A DNA stretch of 64,000 nt from Streptomyces sp. L2 (GTDB lineage Bacteria; Actinomycetota; Actinomycetes; Streptomycetales; Streptomycetaceae). The notes under the pieces were generated by a model. It searched no databases. It had not been told where the DNA came from and saw only the letters and a program-made list of their open reading frames with translations. Position 1 is the first letter of the stretch. Each line of letters starts with the position of its first letter. Shown here piece after piece: positions 1 to 64,000 of the stretch. The stretch is taken from positions 5,394,001 through 5,458,000 of the forward strand of contig NZ_QBDT01000001.1 of the NCBI RefSeq assembly GCF_004124325.1. Direction: 5' to 3'. A program made the position numbers and the translations under genes.

Positions 1-219
1 GCGGGCGCCCGCTCGGGCGACGGCGTCGCCATCGGCCCCGAGGAGAACGCGGTCGTCTTCGACTGGGAGCCGACCGTCATGGCCGGCGCCGAAATGCTCG
101 GCCGCCGCGGCGAGGACCACCGCTTCGAGGAGCCCCGGCCCGCGGCGCAGCGCCGCCGCGACCGTCAGGCCGAACGCGACGAGACCGAGCGCGAGTACGA
201 CGACTTCGAGCCGTTCTAG
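1..219 (+). CDS. obgE: GTPase Obg, C-terminal end (partial)
   Basis: The first 72 codons read in frame to a TAG at 217-219 and give the tail of an Obg/CgtA GTPase. Visible are the end of the OCT (Obg C-terminal) domain, with a segment reading VVFDWEPTVMAG, and an acidic, arginine-rich tail ending in DDFEPF. Obg is a ribosome-associated GTPase acting in 50S assembly and, in Streptomyces, in the onset of differentiation. The G domain lies outside the window. In actinobacteria obg commonly sits near proB and proA, which follow here at 5433-8763 after a cell-wall gene cluster, so the context agrees. Confidence 0.88.
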   Translation, partial: AGARSGDGVAIGPEENAVVFDWEPTVMAGAEMLGRRGEDHRFEEPRPAAQRRRDRQAERDETEREYDDFEPF

Positions 220-389
220 CCCGCTTTCTTCACCGAGGGAATCACCACCGCGGCAGCCGTGCCGGCCTCATTGATCGCCAATTCTCACCAAGAGAGTCAT
301 CTGATAGCTTAAAAGCGATCCCAAGGCCGGAACGGAGGTGCGAGGGGCTGGTCCGACCTGACCCGGTCTAGGGCGTTCCCTCGGATGCG

Positions 390-1205
390 ATGCTGCAACT
401 GCACAAGCTCGAGCGCTACAAGGACGATCAGGGAAATGAGATCGTCTACGACGGAGAAATCCGCGAGGACAAGATCGATATCCGGTTCAAGGGGTCGAAC
501 AATACCCTTGTGATCAGCCCCGAGGCGGATATACGGGATCTCCTCATCACCTTCACGGGAAACGACGGGAAGATCGAGATCGGCCCGACCACGAAGAAGC
601 GCGCGGGTCTCCGCTTCGAATTGCGCTGCGGGCACGAGTCGCGGATCTGGATCGGTGAGAACGTCGGCTGCGCCGGCCGCACCTTCATCTCCGCCGTCGA
701 GGGCGTGTCGGTGACGATCGGCGACGACGTCATGTTCGCCAAGAACATCGAGGTGCGCGGCGACGACACCCACCCGATCTTCGACGTGCGCACCGAGAAG
801 CGCATGAACCCGTCCCAGTCGATCGTCGTGGGCGAGCACGTCTGGATCGCGAAGCACGCGGTCGTGATGGGCGGCGTCACCATCGGCAACGGTTCGGTGA
901 TCGGCTTCCGTTCCATCGTGACCTCGAACATCCCGAACAACGTCGTCGCGGTCGGGGCGCCGGCCCGCGTGGTGCGCAAGAACATAGCCTGGGAGCGCCC
1001 CGAGGTCGTGCCGCGCCGCCCCAACGAGCAGTACCCGCGCAAGGGTGAGAAGTCCCCGAAGTACTGGAACCTCACCGACGAGTCGGCCGTCCCGGCGAAG
1101 CCGGTGGTAGTACGGCAGCAGTCCGGCACGGGCGCGCGGCGCCTGGCCCGGCGCCTCCCGGCCCCGGTGAAGCGAGCGGTGCGGAAGCTGATGCCCTCCC
1201 GCTGA
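390..1205 (+). CDS. Left-handed beta-helix (hexapeptide repeat) acyltransferase
   Basis: This 271-residue protein has hexapeptide repeats of the left-handed beta-helix fold, roughly residues 80-200 (for example VTIGDDVMFA, VVGEHVWIAKHAVV, VTIGNGSVIG), and the usual exit GAPARVVRKNI. Such enzymes transfer acetyl or other acyl groups from a CoA donor to sugars of cell-envelope polymers. The basic C-terminal tail (about 45 residues, rich in Arg and Pro) is not part of the fold and might contact membrane or polymer. It converges on three genes for a teichoic-acid-like polymer, so a decorating role there is an inference. No clear ribosome binding site precedes the ATG. The 5' third uses AT-ending codons unusually often for this genome. 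Confidence 0.8.
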   Translation: MLQLHKLERYKDDQGNEIVYDGEIREDKIDIRFKGSNNTLVISPEADIRDLLITFTGNDGKIEIGPTTKKRAGLRFELRCGHESRIWIGENVGCAGRTFISAVEGVSVTIGDDVMFAKNIEVRGDDTHPIFDVRTEKRMNPSQSIVVGEHVWIAKHAVVMGGVTIGNGSVIGFRSIVTSNIPNNVVAVGAPARVVRKNIAWERPEVVPRRPNEQYPRKGEKSPKYWNLTDESAVPAKPVVVRQQSGTGARRLARRLPAPVKRAVRKLMPSR

Positions 1206-1220
1206 ACCCCACACGGCCCC

Positions 1221-1270
1221 ACAGCAGTTCACCCCGGTACGGATTCCTCCGTACCGGGGTGAACTGCTGT
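1221..1270. terminator. Bidirectional intrinsic terminator (23-bp perfect stem)
   Basis: A perfect inverted repeat: arms 1221-1243 and 1248-1270, 23 bp each, with the loop TTCC. It lies between the convergent acyltransferase (stop at 1205) and epimerase (stop at 1299), so it can terminate both. No strong U-tract follows, which is usual for streptomycete terminators. Confidence 0.85.
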
Positions 1271-1298
1271 CAGACGCTTGCCGTGCGCCGCGGGCGCG

Positions 1299-2372
1299 TC
1301 ACCGCGCCCCGGCGGCCGACTCCAGGTGGGTCACCATGCGGTGCAGCCCCGCGGGCAGGTCGACCACCGGGCTCCAGCCGAGGGCCGCCAGCTTCGCGCT
1401 GTCCAGGCCCTGCTTCTTGGTGAGGCTGTAGGAGCGTTCGTCGGACTCGTTGCTGAACCGCAGGCGCAGCCCGCGCTCCGGGTGCACTTCGGTGAACAGC
1501 TCGGCCAGGCGCCGGATGGAGACCAGTCCGGCCGGGTCCGCGACGTTGTACGCCACCTGGTCACCGCGGAGCAGCGCGTAGAACATGCCCGCGATGGCGT
1601 CGGCCACGTACGTGTACGTCCGCACGCCGGAACCGTCGCTGTTGAGCACGATGTCCTTGCCGTTCACCACGTTCGCGGCGAAGTCGGCCTGCACGCGGCC
1701 GTCGTCGAGCGCCATGCCCGGGCCGTAGATGTGACCGAACCTGACGGCACGGCAGGTGATGCCGTACTGGGCCTGGTAGGTGACGCAGATCGTCTCCGCG
1801 GCCCGCTTGCCCTCGGCGTAGCACGCCCGCGGGTTGAGGATGTCGAAGCCGCCGTAGCTCTGCTCGTCGATCAGCTCGGTCTCCAGGGCCTGGGCGCCGT
1901 AGACCTCCGCCGAGGACATCAGGACGAAGCCGCGGCTGCCCTTCTCCACGCACAGGTCGAGCAGGTTGAACGTGCCCAGCAGGTTCGCCTTGATCGTGCT
2001 GACCGGCTGGCTGCCGTGCAGGGCGGGCCGTGCGGCGCTCGCCCCGTGGATCACGTAGTCGACCGGGCCGTCCAGTTCGAGCGGCGCCGACACGTCCTGG
2101 ACGACGAGGTGGAAGTCCGGGCGGTCGAGGATGTCCGCGAGCAGCCGCCGGGCCTTCTCCCCGTTGCGCACCAGACCGTGCACGGTGATGCCCAGCCCGT
2201 GCCTGTCGTTCAGCGCCAGCAGGGTGTAGACGGCGTACGACGGCAGCATGCCGCTGGCGCCGGTGACCAGCACGGAGCAGCCGGCCAGCTCACTCCACGG
2301 CAGGTCGCGGTCGAGGATCTCGTCGAGGTCGCGCGCGATGACGGCGCTGGAGACGGTGGTCACTGAACTCAC
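1299..2372 (-). CDS. NAD-dependent epimerase/dehydratase (extended SDR)
   Basis: A 357-residue extended short-chain dehydrogenase/reductase. A nucleotide-binding glycine motif VTGASGM lies near residue 36. Further on are a catalytic serine region (MSSAEVYG) and the YxxxK pair in CYAEGKRAAE, followed by substrate-domain motifs RFGHIYGPG and YVADAIAGM. These enzymes epimerise, dehydrate or decarboxylate nucleotide sugars. The GTG start at 2372 overlaps the stop of the upstream cytidylyltransferase (GTGA), indicating translational coupling; an in-frame GTG at 2363 is an alternative. Being co-transcribed with a CDP-polyol-type cytidylyltransferase and a glycerophosphotransferase-type polymerase suggests it prepares an activated sugar or polyol for a wall glycopolymer. 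The exact substrate cannot be read from sequence. Confidence 0.83.
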   Translation of the reverse strand: MSSVTTVSSAVIARDLDEILDRDLPWSELAGCSVLVTGASGMLPSYAVYTLLALNDRHGLGITVHGLVRNGEKARRLLADILDRPDFHLVVQDVSAPLELDGPVDYVIHGASAARPALHGSQPVSTIKANLLGTFNLLDLCVEKGSRGFVLMSSAEVYGAQALETELIDEQSYGGFDILNPRACYAEGKRAAETICVTYQAQYGITCRAVRFGHIYGPGMALDDGRVQADFAANVVNGKDIVLNSDGSGVRTYTYVADAIAGMFYALLRGDQVAYNVADPAGLVSIRRLAELFTEVHPERGLRLRFSNESDERSYSLTKKQGLDSAKLAALGWSPVVDLPAGLHRMVTHLESAAGAR

Positions 2373-3085
2373 ATGCCTACGATCTGCTGGTTCTCGATGA
2401 TCTCGAAGAACGTCCGGCAGAGGTAGAAGTCCTCGGCCGTGGTGATCTTTATGTTCGAGCGGGGGCCGACCACCCGGTACAGCTTGTGGCCGTACCGGTG
2501 CATCAGGGAGCAGGAGTCGATCGAGTCGTGCTCGCCCTCGGAGACCGCGCGGTCGTACAGCGAGAGGATCTGGCCGAGGCGGAAGCTCTGCGGGGCCTGC
2601 GCGGCGTAGATGTGGTCGCGCGGGATCACGTCGTCGACGTGCTCGGCCGCGCTGGAGACCACGGTCTCGTTGAACTTCGTGCAGGTGATGGCCGAGCCGT
2701 GCTCGTGCACGGTCTCGATGTTGGCGCTGATCAGCTTCCCGTCGATCAGCGGCCGCACGCCGTCGTGGATCAGCACGACGCTGTCCTCGGGGCACTCGGC
2801 GGCGACGGCCTTGAGCGCGTTGTGCCGCGACTCCTGGCCGGTCTTGCCGCCGTCGACGATCCACCGGACCTTCTCGATCTCGTACCGCGTGAGCAGCTTC
2901 GTCATGTGCTCGCGGTACTCGGGGAGGATCGCGATGGCGATCGCGTCGATGTCCGGGTGGGCCTCGAAGTGCTCAAGGGTGTGGATGATGATCGGCTTGC
3001 CGTGGATCTCGAGGAACTGCTTGGGCAGGGCCCGGGAGTTCATCCGCGACCCGATGCCGCCGGCGAAAAGCAATGCGATGTTCAT
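2369..3085 (-). CDS. IspD/TarI-family cytidylyltransferase
   Basis: A 238-residue member of the IspD/TarI family. The CTP-binding loop is visible at the N-terminus (FAGGIGSRM, then LPKQFLEI), with GQESRHNAL near residue 85, HDGVRP near residue 107 and the C-terminal PRSNIKITTAEDF. The reaction is transfer of CMP from CTP to a polyol or methylerythritol phosphate. I favour a TarI-like role (for example ribitol-5-phosphate to CDP-ribitol) because the next gene upstream is a teichoic-acid polymerase family member and the next downstream an SDR enzyme. Genuine IspD normally sits near ispF, which is absent here. A good ribosome binding site (GGAGG, about 7 bases upstream) lies inside the end of the preceding gene, three bases away. 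Confidence 0.82.
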   Translation of the reverse strand: MNIALLFAGGIGSRMNSRALPKQFLEIHGKPIIIHTLEHFEAHPDIDAIAIAILPEYREHMTKLLTRYEIEKVRWIVDGGKTGQESRHNALKAVAAECPEDSVVLIHDGVRPLIDGKLISANIETVHEHGSAITCTKFNETVVSSAAEHVDDVIPRDHIYAAQAPQSFRLGQILSLYDRAVSEGEHDSIDSCSLMHRYGHKLYRVVGPRSNIKITTAEDFYLCRTFFEIIENQQIVGM

Positions 3086-3088
3086 GGT

Positions 3089-4810
3089 TCATGCCTCCGA
3101 CTGGTCACTGAGCGGTTCGTCGCCCGGCGCCGTATCGTCCGGGGCGAGATCGAGCCACTGGTGATCTCCGCCCGTCTGCCTGTCACTGGGATCGCCGAGG
3201 ATCAGCCAGTCGATCACCCGGTCCGCCGAGTTGGTGTCGACGAAGTCGAAGTTCTCCTCGCGGAACTGGGCCACCTTCGAGGTGTCGAAGTCCTCGTCCT
3301 GCAGGGCCTTGAGCAGTGCGTCGAACGTCACGCAGATCTTGCCGGGCGCGACCGAGTCGTAGTCGCGGTGGAATCCACGGATGACCGAGTAGCTGTCCTT
3401 GTCGTACGCGTAGAACAGGATCGGCCGGTCGAGCAGCGTGTACTCGTAGATGATGGACGAGTAGTCCGTGACGAGTACGTCGGTGACCTGCAGCAGGTCG
3501 TTGGTGTCCGGGAACGACGCGAAGTCCAGCAGCCGGTCGGAGTATTCCGCGGGTATCGGCACGGAACCCGGTATGAAGTGGTGCATGCGGAACAGGACGA
3601 CGTACTTGTCCCCGCAGACCTCGTGCAGTTTCGCGAAGTCGATGCGGTCGTAGTCGTAATGCGCGTCGGAAATTCCCTTGCCGCGGAAGGTCGGCGCGAA
3701 CAGGACTATCTTCTTGCCCTTGAGCTTCGGGTTGGCGGTGAAGAAGTCCTCGACGACCTTACGCGAACGCTCCTTGTCGAGGAACGTGTCTATTCGGGGC
3801 AGGCCGGTCGGTACGACCGCCGACTCCTCGATACCGAAAGCCTCGGCGTACACCGGCACCAAATGCTCGGAACCGGTGATCACGTAGGTGTACTTGCGGT
3901 GGGCGTTGGTCAGCTTCGGCGAACCGTAGCGCCCGAACCGGCTGTAGCCGACGGACTTGAAACCGCTTCCGGCGTGCCACAGCTGGATGATCTTCGTCTC
4001 CGGGGAGATGCCCAGCTGCGCGATGAGCCCGAAGTAGTCGTCCATCAGCACGACGTCCGACGTCGCGAGCAGGTAGATGAGACGCAGCGTCGTCCACTTG
4101 TTGGCCGTGGACGGGATCCGGAACGAGTGGTTGAACGTCCACTCCTTGTCGAGACCCCGCTCGATCATCCGGTCGTGGACGCGCGCCAGGTTGCCGCCGA
4201 GGCCGGTACGCATCTCGGAGGCGAACAGGATCCTGTTGCCGCGCGGCGGGTTGAGACGGCGCGAGAGCGAGTAGACGCGGTTGGCGAGCTTGCGGCGCCG
4301 GGCCCGCGGCAGCACCTTCAGTCCGATGCGCTTGCCGAGCGGCTTCTTCGGGCCCTTGTTCGGACCCTTCTTCTTCTTGGCCGGTCCGGCACTGCGGAAC
4401 AACTGGTACGTCCGCATGAGGAACTCGGGGTTCTCGTCGTCGTCCGAGATTCCGAAGGCGATCACGTACGCGGTGCGGTTGCGATCGTAGAGGAAGGTGC
4501 GGGAGTCCACGTCCAGGCGGTCAATGGCCGTGAGGTCGAAGTCCGCGGCGGGCAGCCGCTCCTCGCCGGCGACCGGGACGACACGCCACGTGCCGTTGGG
4601 CACCTGACGGCGGTCCTGGAAGTTGGTGACGTTGATCTCCAACCGGTGCTGTTCGGCATCGATTTGCCGAGAATTCACCGGAAACTCGCGCTCACCGTCG
4701 ACAATCAGGAAACGGAGAGTACTAGGATCTCCGGTGAAGTCCGAGACGACCGCGGTGAGAGAAAGGTGTACGCGCTCCCAGGAAATCGTCGCTATAGAGC
4801 AACGTGCCAT
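3089..4810 (-). CDS. CDP-glycerol glycerophosphotransferase family protein
   Basis: A 573-residue protein of the TagB/TagF/TarL family, peripheral membrane enzymes that polymerise glycerol- or ribitol-phosphate from CDP-activated donors onto a lipid-linked primer. The N-terminal 130 residues look like a beta-rich accessory domain. A lysine-rich linker (KKKKGPNKGPKK, about 146-157) follows and may bind membrane. The catalytic part shows LWHAGSGFKS (about 277-286), FAPTFRGKG (371-379), FRMHH and TDYSSIIYEY. I chose the ATG at 4810 because GGAAGGA precedes it at proper spacing; an in-frame TTG at 4843 lacks such a site. This is the first gene of a three-gene unit with the cytidylyltransferase and epimerase. 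GC is lower than in the flanking housekeeping genes. Confidence 0.88.
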   Translation of the reverse strand: MARCSIATISWERVHLSLTAVVSDFTGDPSTLRFLIVDGEREFPVNSRQIDAEQHRLEINVTNFQDRRQVPNGTWRVVPVAGEERLPAADFDLTAIDRLDVDSRTFLYDRNRTAYVIAFGISDDDENPEFLMRTYQLFRSAGPAKKKKGPNKGPKKPLGKRIGLKVLPRARRRKLANRVYSLSRRLNPPRGNRILFASEMRTGLGGNLARVHDRMIERGLDKEWTFNHSFRIPSTANKWTTLRLIYLLATSDVVLMDDYFGLIAQLGISPETKIIQLWHAGSGFKSVGYSRFGRYGSPKLTNAHRKYTYVITGSEHLVPVYAEAFGIEESAVVPTGLPRIDTFLDKERSRKVVEDFFTANPKLKGKKIVLFAPTFRGKGISDAHYDYDRIDFAKLHEVCGDKYVVLFRMHHFIPGSVPIPAEYSDRLLDFASFPDTNDLLQVTDVLVTDYSSIIYEYTLLDRPILFYAYDKDSYSVIRGFHRDYDSVAPGKICVTFDALLKALQDEDFDTSKVAQFREENFDFVDTNSADRVIDWLILGDPSDRQTGGDHQWLDLAPDDTAPGDEPLSDQSEA

Positions 4811-5432
4811 CGTTGTCCTTCCGTCCGTGATACCGCCGCGCAACTGTGAGGGCCTGCGCGACGGCTACGGGGCCTGCCTGCGCGAGGTGGGGGGGCGACC
4901 GTGGGAGCATAGCGTACTGGCCCAGGGCAGCCCTAAGTCGTGACGGGGGCCACTGGTTCCCCCCTTGGCGGCTCAAAGGGCCGCGTTCCACAGGGTAATG
5001 CCCGCATACGTCGACGAGCGCCACGCCGCCGGGATAAACCGTTTTCACCAGGACACGGGCAAAGAGGGTTACCCGGCCCCGTCCCTATCGTCACCGGACT
5101 ATCACGCTGCGCAATGAGTGGCCGCCGGCCTGGCCTTCCGCCGCGGCCTCTCCGGCCGTGCGCCGCACACATCTCGTTCACCGTGCGCACATTCCGTCAA
5201 GACCGGCCGCCCCGCGCACCGGAGACCGCCCGCCGCCGTGGCGCACGTCACGTGAGCGACGACACTCGACGGCACTCGACGCCTCGTCAGTCCCGTCCGG
5301 CGGCCTCCCCGTGAGCCGGGTCCGGGTGGCGGGGAGACTGCCGGACCCTGAGCCGGGTCCGGGTGGCGGCGCGAGCCGTCCGTGTACTGGACGAATGCAC
5401 GCCGGCCGCCCTCCCTCACGTAGATTCGGCAC
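4811..5432. other. Divergent intergenic region without a gene
   Basis: About 620 bp between the leftward glycopolymer operon and rightward proB. The open frames here have neither codon bias nor recognisable protein. It holds several GC-rich short inverted segments and the direct repeat at 5313-5369, and must contain two divergent promoters. The only promoter element I can place is the -10 box (TAGATT, 5421-5426) just before proB. Confidence 0.5.
5313..5369. repeat. 20-bp direct repeat upstream of proB
   Basis: The 20-mer GAGCCGGGTCCGGGTGGCGG occurs at 5313-5332 and again at 5350-5369, a spacing of 37 bp, with related sequence between. It lies 64-120 bp before the proB start, so it could be a regulator-binding or slippage-derived repeat. 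No function can be assigned. Confidence 0.7.
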
Positions 5433-6692
5433 GTGGACATGGGCGTGCAGTCGAACCGACACGAAGACCACGAAGACACGGGCAGCGAGGCGGCAGGGCC
5501 ACGGCAGGCCGTGCGCGAGGCCCGCAGGGTCGTCGTCAAGGTGGGCTCCTCGTCCCTGACCACCGCCGCGGGCGGGCTCGACGCCGACCGCGTCGACGCC
5601 CTCGTGGACGCGCTGGCCAAGGTGCGAAACATGGAGGTGGCCCGCAGGGCCTCCGTTGAGGGTGGTGGTGGGCGACGGGTGGGCGGGGGAGAGAAGGAGA
5701 TCGTGCTGGTCTCCTCCGGCGCCATCGCCGCGGGACTCGCCCCCCTCGGGCTGCGCCGCCGCCCCAAGGACCTCGCCCGGCAGCAGGCCGCCGCCAGCGT
5801 CGGCCAGGGCCTGCTCGTCGCCCGCTACACCGCCTCCTTCGCCCGGTACGGCGTCCGCGTCGGACAGGTGCTGCTCACCTCCGACGACATGAGCCGCCGC
5901 GCCCACCACCGCAACGCCTCCCGGACGCTGGACAAACTGCTCGCCATGGGCGCCCTCCCCGTCGTCAACGAGAACGACACCGTGGCCACCGACGAGATCC
6001 GCTTCGGCGACAACGACCGCCTCGCCGCCCTCGTCGCCCACCTCGTCCACGCCGACCTGCTGGTCCTCCTCTCCGACGTCGACGGCGTCTACGACGGCGA
6101 CCCGAGCAGGCCCGGCACCTCCCGGATAGCGGAGGTGAGGGGGCCGGAGGACCTCGCCGGCGTCGAGATCGGCAGCGCCGGCAAGGCCGGCGTCGGCACC
6201 GGAGGCATGGTCACCAAGGTCGAGGCCGCCCGCATCGCGGCCGCCGCTGGCATCCCCGTGGTGCTCACCAGCGCCGTGCACGCGGCCGACGCCCTGGCCG
6301 GCGGCGACACCGGCACCTACTTCCACCCCGCCGGCAAACGCTCCGCCGACCGGCTGCTCTGGCTCCAGCACGCCTCCACCCCGCGGGGCGCGCTGACGCT
6401 GGACGACGGCGCCGTCCGCGCGGTCGTCGACCGACGCACCTCGCTGCTGCCCGCCGGAATCGCCGCCGTGGAGGGCGAGTTCAGCGCCGGAGACCCCGTC
6501 GAACTGCGGGACACCGCCGGGCGCGCCGTGGCCCGCGGGCTCGTCAACTTCGACGCCAAGGAGATCCCCCAGCTGATCGGGCGTTCGACCCGTGAGCTGG
6601 CCCGCGAACTGGGCCCCGCCTACGAGCGCGAGGTCGTCCACCGGGACGACCTGGTGATCCTGCACGGAGCGCGGGGCCGAGACCGCACGTGA
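5433..6692 (+). CDS. proB: Glutamate 5-kinase
   Basis: Catalyses ATP-dependent phosphorylation of L-glutamate to glutamyl-5-phosphate, the first step of proline synthesis, in the cytoplasm. The 419-residue protein has the amino-acid kinase domain (VVKVGSSSLT at 34-43, VLVSSGAIAAGL from 91, VVNENDTVATDEIRFGDND, SDVDGVYDGDP, AGKAGVGTGGM) and a C-terminal PUA domain (GALTLDDGAV to the end). It is longer than the usual roughly 370 residues for two reasons: a polar N-terminal extension of about 25 residues, and an insertion at about 66-86 between the helix ending in LAKVR and the strand beginning EIVLVSS (see separate entry). The GTG start has TAGATT six bases upstream, suggesting a leaderless mRNA. 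A later GTG at 5511 would give a more typical N-terminus. Confidence 0.93.
   Translation: MDMGVQSNRHEDHEDTGSEAAGPRQAVREARRVVVKVGSSSLTTAAGGLDADRVDALVDALAKVRNMEVARRASVEGGGGRRVGGGEKEIVLVSSGAIAAGLAPLGLRRRPKDLARQQAAASVGQGLLVARYTASFARYGVRVGQVLLTSDDMSRRAHHRNASRTLDKLLAMGALPVVNENDTVATDEIRFGDNDRLAALVAHLVHADLLVLLSDVDGVYDGDPSRPGTSRIAEVRGPEDLAGVEIGSAGKAGVGTGGMVTKVEAARIAAAAGIPVVLTSAVHAADALAGGDTGTYFHPAGKRSADRLLWLQHASTPRGALTLDDGAVRAVVDRRTSLLPAGIAAVEGEFSAGDPVELRDTAGRAVARGLVNFDAKEIPQLIGRSTRELARELGPAYEREVVHRDDLVILHGARGRDRT
5628..5690 (+). repeat. Candidate in-frame insertion inside proB
   Basis: About 63 bp (21 codons) encoding a Gly/Arg-rich stretch (residues about 66-86) interrupt the proB kinase domain between a helix and the strand carrying the VSSGA motif, where the family normally has a short turn. 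The DNA contains an imperfect hairpin (arms GGCCC and GGGCC around 5642-5652) and is G-rich on this strand, unlike the C-rich coding sequence beside it. I infer insertion of a short palindromic element that kept the frame; the boundaries are approximate. Confidence 0.5.
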
Positions 6693-6892
6693 ACACGTGC
6701 GCGAACCCGCCCGCGCCGGAGCGGAACCGCCCGTAAACCGGGGAGGGACGACCGCCTCCGCCGGGGGACGTTCCGTAAAACCCCCACACTGAGCCCTGCG
6801 GCCTGCTCAACTTTGACTCAGGGGCGCGTGCGCCCCGGGAACGTGTTGAAGGGACAGGTTCCGTCAAGGGTTCTCGCGTGAAGGAGGCCGTC

Positions 6893-7318
6893 GTGAGACG
6901 AGTGCGCCCGGGGGCGGCGTCCCGCGGTGCTCTGACGAGCGTCGCGGCCGGGGACACCTACGAGGAGCCCAGGGACCTGCCCCGCCTGTGGCACGTCACC
7001 CTCAGCGTCTCCGGGGACAAGGTGCCCCTGCCGGATCTGCGGCGCGCCCTGGAGCAGCTCGCCCACGACCACCCCTTCCTGCTGACCAGCAGATACGCCG
7101 GCGACCACGCGGAGATCCGGTACTGGGAGGAGGCCCGCGACCTGCACGACGCCGCCGCCGTGGCGCTGCGGCTGTGGGGCGAGCACCGGCAGAGCGCGGG
7201 GCTGCCGGCGTGGGAGATCGTCGGCCTGGAGGTCATCGACCGGGAGACCTACCACCAGCGCATCGCCGAGGGCTACGGCCCGGCCCCGGCGACACCGGTG
7301 GGGGTCCACCCGTTCTGA
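6893..7318 (+). CDS. Conserved protein of unknown function between proB and proA
   Basis: A 141-residue protein with no motif I recognise. After about 25 N-terminal residues it reads as a compact alpha/beta domain ([66 protein letters not shown]). The predicted content is soluble, with no signal peptide or membrane segment. I chose the GTG at 6893 because AAGGAGG lies five bases upstream; a GTG at 6878 is possible. Codon use is typical for the genome. Its position between proB and proA on the same strand is compatible with co-expression, but that is not evidence of a role in proline synthesis. Confidence 0.75.
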
Positions 7319-7476
7319 CGGCCCGCACCCTGGCCGTCCCGGTTCGGGGCGCCCTGAGCGGGCCGCAGGCGCTCCGGTCTGCCGGGTGCCAGTGCCCCGC
7401 GTGTGCGGTGTTTCGTCACGTCTCGCGGTGTGGGACGACAGCTGAACGGCTCCGCACGGCGCACTACGCTTCCCTC

Positions 7477-8763
7477 ATGACCACGCTCTCGCCGTACGAC
7501 TCCCTCTCCCCGGTCACCCAGGCCGCCTACCGGGCCAAGGCCGCCGCGGCCGACCTCGCGCCGCTCCCGCGCGCCGAGAAGGACGACGCGCTGCTCGCGA
7601 TCGCCGACGCCCTGGAGGTCCGCACCAGCGAGATCGTCGAGGCCAACGCCCTGGACGTGGCCAAGGCGCGCGAGAACGGCACCAGCGAGTCCATCGTCGA
7701 CCGGCTCACCCTCACCCCCGAGCGGGTCCGCGCCATCGCCTCCGACGTCCGCGACGTCGCGAAGCTGCCCGACCCCGTCGGCGAGGTCGTCCGCGGCTCC
7801 ACCCTCCCCAACGGCATCGACCTGCGTCAGGTCCGCGTCCCGCTCGGCGTCGTCGGCATCATCTACGAGGCCCGCCCGAACGTCACCGCCGATGCCGCCG
7901 CCCTCTGCCTGAAGTCCGGCAACGCCGTCCTGCTGCGCGGCTCCGCCTCCGCCTACGCCTCCAACACCGCCCTCGTCCGGGTGATCCGCGACGCCGTCGG
8001 CGGCGCCGGGCTGCCCGCCGACGCCGTCCAGCTGGTGCCCGGCGAGAGCCGCGACTCGGTGCGCGAGCTGATGCGGGCCCGCGGACTCGTCGACGTCCTC
8101 ATCCCGCGCGGCGGCGCCTCCCTCATCCAGACCGTGGTCAGCGAGTCCACCGTCCCGGTGATCGAGACCGGCACCGGCAACTGCCACGTCTACGTCGACG
8201 CCGACGCCGACATCGACATGGCCGTCGACATCCTGATCAACTCCAAGGCCCAGCGGCCCAGCGTCTGCAACGCCGCCGAGACCCTGCTGGTCCACCAGGA
8301 CATCGCCGCCGAGTTCCTGCCGCGCGCCCTCGACGCCCTCGCCGACGCCGGGGTGACCGTGCACGCCGACCCGCGCGTGCTGGCCCACGCCAAGGACTCC
8401 AGGGCCACCGTGGTCGAGGCGACCGCGGAGGACTGGGAGACCGAGTACCTCTCCTACGACATCGCCGCCGCCGTCGTGGACTCGCTGGACAGGGCCGTCG
8501 AGCACATCCGGCTGTGGACCTCGGGCCACACCGAGGCGATCGTCACGACCTCGCAGCAGGCCGCCCGCCGCTTCACCCAGCTGGTCGACTCCACCACCGT
8601 CGCCGTGAACGCCTCCACCCGCTTCACCGACGGCGGCCAGTTCGGCTTCGGCGCCGAGATCGGCATCTCCACCCAGAAGCTGCACGCCCGCGGCCCCATG
8701 GGCCTGCCCGAGCTGACCAGCACGAAGTACATCGTCACCGGCGACGGACACGTACGCCGCTGA
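7477..8763 (+). CDS. proA: Glutamate-5-semialdehyde dehydrogenase (gamma-glutamyl phosphate reductase)
   Basis: Reduces gamma-glutamyl phosphate with NADPH to glutamate-5-semialdehyde, the second step of proline synthesis. The 428 residues are full length for ProA, an aldehyde-dehydrogenase-fold enzyme. Visible are [29 protein letters not shown], the IPRGGASLI loop, [13 protein letters not shown], and the catalytic cysteine in [43 protein letters not shown] near the C-terminus is nearly diagnostic when read in parts. TACGCT lies at 7465-7470, six bases before the ATG, without a Shine-Dalgarno sequence, so a leaderless transcript is likely. It works with proB at 5433, separated by a small unknown gene. 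Confidence 0.97.
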
Positions 8764-8886
8764 GCCGGGCCCGGCGCCCGGCCGCGCCGCCGGACCCCGT
8801 GCGGTCCGGCCGCGGAGACGTCTCGGCAGGCGGATGAATTTCCATACCGTCTGCCCAAATTGACCCCCCAGGTCTACTCTGGACCC

Positions 8887-9456
8887 GTGCCGGAGGACGT
8901 GGGGGGCACGCCGTTCCCTGACGGCTGGGAGCCCGACGACGACCACGACCGCGGAGTGTCGGACGAAGAGTTCGCCTCCGTGGTCTTCGACGAGGCCTTC
9001 GTACGCGCGGCCGTGATCCACGAGCCGACCGCGGTCGAGCGCCTCCTGGCGGCCGCCCAGGCCAGAGCCGAGGCCTCCGAGGCGGAGGCCCGCCGCGCCC
9101 GGACCCGGGCCGACCGCTACGACGAGGCGTACAGCCCCGACGGCGCGGGTTTCGGCCATGACCGCGACGACGACGAGCCGGACGACACCTACCTCCTGTC
9201 GGGCCACCGCGGCTTCGGCCCCTACGGCAGACAGGTCCGCTGGCACCGGCCCGTCGCCTGGGTCCTCGCGCTCGTCATGGGCATCGGCATGGTCGCGCTG
9301 GCCTTCGCCGCCGTCTACCGGGGCGCCTCCTCCGCGGACACCCGGGACCGGGAGCCGGCCCCCGCGTCCACCGGCCTGGAGCAGAGCGCGGCGGCTCCGT
9401 CGGCCTCCGCCGACTCCTCCCAGCCGGCCGTCCCGGCCAGCCCGCGCTCCCCTTGA
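8887..9456 (+). CDS. Single-pass membrane protein, SVVFDE-motif family
   Basis: A 189-residue protein of unknown function. An acidic N-terminus carries the motif SVVFDEAFVRAA (residues about 32-43), followed by an Ala/Glu/Arg-rich probable coiled coil. One transmembrane segment (about residues 117-139, WVLALVMGIGMVALAFAAVY) precedes a short Ser/Pro/Ala-rich tail. The same motif occurs in the next gene, so the two are related at their N-termini. I chose the GTG at 8887, with TACTCT six bases before it (likely leaderless); a TTG nine codons earlier is less likely. Topology would place the motif domain in the cytoplasm and the tail outside. Confidence 0.75.
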   Translation: MPEDVGGTPFPDGWEPDDDHDRGVSDEEFASVVFDEAFVRAAVIHEPTAVERLLAAAQARAEASEAEARRARTRADRYDEAYSPDGAGFGHDRDDDEPDDTYLLSGHRGFGPYGRQVRWHRPVAWVLALVMGIGMVALAFAAVYRGASSADTRDREPAPASTGLEQSAAAPSASADSSQPAVPASPRSP

Positions 9457-9545
9457 GCGCGCTTGCGCGGATTTGCTGAGGACCTGTCAGAAGTTGTGGT
9501 GGAACAGGGCGTTTACCCTGGGCCCACGCGACCTACCCTGAAAGT

Positions 9546-10616
9546 ATGGGCGGGCCTGGAGACCCACCGGAGGGGACACCCGAGGGCGGCCCCGGAGGTG
9601 CCGAGGACGAGTACCGATCCGTCGTGTTCGACGAGTCGTTCGTCCGCGCTGCCCGCCTCCAGGAATCCTCCGCACAGGAGCGTGTGAGCGACCACGCCCC
9701 CGCCGTACGCCGCCGCCCGCCCCTGCACCGGGGGCTGTCCCGGCAGGCACTGGTCCTGCTCCTGCTGATCGCGGTCGCCTTCGCCACCGCCGTCGTCATG
9801 GGCATCCGCCACCCGACCGGCATCCCGCAGGCCCGGCGGCCCGTGCAGCCCCTGCGGATGACCGTCGTCCCGCTCGCACCCCTCGGCACGGTGCCCGGCG
9901 CCGCCGATGTCGCGTCCCTGTACCGGCACAGCCCCGCCGCCGGCTTCGAGCCGGGCGCCGACGGGATCCCCTTCCCGGCCGTCCGGGCCACCGCGCACTT
10001 CTCCGACAGCCAGGTCACGGCCGCGCTGACCATCGCCCGGACCTACATCGTGCGCTCCTCCGCGAACCCCGACGTGGTCACCGGTCACCAGGTCCGCGGC
10101 GTCCGGGCCCTCCTCGACGGCGACCAGCTCGACCAGTTCGACCAGAGCTTCGACCATCCGGCGGCGGACGGCCGGCACAGCCCGACCGGCTGGGTGGTCC
10201 GCCTCGACCCCTCCCGGGTGGAACTGGCCGACACCGGCATCCGCGACCAGGGCACCCTGCAGGCCGTCGAGACGGACGCGGCCACCCTGGAGGTCACCGC
10301 CGACACCGTCGTCGTCTACGCCCTCCGCCCGGCCGGCGCCGGCGCCAGGGCCCAGGTGTCCCTGTTCACCGTCCGCCGCGCGCTGACGTTCCGCTTCGAC
10401 CGCGACGACCTGCGCGTCGGCCAGACCCAGCTGACCGTCTCCGACGTGGAGGCCGGCCCCCTCTCGTGCGCCGACGACGCCACCGGCTACTTCCGCCCCC
10501 TCCTGGCCGGGACCACCGCACGTCCCGGCGCCCCCGCCGGCACCGACCCCTTCGCCCCGGCCGGCACCCCGTCCCTCTGCGGCACCCTGGCAACGACGGC
10601 GGAGCCTAAGGTGTGA
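9546..10616 (+). CDS. Membrane-anchored protein of unknown function, SVVFDE-motif family
   Basis: A 356-residue protein. Its N-terminus carries YRSVVFDESFVRAARLQE, matching the motif of the preceding gene, followed by one transmembrane helix (about 67-87, ALVLLLLIAVAFATAVVMGI). About 260 extracytoplasmic residues form a mixed alpha/beta domain with no family I recognise. Segments such as ALTIARTYIVRSSANPDVVTG and ALTFRFDRDDLRVGQTQLTVSDVEAGPLSC suggest a folded sensor or binding domain with two cysteines near the C-terminus (SC and LCG). The ATG has TACCCT six bases upstream, again leaderless-like. Co-orientation with the smaller paralogous-motif protein suggests they work as a pair at the membrane. 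Confidence 0.78.
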   Translation: MGGPGDPPEGTPEGGPGGAEDEYRSVVFDESFVRAARLQESSAQERVSDHAPAVRRRPPLHRGLSRQALVLLLLIAVAFATAVVMGIRHPTGIPQARRPVQPLRMTVVPLAPLGTVPGAADVASLYRHSPAAGFEPGADGIPFPAVRATAHFSDSQVTAALTIARTYIVRSSANPDVVTGHQVRGVRALLDGDQLDQFDQSFDHPAADGRHSPTGWVVRLDPSRVELADTGIRDQGTLQAVETDAATLEVTADTVVVYALRPAGAGARAQVSLFTVRRALTFRFDRDDLRVGQTQLTVSDVEAGPLSCADDATGYFRPLLAGTTARPGAPAGTDPFAPAGTPSLCGTLATTAEPKV

Positions 10617-10718
10617 CGGGGGCGGCGGGCAGGGGAGGGCCGGTCCCCGGGCCGGGCCCCCAGGCGCGGCAGTCGCCGAAACCGCGGCGGGAGCCGGCCT
10701 CCGCGGACGGCGGCGCCT

Positions 10719-11825
10719 CTAGTTCTCGTCCCGCGGCGGGGTGTCCCCCGGTGTGTCCCGCGGGTCGCCCTTCGACGGCGGCGGGCTCGCGAAACCGTTG
10801 AAGCCCCGGCGGACCCGGCCGCCGAGATCGCCGGCGCCGCCCGCGAGGTCCGTGACCAGCTTCATCAGCGGGTCCTTGGACGTCTTCACGTCGCTCGCAT
10901 AGCTCGCCGCCGACTCCCGGAACGAGTCGCTGACCTTGGTGTCCTTGTCCTCGGTGCGCCGCGGATAGTGGCCGTCCATGATCCGCTGGTAGTCCCGCGA
11001 CTCGGCCCACTTCTTCAGCTCGGCCGCCCGGATCGTCGCGAAGGGGTGCGAGCGAGGCAGCACGTTCAGGATCTTCAGCACGGAGTCGCGCAGATCGCCC
11101 CCCGCCTCGTACTCCTCGGCCTGCTCCAGGAACGCGTCCACGTTCATCTCGTGCAGGTGGTTGCCGCCCGCGATCTTCATCAGGCCCCGCATCGAGGCCC
11201 GTACGTCCTGGCCCACCAGCAGCCCCGCCCGGTCCGCCGACAGCTCCGACTTGCGGAACCACTCCCGCAGCGCCGTCACGATCGCCATGATCGCCAGGTT
11301 GCCGAGCGGGATCCAGGCGACCTTCAGCGCCAGCGTCGTCAGGAACAGCAGGATCGTGCGGTACACCGAGTGACCGGACAGCGCGTGACCCACCTCGTGG
11401 CCGACGACCGCCCGCATCTCCTCCTCGTCGAGCAGCTCGACGAGCCCGGTGGTGACCACGATGATCGGCTCGTCCAGCCCGATGCACATCGCGTTCGGCT
11501 GCGGGTCCTGGTTGACGTACATCGGCGGGACCTTCTCCAGGTCCAGGATGTAACAGGCGTCCAGCAGCATGTCGTGCAGATGCGCGAACTGCCGCTCCGA
11601 GACGCGCACCGAGTCGGACAGGAACAGCAGCCTGAGGCTCCGCTCCGGCAACAGCCCGCTCAGCGCCTTGAAAACGGTGTCGAAGCCGCTGAGCTTGCGC
11701 AGCGCCACCAGCGCCGACCGGTCGGCCGGGTGCTCGTACGCACGCGAGGAGATCTCCGGGAAGCGCCTGCGCTGCCTGCTGGGCACGCGCTCGCGTCCCG
11801 TCTGCTCGTGGCTGTCGTCGGACAT
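10719..11825 (-). CDS. M48 family metalloprotease
   Basis: A 368-residue membrane-associated zinc peptidase. The zinc-binding HExxH motif is present as VVGHEVGHALSGH (near residue 155), and the third ligand region is ELSADRAGL. Two hydrophobic stretches follow the motif (YRTILLFLTTLALKVAWIP and LGNLAIMAIVTAL), as in HtpX/Ste24-like M48 proteases, which degrade misfolded membrane or secreted proteins. The upstream segment PNAMCIGLDEPIIVVTTGLVELLDEEEMRAV is typical of this subfamily when read in parts. I chose the ATG at 11825, which has GGGGGAAG just upstream, rather than the ATG four codons earlier. The C-terminal 40 residues are Pro/Gly/Asp-rich and probably disordered. It faces the SVVFDE gene pair. 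Confidence 0.9.
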   Translation of the reverse strand: MSDDSHEQTGRERVPSRQRRRFPEISSRAYEHPADRSALVALRKLSGFDTVFKALSGLLPERSLRLLFLSDSVRVSERQFAHLHDMLLDACYILDLEKVPPMYVNQDPQPNAMCIGLDEPIIVVTTGLVELLDEEEMRAVVGHEVGHALSGHSVYRTILLFLTTLALKVAWIPLGNLAIMAIVTALREWFRKSELSADRAGLLVGQDVRASMRGLMKIAGGNHLHEMNVDAFLEQAEEYEAGGDLRDSVLKILNVLPRSHPFATIRAAELKKWAESRDYQRIMDGHYPRRTEDKDTKVSDSFRESAASYASDVKTSKDPLMKLVTDLAGGAGDLGGRVRRGFNGFASPPPSKGDPRDTPGDTPPRDEN

Positions 11826-11929
11826 GTCTTCCCCCATGTGCGTGTGAGTTGCTCACTGTGCCCCCGAGGCGGGGCCCAGCCTAGGCGGAGATACGGTGGA
11901 CGGGCAGTACAGCCGAAGGAGTCCACGTC

Positions 11930-12094
11930 ATGGAGCACCACCCCGCAGCCACCTGGCTGACCGAGGCCGCCACGAGCGCCGTCCAGCAGCACGGGACGGG
12001 GAACCTGCTCCGGGTCGTCCTGGTCGTGATGATCCTGGGCTGCGCGCTGACCGCCTGGTTCCTGCTGCGCGGCTACAAGCAGAAGGACGACTGA
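11930..12094 (+). CDS. 54-residue membrane microprotein
   Basis: A small gene with an AAGGAG ribosome binding site nine bases before its ATG. The product has an amphipathic N-terminal half (HHPAATWLTEAATSAVQQHG) and one transmembrane helix (about residues 26-44, LLRVVLVVMILGCALTAWFL) ending in a short basic/acidic tail RGYKQKDD. It has a counterpart of the same length and layout at 12321-12485. It is transcribed divergently from the M48 protease, and a link to that protease is conceivable but unproven. Confidence 0.72.
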   Translation: MEHHPAATWLTEAATSAVQQHGTGNLLRVVLVVMILGCALTAWFLLRGYKQKDD

Positions 12095-12115
12095 CCAAGG
12101 CCGAAAGTTCCCGCG

Positions 12116-12187
12116 GAAGAGCCCCGGGAAGAGCCCCGGGAAGAGCCCCGGGAAGAGCCCCGGGGAGATCCCCGAAAAGATCCCTGA
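12116..12187. repeat. 12-bp tandem repeat
   Basis: The unit GAAGAGCCCCGG occurs four times exactly (12116-12163) and twice in degenerate form (12164-12187). Each junction contains the palindrome CCCGGG or CCCCGGGG-like sequence, so the run could fold in several ways. It lies in the 226-bp gap between two small membrane-protein genes. Replication slippage is the likely origin. Confidence 0.85.
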
Positions 12188-12320
12188 GGAGACCCCCGCG
12201 ACCGGTCGCCCGGCCCCCCGTCCGTCCCCAACGGCGGAGTCGGCGTGAGCGCCGCCAGGGCGCCCGCATACGATGAGCCGACATCTTTATCCCGCCCACA
12301 CGCGATAGGTCCTGCCGAAG

Positions 12321-12485
12321 ATGAGCTTCCACAGCACCGCTGCCCAGTTGGTCACCCTCGCCGCCGAGGGCGGAGAGCACGGCGGCCACCACGAAAGCCT
12401 CAACCCGGCCGTCACCGGCGGCAGCGCCCTCGCCGTCCTCCTGCTCTTGCTGTGGATCACCACCCGCTTCAACCGCGACCGCTGA
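12321..12485 (+). CDS. 54-residue membrane microprotein upstream of nadD
   Basis: A 54-residue product with a His-rich middle ([11 protein letters not shown]) and one C-terminal transmembrane helix ([19 protein letters not shown]) ending FNRDR. The putative ribosome binding site is CGAAG just upstream, which is weak. The length equals that of the gene at 11930 and both have a single helix and charged tail, but the sequences are otherwise different. The histidines could bind metal. It lies 56 bp before nadD on the same strand. Confidence 0.68.
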
Positions 12486-12541
12486 CCCGGGAGCCCGGCC
12501 CCGGCCGGGCAGCGCGGACCGGGCCGGTAGGGTCTGCACGC

Positions 12542-13333
12542 ATGGGAGAGCAGGACATGCCTACCGGTCCGGCGAACGAGACGGCCGCACGCGCCGCCGG
12601 TGACGCGCTGAGCACCCCCGGCCACGCCGCCGGGAACGACGGCTCGGCCGCCACGGCGACGGACACGGCCGCCGAGGCGACGGACACGGCCGTCGGCACC
12701 GTGCGCACCCCGGCGTTCCGGCCGGGTCACGGCCCCGCCCGCACGGGCAAGCGCCGTCTCGGCGTCATGGGCGGAACGTTCGACCCGATCCACCACGGGC
12801 ACCTGGTCGCGGCCAGCGAGGTCGCCGCCCAGTTCCAGCTGGACGAGGTCGTGTTCGTCCCCACCGGCCAGCCGTGGCAGAAGTCCCACCGCGACGTCTC
12901 CCCGGCCGAGGACCGCTACCTGATGACGGTCATCGCGACCGCCGAGAACCCGCAGTTCTCCGTCAGCCGCATCGACCTCGACCGCGGCGGCCCCACCTAC
13001 ACCGTGGACACGCTGCGTGACCTACGCGCGCTCAACCCCGACACCGACCTGTACTTCATCACCGGCGCCGACGCCCTCGCCCAGCTCCTGACCTGGCGCG
13101 ACACCGAGGAGCTGTTCTCCCTCGCGCACTTCATCGGCGTCACCCGCCCCGGTCACCACCTGACCAACCCGGGCCTGCCGGAGGGCGGCGTCTCCCTCGT
13201 CGAGGTCCCCGCGCTGGCCATCTCCTCCACAGACTGCCGTGCGAGAGTCGCCAAGGGCGAACCCATCTGGTACATGGTGCCGGACGGAGTCGTGCGCTAT
13301 ATCGACAAGCGCGAGCTGTACCGCGGCGAGTGA
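12542..13333 (+). CDS. nadD: Nicotinate-nucleotide adenylyltransferase
   Basis: Transfers AMP from ATP to nicotinate mononucleotide, giving deamido-NAD, in the cytoplasm. The nucleotidyltransferase core begins around residue 77 with [18 protein letters not shown] (GxFxPxHxGH motif) and contains [29 protein letters not shown] and the ISSTDCR signature near the end. The first 75 residues are an Ala/Thr-rich extension not needed for the fold; NadD is usually about 200 residues, this one 263. ATG codons at 12542 and 12557 both fit. The second has GGGAGAG at good spacing, so the start is uncertain by five codons. The LytR_C gene follows after 16 bp, and rsfS and a phosphatase lie next downstream on the same strand. 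Confidence 0.93.
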
Positions 13334-13349
13334 GCCGAGAGGGGCACCG

Positions 13350-15095
13350 GTGAACGACCGATACGACGCGGGAGACGCAGGGTACGGCGCCGGCCCGTAC
13401 GAGATCGTCGGCTACGACGAGTACGGGCAGCCGGTGTACCGGCAGGTCCCGGCACAGCAGCCTCCGCAGCAGCCCTACGACCCGTACCCCCAGCAGGGCT
13501 ACGGCTACGACCCGTACGCCGCCGGCCGGCCGCAGCAGACGCCCTCCTCCGACCCCTACGCCACCGGTCAGCAGCCGTCCTACGACTCCTACGGCGCCCC
13601 CGCGGCACATGACCCCTACGGCGCCGGCACCGCACCGGGCGGCCAGGGCCCCGCCGCCCCGTACGACCCCTACGGGCAGGCGTCGAACAGCGGGCAGCAG
13701 CGCCGGGCCGCCGAGCAGACCGCCTACATCCCGCAGCAGTCCGGCCCCGTCGAGGAGCCGGAGGCACCGGCCGCCCGGCCCGGGCGGCCGGCGGAACAGG
13801 CGTCCGCCGCCGAACCGGAGTACCGCACCGAGCAGTTCGCCTTCGTCGAGGAGCCCGCCGACGACTCCGAGGACGTCATCGACTGGCTGAAGTTCACCGA
13901 GAACCGCACCGAGCGCCGCGAGGAGGCCCGCCGCCGCGCCCGGGGCCGGATCATCGCCCTCCTCGTCGTCCTCGCGCTCGTGGCCGTCGGCGGCGTCGGC
14001 TACCTCTGGTACGCCGGGAAGCTGCCCGGCCTGTCCTCCTCCGGCTCCAAGGCGGACACGGCCACGCCCGTGGGCGCCCAGAAGCGCGACGTGATCGTCG
14101 TCCACCTGCACGTCACCGGCACGAGCCGCACCTCGACCGCGCTGCTGGTCGACAACACCACCACCAAGCAGGGCAGCACGGTCCTGCTGCCCAACTCCCT
14201 CGCCCTCACCGGCGACGACGGCACCACCACGACCCTGGCGAAGTCCGTGGGCGGCGACGGCGCGTCCGGCACCCGCGACCAGCTCGACACCGTCCTCGGC
14301 ACCAGCATCCAGGGCACCTGGCGCCTCGACACCCCCTACCTGCAGAACCTGGTCGAGCTGGTCGGCAACATCGACATCGACACCAACGCCGACGTGCCCG
14401 ACCCGGACTCCAAGAAGAAGGGCTCGGCCCCGCTCGTCCACAAGGGCCAGGACCAGACCCTCAGCGGGAAGATGGCCGTCGCCTACGCCACCTACCGCGC
14501 CCCCGGCGAGGCGCAGAACGCCCAGCTGGAGCGGTTCGGGCAGGTCATGCAGGGCGTGCTGCGCAAGATGTCCACCGACCCGGCGGGGGCCACGACCACC
14601 GTGCAGACCCTCGCGCAGATCCTCGACCCGCCCCTCACCGACGAGGACCTCGGCGCCTTCCTGGCCAAGCTCGCCGACCTCGCCAAGGGCGGCGACTACA
14701 AGACGGCCCTCCTGCCCGTGCAGGCCGACGGCACCCTCAGCCCGCACACCAGCGACAGCGTGGTCAAGGACATCCTCGGCGGCACCGCCAAGAGCCCCGA
14801 CGCCGGCTCCGCGGTCCGGGTCTCCGTGCAGAACGCCACCGGCGTCAAGGACGACACCGAGAAGGCCCGCGTGGTGCTCCTCAACGGCGGCTTCACCTTC
14901 CTGGAGGGCGGCTCGGCCGGCGGCACCCGGGCCACCTCGAAGGTCGTCTATCAGGACGCCGCCGACAAGGAGAACGCCACCGAGGTCGCCAAGACCCTCG
15001 GCCTGTCCACCGGTTCCGTGACCAAGGGCACCGTCTCCTCCGGCGCCGACGTCTCCGTCGTCCTGGGCGGCGACTACAAGCCCTCCTCCTCCTGA
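13350..15095 (+). CDS. LytR C-terminal domain protein with degenerate LCP-like region
   Basis: A 581-residue membrane protein. Residues 1-190 are a long cytoplasmic, Tyr/Pro/Gln-rich disordered region with repeated DPY motifs (DPYPQQG, DPYAAG, DPYGAG), followed by one transmembrane helix (about 195-215, IIALLVVLALVAVGGVGYLWY). Outside, residues 240-450 resemble an LCP (LytR-CpsA-Psr) layout but lack the Arg/Asp residues that bind the polyprenyl pyrophosphate. The C-terminal 95 residues match the LytR_C domain (VRVSVQNATGV, GFTFLEGGS). LCP proteins attach glycopolymers to peptidoglycan; this one may be a regulatory or scaffold relative. The GTG start follows nadD by 16 bp, consistent with co-transcription. 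Confidence 0.8.
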   Translation: MNDRYDAGDAGYGAGPYEIVGYDEYGQPVYRQVPAQQPPQQPYDPYPQQGYGYDPYAAGRPQQTPSSDPYATGQQPSYDSYGAPAAHDPYGAGTAPGGQGPAAPYDPYGQASNSGQQRRAAEQTAYIPQQSGPVEEPEAPAARPGRPAEQASAAEPEYRTEQFAFVEEPADDSEDVIDWLKFTENRTERREEARRRARGRIIALLVVLALVAVGGVGYLWYAGKLPGLSSSGSKADTATPVGAQKRDVIVVHLHVTGTSRTSTALLVDNTTTKQGSTVLLPNSLALTGDDGTTTTLAKSVGGDGASGTRDQLDTVLGTSIQGTWRLDTPYLQNLVELVGNIDIDTNADVPDPDSKKKGSAPLVHKGQDQTLSGKMAVAYATYRAPGEAQNAQLERFGQVMQGVLRKMSTDPAGATTTVQTLAQILDPPLTDEDLGAFLAKLADLAKGGDYKTALLPVQADGTLSPHTSDSVVKDILGGTAKSPDAGSAVRVSVQNATGVKDDTEKARVVLLNGGFTFLEGGSAGGTRATSKVVYQDAADKENATEVAKTLGLSTGSVTKGTVSSGADVSVVLGGDYKPSSS

Positions 15096-15249
15096 CGGCG
15101 GCCGGGCAGCCCCGCGTGATCCGGTCATCACGTGGGGTGCGCCCGGCGGTCCGTGAGACCCTTGAGGTCTGGTGACCGCCGACGGGCCGTGCCCCGCGCG
15201 GCCGACCCCCGCCCCCAGCCGACCCCTGCCACCGACCGAAAGCTACGTA

Positions 15250-15696
15250 GTGACCGCCACCGACCGTTCCCTCGAGCTCATCAACACCGCCGCCCAGGCG
15301 GCGGCCGACAAGCTCGCCCACGACGTCATCGCCTACGACGTCAGCGACGTCCTGTCGATCACGGACGCGTTCCTGCTCGCCTCCGCGCCGAACGACCGCC
15401 AGGTCAAGGCGATCGTCGACGAGATCGAGGAGCGCCTGCAGAAGGAACTCGGCGCCAAGCCGGTGCGCCGCGAGGGCGACCGCGAGGCCCGCTGGGTCCT
15501 GCTCGACTACGTCGACATCGTCGTCCACGTCCAGCACAGCGAGGAGCGCGTGTTCTACGCGCTGGAGCGGCTGTGGAAGGACTGCCCCGAGCTCGAGCTG
15601 CCCGCCGACGCCAAGGCCACCCGCGGCAAGGCCGAGGAGCACGCCAGGCTGCAGACCGACGAGGCCGGCGAGGAGCCCGGCGGTGACTGGCGATGA
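15250..15696 (+). CDS. rsfS: Ribosomal silencing factor RsfS
   Basis: A 148-residue protein of the RsfS/Iojap family, which binds ribosomal protein uL14 and blocks subunit joining during nutrient limitation. The core shows DVIAYDVSDVLSITDAFLLAS, NDRQVKAIVDEIEE, REGDREARWVLLDYVDIVVHV and YALERLWKD, all family landmarks. The tail (about 35 residues, Glu/Ala-rich) is typical of actinobacteria. The GTG at 15250 is preferred because the family fold begins there; an in-frame GTG at 15172 would add a Pro-rich stretch. The stop overlaps the next gene's start (ATGA). The nadD-rsfS neighbourhood is widely conserved. Confidence 0.93.
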   Translation: MTATDRSLELINTAAQAAADKLAHDVIAYDVSDVLSITDAFLLASAPNDRQVKAIVDEIEERLQKELGAKPVRREGDREARWVLLDYVDIVVHVQHSEERVFYALERLWKDCPELELPADAKATRGKAEEHARLQTDEAGEEPGGDWR

Positions 15697-16361
15697 GCGC
15701 CACCGGTGAGGTGAGCGACCGCAAGAGCCGGGGCCGCCGCGTCATCCTGTGGCGGCACGGCCAGACCTCCTGGAACCTGGAGCGCCGCTTCCAGGGCTCC
15801 ACGGACGTCGCGCTGACCGAGACCGGTGTCGGCCAGGCCCGCCGCGCGGCCCGGCTGCTCGCCTCCCTCAAGCCCGACGCGATCATCTCCTCGGACCTGC
15901 GGCGGGCCGCGCACACCGCCACCGAGCTCGCCACCCTCACCGGCCTCGACGTCACCCGCGAGGAGGGCCTGCGCGAGACCTACGCGGGCGTCTGGCAGGG
16001 GCTGACGCACGAGGAGATCATCGCCCGCCACGGCGAGGAGTACGCCGCCTGGAAGCGCGGCGAGGCCGTCCGCCGGGGCGGCGGCGAACTGGAGACCGAG
16101 GTCGCCGACCGGGCCGCTCCCGTCGTGCTCCGGCACGCCGAGAAGCTGCCCGAGGACGGCACCCTCGTGGTGGTCAGCCACGGCGGCACCATCCGCACCA
16201 CCATCGGCCGGCTGCTCGGCCTGGAGGCACCGCACTGGGAGAGCCTCGGCGGCCTCTCCAACTGCTGCTGGTCCGTGCTCGGCGAGGGCGCCCGCGGCTG
16301 GCGCCTCCTGGAGCACAACGCGGGCACCCTCCCGGAGCCCGTACTCGGCGACGACGACTGA
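15693..16361 (+). CDS. Histidine phosphatase (phosphoglycerate mutase-like)
   Basis: A 222-residue histidine phosphatase. The phospho-accepting RHG motif is LWRHGQTSWN (about residue 20), and the other catalytic landmarks are SSDLRRAAHTA, LRETYAGVWQG and VSHGGTIR. Members dephosphorylate small phosphoesters; some paralogues next to rsfS are annotated as glucosyl-3-phosphoglycerate phosphatase or broad acid phosphatase, and sequence alone does not decide. Its ATG overlaps the rsfS stop by four bases, so translation is coupled. The stop codon lies inside a 10-bp tandem repeat (16351-16390). Confidence 0.9.
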   Translation: MSATGEVSDRKSRGRRVILWRHGQTSWNLERRFQGSTDVALTETGVGQARRAARLLASLKPDAIISSDLRRAAHTATELATLTGLDVTREEGLRETYAGVWQGLTHEEIIARHGEEYAAWKRGEAVRRGGGELETEVADRAAPVVLRHAEKLPEDGTLVVVSHGGTIRTTIGRLLGLEAPHWESLGGLSNCCWSVLGEGARGWRLLEHNAGTLPEPVLGDDD

Positions 16362-16390
16362 CGACGACTGACGACGACTGACGACGACCG
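16351..16390. repeat. 10-bp tandem repeat spanning a stop codon
   Basis: ACGACGACTG occurs three times exactly at 16351-16380 and a fourth time with one change at 16381-16390. The phosphatase stop codon TGA (16359-16361) lies in the first copy, so copy-number change would alter only untranslated sequence unless the first unit is disturbed. Confidence 0.85.
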
Positions 16391-16427
16391 GGGACGACCG
16401 GGGACGCCGGGCCCCCGGACCCCGGAT

Positions 16428-16457
16428 TTCACTTTCTGGCAGGTCGCAGGCTAAAGT
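16428..16457 (+). promoter_or_regulatory. Candidate promoter of the first tRNA-Ala
   Basis: A weak -35 TTCACT (16428-16433), an 18-bp spacer and TAAAGT (16452-16457) lie about 60 bp before the tRNA. Placement rests on pattern only. Confidence 0.35.
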
Positions 16458-16517
16458 TCTTCTTGTTCGCCCCGCCGAGCGGGGCGAAACACCATGCGGC
16501 TCCGCCGCGTGGGGCCA

Positions 16518-16590
16518 GGGGCTATAGCTCAGTTGGTAGAGCGCCTGCATGGCATGCAGGAGGTCAGGAGTTCAATTCTCCTTAGCTCCA
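16518..16590 (+). tRNA. tRNA-Ala (anticodon GGC), copy 1
   Basis: A 73-nt cloverleaf. The acceptor GGGGCTA pairs with TAGCTCC (one G-T wobble), followed by the discriminator A. The D arm contains GCTC..TTGGTAGAGC. The anticodon stem CCTGC/GCAGG closes the loop ATGGCAT, giving anticodon GGC, which reads GCC alanine codons, heavily used in this genome. The T arm is AGGAGTTCAATTCTCCT. The CCA end is not encoded. An identical gene lies at 17534-17606. Confidence 0.96.
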
Positions 16591-16951
16591 CAGATCGGCA
16601 CTCGGTCGAGTTGCCAAAGATCGGTGATGAGAATCCCGTCCCCCAGGGGGCGGGATTCTCTGCTTTCCCCCTGCCGGCGACCGTCACCCGGCTCGGCCGG
16701 CTGATCGCTTCGGTCGGCTGATCGATCGGGCGGCCTTCGGCACACTGTTCCTCAGCCGGCTTGAGTCACTCGGGGCCCCGCGGGCGTATACCTCTGCGGA
16801 GGCGCTGTCGGTGAGCGTGTGGGTGCCGGCGCGGACGGCCGCGGTGGGGGCTGTGTCCGGACTGGTACTGAGGCGTCGCTGACCGTATCGGCCCGGCCGT
16901 GGCAGAATCAAACGGCCGGAAGGGGGCGCGTCCCGACGGGAGGGAGTAGCG
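16591..16951. other. Gap between tRNA-Ala copy 1 and zinc-ribbon gene
   Basis: Besides the terminator at 16629-16660 I see only a candidate promoter: CTGACC at 16879-16884, an 18-bp spacer, and CAGAAT at 16903-16908, 44 bp before the small zinc-ribbon gene. No coding sequence is convincing here. Confidence 0.45.
16629..16660 (+). terminator. Terminator after the first tRNA-Ala
   Basis: Inverted repeat with arms about 16629-16644 and 16646-16660 (GAGAATCCCG and CGGGATTCTC at the ends, C5/G5 near the tip, one bulged T), followed by TGCTTTCC. It begins 39 bp after the tRNA 3' end. Confidence 0.8.
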
Positions 16952-17125
16952 ATGCCTGCGAGCATCCATGAGGAGGCCGACCACCTCCTCGGTGCGGCGT
17001 GGATACGGGACACGATCACCCGGCTCAGCTGCCCTTCCTGCGGTTCCGCGCACGTCGCCCAAGTCCTCGGCGACAACGGCGGGATCTCCTACGTGTGCAC
17101 GGCCTGCGGCCACAGCTGGAGCTGA
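16952..17125 (+). CDS. 57-residue zinc-ribbon protein
   Basis: A small soluble protein with two CxxC pairs, LSCPSCGSAH and VCTACGHSW, spaced 27 residues apart: a classic zinc ribbon. The N-terminal 20 residues look helical (HEEADHLLGAAWIRDTI). GGGAGGGAG precedes the ATG at good spacing. The next gene starts four bases after its stop and encodes another two-CxxC protein, so they form a unit lying between two identical tRNA genes. Nucleic-acid or protein binding is plausible; no specific role is evident. Confidence 0.75.
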   Translation: MPASIHEEADHLLGAAWIRDTITRLSCPSCGSAHVAQVLGDNGGISYVCTACGHSWS

Positions 17126-17128
17126 TCG

Positions 17129-17362
17129 ATGGGTGCACACAGGCGAAAGTGCGACTGGTGCGGGAGCGGTACGCCGATCGTCCGTGACATGGAGCCGGTC
17201 AATCCCGACTACCAGTACTGGTGCGAGGAATGCGCTCGGGCGCTGATCATAAAAGGCGACCCGATCGAGACGTACCGCGAGCTGGAGGGCGAGCCGATCT
17301 ACGGCCGCCTGCTTGAGGAACACTGCACCCTCAAGAGGTTCTACTCCTTCGTCACGGCCTGA
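17129..17362 (+). CDS. 77-residue zinc-finger-like protein
   Basis: The product has two CxxC pairs, CDWCGSG and WCEECARALI, that could bind one zinc ion, followed by a charged helical segment (IETYRELEGEPIYGRLLEEHC) and an aromatic tail. It starts four bases after the preceding zinc-ribbon gene ends, indicating co-translation. Length and cysteine layout differ from the first protein, so they are probably not recent duplicates. Function unknown. Confidence 0.72.
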   Translation: MGAHRRKCDWCGSGTPIVRDMEPVNPDYQYWCEECARALIIKGDPIETYRELEGEPIYGRLLEEHCTLKRFYSFVTA

Positions 17363-17464
17363 CCCGGCCCCGGCGACCGGACCTCGGCAACGATGTCCGT
17401 AGGGGGCGGCCCTGGCGGCGAACCGGGACATCTCTCCCCGTATCCGCCCAGACCGGAAACCGAT

Positions 17465-17493
17465 TTGGTACTGCACCCCGGTGACCGTGTAAT
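17465..17493 (+). promoter_or_regulatory. Promoter of the second tRNA-Ala
   Basis: TTGGTA (17465-17470), a 17-bp spacer and TGTAAT (17488-17493) form a good vegetative-type promoter ending 40 bp before the tRNA gene. Confidence 0.6.
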
Positions 17494-17533
17494 GTTGGCG
17501 TCGCCGCCGGGGAAACCGGGCGGAGCGAAGCAA

Positions 17534-17606
17534 GGGGCTATAGCTCAGTTGGTAGAGCGCCTGCATGGCATGCAGGAGGTCAGGAGTTCAATTCTCCTTA
17601 GCTCCA
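17534..17606 (+). tRNA. tRNA-Ala (anticodon GGC), copy 2
   Basis: Identical over all 73 nt to the gene at 16518-16590, including the G-T wobble in the acceptor stem and the unencoded CCA. It has its own promoter (17465-17493) and its own terminator (17614-17649), so the two copies are independently expressed. Confidence 0.96.
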
Positions 17607-17613
17607 CAGAAGT

Positions 17614-17649
17614 CGAAGGCGGACCGTCCGAACGGATGGTCCGCCTTCG
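17614..17649 (+). terminator. Terminator after the second tRNA-Ala
   Basis: Arms about 17614-17629 and 17634-17649 (CGAAGGCGGACC / GGTCCGCCTTCG, with one mismatch near the tip and a GAAC-type loop). It starts seven bases after the tRNA. Confidence 0.83.
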
Positions 17650-17694
17650 GCGTTTGCGCAGGCGTCGTACGAGGGCGTGTGAGGCCGTCGCCGT

Positions 17695-17743
17695 ACACAC
17701 GCGTGGGGGCCGCCCGAGACCCGGGCGGCCCCCACGCGTGTGT
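17695..17743. terminator. Strong terminator for the leftward redox operon
   Basis: A perfect 21-bp inverted repeat (17695-17715 and 17723-17743) with a 7-nt loop, ending three bases from the stop of the NuoF-like gene at 17746. It can serve both strands. Confidence 0.87.
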
Positions 17744-17745
17744 GG

Positions 17746-19356
17746 TCAGCGGCCGAGGGCGCGGCGCCCGCGGCCCTGGGAGAGCACCGGCAGGTTCCGG
17801 GACGGCGCCTGCCCGCGCGTGTCCTCCTCGATGCGCAGGGCCAGCGCGGGACAGCGGCGCACCGCGCGCAGCGCCTTCGCCTCCGCGTAGCGCGGTACAT
17901 TGGCCTGGGCGACGGTCGGGAACCCGTCGGCGCCCAGCTCGAAGACCTCGGGCAGGATGTCGGCGCACAGCCCGTGGCCCCGGCACAGCGTCCAGTCGAC
18001 GTAGATCTTCTGGCGGCTGGAGCCGGTCTCCTCCGCCTCCGCGCCGCCGGGGATGCCCGTCGGGGCCCTGCCCCCCTCGAAGAGCGGCAGAACGCCCTCC
18101 ACGGGCCGTCCGCAGCCGTTCCCGAGGACATGGGCGGCCAGGTCGTCGGTGAACGCCTTGACGGTCGACTCCAGGAACATCGCGGAGCCGTCCGGGTGTG
18201 AACACGCCCCGCGCCGCTTCACGTTCTTCGCGACCTGCTTCAGCGCCTCCAGGGCGGCCGGGCCGCCGCCGTTCAGGATGTCCTCCATCCCGCGCGCGGC
18301 GGCGGGCAGTCCGAGGTAGCAGGGGCCGCACTGGCCCGCGCTCTCCTCGGCCAGCCACTGCGCCACCCGCAGCGACTCGCCCAGCGGACAGGTCTCCTGG
18401 CTGATCGGCAGGATGGCGCCCGCTCCGAGGGAACCGCCCACCGCGTCCAGCGAGTTGCGGGAGACGATCGCCTCGTTGACGGTCGCCGCGTCGATCCACT
18501 TGCCGTGGTAGCCGCCGGTGAGCACGCCCTGCGGCACCGGCGGGGCGCCGGCCAGCTGCAGCACGTAGCGCAGGGGGACACCCGTGGGGACCTCGATCAC
18601 CATCGGGCGGGCGACCGCCCCGGACACCGTGAGCATGACGGTGCCCGGTTCGTCGTACAGACCGGTGTTGCCGTAGCGCTCCGGGCCGATGCGGGCGGCG
18701 ATGGCCAGCTGTGCGAACGTCTCGGCGTTCGACAGGAGGGTGGGCGCGCCGCCGACGCCGTTGCGGGAGGCGCTGACCTTGCGGCCGGGCGGGATCGCCG
18801 GGCCGCCGTCGATCGAGCGGACCAGCGAGGAGGCGGCGCCGGTGACCATGCGCACCGGGTTGCGCTGCACCCACGCGCGGAGCGCCGATCTACGGGTGTT
18901 GCTCAGCCCGCGTTCGGCGAGCGCGGCCTCCATGGAGCGCTGGGTGGACTCCCGGGTGACCCCCACCACGAGCGTGCGGGCACCCAGGGCCTCGGCGCAC
19001 AGCAGCGCCCCGTCCAGGATGAGGTGCGGGGCACGGTTGATGAGCACCGTGTCCTTGCGGCAGGCCGGTTCGTCCTCGCTGCCGTTGACGACGACGACGG
19101 GCCGCACCCCGCGCTTGATCGCGGACTCCGCGACCGAGCGGAGCTTCTTGTGGAACGGGAAGCCGGCGCCGCCGCGGCCCTTGAGGTTGATGCCCTCGGC
19201 GAGTTGGGCCAGCTGCTCGCCCCCCAGCGGGTCCAGCGGCCCGTGCACCTTCAGGTGCATGGGCAGGTCGAGCCGTTCCACGAGGTCGAACCCGGAGGTG
19301 AGCTGCGGCAGGCCGACCACGCGCACCTCTGGGACATCGGGCAGGGCCTCGTTCAC
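17746..19356 (-). CDS. NuoF-like NADH dehydrogenase with fused 3-cysteine ferredoxin
   Basis: A 536-residue flavo-iron-sulfur protein. Residues about 55-245 carry the NuoF FMN/NADH-binding region (NLKGRGGAGFPFHKKL at 57-72, VNGSEDEPACRKD at 90-102, SNAETFAQL). An SLBB-like segment (about 240-290) follows. The 4Fe-4S region reads ESAGQCGPC (338-346) with Cys385. The first cysteine of the usual ESCGxCxPC is alanine here, and Cys323 might replace it. Residues 450-510 form a ferredoxin domain with three cysteines (Cys458, Cys464, Cys502 before Pro) as in [3Fe-4S] ferredoxins. The GTG start overlaps the stop of the membrane partner (GTGA) and has GGAGG upstream. Inferred role: passing electrons from NAD(P)H to the heme membrane protein at 19353. 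Confidence 0.85.
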   Translation of the reverse strand: MNEALPDVPEVRVVGLPQLTSGFDLVERLDLPMHLKVHGPLDPLGGEQLAQLAEGINLKGRGGAGFPFHKKLRSVAESAIKRGVRPVVVVNGSEDEPACRKDTVLINRAPHLILDGALLCAEALGARTLVVGVTRESTQRSMEAALAERGLSNTRRSALRAWVQRNPVRMVTGAASSLVRSIDGGPAIPPGRKVSASRNGVGGAPTLLSNAETFAQLAIAARIGPERYGNTGLYDEPGTVMLTVSGAVARPMVIEVPTGVPLRYVLQLAGAPPVPQGVLTGGYHGKWIDAATVNEAIVSRNSLDAVGGSLGAGAILPISQETCPLGESLRVAQWLAEESAGQCGPCYLGLPAAARGMEDILNGGGPAALEALKQVAKNVKRRGACSHPDGSAMFLESTVKAFTDDLAAHVLGNGCGRPVEGVLPLFEGGRAPTGIPGGAEAEETGSSRQKIYVDWTLCRGHGLCADILPEVFELGADGFPTVAQANVPRYAEAKALRAVRRCPALALRIEEDTRGQAPSRNLPVLSQGRGRRALGR

Positions 19357-20645
19357 CTGTAGCCTCCGGACGGCGTGTTCCAAGGTTCGCCCGAACCCGG
19401 AGCCTCGTAGGGGGCGCCGGGGGATGGTTCGGTGGCGGGACCGCTGTTGTACGTGTCACCCGAGTTGTACGTCCCGTAGAGGGTGTTCGTCTCACCTGTG
19501 TCGTACACATCACGTCCGCCGGGCCCGCCCGCGCCGGCAGTGCCGTAGGCCGGGATCGTGTAGCCCGTGTCCTGGAGCGGGTCGTACGCCGACGGCGGGG
19601 CCTCGCCGACCGGCGGCGGGGACGGGACCGGCCAGCTGCCCGAGGTGCTGGAGGGGCCGTCCACGCGCGGGACGGCCTGGGTGGCGGCCTGCGGGTCCGC
19701 CGGGAGGTCCATGCGGGCGGTCCGGCCAGCCGCGTACGGCTGCTGCCCCCGGCCCGGCGTGGACACGGCCCGGTAGGCGGCCGCGAAGCCGGACGCGGGC
19801 TCCGCGGCGGGGGTCGCGGGGGACTGGTAGAGCGGCATGCGGGAGGTCGCGGGGGCGGCGGGCGCCCGCTGCGGCTCCTGGCGGCTCCTGGAGCCCCCCA
19901 GGGAGGATTCCGCCACGCGCGCGCGTCCGGCGTCCAGATCGTCGAACTCCGGCCGCTCGGGGCCGCCCAGCAGGGCCATGAGCCGGTCGGCGACCTTGCG
20001 CTTGACCGGGCGGGGAGCGGAGCGCAGGGCGAGGCCGGCCATCACGCCCAGCAGCGACAGGCCGTAGAGGATCACGAAGACCGGCTTGGCGGTGCGGCCG
20101 GCGTACAGGCCGTGCACCAGGGCCGCGCACCAGGCCGGGTAGGCGAGCATGTGCATGGCCCGCCAGCGCGCCGCGACGGGCGCCGGTGCGGCGAAGTTGC
20201 TGCGCAGGGCGCCGGTGACACCCACGAAGATCATCAGCAGGCCGGCGAGCGAACCCAGCCCGATCAGGCCGCCGATGCCGGTGAAGCCGAGAGAGAACGG
20301 GACGATCGCGCCGATCACGCGCGTGTGGTCGAGGGCGATCTTCGTGGTGATGTGCAGCAGCAGGAACGCGATCGAGGCGACCGCGGTCGTCCGGTGCACC
20401 GCCTGGCCGATGATCCGCTGGCGGATGTCGAGGAGGATCCGGTCCTGCGCGACCAGACCCCAGATCACCGAGCAGCTGAGCGAGACGAGGGACAGCACGC
20501 CGGCGCCGAAGTTCAGGAACTCACGGAACTGGCTGCCTCCGACCAGCACGATTACGGGTATCAGCAACAGGACGACAGCGGTCGCCACCCCATAGGCCGA
20601 CCGGCCCGGTTTGGGTAGCGAACTGTTACTACGACGAGGGTTCAT
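19353..20645 (-). CDS. Ferric-reductase-like heme membrane protein
   Basis: A 430-residue protein with about six transmembrane helices in residues 17-207. Histidines occur in the arrangement of ferric reductase/NADPH oxidase cores: His84 and His98 in one helix (13 residues between) and His165 and His178 in another (12 between), suited to binding two b hemes across the membrane. It lacks the fused FAD/NADH domain of those enzymes; the NuoF-like protein encoded next, with overlapping start, may supply that function. Residues 210-430 are a cytoplasmic low-complexity tail rich in Pro, Ser, Thr and Tyr (LYGTYNSGDTYNSGP). The ATG has GGAG eight bases upstream. The terminal electron acceptor is unknown. 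Confidence 0.83.
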   Translation of the reverse strand: MNPRRSNSSLPKPGRSAYGVATAVVLLLIPVIVLVGGSQFREFLNFGAGVLSLVSLSCSVIWGLVAQDRILLDIRQRIIGQAVHRTTAVASIAFLLLHITTKIALDHTRVIGAIVPFSLGFTGIGGLIGLGSLAGLLMIFVGVTGALRSNFAAPAPVAARWRAMHMLAYPAWCAALVHGLYAGRTAKPVFVILYGLSLLGVMAGLALRSAPRPVKRKVADRLMALLGGPERPEFDDLDAGRARVAESSLGGSRSRQEPQRAPAAPATSRMPLYQSPATPAAEPASGFAAAYRAVSTPGRGQQPYAAGRTARMDLPADPQAATQAVPRVDGPSSTSGSWPVPSPPPVGEAPPSAYDPLQDTGYTIPAYGTAGAGGPGGRDVYDTGETNTLYGTYNSGDTYNSGPATEPSPGAPYEAPGSGEPWNTPSGGYR

Positions 20646-20886
20646 GGGGGCAACTCCGAGCAGTTTCGGGAAAGCGGTCCCGCTGCCGAACTCTAAGGGG
20701 CGCCATACTGATCAGTACGGGGTTTGAGTTATTGCACTGTTATCAACGGACAATGTGATCGGGGCGATGTCCCCTTAGCGGCTGTTACGCGAAGTAATCA
20801 CTGACCTTGGTTCAGTCCATGTTCTGGATCGATGGCATGTCCACATGCCATACGGAAGCGCGTCGCGGCTTGCTCAAGGGCTGCGG

Positions 20887-20892
20887 TACCCT
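20887..20892 (+). promoter_or_regulatory. -10 box of the leuS leader transcript
   Basis: TACCCT sits six bases before the leader-peptide ATG, so the leader is probably translated from the very 5' end of the RNA. No good -35 box is visible. Confidence 0.5.
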
Positions 20893-20898
20893 AACGCC

Positions 20899-20937
20899 AT
20901 GCGTGCCGTACGCCTTCTGCTTAGCGGGCCGCGCTGA
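20899..20937 (+). CDS. Leucine leader peptide of leuS attenuator
   Basis: A 12-codon reading frame encoding [12 protein letters not shown], with three consecutive leucine codons CTT CTG CTT. These codons include the rare CTT twice in a genome that prefers CTG and CTC. It is followed within 50 bp by a terminator and then leuS. Stalling at the Leu codons when charged tRNA-Leu is scarce would favour antitermination. Classical attenuators before leuS have been predicted for Streptomyces by comparative analysis of actinobacteria. Confidence 0.8.
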
Positions 20938-20943
20938 TCAGTA

Positions 20944-21008
20944 CCGACCACCGGACGAGCCTGTGGTCGGCATCGGCGCGGCGACCCCTCCTGTGCGAGG
21001 GGCTTTTT
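20944..21008 (+). terminator. leuS attenuator: pause hairpin and terminator
   Basis: A hairpin CCGACCAC/GTGGTCGG (20944-20951 and 20963-20970) is followed by the terminator CCCCTC/GAGGGG (20985-20990 and 20997-21002) with a CTTTTT tract. An alternative pairing is visible: GCCGCGCTGAT, overlapping the leader stop codon, can pair with ATCGGCGCGGC (20972-20982, one G-T). These are the parts expected of a transcription attenuator controlling leuS; the exact switching scheme is inferred. Confidence 0.78.
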
Positions 21009-21049
21009 CGTTTCCGCAGGCAGAGACGATCGATGGAGCTTTGAGGATC

Positions 21050-23932
<2,883 letters not shown>

Positions 23933-24051
23933 CGGCTCGGGGTAGTCCCCTACGGGCAGGTTCGGGGTCTTTCCGGAACTCCGGGCCTGCCCGCAGCGTT
24001 TACGGTGGAGAGCGAAGCGGCGCATGCCGCACGGGCCCGAGGAGGAGCGTC

Positions 24052-24816
24052 GTGGAAACAGTGCTCACCGTGATCGCCGTGTTCCTCCTGCTCTTCTTCG
24101 GCCTCGGTGTGTACGCCCTGGTCAAGGCGATCGGTGCTGCCAAACGCGGCATGGACCGCACGGTCGCGCAGGCCCGCCGCACGGTCGAGGACCACACGCT
24201 GCGCGCCAAGTCCCTCGGCCGGCCGGGCCCGGCCGGTGAGATCGCCCAGCTACGGCTCGCCCTGCGCACCTCGATGCGGGCCACCCAGGACGCGCTGGCC
24301 GCGGGCGTCGCCGGGGACGAGTCGCTGAAGGAGTCCCTCGGACTCTTCGAGCGGCTCAGCGCCCACGGCCACGAGCTGGACCACGAGCTCAAGCGGCTGG
24401 AGTCCGACCCCGACCGGGCCACGCTCGCCGCCCGGCTGCCGGAGCTGCGCGCCCGCACCGAGCGCATCACCACCTCGGCAGACTCCCTGCGCTGGGCCGC
24501 CCACGACCGGGGCCGCCGCTTCGCCGACGACGACCTGGACGCCCTCAGCGCCCAGATCGACGTCGAGGCAGGGGCCCTGCGGCACTGGACCAGCGCCGAA
24601 CCGGCCGACGGGCCGGCAGCGCCCCCGTGGCCCGGCGCCCCGGCGCCCGGAACCGCCTCAGGGCCGGCCGCTCCCACCTCCCCTCCACGGCAGACCCGGC
24701 AGGAGGCGTCCGAGCAGCGCGCCGCCCAGCGGCCCGCCGCACCCTCGATCGCGCCGTCGTCCCGGCCCACGCCCTACCCCTGGCAGAAGAACCCCCGCCC
24801 CGAGAGCACCACATGA
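24052..24816 (+). CDS. Membrane-anchored coiled-coil protein downstream of leuS
   Basis: A 254-residue protein of unknown function. An N-terminal transmembrane helix (residues about 2-24, VLTVIAVFLLLFFGLGVYALVKAI) is followed by a long charged alpha-helical, probably coiled-coil region (about 30-170), then a Pro/Ala-rich disordered tail ending in PYPWQKNPRPESTT. The cytoplasmic side would carry the helical part. The GTG start has GGAGGAG eight bases upstream. It lies 119 bp after leuS on the same strand and has ordinary codon use. Confidence 0.75.
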   Translation: METVLTVIAVFLLLFFGLGVYALVKAIGAAKRGMDRTVAQARRTVEDHTLRAKSLGRPGPAGEIAQLRLALRTSMRATQDALAAGVAGDESLKESLGLFERLSAHGHELDHELKRLESDPDRATLAARLPELRARTERITTSADSLRWAAHDRGRRFADDDLDALSAQIDVEAGALRHWTSAEPADGPAAPPWPGAPAPGTASGPAAPTSPPRQTRQEASEQRAAQRPAAPSIAPSSRPTPYPWQKNPRPESTT

Positions 24817-24906
24817 CCGGGCCGCCGCCGATGAGGTCGGTCCGGTCGGTCCGGTCGGCAGGGGCCGGGCTGCCGCCCCGGCACCACGGCAGGTAACCTC
24901 CAGCTC

Positions 24907-25752
24907 ATGTCCCGCCATGTCGCGATCGTCACCGATTCAACGGCCTACCTGCCGCCGCGGACGATGGAGCGTCACGGCATCACCGCGGTGCCCCTGACCG
25001 TGGTCCTCGGCGACCAGGCACTCGAAGAGGGCACCGAGATCTCGACCCGCTCCCTGGCCCAGGCACTGCAGAAGCGGCGCCCCGTCACCACCTCCCGGCC
25101 CAGCCCCCAGACGTTCGCCGAGACCTACCGCAGGGTCGCCGACGCCGGCGCGACCGGCATCGTCTCGCTCCACCTCTCCGCCGAGCTGTCCGGCACGTAC
25201 GACGCGGCGGTCCTGGCCGCACGCGAGGCACCCGTCCCGGTCCGCGTGGTGGACACCGGCATGATCGCGATGGCCCTCGGCTTCTGCGCGCTCGCCGCGG
25301 CCGAGGCGGCGGAGAGCGGCGGCACCGTGGACGAGGCCGTCACCGCCGCCGAGAAGCGGGCCGCGGGGACCTCCGCGTACTTCTACGTCGACACCCTCGA
25401 CTATCTGCGTCGTGGCGGCCGCATCGGTGCCGCGCAGGCCCTGCTCGGCTCCGCGCTCGCCGTCAAACCGCTGCTGCAACTCGACGGCGGCCGCATCGAA
25501 CCCCTCGAAAAGGTCCGCACCGCGTCCAAGGCCATCGCCCGCCTGGAGGAGATCGCCGCCGACCGGGCCGGCGGCGCCGAGGTCGACATCGCCGTCCACC
25601 ACCTGGCCGCCCCCGACCGCGCCGCGGCACTCGCCGACCGGCTCCGGGTACGGGTTCCGGGGCTGACCGACCTTCATGTGAGCGAGGTCGGGGCGGTCAT
25701 CGGTGCCCACACCGGGCCGGGGCTGCTGGGCGTGGTCGTCTCGCCCCGATGA
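24907..25752 (+). CDS. DegV family fatty-acid-binding protein
   Basis: A 281-residue DegV protein. The family binds a fatty acid between two domains; in some bacteria such proteins (FakB) present the fatty acid to a kinase. Visible are the N-terminal VTDSTAYLP, the TSRPSPQTF motif, LHLSAELSGTYDAA, VDTGMIAMALGF, and the Arg/Gly loop DYLRRGGRIGAAQALLGSALAVKP, read here in parts. A start at 24907 is fixed by the fold; TAACCT lies seven bases upstream. No FakA kinase is nearby. Confidence 0.92.
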   Translation: MSRHVAIVTDSTAYLPPRTMERHGITAVPLTVVLGDQALEEGTEISTRSLAQALQKRRPVTTSRPSPQTFAETYRRVADAGATGIVSLHLSAELSGTYDAAVLAAREAPVPVRVVDTGMIAMALGFCALAAAEAAESGGTVDEAVTAAEKRAAGTSAYFYVDTLDYLRRGGRIGAAQALLGSALAVKPLLQLDGGRIEPLEKVRTASKAIARLEEIAADRAGGAEVDIAVHHLAAPDRAAALADRLRVRVPGLTDLHVSEVGAVIGAHTGPGLLGVVVSPR

Positions 25753-25882
25753 GGTGAGATTCCTCGTCCCCTGCTGTCGGTCCATCACTCGCGAGGGTGA
25801 TGAGGTTTTCCACAACCGGCCAGTTTTCCCCGGGAATTGACCAAGATCATCGCGAATTGGCGAAGTGCCTCATCCTCGGGGC

Positions 25883-26968
25883 ATGGCACTTCGATCACGT
25901 TCCCGCACAGCCGTCCCGACCAGCGGCCCCGGCCGAGGTCCCGCCTCCGACGGCCGCATCCGGCACCGCGGCGCCGCCGCCGGACGCCGCCGCGCACGCC
26001 ACCGCCAGCCCGCCCCGGCCGACGAACTGCGGCGCCGCGCCCAACTCCTCTTCGGCGAGCGGGCCGAGGCGGGCCGGGAATCGGGGAGCGGCCCACCGGC
26101 CGCCGATGAGCCGGCGCGCACGGAAGAGACGGACACGGTCACGGACCTCGACCCCGGCCCGCTCCCCGAACCGGCAACGGCCCAGCCGTCACGAGGCCGG
26201 CCGGCGTCCGCCGAGGCGGTGCCGCCGGTGCCGTCGGTGCCTGAGCGGCCGGAGACCGCCCTCCTCGGCCGGGGTGCGCGGGCCGGGCTGGCACTGCGCG
26301 AGCGGTTGCCGGTGTGGATGCAGGCCCGCTGCGGGGTGGAGCGCCGGGGTGTGGTCGCGCTCGCCGTGGTGCTGGTGGCCGCCGCGCTGTTCGCCGTGCA
26401 GCACTTCTGGGCGGGGCGGACCCAGACGGTGAGCGCGCCTCAAGTCGTACGGGCGGAGGTGCCGTTCAAGAGGAAGGGCGGTGCGGGCACGACGTCCATG
26501 GCGGTGGCGAGTCCGTCCGGGACACCGGGCAGGGAGATCGTCGTGGACGTCACGGGCAAGGTGCGGCATCCCGGCATCCGGCGGTTGCCGGCGGGCTCCC
26601 GCGTCGCCGACGCGCTGCGCGCGGCGGGTGGCCTGCGGCCGGGCGCACGGACGGAGAACCTCAACCAGGCCCGCTTCCTGGTGGACGGCGAACAGGTCGC
26701 CGTCGGCACCCCGGCAGCGGCCCCCGGCGGCACCGGACCGGCGGGCGCGGTGTCGGGTTCCGACCCCGGACCGACGGCCCCGGTGTCCCTCAACACGGCG
26801 ACCGCGGCCCAGCTCGACACCCTGCCCGGCGTCGGTCCCGTCCTGGCCCAGCACATCATCGACTACCGCACCCGGCACGGCGGCTTCCGCTCCGTGAACG
26901 AACTGCGCCAGGTCGACGGCATCGGCGCCCGCCGCTACACCGACCTGCGAAGCCTGGTAACCCCATGA
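25883..26968 (+). CDS. comEA: Competence protein ComEA (helix-hairpin-helix DNA-binding)
   Basis: A 361-residue membrane-anchored DNA-binding protein. A Pro/Arg-rich cytoplasmic N-terminus (about 150 residues) is followed by one transmembrane helix (about 151-172, GVVALAVVLVAAALFAVQHF). An SLBB domain comes next (EIVVDVTGKVRHPGIRRLPAGSRVADALRAAGG, read in parts), then two helix-hairpin-helix motifs at the C-terminus (SLNTATAAQLDTLPGVGPVLAQ and VNELRQVDGIGARRY). It acts outside the membrane to bind DNA for uptake with ComEC. The gene's stop overlaps the comEC ATG by four bases (ATGA). The ATG at 25883 has a weak ribosome site (CGGGG). Confidence 0.88.
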   Translation: MALRSRSRTAVPTSGPGRGPASDGRIRHRGAAAGRRRARHRQPAPADELRRRAQLLFGERAEAGRESGSGPPAADEPARTEETDTVTDLDPGPLPEPATAQPSRGRPASAEAVPPVPSVPERPETALLGRGARAGLALRERLPVWMQARCGVERRGVVALAVVLVAAALFAVQHFWAGRTQTVSAPQVVRAEVPFKRKGGAGTTSMAVASPSGTPGREIVVDVTGKVRHPGIRRLPAGSRVADALRAAGGLRPGARTENLNQARFLVDGEQVAVGTPAAAPGGTGPAGAVSGSDPGPTAPVSLNTATAAQLDTLPGVGPVLAQHIIDYRTRHGGFRSVNELRQVDGIGARRYTDLRSLVTP

Positions 26969-29900
26969 CCGACGAACCGCCCCCGGCCCCTGCGGCAGCC
27001 GACAGGCCCGGCCGCCATCCGGTGTCCAACGGTCCTGCGGCAGCTGGCCGGCCCGGCGGTCGTCCGGTGTCCAACGGTCCTGCGGCAGCTGGCTGGCCCG
27101 GCGGTCGTCCGGTGTCCAACGGTCTTGCGGCAGCTGGCTGGCCCGGCGGCCGTCCGGTGTCCAACGGTCTTGCGGCAGCTGGCTGGCCCGGCGGCCGTCC
27201 GGTGTCCAACGGTCTTGCGGCAGCTGGCTGGCCCGGCGGCCGTCCGGTGCCCAACGGTCTTGCGGCAGCTGGCTGGCCCGGCGGCCGTCCGGTGTCCAAC
27301 ACCCCAGCGGCAGCTGGCCGCCGTCCGATGCTCACCGCCCTTGCGGCAGGTAGGTGGCCTGGCCGTCGACCGACGTCCACTGCCCCTGCGGCAGGCGGCC
27401 GGCCCGGCCCTCGACCGACGTCCACTGTCCCGCCACGGCGCAGGGCCGACCGTGCCCCGGAGCGAGGCGTCTCCTCACGGCGTGCGCTGACCCCTGCCCC
27501 GCCGGCACGCCCCTCTCGTCGTAGGTCGGGGCACTCCGGTTCCGCGTCCGCTGGGCCGGTGCCTCTCACCTCCGTGCTCCGTCGATCGGCGCGCAGAGCC
27601 GCTACTACCCCTCGGGAGCCCTCCCCGGCTCCGGGCCGGACCGTGCCCTCCAGCCCGTGGGGGTGTGCGACCGTAGGTCGCACGGCCACAGCGTCCTCGT
27701 CCGGGAACGTGGAAGCCGGGCGAGGAACGGCCCCCGTCGGCGCGCCGGTTCGTGGTGGCGCGGTGGGCGAGGGGGGCGCCTGCCCGCCGGCCGCCTCCGC
27801 GCGCAGCGCGGTGCATGCGGCTTCCGGTCACCGGCGGGGGGACGCTCATCCCCGGCAGGAGGGGCCGGTGGATCTGCGGCTGGTGCCGGCCGCGCTCGCG
27901 GTGTGGGGGACGGCGGCTCTCGTCCTGGTCCTGCCGCCCGGCTGGGCGATCGGGATCACCGGGGTCTGCCTGGTCGCCGGTGTGGTGCTGTTGTCGGCCG
28001 GGCGGCCGGGGCGGGTCCGGGCGCGGCTCGGGCGGGCGCGGGCTCCGGTGGCGGCCGTCCTGCTGTGTGTCGCCGCGGCCGCCGCCTCCGCCGGGTTGCA
28101 CGGGGCGGACGTGCGGCGCGGGCCGGTGCCGGAGCTGGCGCGCCGGTTCGCGACCGTGACCGCCGAGGTAGAGCTGAGCGGCGATCCCTGGCTGAGCAGA
28201 CCGCGCGTACGCGGCGATCACGCGGCACCGGTGGCGGTGCTGGTCCGCGGGGAGGTACGGGAGGTCGAGCAGCGCGACGGGACGGCGGTGCGCACCCGCA
28301 GTCCGGTGCTGGTCGTGGTCGACGCCGAAGTGCCGGCGCCACCTGGAGCCGGGGCTCGGGAAGCGCCGGAACCGGGCGCGCGCGGTGGGCGGTCCGGCTG
28401 GCTCGGGCTGCTGCCGTCCACCCGGCTCCGGGTGACCGGACGGCTGGCTCCCGCCCTGGCCGCTGGTGACCGGACCGCCGCGGTGCTGCGCGTGCGGAAG
28501 CGCCCGGCGCCGGAGATCGTCGCCGGGCCGAGCGGACCCCAGCGGCTGGCGGGGCGGCTCCGGGCCGGACTGCGGGAAGCGACCGCGGGACTTCCGGCGG
28601 ACGCGCGGGCACTGCTTCCCGGACTGGTCGTCGGGGACACCTCACGGATCACGCCGGACCTGGACGACGCCTTCAAGGAGACGGACCTGGCGCACACCCT
28701 CGCCGTCTCCGGCAGCAACCTCACGATCCTGCTCGCCCTGCTCATCGGGCCGCCCGGCCTGGCCCAGCGGGCCGAGCGCCGCGGCCTCGCCCCGCGCCTC
28801 GGACTCTCCCTGCGGGCGACCGCCCTGCTCGCCGCGGTGCTGACCCTGGGCTTCGTCCTCGTGTGCCGGCCCGATCCCAGCGTGCTGCGCGCCGCGGCCT
28901 GCGGCGCCGTCGCCCTGCTCGCCCTCGCCACCGGGCGCCGCAGATCCCTGATCCCGGCGCTGGCCGCCGCCGTCCTGCTGCTGGTGCTGTACGACCCGTG
29001 GCTGGCCCGCGGCTACGGCTTCCTGCTCTCCGTGCTGGCCACCGGCGCACTGCTCGTGGTGGCGCCCGGGTGGAGCGAGGCGCTGCGGCGACGACGGGTT
29101 CCCGCGCGGCTCGCCGAGGCGCTGGGTGCCGCTGCCGCCGCGCAGGCGTGCTGTGCGCCGGTCGTGGCGGTGCTGTCGGCTCGGGTGAGCCTGGTCGCGG
29201 TGCCCTGCAACCTGCTGGCCGAGATCGCGGTGGCCCCGGCCACGGTGCTCGGGTTCGCGGCGCTCGCGGTGGCCCCGGCGGCCATGCCCGTGGCCAAGGC
29301 GCTGGCCTGGTGCGCGGGTTGGCCCGCCGCCTGGATCGCGAAGGTCGCCCGCACCGGGGCCGCGCTGCCCGGCGCCGGAGTGGACTGGCCGGGCAGCTGG
29401 GCGGGGGCGCTGCTGCTCGTGGCGGTCACCGCGGTGGCCGCCCTGGCCGGACGGTGGCTGCTGCGGCACCCGTGGTGGTGCGCGGCCCTCGGGGTGCTGC
29501 TCCTGCTGGTCGTGGTCCGGCCGGTCCCCCTGACCCGGGTCGTCACGGGGTGGCCGCCGCCCGGCTGGCGGTTCGCGATGTGCGACGTCGGACAGGGCGA
29601 CGCGACCGTGCTGGCCGCGGGCCAGGGTGCCGGGGTGGTCGTGGACGCCGGACCCGATCCGGAACTCGTCGACCGCTGTCTGCGGGAACTGGGAGTCACC
29701 CGCATTCCGCTCCTCGTCCTCACCCACTTCCACGCCGACCACGTCGCCGGCCTGACCGGTGTGCTGCGGGGCCGCACGGTCGCCGCGATCGAGACCACCG
29801 GATTCGAGGAGCCGGCGCAGGAGGCCGAGTTCGTCGGAAAGGAGGCCGCCGCACGGCACATCCCGGTCAGCAGGGCCGTAGCGGGGGAGGAACAGCGCAC

Positions 29901-30333
29901 CGGACCGCTCAGCTGGCAGGTGCTGTGGCCGCCGGCCGCACCGGCAGCCGAGCCGGACGGACCGAACGACGCCAGCGTCGCGCTCCTCGTCCGGACGGGA
30001 GGACTGCGGCTCCTGCTGCTGGGAGATCTCGAACCCCCCGCCCAGCAGGCCCTGCTGCACTCGCCGGTCGCCGCCGAACTGGGCGCGGTGGACGTGCTGA
30101 AGGTCGCCCATCACGGCTCGGCGTACCAGGACCCGGACCTGATACGGCTGGTGTCGCCCCGGGTGGCGTTGATCTCGGTGGGAACCGGCAACCCGTACGG
30201 CCACCCGGCACCGGCGACCGTCGCCGCGCTGCGGGCCGACGGCGCGATGGTGCTGCGCACGGACCGGGACGGGGCCATCGCGGTCAGCGGGAGAGGGGGA
30301 GCGGGCGGGGAACTGCGGGTGACCAGAGACTGA
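26965..30333 (+). CDS. comEC: ComEC/Rec2 DNA-uptake channel with repeat-bearing N-terminal extension
   Basis: An integral membrane channel/nuclease for DNA translocation. The recognisable protein starts at about 27868 (VDLRLVPAALAVWG). It has the DUF4131-like N-terminal part, the Competence domain (DLAHTLAVSGSNLTILLALL plus many helices) and a C-terminal metallo-beta-lactamase-like domain (CDVGQGDATVLAAG, LTHFHADHVAGLTG, VAHHGSAYQDPDL). From the ATG at 26965, which overlaps the comEA stop, the same frame stays open for 301 extra codons, including nine or ten 15-residue repeats (entry 26986). The total would be 1122 residues. A GTG at 27868 with AGGAGG just upstream would give the ordinary 821 residues. 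Which start is used cannot be settled from sequence. Confidence 0.85.
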   Translation: MTDEPPPAPAAADRPGRHPVSNGPAAAGRPGGRPVSNGPAAAGWPGGRPVSNGLAAAGWPGGRPVSNGLAAAGWPGGRPVSNGLAAAGWPGGRPVPNGLAAAGWPGGRPVSNTPAAAGRRPMLTALAAGRWPGRRPTSTAPAAGGRPGPRPTSTVPPRRRADRAPERGVSSRRALTPAPPARPSRRRSGHSGSASAGPVPLTSVLRRSARRAATTPREPSPAPGRTVPSSPWGCATVGRTATASSSGNVEAGRGTAPVGAPVRGGAVGEGGACPPAASARSAVHAASGHRRGDAHPRQEGPVDLRLVPAALAVWGTAALVLVLPPGWAIGITGVCLVAGVVLLSAGRPGRVRARLGRARAPVAAVLLCVAAAAASAGLHGADVRRGPVPELARRFATVTAEVELSGDPWLSRPRVRGDHAAPVAVLVRGEVREVEQRDGTAVRTRSPVLVVVDAEVPAPPGAGAREAPEPGARGGRSGWLGLLPSTRLRVTGRLAPALAAGDRTAAVLRVRKRPAPEIVAGPSGPQRLAGRLRAGLREATAGLPADARALLPGLVVGDTSRITPDLDDAFKETDLAHTLAVSGSNLTILLALLIGPPGLAQRAERRGLAPRLGLSLRATALLAAVLTLGFVLVCRPDPSVLRAAACGAVALLALATGRRRSLIPALAAAVLLLVLYDPWLARGYGFLLSVLATGALLVVAPGWSEALRRRRVPARLAEALGAAAAAQACCAPVVAVLSARVSLVAVPCNLLAEIAVAPATVLGFAALAVAPAAMPVAKALAWCAGWPAAWIAKVARTGAALPGAGVDWPGSWAGALLLVAVTAVAALAGRWLLRHPWWCAALGVLLLLVVVRPVPLTRVVTGWPPPGWRFAMCDVGQGDATVLAAGQGAGVVVDAGPDPELVDRCLRELGVTRIPLLVLTHFHADHVAGLTGVLRGRTVAAIETTGFEEPAQEAEFVGKEAAARHIPVSRAVAGEEQRTGPLSWQVLWPPAAPAAEPDGPNDASVALLVRTGGLRLLLLGDLEPPAQQALLHSPVAAELGAVDVLKVAHHGSAYQDPDLIRLVSPRVALISVGTGNPYGHPAPATVAALRADGAMVLRTDRDGAIAVSGRGGAGGELRVTRD
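26986..27426. repeat. 45-bp coding minisatellite at the comEC 5' end
   Basis: Six near-identical 45-bp units at 27031-27300 encode a 15-residue repeat of the type GLAAAGWPGGRPVSN. A diverged copy precedes them (26986-27030) and a shortened copy (27301-27336) and two diverged copies (27337-27426) follow. Changes between units are few and often synonymous or Arg/Trp, Pro/Leu swaps. The length is a multiple of three, so expansion preserves the comEC frame. Third-position GC is lower than in neighbouring genes. Confidence 0.93.
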
Positions 30334-30360
30334 GGGACCCGGTGCGCCCAGACTGGGAGG

Positions 30361-31179
30361 ATGAACCCGAGCCAGACCGATGCCTACCTTCGCCGTATCG
30401 GCGCCGCCCGCCCCGGACGGGCCACCGCCGACGCCCTGCGCGAACTGCACCTGTGCCATCTGCGGACGGTCCCCTTCGAGAACCTGTCGATCCACCTCGG
30501 GGAGGAGATCGTGCTGGAGGAGAAGCGGCTGCTGGACAAGGTGGTCGAGGCCCGGCGGGGCGGCTTCTGCTACGAACTGAACGGCGCGTTCGGCGCGCTG
30601 CTCGCCTCGCTCGGCTACGAGGTCGTACCGCTCGCGGGCCGCGTCCACGGGGACGAGGGCCGGCTCGGTATCCCCTACGACCACATGGCGCTGCGGGTGC
30701 GGTCGGTGGACGGCGCCGAGTGGCTGGCCGACGTGGGGTTCGGGGCACACAGCCACTACCCGCTGGCCTTCGCCGACCGCGCGGAACAGGCCGACCCCGG
30801 GGGAGTGTTCCGGCTGGCCGAGGCGGGGCCGGACGCGGACGGGGTGGTGGACCGGGACCTGGACGTCGTACGGGACGGCAGGCCCCAGTACCGGCTGGAG
30901 ACAAGGCCCCGGGCGCTGGCGGACTTCACGGCCGGAGCCTGGTGGCACAGCACCTCGCCGCGCTCGCACTTCACGCGGTCGCTGGTCTGCTCACGGATCA
31001 CCGGGGACGGAGGACGCGTCACGCTCAGCGGGCGCACCCTGACCACGACCGCCGCCGACGGCACGAAGGAGGCGCGCGAGCTGGAGGCCGACGAGGAGGT
31101 GCTCGCCGTGTACCGGGAGCGGTTCGGGATCGGGCTGACCACGGTGCCCGTGGTCCGGGAGGGCGGCCGGCACGGCTGA
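30361..31179 (+). CDS. Arylamine N-acetyltransferase
   Basis: Transfers acetyl from acetyl-CoA to arylamines or hydrazines in the cytoplasm. The 272-residue protein carries the catalytic triad of the family: Cys in RRGGFCYELNGAFG (near residue 70), His in YDHMALRV (near 109) and Asp in WLADVGFG (near 124). The N-terminal helical domain starts with YLRRIGAARP and includes TVPFENLSIHLG. The ATG follows GGGAGG directly. In actinomycetes homologues also act in amide formation within natural-product pathways, but no such cluster is nearby. Confidence 0.93.
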   Translation: MNPSQTDAYLRRIGAARPGRATADALRELHLCHLRTVPFENLSIHLGEEIVLEEKRLLDKVVEARRGGFCYELNGAFGALLASLGYEVVPLAGRVHGDEGRLGIPYDHMALRVRSVDGAEWLADVGFGAHSHYPLAFADRAEQADPGGVFRLAEAGPDADGVVDRDLDVVRDGRPQYRLETRPRALADFTAGAWWHSTSPRSHFTRSLVCSRITGDGGRVTLSGRTLTTTAADGTKEARELEADEEVLAVYRERFGIGLTTVPVVREGGRHG

Positions 31180-31189
31180 GAATGGGAAC

Positions 31190-31435
31190 GTGAGCGATGT
31201 GAGACATGTGCTGGTGCTGCCCGACCGGGATGCCGCCGAGGAGGTGGCCGGGGTGCTCGGGGAGCGGTTCCGGGTGGACGAGGAGCCGCGGCTCGTCCGG
31301 GACGCGCTGGCCGGTGAGGACGACGCCGAGGACGCGCAGTGGCTCGTGCTGCTGCGCGACGAGGAGGGGCGGCTGGACCCCGGTGAGCTGGACGCGTTCG
31401 TGGGGGAGTGGGAGGGGTGGCGGGAGGAGCCGTGA
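31190..31435 (+). CDS. Small conserved acidic protein
   Basis: An 81-residue acidic protein (HVLVLPDRDAAEEVAGVLGERF, then repeated charged segments). It looks like a compact alpha/beta domain with no known motif. It begins with GTG ten bases after the N-acetyltransferase stop (GGGAACGTG) and precedes holA on the same strand, so co-transcription with the acetyltransferase is likely. Function unknown. Confidence 0.72.
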   Translation: MSDVRHVLVLPDRDAAEEVAGVLGERFRVDEEPRLVRDALAGEDDAEDAQWLVLLRDEEGRLDPGELDAFVGEWEGWREEP

Positions 31436-31486
31436 CACCCATGACACCCCGCTGTGCTGTCAGTGGGGCGTGCCATGCTTGTCGCG

Positions 31487-32476
31487 ATGGCCAGGAACAC
31501 TGCGAATGACGACCCTCTCGCCCCGGTGACACTCGCCGTGGGCCAGGAGGACCTGCTGCTCGACCGTGCCGTGCGGGAGGTGGTGGCCGCCGCGAGGGCC
31601 GCCGACGCCGACACGGACGTACGGGACCTGACCCCGGACCAGTTGCAGCCCGGCACGCTCGCCGAGCTGACGAGCCCGTCGCTGTTCGCGGAGCGCAAGG
31701 TCGTGGTCGTACGCAACGCGCAGGACCTGTCCGCCGACACGGTCAAGGACGTGAAGGCGTACCTCGGGGCGCCCGCCGAGGAGATCACGCTCGTGCTGCT
31801 GCACGCCGGCGGGGCCAAGGGCAAGGGGCTGCTGGACGCCGCGCGCAAGGCGGGGGCACGGGAGGTGGCCTGCCCCAAGATGACCAAGCCGGCGGACCGG
31901 CTGGCGTTCGTGCGGCAGGAGTTCCGGGGGTTCGGCAGGTCCGCGACGCCCGAGGCCTGCCAGGCGCTGGTCGACGCGATCGGCAGTGATCTGCGGGAGC
32001 TGGCCTCGGCGGTGGCGCAGCTGGTCGCCGATGTCGAGGGCACCGTCGACGAGGCCGTCGTGGGGCGGTACTACACGGGGCGGGCCGAGGCGTCGAGCTT
32101 CACCGTCGCCGACCGGGCGGTGGAGGGGCGTACGGCGGAGGCGCTGGAGGCGCTCAGATGGTCGCTGGCGACCGGGGTGGCGCCGGTGCTGATCACCAGC
32201 GCGCTGGCGCAGGGGGTCCGGGCGATCGGGAAGCTGGCGTCCGCGCGTGGGGGGCGGCCGGCGGATCTCGCGCGGGAGCTGGGGATGCCGCCGTGGAAGA
32301 TCGATCGGGTGCGGCAGCAGATGCGGGGGTGGACGCCGGACGGGGTGTCCGTGGCGTTGCGGGCGGTCGCCGAGGCGGATGCGGGGGTTAAGGGCGGGGG
32401 CGATGATCCTGAGTACGCGTTGGAGAAGGCGGTCGTGGTGATCGCCCGGGCCGCCCGGTCCCGGGGGCGCGGGTAG
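31487..32476 (+). CDS. holA: DNA polymerase III delta subunit
   Basis: Clamp-loader subunit that opens the beta clamp. The 329-residue protein has the delta-family layout: an N-terminal AAA-like domain without an intact Walker A (LAVGQEDLLLDRAVREVV, LFAERKVVVVRNAQDL), a middle helical lid, and a C-terminal collar domain (ALRWSLATGVAPVLITSALAQGVRAI read in parts, then LGMPPWKIDRVRQQMRGW). The ATG at 31487 is favoured by the family N-terminus (MARNTANDDPLAPV); an ATG at 31475 would add four residues. CATGCT lies seven bases upstream. Confidence 0.92.
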   Translation: MARNTANDDPLAPVTLAVGQEDLLLDRAVREVVAAARAADADTDVRDLTPDQLQPGTLAELTSPSLFAERKVVVVRNAQDLSADTVKDVKAYLGAPAEEITLVLLHAGGAKGKGLLDAARKAGAREVACPKMTKPADRLAFVRQEFRGFGRSATPEACQALVDAIGSDLRELASAVAQLVADVEGTVDEAVVGRYYTGRAEASSFTVADRAVEGRTAEALEALRWSLATGVAPVLITSALAQGVRAIGKLASARGGRPADLARELGMPPWKIDRVRQQMRGWTPDGVSVALRAVAEADAGVKGGGDDPEYALEKAVVVIARAARSRGRG

Positions 32477-32562
32477 GCCCACCGGGGCTTCGCCCCAGAC
32501 CCCGCCAGGGGCTCCACCCCTGGACCCCGCCCCGCCCACCCACCACCCGACCCTGTGGGGCA

Positions 32563-32670
32563 AGAGCTGAACGAACGGCTCCGCCGGCCCGGTGGGCTGG
32601 AAACCGGCCGGAGGGCCGCGCCGCTCGGGGGTCAAGAGCTGAACGAAGAGCCGCGCCGGCCCGGTGGGCG
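32563..32670. repeat. Imperfect 70-bp tandem duplication
   Basis: CAAGAGCTGAACGAA begins at 32563 and again at 32633; both copies continue with a related stretch containing CGCCGGCCCGGTGGGC. The second copy runs into the rpsT terminator. The period is 70 bp and the middle parts have diverged. Confidence 0.75.
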
Positions 32671-32678
32671 GGGAGTGG

Positions 32679-32726
32679 CCGAAGGCCCCGTCGCTCCCCT
32701 GGGGAGGGGAGCGACGGGGCCTTCGG
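32679..32726. terminator. Bidirectional terminator between holA and rpsT
   Basis: A perfect 22-bp inverted repeat (32679-32700 and 32705-32726) with a GGGG loop lies between the convergent holA and rpsT genes; on the rpsT strand it lies about 125 bp after the stop codon. Confidence 0.88.
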
Positions 32727-32850
32727 TTACAGATGGTGGCCTCGCACCCGCGTGGCGAACGCAGGCCGCGTGCGAGGTCGGGGTGCCGGACGGGAGCGGA
32801 TGAGAGAGGGCCCGCTCTGGGTCCTTCCGGCGGTCAGATCAGAAAGGTGT

Positions 32851-33117
32851 TCAGCCCTTGAGGGTCGCGACCTTGGACGCCAGCGCCGACTTCTTGTTGG
32901 CGGCCTGGTTCTTGTGGATGACGCCCTTCGAGACGGCCTTGTCGAGCTGACGCGCGGCAGCGCGCTGGTACTCGGTGGCCTTCTCGACGTCACCCGCGGC
33001 AGCGGCCTCACGGGCCTTGCGGATCGCGGTCTTCAGAGAGGACTTGACGGCCTTGTTGCGCAGCCGGGCCTTCTCGTTGGTCTTGTTCCGCTTGATCTGG
33101 GACTTGATGTTCGCCAC
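32851..33117 (-). CDS. rpsT: 30S ribosomal protein bS20
   Basis: An 88-residue basic protein, full length for bS20, which binds the 5' domain of 16S rRNA. The N-terminal [18 protein letters not shown] and the C-terminal [19 protein letters not shown] are family signatures. The protein is entirely alpha-helical with a Lys/Arg-rich face. The GTG start is preceded by AAAAGG. It is divergent from lepA, separated by 235 bp, the usual arrangement in actinobacteria. Confidence 0.97.
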
Positions 33118-33352
33118 GAAGGAGCCTTTTCAGGTTCGAGTGCGGGGCCAGTGAAGGTCCCGCACCGGTGATCCAAAATTTCTCTGACGTGCCTCGCGCT
33201 GAGAGGGCATGAGGCACAGCCCCCCACAGTACCAGCGGCCCTCCGGACGGCCCAAAACGGTCCCCGGTCCCTGCGCGTGGGACCATGGAGGCTACGTATC
33301 GATCCGACCCGAGACCGTTACCCGGCGGATACCTCAAGAATCAGGACCCTGC

Positions 33353-35227
33353 GTGCCCGCGACCCCTAACCATGTGCCCGAGCCGAGCCGTACCGACCCG
33401 GCTCTGATCCGCAATTTCTGCATCATCGCGCACATCGACCACGGCAAGTCCACGCTCGCCGACCGGATGCTCCAGCTGACCGGTGTGGTCGAGCAGCGGC
33501 AGATGCGTGCTCAGTACCTCGACCGGATGGACATCGAGCGCGAGCGCGGCATCACGATCAAGTCCCAGGCGGTGCGTCTGCCCTGGGCCCCGACCGAGGG
33601 CCCCGACCAGGGCGCGACCCACATCCTCAACATGATCGACACCCCGGGGCACGTCGACTTCACCTACGAGGTCTCGCGGTCGCTGGCCGCCTGCGAGGGC
33701 ACCATCCTCCTCGTCGACGCCGCCCAGGGCATCGAGGCGCAGACCCTCGCCAACCTCTACCTGGCGATGGAGAACGACCTCACGATCATCCCCGTACTGA
33801 ACAAGATCGACCTTCCGGCGGCCCAGCCCGAGAAGTTCGCCGAGGAGCTGGCGAACCTGGTCGGCTGCGACCCCGCCGACGTGCTCAAGGTCTCCGCGAA
33901 GACCGGTCTCGGCGTGGACGCGCTGCTGAACCGGGTCGTGCAGGAGATCCCGGCCCCGGTCGGTGTCGCCGACGCGCCTGCCCGCGCCATGATCTTCGAC
34001 TCCGTCTACGACTCCTACCGGGGCGTCGTGACGTACGTCCGTGTCATCGACGGCCAGCTCAACAAGCGCGAGCGCATCAAGATGATGTCCACCGGCGCGA
34101 CCCACGAGCTGCTGGAGATCGGCACGAACTCGCCGGAGATGCTGCCGGCCGACGGCCTGGGCGTCGGCGAGGTGGGCTATCTGATCACCGGTGTGAAGGA
34201 CGTCCGCCAGTCCAAGGTCGGTGACACCGTCACCAGCCAGAACAAGGGCGCCACGGAGGCGCTCGGCGGGTACAAGGACCCCAAGCCCATGGTGTTCTCC
34301 GGGCTGTACCCGCTGGACGGGTCCGACTACCCGGAGCTGCGCGAGGCGCTGGACAAGCTCCAGCTCAACGACGCCGCGCTGGTCTACGAGCCGGAGACCT
34401 CCGCCGCCCTCGGCTTCGGTTTCCGCGTCGGCTTCCTCGGCCTGCTGCACCTGGACGTGATCCGGGAGCGGCTGGAGCGCGAGTTCGGCCTGGACCTGAT
34501 CGCCACCGCCCCCAACGTGGTCTACCGCGTGGTCATGGAGGACGGCAGCGAGCACACGGTCACCAACCCGAGCGAGTTCCCCGAAGGCAAGATCAACGAC
34601 GTCTACGAGCCGGTCGTGCGGGCCACCATCCTCGCGCCGACCGAGTTCATCGGCTCGATCATGGAGCTGTGCCAGACCCGGCGCGGCACCCTGCTCGGCA
34701 TGGACTACCTCTCGGAGGACCGGGTCGAGATCCGCTACACCCTGCCGCTGGCGGAGATCGTCTTCGACTTCTTCGACCAGCTGAAGTCCAAGACCCGCGG
34801 CTACGCGTCCCTGGACTACGAGCCCACCGGCGAGCAGACCAGCTCCCTGGTGAAGGTCGACATCCTGCTGCACGGCGACAAGGTGGACGCCTTCTCGGCG
34901 ATCACGCACAAGGACGCGGCGTACGCCTACGGCGTCCGGCTCGTCGCCAAGCTGCGCGAGCTGATCCCGAGGCAGGCCTTCGAGGTGCCCATCCAGGCCG
35001 CCATCGGCTCCCGGGTGATCGCCCGCGAGACCATCCGCGCCATCCGCAAGGACGTCCTCGCCAAGTGCTACGGCGGTGACATCTCCCGCAAGAGGAAGCT
35101 GCTGGAGAAGCAGAAGGAAGGCAAGAAGCGGATGAAGATGGTGGGTTCCGTGGAGGTTCCGCAGGAGGCCTTCATCGCCGTCCTCTCCAGCGATGACAGC
35201 GCGGGGTCGGGCAAGACCAAGAAGTAA
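33353..35227 (+). CDS. lepA: Elongation factor 4 (LepA)
   Basis: A 624-residue translational GTPase that acts on ribosomes in unfavourable tRNA positions or during 30S maturation. The G domain begins [18 protein letters not shown] (P-loop with His in the AHIDHGKS form) and has the switch motif [18 protein letters not shown] and NKIDLP. EF-G-like domains II, III and V follow, and the LepA-specific C-terminal domain ([20 protein letters not shown]) ends the protein. The GTG start has AGGA seven bases upstream; the reading [16 protein letters not shown] fits the family in streptomycetes. Confidence 0.97.
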
Positions 35228-35280
35228 CCGACGGTAAGAGGGGTCGGTGCCCGCAAACCGGGTGCAAACCGTGCGCAAGA

Positions 35281-35312
35281 GGGGCTCGCCGTGTGAAAGC
35301 GCGGCGGGCCCC
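35281..35312 (+). terminator. Terminator after lepA
   Basis: Arms GGGGCTCGCCG (35281-35291) and CGGCGGGCCCC (35302-35312) pair over 11 bp with one T-G, with a 10-nt loop. It lies 53 bp after the lepA stop. Confidence 0.72.
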
Positions 35313-35406
35313 TGCGCGCGCGTAGCGTCGCTCTGAGTGGAAAGTGACAGGCCGAAGCCCCTTACGCAGCGGCCGGTCGCCCCTTACCCTGATGCCTGCT
35401 CGATAG

Positions 35407-35420
35407 TTACTCGCGAGTTA
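35407..35420. promoter_or_regulatory. Candidate operator before the acyl-CoA ligase gene
   Basis: TTACTCGCGAGTTA is an inverted repeat with one mismatch, in an otherwise AT-richer stretch 114 bp before the ligase start. Its form resembles operators bound by TetR-type fatty-acid regulators. This is pattern recognition only; no regulator gene is adjacent. Confidence 0.45.
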
Positions 35421-35533
35421 AACAACGACGAGTCGAACAACGAACCCCAGCCCCACCCCGTGAGTCAGCCCCACCCGTGAGTCAACCCCGCCGCACTGAG
35501 CCAGCCGCACTGTCGCGGGCCCCGGAGGATGTC

Positions 35534-37408
35534 GTGAGCGACACACAGACCCTGATCGAGAACCGTCCGCCGTCCGTCGCGGCCCTCTTCCTGGAGCGCG
35601 TGGCGGCCACACCGGACGCCGAGGCCTACCGCCATCCGGTGCCTCCGGCTTCCGGCGAGGGCCCCGACGACTGGAAGTCGCTGAACTGGGCTCAGGCCGC
35701 CGCACGGGTGTTCGCGATCGCGGCCGGACTCATCGAACTGGGCGTCCAGCCCGAGCAGCGCGTCGCGCTCGCCTCCTCGACGCGCGTGGAGTGGATCCTC
35801 GCCGACCTCGGCATCATGTGCGCGGGCGGCGCCACCACCACCGTCTACCCGCAGACCAACGCCGACGAGTCCGCGTTCATCCTCTCCGACTCCGAGAGCC
35901 GGGTGCTGATCGCCGAGGACGCCGCCCAGCTCGCCAAGGCCGTCGAGAAGCGCGCCGAGCTGCCCGGGCTGACCAAGGTCGTCGTCATCGACGCGGCCGG
36001 AGTCGAGCCGGGCGACTGGGTGATCACCCTCGCCGAACTGGAGGAGCGCGGCACCGCCTACCTCCAGACGCACCCCGAGCTGATCAAGGAGCGGGTCGGC
36101 GCGATCACCGGCGACCAGCTCGCCACCCTGATCTACACCTCCGGCACCACCGGCCGGCCCAAGGGTGTGCGCCTGCCGCACGACAACTGGTCGTACATGG
36201 CGAAGGCGATCGCCGCGACCGGCCTGGTCACCATGGACGACGTGCAGTACCTGTGGCTGCCGCTCGCCCACGTCTTCGGCAAGGTGCTCACCTCGGGGCA
36301 GATCGAGGTCGGCCACGTCACCGCTGTCGACGGCCGCGTGGACAAGATCATCGAGAACCTGCCGGTCGTCCGGCCCACTTACATGGCGGCCGTCCCGCGC
36401 ATCTTCGAGAAGGTCTACAACGGCGTCGCGGCCAAGGCCCGCGAGGGCGGCCCGGCCAAGTACAAGATCTTCCAGTGGGCCGCCGAGGTCGCCCGCGAGT
36501 ACGCCAAGGTCACCCAGGACAACTTCCGGCGCACCGGCGTCCACTCCGCGCCCTTCGGCCTGGCCGCCAAGCACAAGGTCGCCGACACCCTCGTCTACGG
36601 CAAGCTCCGCGAGGCCTTCGGCGGCCGGCTGCGCGCCTGCGTCTCGGGCGCCTCCGCGCTCGCCCCGGACATCGGCTACTTCTTCGCCGGCGCCGGCATC
36701 CACATCCTGGAGGGCTACGGCCTCACGGAGACCTCCGCCGCCTCCTTCGTCAACCCCGGCGAGGCCTACCGCACCGGCACGGTCGGCAAGCCGCTGCCCG
36801 GCACGGAGGTGCGGATCGCGGACGACGGCGAGATCCTGCTGCGCGGCCCCGGCGTCATGCAGGGCTACCACCAGCTGCCCGAGAAGACGACCGAGGTGCT
36901 GGAGTCCGACGGCTGGTTCCACACCGGCGACATCGGCGAGCTGTCCAACGACGGCTACCTGCGCATCACCGACCGCAAGAAGGACCTCATCAAGACCTCC
37001 GGCGGCAAGTACGTCGCCCCGGCCGAGGTCGAGGGGCAGTTCAAGGCGGTGTGCCCCTACGTCTCCAACATCCTCGTGCACGGCGCCGACCGTAACTACT
37101 GCACCGCCCTCATCGCCCTCGACGAGATCGCGATCCTGCAGTGGGCCAAGGAGAACGGGCTGGACGGCGCGTCCTACGCCGAGGTGGTTGCTGCGCCGCA
37201 GACTGTGGAGATGGTCGACGGGTATGTCAGGCAGCTCAACGAGGGGCTGCAGCGCTGGCAGACCATCAAGAAGTTCCGGCTGCTGCCGCGGGATCTGGAT
37301 GTGGAGCACGGGGAGATCACGCCGTCGCTGAAGCTGAAGAGGCCTGTGGTGGAGCGGGAGTACCGGCATCTGATCGATGAGATGTACGCGGGGGCGCGGG
37401 AGGCGTAA
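35534..37408 (+). CDS. Long-chain fatty acid-CoA ligase (AMP-forming)
   Basis: Activates long-chain fatty acids through an acyl-AMP to acyl-CoA. The 624-residue protein is of the FadD15/ACSL type. The P-loop is LIYTSGTTGRPKGV (about 199-212), later motifs are EGYGLTETSAAS, DGWFHTGDIGEL, YLRITDRKKDLIKTSGGKYVAP and the C-terminal catalytic lysine region ITPSLKLKRPVV. I chose the GTG at 35534 with GGAGG five bases upstream; an in-frame start at 35477 lacks this. The gene stands alone between lepA and the regulatory phosphatase and may be controlled by the operator-like site at 35407. Confidence 0.93.
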   Translation: MSDTQTLIENRPPSVAALFLERVAATPDAEAYRHPVPPASGEGPDDWKSLNWAQAAARVFAIAAGLIELGVQPEQRVALASSTRVEWILADLGIMCAGGATTTVYPQTNADESAFILSDSESRVLIAEDAAQLAKAVEKRAELPGLTKVVVIDAAGVEPGDWVITLAELEERGTAYLQTHPELIKERVGAITGDQLATLIYTSGTTGRPKGVRLPHDNWSYMAKAIAATGLVTMDDVQYLWLPLAHVFGKVLTSGQIEVGHVTAVDGRVDKIIENLPVVRPTYMAAVPRIFEKVYNGVAAKAREGGPAKYKIFQWAAEVAREYAKVTQDNFRRTGVHSAPFGLAAKHKVADTLVYGKLREAFGGRLRACVSGASALAPDIGYFFAGAGIHILEGYGLTETSAASFVNPGEAYRTGTVGKPLPGTEVRIADDGEILLRGPGVMQGYHQLPEKTTEVLESDGWFHTGDIGELSNDGYLRITDRKKDLIKTSGGKYVAPAEVEGQFKAVCPYVSNILVHGADRNYCTALIALDEIAILQWAKENGLDGASYAEVVAAPQTVEMVDGYVRQLNEGLQRWQTIKKFRLLPRDLDVEHGEITPSLKLKRPVVEREYRHLIDEMYAGAREA

Positions 37409-37435
37409 GGGGGCTGGGGGTACGTGGGGAGCCGC

Positions 37436-37512
37436 GGGTCCGTTGTGGTTGATCGCGCCCCCGCGGCGGAGCCGCATATTGAAAGCGGCCCCGCGCCCCT
37501 GGGTGGGTTGCG
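37436..37512 (-). repeat. Dispersed palindromic repeat, copy A
   Basis: On the minus strand this reads AGGGGCGCGGGGC, then ATATGCGGCTCCGCCGCG, GGGCGCGATCA and a CGGACCCGCGG-type end. It matches the copies at 39471 and 51383, and the 18-base core ATGCGGCTCCGCCGCGTG occurs again at 16493. GCGGCTCCGCCGC is itself a hairpin. It lies 28 bp after the ligase stop codon. Confidence 0.8.
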
Positions 37513-37630
37513 GCCGAGCGAGTTCCAAAGGTGACCGGTTCTGGCGCTGTCGTAGCACAGATTTCGGGCTTCGGTGTCCGGTTTCGTGACTCAGTGCTCA
37601 TGTGTGGGGCCTGTCTGTCACGCTGGCCGC

Positions 37631-39448
37631 ATGGACATGGCTGCCATACCGGTGCAGCGGGAGAGCGGTGCCCCCGGGCGTGAGGTGCGGGGGCACGCCG
37701 GGCTGCCTGGGAGTCCTCTCGCGCCGGGGGCCGCCCGGACGCTGGTGCGGGCCGCTCTCGCCGACGCGCCCGGGGTGTCCGGGCGGCTCGTGGACGATGC
37801 CATGGCCGTCGTCAGTGAGCTGGTCACCAATGCCGTCGTGCACGCCGGGACCGATGTGGAGGTGGACTGGCGGCTGGAGGGGAGCGGCGTGTTCGTCGTC
37901 GAGGTGCGCGACCACCATCCGGCGCGGGCCCCGCGTGACGCCGCCGGCGGCGAGGTGTCGTACGAGACGGCCGAGTACGGGCGGGGGCTGCGGCTGGTCG
38001 GCTCCCTCGCGGAGTCCTGGGGGGTCACCTACCGCACCGGTGCCAAGACGGTGTGGGCCAGGATCACCGGCGAGGGCGGCGTGCCCCCCGACGGGCCCGC
38101 GCTGGACGTCGCCGAGATCCTCGCCCCGCGCCCGCAGGGCCCCGGACGCGACCGGGACTGGCTCGGCCGGGGCGCGCTGTCCTTCCTCGCCGAGGCCTCC
38201 GACCTACTCGCCGGCCAGCTCGACGAGAACCTCGTCGCCGCCCTCACCGGCCAGCTGCTCGTGCCCCGGCTCGCCGACTGGTGCGCGATCTGGCTGGAGG
38301 ACGAGGCGACCGCACGCGGCGGCGACGGCACCGGACCCGCCCGCGTCTGGCACGCCAGCGAGAACCTCATCGAGGAACTGCACCGGGCCCTGGAGAAGGA
38401 GCCGCCCCAGCACGGCGACGGGCTGCTCCGCTCGGGCCCTGAGCCGTACGCCTGGCCCGGCGACGCGCTCGGCCCGCAGCACGCCGACGGCACGGCGCTG
38501 GCGTACCGGCTGATCGCCGGCGGCCGTCCGCTGGGCACGCTGGTCATCGGCCGCTGCGGGCTGTCCCGCTTCCCCGACGAGGTCACCGGGCTCGTCGAGG
38601 ACCTCGGCCGCCGGGTGGCCCTCGCCATCGGCGCGGCCCGCCAGTACGCCCGGCAGGCCACCATCAGCGCCGTCCTGCAGCGCGGCCTGCTGCCCGGCGC
38701 GGTCGCGGAGATCCCCGGGCTGCGCAGCGCGCTCGTGTACGAGCCGTGCGACAAGGGCGGCCCCAGCGGCGACTTCTACGACCTGTTCCCGGCGGGCGAC
38801 GGCCGCTGGTGCTTCGCCGTCGGTGACGTGCAGGGGAAGGGACCGGAGGCCGCCGTCGTCATCGGGCTCGCCCGGCCCTGGCTGCGGCTGCTGGCCCGCG
38901 AGGGATACCGGGTCGCCGACGTGCTGGACCGGCTCAACCAGCTCCTCCTCGACGACGCGACCGAGGCGGCCGACGCCGCCGCCCGCGCGCTGGTCACGGC
39001 CGGCGGGCGGCCGCTGATCGCCGGGGACGGGCCGCAGACACGGTTCCTGTCCCTGCTGTACGGGGAGCTGACGCCGTACGAGGGCGGTGTGCGCTGCACG
39101 CTGGCCTCGGCGGGGCATCCGCTGCCGCTCGTCCTCAGCCCGGACGGGTCCGTCCGTACGGCGGCGCGCCCCCAGACGCTGCTCGGTGTCGTCGAGGACG
39201 AGTCGTATACGAGTGAGACCGTCGAACTGCGGTCCGGTGACAGTCTGCTGTGCGTCACCGACGGGGTGACCGAGCGGCGCTCGGGCTCTCGGCAGTTCGA
39301 CGACGGTGATGGACTGGCGCGGGCGCTGGGCGGCTGCGCCGGGCTCAGTGCGGAGAGGATCGCTGAGCGGATTCGGCGCCTGGTGCATGATTTTGGCGGG
39401 GGGCTGCCTGAGGATGATCTTGCTTTGCTGGTGCTGCAGGCGGAGTGA
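37631..39448 (+). CDS. ATP-binding SpoIIE-family protein phosphatase with GAF domain
   Basis: A 605-residue multi-domain regulator. Residues about 28-147 form an RsbW-like ATPase/kinase domain (VSELVTNAVVHAG at 61-73, YGRGLRLVGSLAESWG at 116-131). Residues about 180-355 form a GAF-like sensor. Residues about 365-605 form a PP2C/SpoIIE phosphatase with metal-binding aspartates in SGDFYDLF, FAVGDVQGKG, VTDGVTE and EDDLALLVL. Such proteins control anti-anti-sigma factors by opposing phosphorylation and dephosphorylation. No transmembrane segment is present. The ATG at 37631 has CACGCT six bases upstream and no Shine-Dalgarno sequence. No anti-sigma or STAS gene is adjacent. Confidence 0.9.
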   Translation: MDMAAIPVQRESGAPGREVRGHAGLPGSPLAPGAARTLVRAALADAPGVSGRLVDDAMAVVSELVTNAVVHAGTDVEVDWRLEGSGVFVVEVRDHHPARAPRDAAGGEVSYETAEYGRGLRLVGSLAESWGVTYRTGAKTVWARITGEGGVPPDGPALDVAEILAPRPQGPGRDRDWLGRGALSFLAEASDLLAGQLDENLVAALTGQLLVPRLADWCAIWLEDEATARGGDGTGPARVWHASENLIEELHRALEKEPPQHGDGLLRSGPEPYAWPGDALGPQHADGTALAYRLIAGGRPLGTLVIGRCGLSRFPDEVTGLVEDLGRRVALAIGAARQYARQATISAVLQRGLLPGAVAEIPGLRSALVYEPCDKGGPSGDFYDLFPAGDGRWCFAVGDVQGKGPEAAVVIGLARPWLRLLAREGYRVADVLDRLNQLLLDDATEAADAAARALVTAGGRPLIAGDGPQTRFLSLLYGELTPYEGGVRCTLASAGHPLPLVLSPDGSVRTAARPQTLLGVVEDESYTSETVELRSGDSLLCVTDGVTERRSGSRQFDDGDGLARALGGCAGLSAERIAERIRRLVHDFGGGLPEDDLALLVLQAE

Positions 39449-39470
39449 CGCCTCGGGCGCCGGTGTGGTG

Positions 39471-39530
39471 TGTCGGCTGCGGGGCGGTGGGGGTTCTCGC
39501 GCAGTTCCCCGCGTCCCTTTCGGGGCGCTG
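39471..39530 (-). repeat. Dispersed palindromic repeat, copy B
   Basis: On the minus strand this reads CGACGCGGGGAACTGCGCGA, then a CCCCCACC stretch and CCCGCAGCCGAC, matching the ends of copies A (37436) and C (51383) while lacking the ATGCGGCTCC core. It starts 22 bp after the phosphatase stop codon. Confidence 0.7.
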
Positions 39531-39603
39531 CTGTCGAAGGCGTTGCCTTCGCGCCCGAAGGCTGTGGGACTTCATGTCCCGTCCTTGTTGGACAATGGGC
39601 GGT

Positions 39604-40836
39604 ATGCCTTCCGCACTTCCCGATGGTGAGCCTGTTCCCGGTGATGGGGCGCTGCCGGACTCCGCGCTCGCCGGGGTCGCCGGGCGGCCCCTCGGGTTCT
39701 ATCTGCATGTGCCGTACTGCGCGACCAGGTGCGGCTACTGCGACTTCAACACCTACACGGCGACCGAGCTGCGCGGCACGGGCGGGGTGCTGGCGTCCCG
39801 GGACAACTACGCGGACACGCTGATCGAGGAGGTCCGCCTCGCCCGCAAGGTGCTCGGCGACGACCCGCGCGCGGTGCGTACGGTGTTCGTCGGGGGCGGT
39901 ACGCCGACCCTGCTGGCGGCCGGGGACCTCGTACGGATGCTGGGGGCGATCCGCGACGAGTTCGGGCTGGCGCCGGACGCCGAGGTCACCACGGAGGCCA
40001 ACCCCGAGTCCGTCGACCCGGCGTACCTCGCCACCCTCCGCGAGGGCGGCTTCAACCGGATCTCCTTCGGGATGCAGAGCGCCAGGCAGCACGTGCTGCG
40101 CGTGCTCGACCGCACCCACACCCCGGGCCGCCCCGAGGCCTGCGTCGCCGAGGCCCGCGCGGCCGGGTTCGAGCACGTCAACCTGGATCTGATCTACGGC
40201 ACCCCGGGGGAGAGCGACGACGACTGGCGCGCCTCCCTGGAGGCGGCCCTCGGCGCGGCCCCGGACCACATCAGCGCCTACGCCCTCATCGTCGAGGAGG
40301 GCACCCAGCTCGCCCGCCGCATCCGCCGGGGCGAGGTCCCGATGACCGACGACGACGTGCACGCCGACCGGTACCTGATCGCCGAGGAGACCCTCGCGGC
40401 GGCCGGCTTCGACTGGTACGAGGTGTCCAACTGGGCCACCTCCGAGGCGGGCCGCTGCCTGCACAACGAGCTGTACTGGCGCGGCGCCGACTGGTGGGGC
40501 GCCGGACCGGGCGCGCACAGTCACGTCGGCGGCGTGCGCTGGTGGAACGTGAAGCACCCGGGGGCGTACGCGGCGGCCCTCGCCTCCGGGCGTTCCCCGG
40601 GCGCCGGACGCGAACTGCTCTCGGCGGAGGACCGGCGCGTGGAGCGCATCCTGCTGGAGCTGCGGCTCAGGGAGGGCGCCCCGCTGTCCCTGCTGCGCGA
40701 GCAGGGTCTCGCGGCCTCCAGGCGGGCCCTCGCGGACGGACTGCTCCAGCAGGGGCCGTACGACGACGGCCGTGCCGTGCTGACCCTGCGCGGGCGGCTG
40801 CTGGCGGACGCGGTGGTGCGGGACCTCGTGGACTGA
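39604..40836 (+). CDS. hemW: Radical SAM heme chaperone HemW
   Basis: A 410-residue radical SAM protein. The 4Fe-4S/SAM site is CATRCGYCDF (about residue 38), preceded by the HVPYC motif; FVGGGTPTLL, EANPESV, RISFGMQS and DLIYGTPGE follow, and a HemN-type C-terminal domain closes the protein. HemW inserts heme into target proteins; it was formerly annotated as oxygen-independent coproporphyrinogen oxidase, from which it differs by lacking the HemN N-terminal CxxxCxxCxC pattern. The GACAAT box is seven bases before the ATG. It lies upstream of the hrcA-dnaJ unit, a common arrangement. Confidence 0.93.
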   Translation: MPSALPDGEPVPGDGALPDSALAGVAGRPLGFYLHVPYCATRCGYCDFNTYTATELRGTGGVLASRDNYADTLIEEVRLARKVLGDDPRAVRTVFVGGGTPTLLAAGDLVRMLGAIRDEFGLAPDAEVTTEANPESVDPAYLATLREGGFNRISFGMQSARQHVLRVLDRTHTPGRPEACVAEARAAGFEHVNLDLIYGTPGESDDDWRASLEAALGAAPDHISAYALIVEEGTQLARRIRRGEVPMTDDDVHADRYLIAEETLAAAGFDWYEVSNWATSEAGRCLHNELYWRGADWWGAGPGAHSHVGGVRWWNVKHPGAYAAALASGRSPGAGRELLSAEDRRVERILLELRLREGAPLSLLREQGLAASRRALADGLLQQGPYDDGRAVLTLRGRLLADAVVRDLVD

Positions 40837-40860
40837 CGGAGCCGGCCCGCAGGGGGAGAC

Positions 40861-41670
40861 TCAGGGCACGGTCACGAAGTCGATGAGGCGCTCCACCGAC
40901 CCCAGCAGCTCCGGTTCCAGGTCCCGGTAGGAGCCCACGCGGGCCAGGATCGCCTGCCAGACCGCGCCGGTGTTGTCCGACGGCCAGCCCAGCGCCCGGC
41001 ACACGCCCGTCTTCCAGTCCTGGCCGTGCGGGACGCGCGGCCAGCCGGGGATGTCCAGGGACGACGGCTTCACCGCCTCCCAGATGTCGATGTACGGGTG
41101 GCCCACGACCAGCGCGTGCTCGCTCGTCACCGACTCGGCGATCCGCCACTCCTTCGTGCCCGGCAGCAGATGGTCCACGAGTACGCCGAGGCGGGCGTCA
41201 GGGCCGGGAGCGAACTCGGCGACGATCGAGGGCAGGTCGTCCACGCCCTCCAGGTACTCCACGACCACGCCCTCGATGCGCAGGTCGTCGCCCCACACCT
41301 TCTCGACCAGCTCGGCGTCGTGCCGGCCCTCCACGTAGATGCGGCCGGCGCGGGCCACCCGGGCGCGGGCACCGGGTACGGCGACCGAACCGGACGCCGT
41401 ACGGGTGGGACGCACCGGAGCGGAGGAGGACGACGGGCGTACGAGCGTCACCACGCGCCCCTCCAGCAGGAAGCCGCGCGGCTCCAGCGGGAACACCCGG
41501 TGCTTGCCGAAGCGGTCCTCCAGGGTCACCGTGGCCGCCTCGCAGCGGACCACCGCCCCGCAGAAGCCGGAGCCGGGCTCCTCCACCACCAGACCGGGCT
41601 CCGCCGGAACCTCCGGGACGGGCTTCGGTTTCTTCCAGGGGGGAGTGAGGTCGGAGGAGTACTGGCGCAT
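40861..41670 (-). CDS. DUF3097 family protein
   Basis: A 269-residue actinobacterial protein of the DUF3097 family, known by conservation next to hemW and hrcA. Landmarks are the N-terminal YSSDLTPPWKKPKP, RIYVEGRHDAELVEKVWGDDLR and the C-terminal SEHALVVGHPYIDIWEAVKP. The EGRHDAELVE segment resembles TOPRIM-like domains (a conserved Glu, then a DxD-type acidic region), which would suggest a nucleic-acid-related function, but this is not proven. It has its own leftward transcription, and its C-terminus faces hemW. Confidence 0.85.
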   Translation of the reverse strand: MRQYSSDLTPPWKKPKPVPEVPAEPGLVVEEPGSGFCGAVVRCEAATVTLEDRFGKHRVFPLEPRGFLLEGRVVTLVRPSSSSAPVRPTRTASGSVAVPGARARVARAGRIYVEGRHDAELVEKVWGDDLRIEGVVVEYLEGVDDLPSIVAEFAPGPDARLGVLVDHLLPGTKEWRIAESVTSEHALVVGHPYIDIWEAVKPSSLDIPGWPRVPHGQDWKTGVCRALGWPSDNTGAVWQAILARVGSYRDLEPELLGSVERLIDFVTVP

Positions 41671-41737
41671 TCGGATGACGATAGGAGAAGCGGCGCGCCC
41701 GCACGCACGACACGCCGAAGCCGGGCGGCGGCGCGGC

Positions 41738-42460
41738 TCAGCTCACGCCGAAACGCGCCGCCAGCGCGTCCCGTTGACGTCGCACGAAGGCCGCGTCCAC
41801 CACCGCTCCGTGACCGGGGACGTACAGCGCGTCCGGGCCGCCCAGCGCCAGCAGCCGGTCCAGGGCGTCGGGCCAGCGGGACGGTACGGCGTCCGGGCCG
41901 GCCTGCGGCTCGCCCGACTCCTCGACCAGATCGCCGCAGAACACCACCTCCGGGTCGCCCGGCACCAGCACCGCGAGGTCGTGCGCCGTGTGGCCGGGTC
42001 CGACGTTGGCCAGCAGCGCCTGCCGGCCCTCGCCGAGATCGAGGGTCCACTCGCCGGACACCAGGTGGCGGGGCGTGGCGAGGGCGGTCACCGCCGCGTC
42101 GGCGTCCTCGGCCGGCAGGCCCTCCCGGACCGCGTCCGCGCGCAGCTCCCCGCGCCCGGCGGCGAACACCGCGTCCGTGCCGACCGCCGCGTACACCTCC
42201 GCTCCCGCGAACGAGGCCGCGCCGAAGACGTGGTCGAAATGGGGATGCGTCAGCGCGAGATGAGTCACACGGCCGCCGGCCAGCACCTCGGCCTGGGCGC
42301 GGATCCGCGTGCCCTCCGCGAGGCTCGACCCGGCGTCCACGAGGAGCGCCGCGCCCGCCCCGACGACCAGCCCCGCCGTGCAGTCCCAGCCCGGCAGCCG
42401 GCACCGCCCGACCCCCGCGCCCAGCCGTTCCCACCCCAGCCCTTCCCAAGTCAAGGTCAT
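41738..42460 (-). CDS. MBL-fold metallo-hydrolase
   Basis: A 240-residue metallo-beta-lactamase-fold hydrolase. The zinc motif is LTHPHFDHVFG (HxHxDH form, near residue 70), with later histidines in GPGHTAHDL and VPGHGAVVD and the aspartate in FCGDLVEESG. The fold is complete, with no signal peptide. Family members hydrolyse thioesters, lactones or phosphodiesters; the substrate is unknown. It is transcribed in the same direction as the DUF3097 gene and divergently from hrcA, with the CIRCE promoter between. Confidence 0.87.
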   Translation of the reverse strand: MTLTWEGLGWERLGAGVGRCRLPGWDCTAGLVVGAGAALLVDAGSSLAEGTRIRAQAEVLAGGRVTHLALTHPHFDHVFGAASFAGAEVYAAVGTDAVFAAGRGELRADAVREGLPAEDADAAVTALATPRHLVSGEWTLDLGEGRQALLANVGPGHTAHDLAVLVPGDPEVVFCGDLVEESGEPQAGPDAVPSRWPDALDRLLALGGPDALYVPGHGAVVDAAFVRRQRDALAARFGVS

Positions 42461-42526
42461 ACCGCGACGCTAACTCCACGACCCCCGGAGCAGCACCGAC
42501 CTTGCCCGGGGACCACCCCACGGCCG

Positions 42527-42532
42527 TACACT
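42527..42532 (+). promoter_or_regulatory. -10 box of the hrcA promoter
   Basis: TACACT, 14 bp before the CIRCE element, with a TTGCCC about 19 bp further upstream. The CIRCE then lies at the start of the transcript, as expected for HrcA repression. Confidence 0.5.
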
Positions 42533-42545
42533 GGGCCGGGGAATG

Positions 42546-42572
42546 CTGGCACTCGCATGCGCAGAGTGCCAG
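42546..42572. promoter_or_regulatory. CIRCE operator (HrcA binding site)
   Basis: CTGGCACTC, nine bases, GAGTGCCAG: a perfect 9-9-9 inverted repeat matching the CIRCE consensus TTAGCACTC-N9-GAGTGCTAA except at the outer positions. It lies 49 bp before hrcA, so HrcA probably represses its own gene and dnaJ2. Confidence 0.93.
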
Positions 42573-42621
42573 GCGGAAGACCTGAAGGGCCGCGGGGACG
42601 ACATGCTGGAGGTGTGCGCGG

Positions 42622-43638
42622 GTGCTGAGTGAACGCAGGCTGCAGGTGCTGCGCGCCATCGTCCAGGACTATGTCGGAACCGAGGAACCGGTGGGGTCCA
42701 AGGCGCTCACCGAGCGGCACAGCCTCGGCGTGTCCCCGGCGACCGTCCGCAACGACATGGCGGTCCTGGAGGACGAGGGGTACATCGCGCAGCCGCACAC
42801 CAGCGCCGGGCGGATCCCCACGGACAAGGGCTACCGGCTGTTCGTTGACAAGCTCGCGGGCGTCAAGCCGATGACCGGGCCCGAGCGCCGGGCCATCCAG
42901 AACTTCCTGGAGGGCGCCGTCGACCTCGACGACGTCGTCGCCCGCACGGTGCGGCTGCTCGCGCAGCTGACCCGGCAGGTCGCCGTCGTGCAGTACCCGT
43001 CGCTGACCCGGTCCACGGTGCGGCACGTGGAACTGCTCGCGCTCGCGCCCGCGCGCGTGATGCTTGTGCTGATCACAGACACCGGTCGGGTCGAGCAGCG
43101 GATGATCGACTGCCCGGCTCCGTTCGGCGAGGCGTCTCTCGCGGACCTCAGGGCGCGGCTCAACAGCCGGGTCGCCGGCCGCCGGTTCACCGATGTGCCC
43201 CGGCTGGTCGAAGACCTGCCGGAGGGCTTCGAGGCGGAGGACCGCGGCACGGTCTCGACGGTGCTCTCCACGCTGCTGGAGGCGCTCGTCGAGGAGAGCG
43301 AGGAGCGGCTGATGATCGGCGGCACCGCCAACCTCACCCGCTTCGGGCACGACTTCCCCCTCACGATCCGGCCCGTCCTGGAGGCCCTGGAGGAGCAGGT
43401 CGTGCTCCTCAAGCTCCTCGGCGAGGCGAAGGATCCGGGCATGACCGTGCGCATCGGTCACGAGAACGCCCATGAAGGACTCAACTCAACTTCAGTGGTG
43501 TCGGTCGGCTACGGTTCGGGCGGCGAGGCAGTAGCCAAGCTCGGCGTGGTCGGACCGACCCGCATGGATTACCCGGGAACGATGGGAGCGGTAAGAGCGG
43601 TGGCACGGTACGTCGGACAGATCCTGGCGGAGTCGTAA
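42622..43638 (+). CDS. hrcA: Heat-inducible transcription repressor HrcA
   Basis: A 338-residue repressor of class I heat-shock genes, needing GroEL for activity. The N-terminal winged helix reads [27 protein letters not shown] and [21 protein letters not shown], with [17 protein letters not shown] following as the family hallmark, read in parts. The rest forms the GAF-like dimerisation domain. The GTG start has CTGGAGG nine bases upstream. A CIRCE element lies at 42546-42572 and dnaJ2 follows without a gap, so the unit is autoregulated. Confidence 0.96.
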
Positions 43639-44775
43639 GTGGCCACGGACTACTACGCCGTTCTCGGCGTGCGCCGCGACGCGTCGCAGGATGAGATCAA
43701 GAAGGCGTTCCGTCGGCTCGCGCGCGAGCTGCACCCGGACGTCAACCCGGACCCGAAGACCCAGGAGCGGTTCAAGGAGATCAACGCCGCCTACGAGGTG
43801 CTGTCGGACCCGCAGAAGAAGCAGGTCTACGACCTCGGCGGCGACCCCCTCTCCCAGTCGGGCGGGGCGGGCGCGGGCGGCTTCGGAGCAGGCGGCTTCG
43901 GCAACTTCTCCGACATCATGGACGCGTTCTTCGGTACTGCGTCGCAGCGCGGCCCGCGCTCGCGCACCCGGCGCGGCCAGGACGCGATGATCCGCATCGA
44001 GGTCGAACTGGACGAGGCGGCCTTCGGGACGACCAAGGACATCCAGGTCGACACCGCGGTCGTCTGCAACACCTGCAACGGCGAGGGCGCGGCCCCCGGC
44101 ACGTCGGCCCAGACGTGTGACATGTGCCGCGGCCGCGGCGAGGTCTCCCAGGTCACCCGGTCCTTCCTCGGCCAGGTCATGACCTCCCGGCCCTGCCCCC
44201 AGTGCCAGGGCTTCGGCACGGTCGTGCCGACCCCGTGCCCGGAGTGCGCCGGTGACGGCCGGGTCCGCTCGCGGCGGACGCTGACCGTGAAGATCCCGGC
44301 CGGTGTCGACAACGGCACCCGGATCCAGCTCGCCGGCGAGGGCGAGGTCGGTCCGGGCGGTGGTCCGGCCGGCGACCTGTACGTGGAGATCCACGAGCTG
44401 CCGCACAGCACCTTCCAGCGGCGCGGCGACGACCTGCACTGCACGGTCACCATCCCGATGACCGCGGCGGCCCTCGGCACGAAGGTGCCGCTGGAGACGC
44501 TGGACGGCCTGGAGGAGGTCGACATCCGGCCCGGCACCCAGTCCGGCCAGTCGATCCCGCTGCACGGCCGGGGCGTCACGCACCTGCGCGGCGGCGGCCG
44601 CGGCGACCTCATCGTGCACGTCGAGGTGACCACGCCGACCAAGCTGGACCCCGAGCAGGAGCGCGTGCTGCGCGAACTGGCCAAGCTGCGGGGCGAGGAG
44701 CGTCCGCAGGGGCAGTTCCAGCCGGGCCAGCAGGGGCTGTTCTCCCGGCTGAAGGACGCCTTCAACGGCCGCTGA
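43639..44775 (+). CDS. dnaJ: Chaperone DnaJ2
   Basis: A 378-residue type I J-protein that stimulates DnaK ATPase. The J domain (residues 1-68) contains the HPD motif (ELHPDVN). A short Gly/Phe linker follows, then a zinc domain with four CxxCxGxG units (CNTCNGEG, CDMCRGRG, CPQCQGFG, CPECAGDG), then the substrate-binding and dimerisation parts. Its GTG start follows the hrcA stop directly, so translation is coupled and expression should follow HrcA/CIRCE. Streptomycetes carry another dnaJ with dnaK-grpE; this is the hrcA-linked copy. Confidence 0.96.
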   Translation: MATDYYAVLGVRRDASQDEIKKAFRRLARELHPDVNPDPKTQERFKEINAAYEVLSDPQKKQVYDLGGDPLSQSGGAGAGGFGAGGFGNFSDIMDAFFGTASQRGPRSRTRRGQDAMIRIEVELDEAAFGTTKDIQVDTAVVCNTCNGEGAAPGTSAQTCDMCRGRGEVSQVTRSFLGQVMTSRPCPQCQGFGTVVPTPCPECAGDGRVRSRRTLTVKIPAGVDNGTRIQLAGEGEVGPGGGPAGDLYVEIHELPHSTFQRRGDDLHCTVTIPMTAAALGTKVPLETLDGLEEVDIRPGTQSGQSIPLHGRGVTHLRGGGRGDLIVHVEVTTPTKLDPEQERVLRELAKLRGEERPQGQFQPGQQGLFSRLKDAFNGR

Positions 44776-44922
44776 GACCCGGCCCGGAGCAGTGCCGTGA
44801 ACCGGCCGGGGGCGGCGTCGCGAAGGCGTCCGTCCCGGCCCGCATGAGGCCCTGCCTGAGGCGCATGTGCCAGGGGAAAGGCCCGATTCGGACTTGTTCG
44901 GAGGACGTGACAACATGCGGTC

Positions 44923-45993
44923 ATGTCCTCCGCACTGACCGATCTCTTCCCCCAGCCGATCGTGCAGGCCCCCATGGCGGGCGGCGTCTCCGTCCCGCTG
45001 CTCGCCGCCGCCGTCTGCGAGGCCGGCGGCCTCGGGTTCCTCGCCGCCGGCTACAAGACCGCCGACGGCATGTACCAGGAGATCAAGCAGCTGCGGAGCC
45101 TCACCGCCCACCCCTTCGGTGTGAACGTGTTCATGCCCCAGCCCGAGCACGGCGAGTCCGGCGCGGTCGAGGTCTACGCCCACCAACTCGCCGGAGAAGC
45201 CGCCTGGTACGAGACCGAGCTGGGCGACCCCGAAAGCGGCCGGGACGACGGCTACGACGCCAAGCTCGCCGTCCTCCTCGACAACCCGGTCCCGGTGGTC
45301 TCCTTCCACTTCGGCGTGCCCGAGCGGGAGGTCCTCGACGCGCTGCGCAGGGCCGGCACCTACACGCTGGTCACCGCCACCACCGCCGAGGAGGCCCGCG
45401 CGGTGGAGCGGGCCGGCGCCGACGCGGTCATCGCCCAGGGCGCGGAGGCCGGCGGCCACCAGGGCACCCACCGCGACCTCGCGGAGAACGGCGGCGGCAC
45501 CGGGCTGCTCTCGCTGATCGCCCAGGTCCGCGAGGCTGTCAGCCTCCCCGTCGTCGCCGCCGGCGGCATCATGCGGGGCAGCCAGATCGCCGCCGCCCTC
45601 GCCGCCGGCGCGAGCGCGGCCCAGCTGGGCACGGCCTTCCTCGCCACCCCCGAGTCCGGGGCCCACGCCCTGCACAAACAGGCCCTCACCAACCCCCTGT
45701 TCACCCGCACCGAGCCGACCCGCGCCTTCTCCGGCCGGCCCGCCCGCGCCCTGGTCAACCGCTTCCTGCGCGAGCACGGCCCGTACGCCCCGGCCGCCTA
45801 CCCGGAGGTCCACCACCTGACCGCGCCGCTGCGCAAGGCCGCGGCGAAGGCCCAGGACGCGCAGGGCATGGCGCTGTGGGCCGGGCAGGGGCACCGGATG
45901 GCCCGTGAGCTGCCCGCGGGCCGGCTGGTGGAGACGCTGGCCGCCGAACTCGCCGACGCGCGGACAGCGTTGTCGCGGGGCGGTGCCCGATGA
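44923..45993 (+). CDS. Nitronate monooxygenase (NPD/2-nitropropane dioxygenase family)
   Basis: A 356-residue FMN-dependent TIM-barrel enzyme. The family start IVQAPMAGGVSVPLLAAAVCEAGGLGFL is present when read in parts, followed by NVFMPQ, VSFHFGVP, AQGAEAGGHQGTH (phosphate loop), VVAAGGIM and AAQLGTAFLATPES. Class I enzymes oxidise propionate-3-nitronate and similar toxic nitronates. CAACAT lies six bases upstream of the ATG, so it may be leaderless. Its stop overlaps the rsmE start (ATGA), a physical link without an obvious functional one. Confidence 0.9.
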   Translation: MSSALTDLFPQPIVQAPMAGGVSVPLLAAAVCEAGGLGFLAAGYKTADGMYQEIKQLRSLTAHPFGVNVFMPQPEHGESGAVEVYAHQLAGEAAWYETELGDPESGRDDGYDAKLAVLLDNPVPVVSFHFGVPEREVLDALRRAGTYTLVTATTAEEARAVERAGADAVIAQGAEAGGHQGTHRDLAENGGGTGLLSLIAQVREAVSLPVVAAGGIMRGSQIAAALAAGASAAQLGTAFLATPESGAHALHKQALTNPLFTRTEPTRAFSGRPARALVNRFLREHGPYAPAAYPEVHHLTAPLRKAAAKAQDAQGMALWAGQGHRMARELPAGRLVETLAAELADARTALSRGGAR

Positions 45994-46733
45994 CCGCGCC
46001 GGTGTTCCTCGTCGACTCCCTGGACGGCGTCGGCCCCGGCTCGGTCGTCGACGTGACCGGCCCCGAGGGGCGGCACGCGGTCTCCGTACGGCGGCTGCAG
46101 CCCGGCGAGGAGGTCGTGGTCACCGACGGCCGGGGCAGGGGAGCGGCCGGGGTCGTGCTCAGCGTGTCCGGCAAGGACCATCTGGTCGTCCAGCCGCACA
46201 CGTTCCCGGTGGAGGCCGAGCCCAGCCCGCGGATCACCGTCGTGCAGGCGCTGCCCAAGGGCGACCGGGGCGAGCTGGCCGTGGAGACGATGACCGAGGT
46301 GGGCGTCGACGCGATCGTGCCCTGGCAGGCGGCCCGCTGCATCACCCAGTGGAAGGGCGAGCGCGGCCAGAAGGCCCTCGGCAAGTGGCGGGCCACCGCC
46401 CGCGAGGCCGGCAAGCAGTCCCGGCGGCTGCGCTTCCCGGAGGTCGCGGACGCCGCCACCGGCAAACAGGTTGCCTCACTTCTCGCCGAAGCCGACTTCG
46501 CCGCCGTGCTCCACGAGAGCGGCGAGGAGCGCCTGGCCACCGCCGAACTCCCCGGCCGGGGAAACATCGTGCTGGTCGTCGGCCCCGAAGGCGGCGTCTC
46601 ACCCGAGGAGCTGGCCCTGTTCGCCGAGGCGGGGGCCCGGCCCTACGTCCTGGGTCCTACTGTGTTGCGTACATCGACCGCCGGCACCGCCGCCGCGGCC
46701 CTGCTCCTGGGCCGCACCGGCCGCTGGTCCTGA
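45990..46733 (+). CDS. rsmE: 16S rRNA (uracil-1498-N3)-methyltransferase RsmE
   Basis: Methylates U1498 of 16S rRNA using SAM. The 247-residue protein has an N-terminal PUA-like domain (GPEGRHAVSVRRLQPGEEV) and a C-terminal SPOUT domain with the deep trefoil knot. Signatures are QALPKGDRGELAVETMTEVGVD, GKWRATAREAGKQSRR, VVGPEGGVSPEE and LGPTVLRTSTAGTAA, read in parts. The ATG overlaps the stop of the nitronate monooxygenase by four bases. In many actinobacteria rsmE follows dnaJ, so the monooxygenase lies inside this conserved neighbourhood. Confidence 0.95.
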   Translation: MTAPVFLVDSLDGVGPGSVVDVTGPEGRHAVSVRRLQPGEEVVVTDGRGRGAAGVVLSVSGKDHLVVQPHTFPVEAEPSPRITVVQALPKGDRGELAVETMTEVGVDAIVPWQAARCITQWKGERGQKALGKWRATAREAGKQSRRLRFPEVADAATGKQVASLLAEADFAAVLHESGEERLATAELPGRGNIVLVVGPEGGVSPEELALFAEAGARPYVLGPTVLRTSTAGTAAAALLLGRTGRWS

Positions 46734-46763
46734 CAGCACCACACCACATCAGGGGGAAGCACC

Positions 46764-47156
46764 GTGGAACTCGCGCAAGTACGGCTCCTCGTCACCGACT
46801 TCGCCGCCTGCTACCGCTTCTACGCCGACGTCCTCGGCCTCAAGCCGCAGTCCGGCGCGACCGAGGGGCCGTACGAGAAGTTCAGCCCGCACGTCGGCTC
46901 CGCCGGCATCGCGCTGCAGGACCGCGCGATGATGGCCCAGGTCCTCGGCGAACTCGGCGAGACCGCCACCGGCCACCGCTCCCTGGTCGTCCTGCGCGTC
47001 GACGACCTCGACGCCTACACGACCGAGATCGTCTCCCGGGGCGCCACCCTGGTGCACGGCCCCGCCCCCATGACCGACCGCATGCGCGTCGCCCACCTCA
47101 AGGACCCGGAGGGCAACCTGGTGGAACTCCAGGAGTGGCTTCTGCTGCGCACCTGA
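46764..47156 (+). CDS. VOC family (glyoxalase/bleomycin-resistance fold) protein
   Basis: A 130-residue single-domain vicinal oxygen chelate protein. It starts MELAQVRLLVTDFAACYRFY, has the YADVLGLKP turn and ends RVAHLKDPEGNLVELQEW, the common VOC pattern with a Glu metal ligand near the C-terminus. Substrate unknown; members include dioxygenases, glyoxalases and antibiotic-binding proteins. The GTG start is 30 bp after rsmE. Its last 59 bp overlap the 3' end of the convergent small gene at 47098-47475. Confidence 0.88.
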   Translation: MELAQVRLLVTDFAACYRFYADVLGLKPQSGATEGPYEKFSPHVGSAGIALQDRAMMAQVLGELGETATGHRSLVVLRVDDLDAYTTEIVSRGATLVHGPAPMTDRMRVAHLKDPEGNLVELQEWLLLRT

Positions 47157-47475
47157 CGGCGACAGCGCACAGCAGCTCCGGATCGTCCACCTCACCGCCC
47201 GCCGGCCACCTGCTCCCCAACTCCTCGACGAAGGCCCGTACGACCGCCGGTTCGTGGAGATTGACCGCGTGCCCGTGGTCGTCGGCGACGAGCCCGAAGT
47301 GCCCGCCCCAGCCGCCGTCGAGGCTGGGCAGCGCGATCCGCACCGGGACACCGTCCCGGAACAGCGACAGCACCTCGGAGCAGGCAGGGCCGTCCACCCG
47401 GTGCCGGTGCCGGACGGTCCACCGGTAGACGGTCCCGTCCACCACCAGCCGCCTCAGTCTGGGTCTCGTGCTCAC
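47098..47475 (-). CDS. Conserved protein of unknown function
   Basis: A 125-residue protein with a beta-rich N-terminal half (LRRLVVDGTVYRWTVRHRHR, SEVLSLFRDGVPVRIALPS), a WGGHFGLVADDHGHAVNLHEPAVVRAFV-type middle read in parts, and a Pro/Gly tail. Codon bias in this frame is good down to the region overlapping the VOC gene. No motif is recognised. The GTG start at 47475 has GGGTGAG upstream. The 59-bp overlap with the VOC gene is tail to tail. Confidence 0.65.
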   Translation of the reverse strand: MSTRPRLRRLVVDGTVYRWTVRHRHRVDGPACSEVLSLFRDGVPVRIALPSLDGGWGGHFGLVADDHGHAVNLHEPAVVRAFVEELGSRWPAGGEVDDPELLCAVAVRCAAEATPGVPPGCPPGP

Positions 47476-47567
47476 CGACTCACCCTAGAACAGGGCATGT
47501 TGCCCGTACGGGTGAGTGGCCGCTTGTGGTCTGTCGCTCGGGGGTCGGGGGTGGGACGCTGCTGTTC

Positions 47568-48125
47568 ATGGGGGTATGGGGACGGTATCGGTGGTGGCCG
47601 CGCGGGGCGCGGGTGGTGGCTGTCGCGGGAGTCGTGCTGGTCGGGACGGGAGTTGTCGCCGCGTGTGATCCGGGTGGGCTGAGCTCCACCACGGCCGCGT
47701 ACACCACCGACAAGACCGCGACCGACGAACTCAAGCGGCAGCACGTCAATGTCGCCTGGCTGACCTGCACGGGCCGGTACCAGGGCGGGCAGAAGGCGTA
47801 CACGCCGGGGAAGACGCCCGCACCCACCCAGCGCACCGTGATCTCCGTCGACTGCCAGGGCCGCACCAAGGACGGACGGAAGATCACCGTCACCGGCAAG
47901 GTCACCAAGGCCGTCGACGGCGCCTGCGTGCGCGGCGACCTGACCGCCAAGGTCGCCGGCCGGCAGGTCTTCCACGTCAGCGGCCTCGGAGACTGCGGCG
48001 CCACCCCCGCCCCGACGCACCGCCAGCCCGGCACGCACGGGCCGGCCCCGGCCGTCACGGTCACCGTCACCCGCACCATCTGGTGCAAGGGCGACCCCAC
48101 CTGCTGGCCGGTACAAGGCAAGTGA
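47568..48125 (+). CDS. Secreted lipoprotein of unknown function
   Basis: A 185-residue protein with a basic N-terminus (WGRYRWWPRGAR), a hydrophobic signal (VVAVAGVVLVGTGVVA) and the lipobox VAAC at about residues 30-33, so the mature protein would be anchored through a lipidated cysteine. The external part has a small beta-rich domain (TVISVDCQGRTKDGRKITVTGKV, read in parts) with four more cysteines that could form disulfides, and a Pro/Thr-rich tail. It starts 92 bp after the divergent small gene at 47475. Function unknown. Confidence 0.78.
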   Translation: MGVWGRYRWWPRGARVVAVAGVVLVGTGVVAACDPGGLSSTTAAYTTDKTATDELKRQHVNVAWLTCTGRYQGGQKAYTPGKTPAPTQRTVISVDCQGRTKDGRKITVTGKVTKAVDGACVRGDLTAKVAGRQVFHVSGLGDCGATPAPTHRQPGTHGPAPAVTVTVTRTIWCKGDPTCWPVQGK

Positions 48126-48171
48126 TCGAAAACCGGTGCGCGGCGCACGGCCCGCCGCATAAGGTGACCGG

Positions 48172-51100
48172 GTGACTCAGGGCACTGCCACGGGACCCCT
48201 CGGCTACCTCCGACACCCGCACCCGCACGGCGACTTGGTGGCCTTCGTCGCCGAGGACGACGTCTGGCTCGCCCCCCTCGACGGCGGCCGCGCCTGGCGG
48301 GTCAGCGCCGACAACATGCCCGTCACCGTGCCCCGGATCTCACCCGACGGCACCCACCTCGCCTGGACCTCCACCCGCGACGGCGCCCCCGAGGTGGTCC
48401 TCGCGCCGGTGGACGGCGGCCCGGCCACCCGGCTCACCCACTGGGGCAACGGGCGCACCGAGACCCGCGGCTGGACCCCCGACGGCCAGGTCCTCGCGGT
48501 CAGCGCGCAGGGCCGCCCCAGCAACCGCCACACCTGGGCGCACGCCGTCCCGCTCGACGGCGGCCCGGCGGCCAACCTGCCGTACGGCCCCGTCGGCGAC
48601 GTCGCGTTCGGCCCCGCCACCGTCCTGCTGTCCGCGCCGATGGGCCGCGAGGCCGCCCACTGGAAGCGCTACCGGGGCGGCACCGCCGGCAAACTGTGGA
48701 TCGACCGCGCCGGCGACGGCGACTTCACCCGCCTGCACGAGGACCTGGCCGGCAACATCGAATGCCCCGTGTGGGCCGGCGACCGGCTCGCCTTCCTTTC
48801 CGACCACGAAGGCACCGGTGCCCTCTACTCCTCCCTCGCCGACGGCTCCGACCTGCGCCGCCACACCCCCCTCGACGGCTTCTACGCCCGCCACGCCGCC
48901 GGCGACGGCACCCGGATCGCCTACACCAGCGGCGGCCGGCTGTGGCTCCTCGACGACCTGGACGGCGCCGAACCCCGCCCCCTGGACATCAGGCTCGGCG
49001 GACCCCGCACCGACCTGCGGTCCTACCCGCTGACCGCGGCCCGCTGGCTCGGCGAGGCGTCCCCCGACCACACCGCGCGCGGCAGCGCCGTCTGCGTGCG
49101 CGGCGGCGTCCACTGGGTCACCCACCGCTCCGGGCCCGCCCGCGCCCTCGCCGCCACCCCCGGCGTCCGCGCCCGCCTGCCCCGCACCTTCCGCGCGGAC
49201 GGCGAGGAATGGGCCGTCTGGGTCACCGACGCCGAGGGCGACGACGCCCTCGAATTCGCCCCCGCCACCGGCCTGACCCCCGGCGCCACCCCCCGCCGCC
49301 TCGCCGCCGGCCGGCTCGGCCGCGTCCTGGAACTCGCCATGTCCCCCGACGGCAGCCGCGCCGCCGTCGCCGCACACGACGGCCGGCTGCTCCTCGTCGA
49401 ACGGGAGACCGGCGAGGTCCGCGAGGTCGACCACTGCGACGACGGCGAGGTCTCCGGACTGGCCTTCTCACCCGACTCCGGCTGGCTCGCCTGGTCCCAC
49501 CCCGGGCCCCGCCCCCTCGCCCAGCTCCGGATCGCCCACACCACCGACCTGACCGTCACCGACGCGACCCCGCTCCGCTTCCACGACCACGCGCCCGCGT
49601 TCACCCTCGACGGCAAACACCTCGCCTTCCTCTCCGACCGCGCCTTCGACCCCGTCTACGACGAACACGTCTTCGACCTCGCCTTCGTCGCCGGCACCCG
49701 CCCGCACCTGATCACCCTCGCCGCCACCACGCCCTCACCGTTCGGCCCGCAGCGCCACGGCCGCCCCGTCGAGGCCCCGGACAAGGACGAGACCCCCGAC
49801 AGCGAGGGCACCCCCGCCACCCGCGTCGACCTCGAAGGCCTCGCCGACCGGATCCTCCCCTTCCCCGTCGAGGCCGGCCGCTACTCCGGGCTGCGCGCGG
49901 CCAAGGACGGCGTCCTCTGGCTGCGCCACCCCGTGCACGGTGTCCTCGGCGCCTCCCGGGCCCACCCCGACGACCCCGACCCGCACACCGAGCTGGAGCG
50001 CTACGACCTCACCCAGCGGCGCCTGGAACACCTCGCCTCCGACGCCGGCCACTACGAGGTCAGCGGCGACGGCAAACGCGTCCTGCTGTGGACCGACGGC
50101 CGCCTCCGCGTCGTCCCCAGCGACCGGCGCGCCGGATCCGACGACGACGGCGACACCAGCCTCACCGTCGACCTCGCCCGCATCCGGCAGACCGTCGACC
50201 CGGCCGCCGAGTGGCGCCAGATGTACGACGAGACCGGCCGCCTCGCCCGCGACCACTTCTGGCGGCCCGACCTCGGCGGCATCGACTGGGACGCGGTCCT
50301 CGACCGCTACCGCCCGCTGCTGGACCGCGTCGCCACCCACACCGACCTCCTCGACGTGCTGTGGGAGGTGCACGGCGAACTCGGCACCTCCCACGCGTAC
50401 GTCATCCCCGGCGGCCCGGGCGGCCACGGCCCCCGGCACGGCCTGCTCGGCGCCGACATCTCCCGCCACGCCGACGGCGGCTGGCGCGTCGACCGCATCC
50501 TGCCCGCCGAGACCTCCGACCCCGACGCCCGCTCCCCGCTCGCCGCACCCGGCGTCGCCGTACGCCCCGGCGACGCGATCGTCGCCGTCGCCGGACACCT
50601 CGTCGACCCGGTGACCGGCCCCGGCCCGCTCCTCGCCGGCACCGCCGGACAGCCCGTCGAACTGACGATCTCCCCGGCCGGCGGCGGCGAGCTCCGCCAC
50701 ACGGTCGTCGTCCCCGTGGCCGACGAGGAACCGCTGCGCTACCACGCCTGGATCGCCGGCCTGCGCGCCCGCGTCCACGAGGCGTCCGGCGGCCGGCTCG
50801 GCTACCTCCACGTCCCCGACATGCAGGCCCCCGGCTGGGCTCAGATCCACCGCGACCTGCGCGTCGAGGTCGCCCGCGAAGGACTCGTCGTCGACGTCCG
50901 GGAGAACCGCGGCGGCCACACCTCCCAACTCGTCGTGGAGAAACTGGCCCGCCGCATCATCGGCTGGGACCTGCCCCGCGGCATGCGTCCCACCAGCTAC
51001 CCGATGGACGCACCGCGCGGCCCCGTCGTCGCCGTCGCCAACGAGTTCTCCGGCTCCGACGGCGACATCGTCAACGCCGCGATCCGCGCCCTCGGCATCG

Positions 51101-51381
51101 GCCCCGTCGTCGGCACCCGCACCTGGGGCGGAGTCATCGGCATCGACAGCCGCTACCACCTCATCGACGGCACCCTGGTCACCCAGCCCAAGTACGCGAT
51201 GTGGCTGGAGGGCTTCGGCTGGGACGTGGAGAACCACGGCGTGGACCCGGACGTGGAGGTCGTCCAGAGACCCCAGGACTGGGCAGCGGGCAGGGACACC
51301 CAACTGGAAGCAGCAATCCAGCTGGCCCTGGAGACATTGGAGACACGGCCCCCGAAAACTCCTCCAACCCTCCCCACCTAA
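48172..51381 (+). CDS. Tricorn protease homologue (S41 family)
   Basis: A 1069-residue serine peptidase of the tricorn type, which in archaea trims peptides released by the proteasome; streptomycetes also possess proteasomes. Residues about 1-350 and 350-660 are two beta-propellers with repeated DG and W motifs. A helical C1 domain, a PDZ-like domain (AAPGVAVRPGDAIVAVAG) and the catalytic C2 domain follow. Catalytic residues are visible near the classical numbering: Ser-His in GELGTSHAYVIPGG (about 739-741), Ser-Asp in NEFSGSDGDIVNAA (about 961) and the late Glu in WLEGFGWDVEN. The GTG start has TAAGGT six bases upstream, suggesting a leaderless transcript. Confidence 0.93.
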   Translation: MTQGTATGPLGYLRHPHPHGDLVAFVAEDDVWLAPLDGGRAWRVSADNMPVTVPRISPDGTHLAWTSTRDGAPEVVLAPVDGGPATRLTHWGNGRTETRGWTPDGQVLAVSAQGRPSNRHTWAHAVPLDGGPAANLPYGPVGDVAFGPATVLLSAPMGREAAHWKRYRGGTAGKLWIDRAGDGDFTRLHEDLAGNIECPVWAGDRLAFLSDHEGTGALYSSLADGSDLRRHTPLDGFYARHAAGDGTRIAYTSGGRLWLLDDLDGAEPRPLDIRLGGPRTDLRSYPLTAARWLGEASPDHTARGSAVCVRGGVHWVTHRSGPARALAATPGVRARLPRTFRADGEEWAVWVTDAEGDDALEFAPATGLTPGATPRRLAAGRLGRVLELAMSPDGSRAAVAAHDGRLLLVERETGEVREVDHCDDGEVSGLAFSPDSGWLAWSHPGPRPLAQLRIAHTTDLTVTDATPLRFHDHAPAFTLDGKHLAFLSDRAFDPVYDEHVFDLAFVAGTRPHLITLAATTPSPFGPQRHGRPVEAPDKDETPDSEGTPATRVDLEGLADRILPFPVEAGRYSGLRAAKDGVLWLRHPVHGVLGASRAHPDDPDPHTELERYDLTQRRLEHLASDAGHYEVSGDGKRVLLWTDGRLRVVPSDRRAGSDDDGDTSLTVDLARIRQTVDPAAEWRQMYDETGRLARDHFWRPDLGGIDWDAVLDRYRPLLDRVATHTDLLDVLWEVHGELGTSHAYVIPGGPGGHGPRHGLLGADISRHADGGWRVDRILPAETSDPDARSPLAAPGVAVRPGDAIVAVAGHLVDPVTGPGPLLAGTAGQPVELTISPAGGGELRHTVVVPVADEEPLRYHAWIAGLRARVHEASGGRLGYLHVPDMQAPGWAQIHRDLRVEVAREGLVVDVRENRGGHTSQLVVEKLARRIIGWDLPRGMRPTSYPMDAPRGPVVAVANEFSGSDGDIVNAAIRALGIGPVVGTRTWGGVIGIDSRYHLIDGTLVTQPKYAMWLEGFGWDVENHGVDPDVEVVQRPQDWAAGRDTQLEAAIQLALETLETRPPKTPPTLPT

Positions 51382-51382
51382 A

Positions 51383-51455
51383 GGGGCGCGGGGCTGTATC
51401 GATATGCGGCTCTGCCGCGTGGGCGCGACCAGCCCCCACCGGCCCGCAGCCAACC
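51383..51455 (+). repeat. Dispersed palindromic repeat, copy C
   Basis: It reads GGGGCGCGGGGC, a short spacer with CGATATGCGGCTCTGCCGCG, GGGCGCGACCAG, CCCCCACC and CCCGCAGCC. It matches copy A (37436, opposite strand) and copy B (39471). It starts right after the tricorn stop codon. Confidence 0.82.
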
Positions 51456-51499
51456 GACTACCATGCCCCTTATCGATCACCTGGACAGAGGAGTGCCGC

Positions 51500-51853
51500 A
51501 TGACAGGCGAGGCAGAGAACGACTGCCTGTTCTGCAAAATCGTCGCGGGCCAGATCCCCGCGACCATCGTCCGAGAGACGGAAACCACCCTCGCCTTCCG
51601 GGACATAAACCCCCAGGCCCCCACCCACGTCCTGGTGATCCCCAAGGCCCACTACAAGAACGCGGCCGAGCTCGCCGCAGGCGCCCCGCAGCTCGCCGCC
51701 GACGTCCTCGCCGCCACCCAGGCCGTCGCCGACGACGAGAAGCTGGACAGCTACCGCACCGTCTTCAACACCGGCGCCGGCGCCGGACAGACCGTGTGGC
51801 ACGCCCACGCGCACGTCCTCGGCGGCCGTGGCCTGGAATGGCCTCCCGGGTAA
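51500..51853 (+). CDS. HIT family protein (HINT-like purine nucleoside phosphoramidase)
   Basis: A 117-residue protein of the histidine-triad superfamily. It has NDCLFCKIVAGQIPATIV near the N-terminus, DINPQAPTHVLVIPKAH in the middle and the catalytic triad pattern WHAHAHVLGG near the C-terminus. HINT enzymes cleave AMP-lysine or similar phosphoramidates. The ATG at 51500 has GAGGAG nine bases upstream. It precedes the RNase Z-like gene by six bases, consistent with one transcription unit. Confidence 0.94.
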   Translation: MTGEAENDCLFCKIVAGQIPATIVRETETTLAFRDINPQAPTHVLVIPKAHYKNAAELAAGAPQLAADVLAATQAVADDEKLDSYRTVFNTGAGAGQTVWHAHAHVLGGRGLEWPPG

Positions 51854-51859
51854 CGAGCC

Positions 51860-52765
51860 GTGTCCGTCCGCGAATTGGTGGTCCTGGGCACCGCCAGCCA
51901 GGTGCCCACCCGGCACCGCAACCACAACGGCTACCTGCTCCGCTGGGACGGCGAGGGCATCCTCTTCGACCCCGGCGAGGGCACCCAGCGGCAGATGCTG
52001 CGCGCCGGGGTCGCCGCCCATGACCTGAACCGGATCTGCGTCACGCACTTCCACGGCGACCACTCCCTCGGCCTCGCCGGAGTGATCCAGCGGATCAACC
52101 TCGACCAGGTGCCGCACGAGGTCACCGCGCACTACCCGCGCTCCGGGCAGCGCTTCTTCGACCGGCTGCGGTACGCGACGGCCTACCGGGAGACGGTCCG
52201 CCTCACCGAGGCACCGGCCGACCGCGACGGCGTCCTCGCGGCGACACCGTCGTACACGCTCGAAGCCCGCAAGCTGTCCCACCCCGTCGAGTCCTACGGC
52301 TACCGGCTCACCGAACCCGACGGCCGCCGCATGCTGCCCGAGCGGCTCGCCGCGCACGGCGTCAAGGGACCCGACGTCGGCCGTATCCAGCGGGAGGGAC
52401 GGCTCGGGGACGTCACGCTGGAGCAGGTCAGCGAGGTGCGGCGCGGGCAGCGGTTCGCGTTCGTCATGGACACCCGGCTGTGCGAGGGCGTGCACGCGCT
52501 CGCAGAGGACTGCGACCTCCTCGTCATCGAGTCCACCTTCCTCGACGAGGACGCGGGACTCGCCGCCGACCACGGCCACCTGACGGCCGGACAGGCCGCC
52601 GGCGTGGCCCGGGACGCGGGCGTACGGCACCTCGTGCTCACCCACTTCAGCCAGCGCTACGCCGACCCCGTGGAGTTCGAGCGGCAGGCGCGCGCCGCCG
52701 GCTTCGAGGGGGAGCTGACCGTGGCCCGCGACCTCGACCGCGTACCCGTACCGAAGCGCAGGTGA
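51860..52765 (+). CDS. rnz: Ribonuclease Z (tRNA 3'-endonuclease)
   Basis: A 301-residue MBL-fold nuclease that removes 3' trailers from tRNA precursors. The zinc site motif is [14 protein letters not shown] (near residue 62). [20 protein letters not shown] at the N-terminus, the exosite-like insertion with [40 protein letters not shown] and [10 protein letters not shown] are characteristic. Neither tRNA gene in this window encodes CCA, so 3' processing by such an enzyme followed by CCA addition is required. The GTG start is six bases after the HIT gene; AACGAGCC precedes it. Confidence 0.9.
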
Positions 52766-52785
52766 CACGGCCGTACGATGCTTTG

Positions 52786-53790
52786 ATGCCTCTCCCGAAA
52801 GCCGAACTGCACCTCCACATCGAAGGCACCCTGGAGCCCGAGCTGGCCTTCGAGCTGGCCGCGCGCAACGGCGTCGACCTGCCGTACGGGGACACCGACG
52901 ACCTGCGCAAGGCGTACCAGTTCGAGGATCTGCAGTCCTTCCTGAACCTCTACTACGAGCTGATGGCCGTCCTGCGCACCGAGCAGGACTTCGCGGACCT
53001 CGCCGACGGCTATCTCACCCGGGCCGCCGCTCAGGGCGTGCGGCACGCGGAGATCTTCTTCGACCCGCAGGCGCACCTCGCCCGGGGCATCTCCATGGCC
53101 ACCGTCGTGGAGGGGCTGTGGCGGGCGCTGGGCCGCAGCGAGGAGAACCACGGCGTCTCCACCCGCCTCATCCTCTGCTTCCTGCGCGACGAGTCCGCCG
53201 AGGCGGCCCTGCGCACCCTGGCCGCCGCCGAGCCCTACCTGGACCGGATCACCGGGGTCGGACTGGACTCGGCCGAGGTCGGGCACCCGCCGGTGAAGTT
53301 CCGCGAGGTGTACGAGCGTGCCGCCGAACTCGGGCTGCGGCGCGTGGCGCACGCCGGTGAGGAGGGCCCGCCGGAGTACATCACCGAGGCGCTGGACGTG
53401 CTCGGCGTGGAGCGCGTCGACCACGGGCTGCGCTGCGTGGAGGACCCGGCGCTGGTCGAGCGGCTGGTCCGGGAGCGGATCCCGCTGACCCTGTGCCCGC
53501 TGTCCAACGTCCGGCTGCGGGCCGTGGACAGCCTGGCCGCCCACCCGCTGCCGGCCATGCTCGACGCCGGACTGCTCTGCACGGTCAACTCCGACGACCC
53601 GGCCTACTTCGGCGGCTACGCGGGCGACAACTTCGCCGCCGTCCGCGACACGCTGGGCCTGACCGAGGAGCGGCTGCGCGAGCTGGCCCGCAACTCCTTC
53701 CTCGCCTCCTTCCTGGAGGACGACGAGGAGCGGCGGGCGCGCTACCTCGCCGAGGTGGAGGCGTACGAGTTCGCGGAGCCGGCCTCGTAG
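52786..53790 (+). CDS. Adenine deaminase (adenosine deaminase superfamily)
   Basis: A 334-residue zinc-dependent amidohydrolase. The motif order is HLHIEGTLEPE (zinc ligands, residues 9-11), AEIFFDPQAH, VGLDSAEVGHPPVKFREVY, VAHAGEEGPPEY, RVDHGLR, LCPLSNVRL and NSDDPAYFGGY. The IEGTLEPE form, FFDPQ and GHPPxKF segments are those of the adenine-specific subgroup known from yeast Aah1 and Pseudomonas rather than true adenosine deaminase, so adenine to hypoxanthine is the likely reaction. The ATG at 52786 has TACGAT six bases upstream; an in-frame GTG at 52762 overlaps the rnz stop. Its 3' end overlaps the convergent MFS gene by 49 bp. Confidence 0.88.
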   Translation: MPLPKAELHLHIEGTLEPELAFELAARNGVDLPYGDTDDLRKAYQFEDLQSFLNLYYELMAVLRTEQDFADLADGYLTRAAAQGVRHAEIFFDPQAHLARGISMATVVEGLWRALGRSEENHGVSTRLILCFLRDESAEAALRTLAAAEPYLDRITGVGLDSAEVGHPPVKFREVYERAAELGLRRVAHAGEEGPPEYITEALDVLGVERVDHGLRCVEDPALVERLVRERIPLTLCPLSNVRLRAVDSLAAHPLPAMLDAGLLCTVNSDDPAYFGGYAGDNFAAVRDTLGLTEERLRELARNSFLASFLEDDEERRARYLAEVEAYEFAEPAS

Positions 53791-55019
53791 GCGCCCGGCC
53801 CGGCGGTGCCGTAGGCCTGCGGCCGGGGCACGGGGTTCTCCACCGGGATCTCGACCACCGGGATCTCGGCGACGGGGATTTCGGCCACCGGCAGCGTCCG
53901 CCGGCCCGTGCGCAGGGCGACCGCGGTCATCGGCACCGCCAGCGCGAGCAGTCCGGCCGCCAGGACGGCGCCCATCCCGGCGAAGCCCGCCCGCGCGGCC
54001 AGCACGCTGCCGGTGAGCGGTCCGGCCGCCGTACCCAGCGAGGACGCCGAGCCGACCAGCACCGCCCAGCGGCCGCGCGGGTCCAGGGCGGAGGCGAGCC
54101 CGATGACGTACGACAGCACGACCGGGTAGAGCAGGTTCCAGGCGATCTCGCCGCCGGCGAAGGCCCGCAGGCCGGTCGCCGACGCGCTGAGCGCGATACA
54201 GCCCGCGATCAGGGCCGTACCGCCGCCGATGGGCACCGCCAGGCCCAGCCGGGGCCCGAGCGCGCCCGCGGCCACCACCCCGAGCAGTCCGGCACCCAGC
54301 GCGACGGCGAACACCACGCCGACCGTGACCTCGCTGAGGTGCGCCTGCGCGAGACCGATACGGCCGCTCACCCCCCACAGGGAGTTCTGCGCCAGCGACC
54401 AGCAGGTCATCGCGGTGGCCAGCAGCAGCCCGGCCCGCCGGTGGGGGAGCCGGCCCCGCTCGGCGAGCGTACGGACGGGCGCCGTACGGCCGTCGAGGCG
54501 GCCGGTGAACGGCCACACGGCGACCGCGGTGAGGGCGAGCGCGGCGAGGGGCAGGGCGTGGCCGGGGCCGAGGTGGGGGATCGTCAGATAGAGCGCCCCG
54601 GCGAGGGCGGAGACGCCGAGCAGGCCCAGGGTCGTGACCCGGTGGGGGTCCCGCTGAGCGGCGATACCGCCGGCGGCGACCGCCGTGACCGTGCCGGAGC
54701 CGAAGCCGCCGGCGACCGCGCCCGCGACGACGGCCGGCACCGCGCCGGAGAGGGCGGCGCCGCCGTAGCCGAGCACGGCGAGGAGGAGACCGAGGCGGGC
54801 GAGCCGGCGGGCGCCGATCCGCTCCACGCGGGAGGCCAGCAGGAAGCCCGCCGCCGCCGAACCCAGCAGCAGCGCACTGCCGACGGCGCCCGCCTGGGTG
54901 GCGGTCAGCGGCAGACCCCGGTCCAGTCTGCCGATGGTGGTCGGCAGCAGGTACGGCGCGAGGTAACCGGCCGTGAAGAGGGCGACGAGGGGCCACGGAG
55001 TGGCGCGAGAGGCGGGCAC
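53742..55019 (-). CDS. Major facilitator superfamily transporter
   Basis: A 425-residue transporter with about twelve transmembrane helices (first PLVALFTAGYLAPYLLP, last helices near AGMGAVLAAGLLALAVPMTAVAL read in parts). The loop between helices 2 and 3 reads RVERIGARRLARLG, a typical MFS A-motif position. The substrate is unknown. The cytoplasmic C-terminus carries a short repeat (PVAEIPVAEIPVVEIPVENP) before a Gly/Ala/Ser tail. I chose the GTG at 55019 with AGGA seven bases upstream; the frame extends 50 codons further with Pro/Arg-rich, non-family sequence. The last 49 bp overlap the adenine deaminase 3' end. Confidence 0.84.
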   Translation of the reverse strand: MPASRATPWPLVALFTAGYLAPYLLPTTIGRLDRGLPLTATQAGAVGSALLLGSAAAGFLLASRVERIGARRLARLGLLLAVLGYGGAALSGAVPAVVAGAVAGGFGSGTVTAVAAGGIAAQRDPHRVTTLGLLGVSALAGALYLTIPHLGPGHALPLAALALTAVAVWPFTGRLDGRTAPVRTLAERGRLPHRRAGLLLATAMTCWSLAQNSLWGVSGRIGLAQAHLSEVTVGVVFAVALGAGLLGVVAAGALGPRLGLAVPIGGGTALIAGCIALSASATGLRAFAGGEIAWNLLYPVVLSYVIGLASALDPRGRWAVLVGSASSLGTAAGPLTGSVLAARAGFAGMGAVLAAGLLALAVPMTAVALRTGRRTLPVAEIPVAEIPVVEIPVENPVPRPQAYGTAGPGAYEAGSANSYASTSAR

Positions 55020-55224
55020 GGGCGTTCCTGGGCAGGCTGAAGGGGGGGCGTCACGGCGGACGCGGCAGGAGGTGAGGTGCGACGGCCGTCGACGGACAGG
55101 CGGCGCGCGAGCAAGTTGTACCAAGCACGGAGTCCCGCGAAGAAGTCCGCCAGGAGTGATCTGGACCACTTTTTGTTTGGCGGTGGGGAGGCGGGGTATT
55201 CAGGCGCCTCATTTCGCGATCACG

Positions 55225-55291
55225 TTGACGTGGCGGGTTCGCGTACCTAATCTCTGTTCCCATACATAGACAAGTCTCATACATGGACAAG
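55225..55291 (+). promoter_or_regulatory. Promoter with direct-repeat operator before the glucarate genes
   Basis: TTGACG (55225-55230), a 17-bp spacer and TAATCT (55248-55253) make a near-consensus vegetative promoter. Just downstream, CATACATRGACAAG occurs twice (55261-55274 and 55278-55291, period 17 bp). A repeated site at the transcription start is a likely repressor operator. No regulator gene is adjacent. Confidence 0.68.
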
Positions 55292-55314
55292 CGTCATCAG
55301 GGGAGATGGTCAGG

Positions 55315-56286
55315 GTGAGCGGCGACTCCAGCCCGCGCGACAGTGGCGACCGCGGTCCGCGCGAGGTGGCGCGGCGGTTGCGCGAGGGCATGGCGCGGGG
55401 CGTGCTGTCCTTCCCGCTGACGGCGTTCCACGACGACGGCTCCCTCGACGCCGACGGGTTCAGGTCCCACGTGGCCGACCGGCTCGCGGCCGGTCCCGGC
55501 GCCCTCTTCCCGGCCTGCGGCACCGGCGAGTTCTTCTCGCTGGACGAGGACGAGTACCGGCGGGTCGTCACGGTCGCCGTCGAGGAGACGGCCGGCCGGG
55601 TGCCCGTCGTGGCCGGGACCGGGTACGGCTGGGCGCAGGCCGCCCGGTTCGCCCGCATCGCCGAGGAGGCCGGCGCCGACGCCCTCCTGGTCATGCCGCA
55701 CTACCTCGTCGCCGCCCCGCAGGACGGACTCGCCGCCCAACTGGAGCAGCTCGCCGCCCGCACCCGGCTGCCGATCGTCGCCTACCAGCGCGGACAGGTC
55801 GCCTACACCCCGGCCACCCTGCGGCGCATCGCGCGCGTGGAGAACGTCATCGGGCTCAAGGACGGCCACAGCGACCTCGACCGGCTCCAGCGGCTCACCC
55901 TCGCCGCGCCCGAGGACTTCCTGTTCTTCAACGGCGCCTCCACCGCCGAGATGCAGGCCCGCGCCTACGCCACCGTCGGCGTCCCCGCCTACTCCTCCGC
56001 CGTGCACGCCTTCGCCCCCGAGATCGCCGGCGCCTTCTTCACCGCCCTGCGGGACGCCGACCACGGCACCACCGACAAGCTCCTGCGCGACTTCTACATC
56101 CCCTTCGTCGAACTCCGCGACCGGGTACCGGGCTACGCCGTGTCCCTGGTCAAGGCGGCGGCCCGGCTGCGCGGGCAGCGCGTCGGACCCGTGCGTGCCC
56201 CGCTCACGGACCCCTCGCCCGCCGACCTCGCGGAGTTGCGCACCCTCCTCGCCGCCGGCCTCGACCTCGTGGGAGCCGCCCTGTGA
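55315..56286 (+). CDS. 5-dehydro-4-deoxyglucarate dehydratase (DHDPS superfamily)
   Basis: A 323-residue TIM-barrel lyase. After a charged N-terminus the barrel begins GVLSFPLTAFHDDGSLDADGF (read in parts), with PACGTGEFFSLDEDEY, VAGTGYGWAQAARFA, the tyrosine in IVAYQRGQVAYTP and the Schiff-base lysine in VIGLKDGHSDLDRL. The GTGEFFSL segment is typical of enzymes converting 5-dehydro-4-deoxyglucarate to 2,5-dioxopentanoate. The start is uncertain by three codons: GTG at 55315 has AGGGGAG about nine bases upstream, whereas an ATG at 55306 is too close to it. The stop overlaps the glucarate dehydratase start (GTGA). Confidence 0.88.
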   Translation: MSGDSSPRDSGDRGPREVARRLREGMARGVLSFPLTAFHDDGSLDADGFRSHVADRLAAGPGALFPACGTGEFFSLDEDEYRRVVTVAVEETAGRVPVVAGTGYGWAQAARFARIAEEAGADALLVMPHYLVAAPQDGLAAQLEQLAARTRLPIVAYQRGQVAYTPATLRRIARVENVIGLKDGHSDLDRLQRLTLAAPEDFLFFNGASTAEMQARAYATVGVPAYSSAVHAFAPEIAGAFFTALRDADHGTTDKLLRDFYIPFVELRDRVPGYAVSLVKAAARLRGQRVGPVRAPLTDPSPADLAELRTLLAAGLDLVGAAL

Positions 56287-57575
56287 ACCTCACCGTCACG
56301 GACGTGCGGCTGACGCCGATCCTGGTCGCCGACCCGCCGCTGCTCAACGCCCAGGGCGTGCACCAGCCCTACACGCCCCGGCTGATCGTGGAGGTCGAGA
56401 CCGCCGACGGCGTCACCGGGCTCGGCGAGACCTACGGCGACACGAAGTACCTGGAACTGGCGCGCCCCCTCGCCGAACGGCTCACCGGCCGCCCGGTCAC
56501 GGATGTGAACGCCCTCTTCGGTGCCGGACTCGCCGGCGTCGCCGTCGACGCGACCCGGGTCGCCGCCGAGGTCGACGCCGGCGGGCTGCGGGGCGCGCAG
56601 ACCGCCGACAAGCTGCGCCTGTCGGTGCTCTCCGCCTTCGAGGTGGCCTGTCTGGACGCCCAGGGCAAGGCGTTCGGCGTGCCCGTGCACGCCCTGCTCG
56701 GCGGCAAGGTCCGCGACTCGGTCGAGTACAGCGCCTACCTGTTCTACAAATGGGCCGCCCATCCGGCGGGCGTGACCGCCGAACCCGACGACTGGGGCGC
56801 CGCGCTCGACCCCGCCGGAGTCGTCGCGCAGGCACGGGCGTTCACCGAGCGGTACGGATTCCGGTCCTTCAAGCTCAAGGGCGGCGTGTTCCCGCCCGAC
56901 GAGGAGATCGCCGCCGTCCGCGCCCTCGCCGAGGCCTTCCCCGGACACCCCCTCCGGCTCGACCCCAACGGGGCCTGGTCGGTCGAGACCTCGCTGAAGG
57001 TGGCGGAGGAACTCGGCGACGTCCTCGAATACCTGGAGGACCCCACCCTCGGCACCCCGGCCATGGCCGAAGTGGCGGCGAGGACGGACCTCCCGCTCGC
57101 CACCAACATGTGCGTGACCGCCTTCGGTGAGATCCGGGAGGCGTTCACCCGCGACGCCGTGCAGGTGGTGCTCAGCGACCACCACTACTGGGGCGGCCTG
57201 CGCACCACCCGTCACCTCGCCGCGCTGTGCGACGCCTTCGGCGTCGGGGTGTCCATGCACTCCAACACCCACCTCGGGATCAGCCTCGCCGCCATGACCC
57301 ACGTGGCGGCCACCGTCCCCAACCTGCACCACGCCTGCGACTCCCACTACCCCTGGCAGTCCGAGGACGTCCTCACCGAGCGCCTCGCCTTCACCGACGG
57401 CCGCGTCACCGTCTCCGACGCACCCGGCCTCGGCGTCGCACTCGACCGGGAGAAGCTGGACCGGCTGCACCGCCGCTGGGCCGAGGACGACGGCGCCCTG
57501 CGCGACCGGGACGACGCGGCGGCGATGCGGGCGGCCGAGCCGGAATGGCGGACACCGGTGATGCCGCGCTGGTAG
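56283..57575 (+). CDS. gudD: Glucarate dehydratase (enolase superfamily)
   Basis: A 430-residue enolase-superfamily enzyme converting D-glucarate to 5-dehydro-4-deoxyglucarate, the substrate of the gene just upstream. The N-terminal capping domain reads VRLTPILVADPPLLN and GLGETYGDTKYL. The barrel has the KxK base (FKLKGGVF), the metal ligands in LDPNGAWS, LEDPTLG and TNMCVT, and the His-Asp dyad regions SDHHYWGG and SMHSNTHLG. The GTG start overlaps the preceding stop by four bases. Together the two genes take glucarate to 2,5-dioxopentanoate, which feeds 2-oxoglutarate. Confidence 0.93.
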   Translation: MNLTVTDVRLTPILVADPPLLNAQGVHQPYTPRLIVEVETADGVTGLGETYGDTKYLELARPLAERLTGRPVTDVNALFGAGLAGVAVDATRVAAEVDAGGLRGAQTADKLRLSVLSAFEVACLDAQGKAFGVPVHALLGGKVRDSVEYSAYLFYKWAAHPAGVTAEPDDWGAALDPAGVVAQARAFTERYGFRSFKLKGGVFPPDEEIAAVRALAEAFPGHPLRLDPNGAWSVETSLKVAEELGDVLEYLEDPTLGTPAMAEVAARTDLPLATNMCVTAFGEIREAFTRDAVQVVLSDHHYWGGLRTTRHLAALCDAFGVGVSMHSNTHLGISLAAMTHVAATVPNLHHACDSHYPWQSEDVLTERLAFTDGRVTVSDAPGLGVALDREKLDRLHRRWAEDDGALRDRDDAAAMRAAEPEWRTPVMPRW

Positions 57576-57641
57576 ACGGCCTTGTCAGGGGCGCGATCTG
57601 GTGCACACTGGCCAGATCCGCACCATGCCAGGGAGCGCACC

Positions 57642-58787
57642 GTGACCACGCCGTCCCGTCCGTCCACCGGAGAGGAACCCGAGCACCTCACGCAGGCGGC
57701 GCGCGGCCGGACCGGGGTCGACCCGCTCGCCGCCCGCCGCACACCCGGCGACCCGCCCTGGGACGTCTACCTCACGGGCACCGTCTTCCTCGACATCATC
57801 TTCACCGGCCTGGACTCGGCGCCCGTCCGCGGCACCGAGTCCTGGGCCCGGGGCATGGGCTCCAGCCCCGGCGGGGTCGCCAACATGGCCGCCGCGCTCG
57901 CCCGGCTCGGCCTGCGCACCTCCCTCGCGGCGGCCTTCGGTGACGACCACTACGGCGAGTACTGCTGGGACGCCCTCGAACAGGGCGAGGGCATCGACCT
58001 CTCCGCCTCCCGCACGGTCCCCGGCTGGCACTCCCCGGTCACCGTCTCCATGGCCTACGAGGGCGAGCGGACGATGGTCTCCCACGGCCACGAACCGCCC
58101 CCGGAGGAACCCGCGCCGGACTGCCCGCCCCGCGCCGTCGCCGCCGTCGCCTCCCTCACCCCGGGCCGCGGCGCGCCCTGGGTCGCCCAGGCCGCCCGCC
58201 GGGGCACCCGCATCTTCGCCGACGTCGGCTGGGACGACACCGGTGCCTGGGACCTGGCCGGCCTCACCGACCTGCGGCACTGCGAGGCGTTCCTGCCCAA
58301 CGCCGAGGAGGCGATGCGCTACACCCGCTCCGACTGCCCCCGCGCCGCCGCCCGCGCCCTGACCCGGCACGTCCCGGTGGCCGTCGTCACCCTGGGCGCC
58401 GACGGCGCGTACGCGGTGGACCGGCGCACCGGGGAGGACGCCGAAGTGCCCGCCATCGCCGTGGAGGCCCTGGACCCGACCGGCGCCGGCGACGTCTTCG
58501 TGGCCGGCTTCGTCACCGGCAGCCTCGCCGGCTGGCCCCTCGCCGACCGGCTGGCCTTCGCCGGCCTCACCGCCGCCCTGTCCGTCCAGGAGTTCGGCGG
58601 CTCCCTCTCCGCCCCCGGGTGGGCCGAGATCGGCGCCTGGTGGCGCGAGGTCCAGTCCGTCGACGCCCAGGACCCGGCCGCCCTGGACCGGTACGCGTTC
58701 CTCGAACACCTGATGCCCGAGGAACCGGTCCGCCCCTGGCCCCTGCGCCGCGCGGTCCCGACGATCGGCTTCCGGCACGCGCCCTGA
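57642..58787 (+). CDS. PfkB family carbohydrate kinase
   Basis: A 381-residue ribokinase-like sugar kinase. The N-terminal motif GSSPGGVANMAAALARLG and the C-terminal signature DPTGAGDVFVAGFVTG, with the catalytic aspartate in GAGD, are clear. VTLGADGAYAV is the anion-hole strand. The first 50 residues are a polar extension. The sugar is not evident from sequence; being 66 bp after the glucarate genes suggests a hexonate or keto-sugar substrate. The GTG start has AGGGAG six bases upstream. The last 40 residues (LDRYAFLEHLMPEEPVRPWP) are not part of the fold. Confidence 0.87.
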   Translation: MTTPSRPSTGEEPEHLTQAARGRTGVDPLAARRTPGDPPWDVYLTGTVFLDIIFTGLDSAPVRGTESWARGMGSSPGGVANMAAALARLGLRTSLAAAFGDDHYGEYCWDALEQGEGIDLSASRTVPGWHSPVTVSMAYEGERTMVSHGHEPPPEEPAPDCPPRAVAAVASLTPGRGAPWVAQAARRGTRIFADVGWDDTGAWDLAGLTDLRHCEAFLPNAEEAMRYTRSDCPRAAARALTRHVPVAVVTLGADGAYAVDRRTGEDAEVPAIAVEALDPTGAGDVFVAGFVTGSLAGWPLADRLAFAGLTAALSVQEFGGSLSAPGWAEIGAWWREVQSVDAQDPAALDRYAFLEHLMPEEPVRPWPLRRAVPTIGFRHAP

Positions 58788-58898
58788 ACCGTGCTGTCGC
58801 TGACGGCATCCTGCCGAGCCTTGCTTCTGGGCCGACGAGTTGCGCAGCCGTCCCAGTGCCTTCGGTCTGCCGAGTCAGGGATTTGGTGGGCGGGATTC

Positions 58899-59252
58899 TC
58901 AGCCGGCGCTGACCGTCACCCGGACCGTGCCGTCGGGCCCGGCCAGCAGCACCGGCGTCGCGGCGCCTCCCAGGTCCGCCACGGCGGCCCGGTCCTCGGC
59001 GGCGACCTCCGCCGCCTCGCTGACCACCGCGGCCGCCTCCAGCGACTTCGCGCCCGACGCCACCGCCATGGCGACGGCCGTACGCAGCGCGCTCAGCTCC
59101 AGCGAGGCGAGCGAGACCGACCCCGCGACATACGTCCGCCCGGTCTCGTCCCGTACGGCCGCCCCCTCGGGCACACCGTTGCGGGCCCGCGCGGAACGGG
59201 CCAGGGTGACGATCTTGCGGTCCTCGGGGTCAAGCGCGCTGCTCTCGGTCAT
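58899..59252 (-). CDS. Cytidine-deaminase-like protein lacking zinc ligands
   Basis: A 117-residue protein with the general order of a cytidine deaminase domain (DRKIVTLARSARARNGVPEGAAVRDETGRTYVAGSV read in parts, then LSALRTAVAMAVASGAKSLEAAAVV). The catalytic motifs HAE and PCxxC are absent: where HAE is expected the protein reads ELSALRT, and there is no cysteine at all. It is therefore unlikely to deaminate cytidine. In actinobacteria such a gene often lies near era, ybeY and a CBS/CorC gene; here the CorC gene is 4 kb away with accessory genes between. Confidence 0.78.
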   Translation of the reverse strand: MTESSALDPEDRKIVTLARSARARNGVPEGAAVRDETGRTYVAGSVSLASLELSALRTAVAMAVASGAKSLEAAAVVSEAAEVAAEDRAAVADLGGAATPVLLAGPDGTVRVTVSAG

Positions 59253-59280
59253 GGACAGAGCATACGAAGCCCGGACGCCC

Positions 59281-60156
59281 TCACCCAGCCACGGGGTACA
59301 TCGTGCCGCGCCTGCCCTCCGGAGAGGCGAGCCACTCCAGCTTCGCGGCGGTGTTCGCCTCCTCCAGCGGCGTGTGCAGCACGATCGACAGGTCGGGCCG
59401 CGCCGGCACCTTCATCGCCGTGGACTCCACGACCAGCAGCCCGACCACCGGATGGTCCAGCTCCTTGCGCACCTGCCCCTGGTCCTCGATGTCCCGCTCG
59501 GCCCACAGCGCCACGAACTCGGGGCTCGCTGCGCTCAGCTCGTCCAGCACCGCCTGGTAGCCGTCGTCCTCCGGGCGCGCCGCCGTGGCCGCCCGGAACT
59601 GCGCGACGACCGTGCGCGCGTTCCGCTCCCAGCTCTTGCTCCGCGACCGGTACAGCGGGTCGGTGAAGAAGTCGACGAGGCAGTTCTGCGTGATGCCGGG
59701 CCGCATGCCGAGCACCAGCGCGGCCGCGTCGTTGTACATCACGCAGTTGTAGTACGCGTCCATGATGTGCGCCGGGTACGGCATCCAGGTGTCGATCAGG
59801 CGCCGCAGCCCCTCGCTCATGTCCCGCTTCCCGGGCGCCACTTCGGGCGCGGGCGGGTTGAGGCCGGCCAGCACGTACAGATGCCGGCGCTCGGCGTCGC
59901 TGAGCCGCAGCACGCGGGCCACCGAGTCCAGGACCTGCGGGGAGACGGAGATGTCCCGCCCCTGCTCCAGCCACTGGTACCAGGAGGCGCCTACCCCGGC
60001 GAGCACGGCGACCTCCTCACGCCGCAGGCCGGGCGTGCGGCGCCGGGCCCCGCCGCTCGGCAGCCCCGCCTCCTCCGGGCTCACCCGGGCCCGCCGGCTC
60101 ATCAGGAACTCCCTCAGCTCCCGCAGCCGGCGGCTCTTCAGCTCGTCCTGAGCCAC
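59281..60156 (-). CDS. XRE-type regulator with MmyB-like ligand-binding domain
   Basis: A 291-residue transcription regulator. Residues about 9-95 form a helix-turn-helix of the XRE/HTH_31 type (LREFLMSRRARVSPEEAGLP, RRTPGLRREEVAVLAGVGASWYQWLEQGR read in parts, VLRLSDAERRHLYVLAG). The rest matches the MmyB-like ligand-binding domain (YYNCVMYNDAAALVLG, CLVDFFTDPLYR, FVALWAERDIEDQG). The GTG start has GGGGGAG seven bases upstream. It is divergent from the MFS gene at 60247 with 90 bp between, which carries a palindrome (60180-60193); regulation of that transporter is the natural inference. Confidence 0.9.
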   Translation of the reverse strand: MAQDELKSRRLRELREFLMSRRARVSPEEAGLPSGGARRRTPGLRREEVAVLAGVGASWYQWLEQGRDISVSPQVLDSVARVLRLSDAERRHLYVLAGLNPPAPEVAPGKRDMSEGLRRLIDTWMPYPAHIMDAYYNCVMYNDAAALVLGMRPGITQNCLVDFFTDPLYRSRSKSWERNARTVVAQFRAATAARPEDDGYQAVLDELSAASPEFVALWAERDIEDQGQVRKELDHPVVGLLVVESTAMKVPARPDLSIVLHTPLEEANTAAKLEWLASPEGRRGTMYPVAG

Positions 60157-60179
60157 GTGACCGCTCCCCCCGTCGTGTC

Positions 60180-60193
60180 TGGTGGTGCCACCA
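60180..60193. promoter_or_regulatory. Candidate operator between the XRE regulator and MFS gene
   Basis: TGGTGGTGCCACCA is a perfect inverted repeat (TGGTGG-TG-CCACCA) 24 bp before the regulator start and 54 bp before the transporter start, where a divergent regulator would bind. Confidence 0.5.
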
Positions 60194-60246
60194 CCACCAT
60201 AAGTTCCGACTCCCCACCATTGTTCCGGGCGCCGGATGCTCTTGCC

Positions 60247-61704
60247 ATGGCGATCGACACCTCCACCCGGCCCACCACCGTCCCCGACGTCCAACCGCTC
60301 GACGACCCCAGGCTGTCGACGCGTGACAAGCTCGTCCTCTTCGTCCTGTGCGCGGCCCAGTTCATGGTCGCGCTGGACTTCTCCGTCCTGAACGTGGCCC
60401 TGCCCGACCTCGGTTCGGACCTCGGCATGAGCCGGTCCGCGCTGCAGTGGGCGGTCACCGCGTTCGCACTGCCCTCCGGCGGCTTCCTGCTGCTGTTCGG
60501 CCGGATCGGCGACCTGTACGGCCGCCGCAGGCTGTTCCTGGCCGGACTCGCCCTGTTCGGCGCCGCCTCGCTGCTGTCCACGCTGGCCTGGGACCCGGCG
60601 TCCTTCCTCACCGGCCGCGCGCTGCAGGGTCTGGGCGCGGCGGCGATCGTGCCGACCGGCATGTCCCTGCTGACCACCACCTTCCCGGAGGGCCCGGCCC
60701 GCGACCGCGCCCTCGGCATCTCGGGCACCCTGCTGTCGCTGGGCTTCACCGTCGGCATGGTCGCGGGCGGCGTCCTGACCGACGCGCTCGGCTGGCGCTC
60801 CACGATGGCGCTGCTGTCGCTGTTCGCGCTGATCGTGCTGCCGCTGGCCCCCGGTCTGCTGCCCGAGTCCCTCCCCCATAGCCTTAAGGGCATGGGAGGT
60901 GCCCCCATCCCGGAGCGCCCCCGCCTGGACGTGCCCGGAGCCGTCGCCGTCACCGGCGGCCTGCTCGCCCTGATCTACGCCCTGTCCACCGCCGCCGACC
61001 ACGGCTTCGGCCGCGCCGACGTCATCACCACGCTGCTCGCCGGCCTCGCCCTGCTCGCCGTGTTCACCGTCGTCGAGTCCCGCTCGGCCGCTCCCCTGGT
61101 CTCGCTGCCGATGCTGCGCCGCCGCACGGTCGCGTGGGGCAACCTGGGCGGTCTGGTCACCTTCTCGATGATGTCGACGGTCGTCTTCGTCCTGACCCTG
61201 TACCTCCAGGAGACCCTGCGCCTGTCCGCCTTCGAGACCGGCCTGGTCTTCGGCGTCCAGGGTGTGCTGTCGGCCGTCGCCGGCACCCTCGCGCCGAAGG
61301 TCATCGGCCGCTTCGGCGCCCGCCGCACCCTGGTCGGCTCGCTGACCGGCCAGGGCGCGCTGATCGCGAGCCTGCTCCTGCTGAACGCCCACACCTGGTC
61401 GGTGTGGGTCGCCGTGGCCGGGGTGTCCCTGGCGAGCATGTGCCACCTGGGCGCGATCATCTCGTACGGCCTCACCGTCACCTCGGGTGTCCCGGACGAG
61501 GAGCAGGGCCTGGCCACCGGCCTGGTCACCTCCACGCAGCAGGTCGGCATCACCGTCGGCATCCCGCTGCTGGGCGTGCTGGCGACGACCTCCGACGACC
61601 TGCTGGCCGGCGTCCACACCGTCCTCGCCCTGGACGCGGCGATCGTCCTCGCCGCCGCCGTCCTGGTCGGCCTGGGCCTGCGCCGGAACGGGAGCCGGTC
61701 CTGA
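60247..61704 (+). CDS. MFS drug:H+ antiporter (DHA2/EmrB-like, 14 helices)
   Basis: A 485-residue transporter. Family motifs are the first helix VLCAAQFMVALDFSVLNVALPDLG (read in parts), LFGRIGDLYGRRRLFLAG (motif A), GRALQGLGAAAIVPTG (motif B) and GFTVGMVAGGVLTDALGWR (motif C, antiporters). Fourteen hydrophobic helices can be counted. The central cytoplasmic loop (about 207-222) contains the extra residues SLPHSLKGMGGAPIP that look like an in-frame insertion (see separate entry). The GATGCT box lies six bases before the ATG. A divergent XRE regulator adjoins. Confidence 0.9.
   Translation: MAIDTSTRPTTVPDVQPLDDPRLSTRDKLVLFVLCAAQFMVALDFSVLNVALPDLGSDLGMSRSALQWAVTAFALPSGGFLLLFGRIGDLYGRRRLFLAGLALFGAASLLSTLAWDPASFLTGRALQGLGAAAIVPTGMSLLTTTFPEGPARDRALGISGTLLSLGFTVGMVAGGVLTDALGWRSTMALLSLFALIVLPLAPGLLPESLPHSLKGMGGAPIPERPRLDVPGAVAVTGGLLALIYALSTAADHGFGRADVITTLLAGLALLAVFTVVESRSAAPLVSLPMLRRRTVAWGNLGGLVTFSMMSTVVFVLTLYLQETLRLSAFETGLVFGVQGVLSAVAGTLAPKVIGRFGARRTLVGSLTGQGALIASLLLLNAHTWSVWVAVAGVSLASMCHLGAIISYGLTVTSGVPDEEQGLATGLVTSTQQVGITVGIPLLGVLATTSDDLLAGVHTVLALDAAIVLAAAVLVGLGLRRNGSRS
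60869..60910 (+). repeat. Short palindromic element inserted in the MFS coding sequence
   Basis: About 42 bp containing CTCCCCCATAGCC, TTAAG and GGGCATGGGAGG form an imperfect hairpin (CCTCCC/GGGAGG outer stem, CAT/ATG and GCC/GGC inner) followed by TGCCCCCAT. It encodes about 14 residues in the large cytoplasmic loop of the transporter, and keeps the frame. TTAAG and ATAG are out of character for the surrounding GC-rich codons. Similar short elements are common between genes in Streptomyces, to my recollection. Confidence 0.6.
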
Positions 61705-61722
61705 ACAGCCCCCGGCCCTCGC

Positions 61723-62742
61723 TCAGTCCAGGGTCTGAACGATCTCGCTCCGCGCGGCCGTGTGCACCACACGGCCGCGCGCGCCGTTGACGAGCGGCAG
61801 GTACGGCGCCGGGTGCCCGCACTCGACATCGGCGACGATCGGCACACCGAGCGGGCCGAGCGCGTCCAGCACGGCCTCGTGCTGAGTGAGGGTCCGACTG
61901 TCCGGGGCGTGGGTCCGGCCGACGAGGACGGCGGCCGCGCGGTCGAAGAACCCGGCGAGGCGCATGCCGTGCAGGTTCCGGCAGATGGTGAACGCGTTGT
62001 CCTCGCAGGCCTCCACGTACACCAGCAGGTCGTCGTCCCCCGCGAAGCCGGCGGTGTCCAGGTACCGCGTCCCCGCGAAGTTGGCGAGCGTCTCGATGCA
62101 GCCGCCGATCAGCCGCCCCTCCACGTCCACGTCGCCGGTGCCGTCCAGCCGGGTCCAGGCCCCCTCCGCGTCCAGGGTGAGGTCGCGGACCTCCGGGTTC
62201 TTCGCCCAGTCGTCCCACCCCCCGGAGCGGTACCGGCCGGGCGGGGTCTGGCCGAACGGCTCGCCCTGCGGGGCGGCCACGATGTCCAGCCAGGACAGCA
62301 GCCCCTTGGGCGTCCGGTAGGGCGTGTCCATGAGGTTGTTGCCGTGCACCGTCGCCACGCCGGTCAGCAGCGTCAGGGGGGTGATGAGCGTCGACATGTC
62401 GGAGTAGCCGACGACCCAGGTCGGCTCGGCCGCCCCGATCCGCTCGAAGTCCAGCAGCGGTATCAGGTCGATCGCGGTCTCCCCGCCCCACGGAGGCACC
62501 ACGGCCCGGATGGAGGGGTCGGTCAGCATCTCGGTGAACTCGGCGGCCCGTTCGGCGGCCGGGGCGCTGAGGTGCGTCGAGCCGTCCATGCACCGGCCGA
62601 CGGCGACCTCGTAGCCGCGCTCCTCCAGGACGCGGACCGCCACGTCGAGCCGCCCGCGCAACTCCTCGGCGACCCCGCTGGAAGGCGAGGTCACACCGAC
62701 ACGGTCACCGGGGCGCAGAGGGCGCGGATATCGCACAGTCAT
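61723..62742 (-). CDS. S66 family peptidase (LD-carboxypeptidase / MccF-like)
   Basis: A 339-residue serine peptidase. It begins [20 protein letters not shown], the nucleophile is in [10 protein letters not shown] (near residue 112), and [19 protein letters not shown] precedes it. Later landmarks are [14 protein letters not shown] (Glu region) and [13 protein letters not shown] (catalytic His). Members cleave muramoyl-tetrapeptide (LdcA) or microcin C-type adenylate conjugates (MccF). The sequence around GYSDM and CIETL looks more MccF-like, but the distinction is not certain. It lies convergent with the MFS gene (18 bp between stops). Confidence 0.85.
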
Positions 62743-62848
62743 GCGGCGGATTCTGGTGGGGGCCGGGAGGGGGCGGCAAACGGATTACGGCCGGTCAAGG
62801 CGCGTCACGGCTGGTCCGGGCAGGCGTCAAGGCCGGTCGAGGCACGCG

Positions 62849-63208
62849 TCAAGGCCGGTCCAGGCGCAGCCGCTCGGCCCTCGGCAGGCCCGCGACGACG
62901 AGGTCGTACGAGTCCTCGACCAGCTCCTTCACCAGCCGGTCCGGGAGGCCGCCGTCGACGGTCACGGTGTTCCAGTGCCGCTTGTTCATGTGGTACCCGG
63001 GGACGATCAGCCCCTCGTGCTCGGTGCGCAGCCGCATCGCGTCCTCGGGGTCGCACTTGAGGTTGACCGTCAGCGGGCGGGCGTCCAGCACCGACAGGGC
63101 GAACATCTTGCCCAGCACCTTGAAGACGGAGGCCTCCGGGCTGAACGGGAAGTCCTCCTCGGCCGCGTTGAACGACAGGCAGAGGGCGCGCAGTTGCTGA
63201 GGGGTCAC
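62849..63208 (-). CDS. MmcQ/YjbR family DNA-binding protein
   Basis: A 119-residue protein of the MmcQ/YjbR (CyaY-like fold) family: [34 protein letters not shown] at the start (read in parts), [27 protein letters not shown] middle, [15 protein letters not shown] and a C-terminal helix. DNA binding is reported for the family, but the biological role is unknown. The GTG start overlaps the stop of the upstream CBS/CorC gene by four bases, so the two are translationally coupled. Confidence 0.9.
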
Positions 63209-64000
63209 TCGGCTCTCTCCTCCCCGGCCGGCCCGGTCGCGGGGGCCACCGGCTCCACCAGCACGGTCACGATCTTGTTCCGGCGGCCGGCCGCGGCCTC
63301 CGCCGTCAGCTTCAGTCTGCGCTCGTCGGGCAGTTCGACCTGGGCGGACGCGCCCGCGATGGGCACCCGTCCGAGTGCCTTGGCGAGGAGCCCGCCGACG
63401 GTCTCGACGTCCTCGTCGTCGTACTCCTCCAGCCCGTACAGCTCGCCGAGGTCGGTGATGTCCAGGCGGGCGGTGACCCGGAAGCGGTCGTCGCCGAGGT
63501 CCTCCACGGGCGGCAGCTCACGGTCGTACTCGTCGGTGATCTCGCCGACGATCTCCTCCAGGATGTCCTCGATGGTGACGATCCCGGCCGTGCCGCCGTA
63601 CTCGTCGATGACGACGGCGACGTGCGTGCGGTCCTTCTGCATCTCGCGCAGCAGGTCGCCCGCGTTCTTGGTGTCGGGGACGAACGCGGCGGGCCGCATG
63701 GCCGTGGACACCAGGTCGTTCTCGGCGTCCCGGCTGATGTGCGTCTTCCTGACCAGGTCCTTGAGGTAGACGATGCCGACGATGTCGTCCTCGCTCTCGC
63801 CGGCGACCGGTATCCGGGAGAAGCCGGAGCGCAGCGCGAGGGTGAGGGCCTGCCGGATGGTCTTGTACCGCTCGATGACGACGAGGTCCGTGCGCGGCAC
63901 CATCACCTCGCGCACCAGTGTGTCGCCCAGCTCGAACACGGAGTGCACCATGCGGCGCTCCTCGTCCTCGATCAGCGACTCCTGCTCGGCGAGGTCCACC
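63205..64000 (-). CDS. Hemolysin C/CorC-family CBS-domain protein (5' end outside window)
   Basis: The visible 264 residues are the C-terminal two thirds of a CNNM/CorC-type membrane protein: a CBS pair (about [20 protein letters not shown] to [32 protein letters not shown], read in parts) and a CorC_HlyC domain ([34 protein letters not shown]). The membrane DUF21 domain lies beyond position 64000. Members are implicated in Mg/Co transport or efflux. In actinobacteria the gene usually follows ybeY and phoH, which would lie outside the window. The C-terminus ends in a Pro/Glu-rich tail. Confidence 0.9.

Follow-up and report, generated by a model that had tools for sequence, protein, structure and literature searches.

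Two adjoining genes in the window (the whole 64,000-nucleotide stretch of DNA analysed here, from an 8.07-Mb Streptomyces genome) encode a putative six-helix membrane cytochrome and a NuoF-like flavoprotein that carries a fused ferredoxin. We consider it probable that the two proteins form a transmembrane NADH oxidoreductase, which would pass electrons from NADH to an extracytoplasmic acceptor. The gene pair, the fold, the invariant ligands, the linkage of the two genes and the clade to which they belong were all established by computation.

Organization of the locus

An earlier, sequence-only reading had described a membrane protein and a NuoF-like flavoprotein with a fused three-cysteine ferredoxin, and both genes are present. 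The features of the locus are as follows.

17695–17743, minus strand: 22-bp perfect inverted repeat with a 5-nt loop, directly 3' of the flavoprotein stop (read from the sequence); probable terminator
17746–19356, minus strand: NuoF-like flavoprotein carrying a fused ferredoxin; 536 aa when read from the GTG
17830–18006, minus strand: Fer4_15 ferredoxin domain, putatively of [3Fe-4S] type by its three cysteines (CRGHGLC ... CP)
18130–18369, minus strand: NADH_4Fe-4S region, in which the N3 site is altered; C343, C346 and C385 are retained, and Ala stands in place of the first Cys
18706–19188, minus strand: Complex1_51K (FMN/NADH) domain (Pfam, renumbered to the GTG start)
19353–19356, minus strand: GTGA, in which the stop of the membrane gene and the start of the flavoprotein gene overlap (sequence)
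19353–20645, minus strand: membrane cytochrome gene, 430 aa, ATG start; FRD/MsrQ-like six-TM core (residues 1–235) and low-complexity tail
19356–19940, minus strand: C-terminal tail, residues 236–430, of low complexity (tail alignment and loop charges)
19941–20645, minus strand: six-helix core, residues 1–235 (helices in the AF2 model; predicted to bind haem)
20394–20396, 20352–20354, 20151–20153 and 20112–20114, minus strand: codons of the putative haem ligands H84, H98, H165 and H178, respectively, invariant in 33 of 33 rows
20643–20725, minus strand: upstream block conserved in seven Streptomyces-type loci (DNA alignment), in the gap to the divergent leuS; probable promoter or leader

The flavoprotein gene stands as first described, but the GTG at 19356 appears to be a likelier start than the TTG it had been given (17746–19383, a 545-residue version). 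We prefer this GTG because it overlaps the TGA that ends the membrane gene, has a GGAGG 6 nt upstream and yields an N-terminus (MNEALPDVPEVRVVG) common to close relatives. The frame also starts at the equivalent point in three related loci (L072, L076 and L077). With the GTGA overlap, translational coupling of the two genes is likely. Since the inverted repeat directly follows the flavoprotein stop, the two genes appear to make up a complete operon; the repeat is absent from the output of a T-run terminator scan. A promoter scan gave no sigma-70-like match in the conserved upstream block.

The divergent gene on the plus-strand side is leuS, in which the LeuRS domains were identified, and it adjoins the pair in seven of eight same-genus module loci (L064 is the exception). 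A domain scan of the eight neighbouring ORFs found neither an MsrP-like gene nor a complex I gene.

Predicted structure of the membrane cytochrome

The AF2 model of the membrane protein (pLDDT 88.4, pTM 0.81) contains six membrane-length helical segments, the fifth of which is kinked, in line with the six helices of the sequence-only reading. His84 and His98 are situated on the third segment and His165 and His178 on the fifth. These four histidines, at the positions originally given, are invariant in all 33 aligned rows (the window and 32 loci); His107, the sole further histidine in residues 1–235, is not conserved. Their spacing of 14 and 13 equals that of the haem ligands in SpNOX and bears out the NOX/ferric-reductase spacing that had been claimed. 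The structures closest to the model are SpNOX and STEAP; no PDB chain matches the sequence profile of the membrane family.

As the same reading had it, the membrane protein is devoid of a flavin domain: the domain scan reveals no flavin or NAD domain, just sub-threshold matches to DUF4405 (E 0.011, 16.6 bits, cut-off 26.7) and PF01794 (12.1 bits, cut-off 28). PF01794 matches 27 of 38 members of the membrane family at E up to 1, with a best value of 1.5e-11. Names of relatives in public records include 'cytochrome b/b6 domain-containing protein' and 'DMSO/TMAO reductase YedYZ heme-binding membrane subunit'. The tail (residues 236–430) is predicted to be cytosolic, and its end (GEPW..P.G) is alike in the seven Streptomyces-type proteins aligned.

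With SpNOX as the closest solved fold, the pair might be a NOX-like oxidase, with O2 reduced at the outer haem to give superoxide or H2O2. SpNOX is a bacterial NOX reported to make reactive oxygen species, and the outer loops predicted in our model are short. However, no histidine other than the four ligands is invariant in the 33 rows, whereas the O2 centres of other NOXs, according to passages in PMC11564096, use two histidines, an arginine and a haem propionate. This argument from the missing histidine is weak: the O2-centre histidines of other NOXs may include a ligand, SpNOX likewise has no O2 centre of the usual kind, and its authors cannot exclude that its physiological acceptor is other than O2. 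We regard a NOX-like oxidase as distinctly unlikely; a superoxide-generating NOX role is possible, and the fold is its sole positive support.

The flavoprotein and its altered iron–sulfur site

In the 545-residue version of the flavoprotein, Pfam identifies the domains Complex1_51K (1.8e-29), NADH_4Fe-4S (7.8e-17), Fer4_15 (6.6e-15) and SLBB (8.1e-07). The AF2 model (pLDDT 87.0) matches the NADH modules of bifurcating enzymes and of complex I, and a name given to relatives in public records is 'NADH-quinone oxidoreductase subunit NuoF family protein'. We nevertheless reject the protein as a complex I subunit; it misses the NCBIfam cut-off (nuoF_fam, 161.6 bits versus 558.65) and lacks the first N3 cysteine.

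At the N3 site, the window protein reads ESAGQCGPC, compared with ESCGKCTPC in canonical rows. The first cysteine is replaced by Ala, Ser or Thr in all 31 aligned rows, in which C343, C346 and C385 are invariant, as is C323 (codon 18388–18390, just upstream of the NADH_4Fe-4S region). Since this first cysteine is missing, the Fe–S path would differ from that of complex I: the Fe–S step of the flavoprotein appears to be an altered site, for which the usual N3 cluster cannot be assumed. In the chain drawn in the sequence-only reading, from NADH through FMN, Fe–S and 3Fe–4S to haem, the Fe–S step would be this altered site.

Among 115 NuoF rows classified by pattern, CxxCxxC is missing in all 60 rows of the family and present in the other 55. 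A membrane gene or a ferredoxin was recognised alongside each of the 60 (pattern and profile), whereas the profile recognised neither in the flank examined of the 55. The altered site is common to the wider family and not peculiar to the streptomycete form.

The ferredoxin domain has three cysteines, with a histidine at the position of a possible fourth (CRGHGLC ... RRCP). Ferredoxins of the [3Fe-4S] class have three ligand cysteines in the arrangement CxxXxxC ... CP, with a residue other than Cys at X, and by its three cysteines the fused domain would be of this type. It matched six sequences in the PDB, the best being 6mcw, a CYP51–ferredoxin fusion, followed by five small ferredoxins.

Linkage of the two genes

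We searched 197 genomes of the class for the membrane protein and for NuoF. Relatives of the membrane protein were found in 67 genomes and NuoF-like matches, complex I included, in 185. Because at least 56 of the 67 genomes with a membrane gene have a NuoF relative adjoining it (within 2.5 kb and on the same strand), the membrane gene and the NuoF–ferredoxin gene belong together. Within the same limits, at least 42 of the 67 genomes have an ApbE match next to the membrane gene, and at least 65 have NuoF or ApbE there. Counted by rows, the lower bounds are 60 of 75 for NuoF and 44 of 75 for ApbE. Homologues that are routinely unlinked would, by the sequence-only reading, have refuted its proposal; the counts come out in its favour, with some exceptions, such as L065 and L166, in which a membrane-protein relative has no NuoF.

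Twenty-two further stretches were read with a profile. Where ApbE is beside NuoF, the membrane gene is also present in nine of ten stretches (one of the nine, L181, is already part of the 67-genome count). Ten of the 21 stretches bearing NuoF lack the membrane gene: L176 and L180 stop at a contig end, L178 and L179 (genomes G177 and G157) have the ApbE–membrane half on a separate contig, L165 holds ApbE, NuoF and ferredoxin only, L177 holds NuoF alone, and L183–L186 are of a NuoF type without membrane partner.

The membrane protein is encoded in 37 of 61 genomes of the family and in 13 of 16 of the same genus. In L164, a same-genus locus without the membrane gene, pieces of a broken NuoF gene are kept beside leuS, which fits joint loss of the pair. 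The NuoF matches of two other same-genus genomes without the membrane gene (G089 and G153) reach only E 1e-31 to 1e-33, and we take them for complex I. Among the loci read, no fusion of the membrane gene with the flavoprotein gene was recognised.

A NuoF–ferredoxin combination also occurs where no membrane gene was recognised, namely in Mycobacterium and Nocardia rows and in a paralogue in the source genome itself (L008). Together with the P450–ferredoxin fusion that the ferredoxin domain matches best in the PDB, this speaks for chance neighbours, with a soluble NADH–ferredoxin reductase (serving P450s, for instance) that happens to adjoin a membrane protein unrelated to it. The linkage over many families, the conserved gene order, the GTGA overlap and the joint decay in L164 argue against such a coincidence, which we hold to be extremely improbable. 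Since NuoF–ferredoxin is found without a recognised membrane gene, an NADH-to-ferredoxin unit would serve more than one setting; the flavoprotein–ferredoxin half of our pair appears to be such a unit and the membrane cytochrome its partner in the window.

Relation to ApbE-containing modules

Relatives of the pair occur in many actinobacteria. Outside the families with a fused ferredoxin, the genes are usually arranged as ApbE, membrane cytochrome, NuoF and a separate ferredoxin. At least 42 of 48 such genomes have ApbE next to the membrane gene, and a response regulator and a histidine kinase accompany the module in several loci. From this comparison, the window pair is probably the streptomycete form of an actinobacterial ApbE/MsrQ-like cytochrome/NuoF/ferredoxin module. 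In none of the 16 same-genus rows is ApbE found within 8 kb of the membrane gene.

A maximum-likelihood tree was calculated for 67 NuoF rows (the 60 family rows and seven of the 55 others). All 25 fused-ferredoxin rows form one clade (support 100/99), which comprises Streptomyces and other same-genus rows, Wenjunlia, Streptosporangiaceae with Herbidospora, and families f17 and f37. The nearest named rows of the window protein in this tree are from Streptomyces, as are the best named matches in protein searches. ApbE is beside none of these 25 rows in the flank examined. Two of them (L080 and L082) are without a membrane gene because the available sequence ends a few hundred bases upstream. Since ApbE-bearing rows branch around the clade, ApbE was probably lost in it, several of the surrounding forks being poorly supported and the bootstrap not quite settled. 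Three rows with a membrane gene but neither ApbE nor the fusion (L058, L073 and the Chloroflexi row L097) are found elsewhere in the tree.

The frequent neighbour ApbE suggests an extracytosolic flavinylation system, in which electrons would be passed to a covalently flavinylated protein outside the cell, and passages in eLife 2021 (PMC8238504) place MsrQ-like proteins with NuoF among flavinylation clusters. Several observations make this very unlikely for our pair. Besides the lack of ApbE in the same-genus rows, comparison of match lists by eye gave no FMN_bind match within 5 kb of any module locus. The ApbE of the module looks cytosolic because it has no N-terminal hydrophobic segment in any of the 23 assessable loci of 24 (simple hydropathy scan). 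Furthermore, the source genome has an FMN_bind/ApbE cluster (C1:6510293–6513638) about 1.1 Mb from the pair, with two PF01794 proteins of its own; one more ApbE match was counted in this genome (G000), without a position among the matches listed. For the locus itself, with no ApbE or FMN_bind nearby, we reject a classical FMN_bind/ApbE system.

The membrane and NuoF proteins of membrane-gene loci contain no flavinylation-like [S/T]GA[S/T] motif apart from three strays (L061, L069 and L099), which were set aside.

In loci of the Streptosporangiaceae type, DUF4142 and DUF1996 genes often precede the pair. Both are upstream in L059, L060, L078 and L087 and further upstream in L064; L061 has DUF1996 alone, and L086 has DUF4142 downstream. 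The source genome has two DUF1996 matches, both far from the pair. We rejected these proteins as acceptors: the paper that bears DUF1996 in its title concerns, in the portion available, fungal vacuolar proteins, and no function follows from it.

Proposed mechanism and acceptor

In the mechanism that we propose, the NuoF-like domain would oxidise NADH at FMN in the cytosol and release electrons singly, via the modified Fe–S site, to the fused [3Fe-4S]-type ferredoxin. The ferredoxin would pass them to the membrane cytochrome, first to its inner haem (H84/H165), from which electrons would cross the membrane to the outer haem (H98/H178) and then reach an acceptor on the outer side. The long, predicted cytosolic tail of the membrane protein may hold the flavoprotein. 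We infer haem binding, complex formation and electron flow, as well as the cofactors, the direction and the acceptor, from the families to which the two proteins belong. Rather than O2, the acceptor is most likely an extracytoplasmic protein or a small redox compound (an oxidised protein, metal or flavin).

MsrQ works with quinone, and the haems could in principle reduce menaquinone within the membrane, much as MsrQ might when running in reverse. The pair would then be a non-proton-pumping NADH:menaquinone oxidoreductase, a reading that the NuoF-like donor half supports. A ferredoxin donor, however, would not need two haems stacked across the membrane to reach a quinone, and we judge this alternative unlikely.

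If the pair is instead an NADH oxidoreductase with an acceptor outside the cell, we tentatively suggest, with the balance still slightly against it, that it represents a third way to power a NOX/ferric-reductase haem core, in contrast to an FNR-type FAD domain or quinol as the donor: a NuoF flavoprotein derived from complex I, with a remodelled N3 site and a [3Fe-4S] relay of its own, serving a non-flavinylated export of NADH electrons. Streptomyces species are aerobic and live surrounded by redox-active secondary metabolites, and to our knowledge, few routes are known that take their cytosolic electrons to the cell surface. The pair, if it works as proposed, would be a conserved route of this kind, widespread in Streptomyces-type genomes (13 of 16) and located beside leuS in seven of eight loci. 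It would also mean that a recycled complex I subunit can drive a NOX/MsrQ haem core and that the NuoF/MsrQ-like module is separable from ApbE flavinylation, the two being treated jointly in the available part of eLife 2021 (PMC8238504).

Comparison with known systems

The sequence-only reading knew of no characterised system with this composition. We likewise found no paper characterising such a NuoF/MsrQ-like pair in the open-licence literature, but the composition itself is already mentioned in print: as excerpts of eLife 2021 (PMC8238504) state, a NuoF-like protein occurs in 31 of the MsrQ-like gene clusters, which are broadly conserved in Actinobacteria and, at least in some instances, are inferred to use NAD(P)H as donor. 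These clusters, with their PF01794-type membrane protein, resemble our pair in the six TM helices, two predicted haem sites and the NuoF-like partner; the streptomycete form differs in its fused ferredoxin and in having no ApbE/FMN_bind neighbour.

The anatomy of the pair is fairly captured by the earlier description, a split ferric-reductase/NADPH-oxidase built from complex I parts, since an NADH-side flavoprotein/ferredoxin is linked to an FRD/NOX-type bis-haem core without a flavin domain of its own. Like SpNOX, NOX and DUOX, the membrane protein has six TM helices and two His pairs (14 and 13 in SpNOX), and NAD(P)H electrons would be carried to the outer face; NOX, however, has its FAD/NADPH dehydrogenase domain fused on the chain, whereas the window pair has a separate NuoF-type flavoprotein with ferredoxin. 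With MsrPQ/YedYZ, as far as the sources seen describe it, the pair has in common a stand-alone haem membrane subunit with a separate donor, but this donor would be NuoF–ferredoxin and not quinone or Fre, and MsrP has no counterpart among the eight neighbours. The flavoprotein resembles complex I NuoF, HydB and NfnB in its fold, FMN and NADH domain, SLBB and NADH_4Fe-4S region and departs from them in the missing first N3 cysteine and the ferredoxin fused to its C-terminus. The membrane protein is below the cut-off for the DUF4405 cytochromes, and their gene contexts differ, but passages in mSystems 2024 (PMC11334425) describe the same six TM helices and four central histidines for these cytochromes, of which a purified member shows a haem b spectrum.

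ApbE proteins of the module

The ApbE proteins that accompany the membrane cytochrome, NuoF and ferredoxin genes in actinobacterial relatives were compared across loci L047–L057, L066–L075 and L090–L100. A simple hydropathy scan detected no N-terminal hydrophobic segment in any of the 23 testable loci, and from this missing segment the module ApbE looks cytosolic, whereas the flavinylation-associated systems of eLife 2021 (PMC8238504) are extracytosolic. The motif HHxxDPx[TS]G was found by a simple pattern search in 11 of 16 module ApbE proteins.

At L048, L054, L057 and L069, small ORFs lie immediately 5′ of the ApbE gene or overlap its open frame. Each product seems to have a hydrophobic segment, along with a tail rich in Ser, Thr and Gly, and could possibly serve as target or carrier.

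Related genes in the same genome

The Streptomyces sp. L2 genome (G000) encodes a NuoF-like paralogue with 37% identity (L008:9845-11768; G000:C1:7139844-7141767). Its three-cysteine ferredoxin is encoded separately, preceded 5′ by a GC-rich, repetitive spacer, and no membrane partner was recognised beside it at this locus. The surrounding genes, named by eye, include those for a Rieske oxygenase, for acyl-CoA dehydrogenase-like proteins and for transporters. Elsewhere, a flavinylation-type cluster (G000:C1:6510293-6515100) comprises ApbE, three FMN_bind matches and two PF01794 proteins.

DUF4142 and DUF1996 neighbours

At L059, L060, L078, L087 and L064, DUF4142 and DUF1996 genes lie upstream of the membrane cytochrome, at a greater distance in L064. 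L061 has DUF1996 without DUF4142 near the cytochrome, and in L086 DUF4142 is placed downstream. An ECF sigma factor gene occurs at L078, with relatives at L059, L060 and L061.

Other features of the window

16518-16591, +, tRNA-Ala(GGC) gene 1
17534-17607, +, tRNA-Ala(GGC) gene 2
26989-27431, tandem-repeat array with a 45-bp unit (equivalent to 15 codons when in frame)

The tRNA genes lie about 1 kb apart on the same strand. The array, with 7.3 copies (94%) in 26989-27318, is directly preceded by a gene whose product carries SLBB and helix-hairpin-helix domains.
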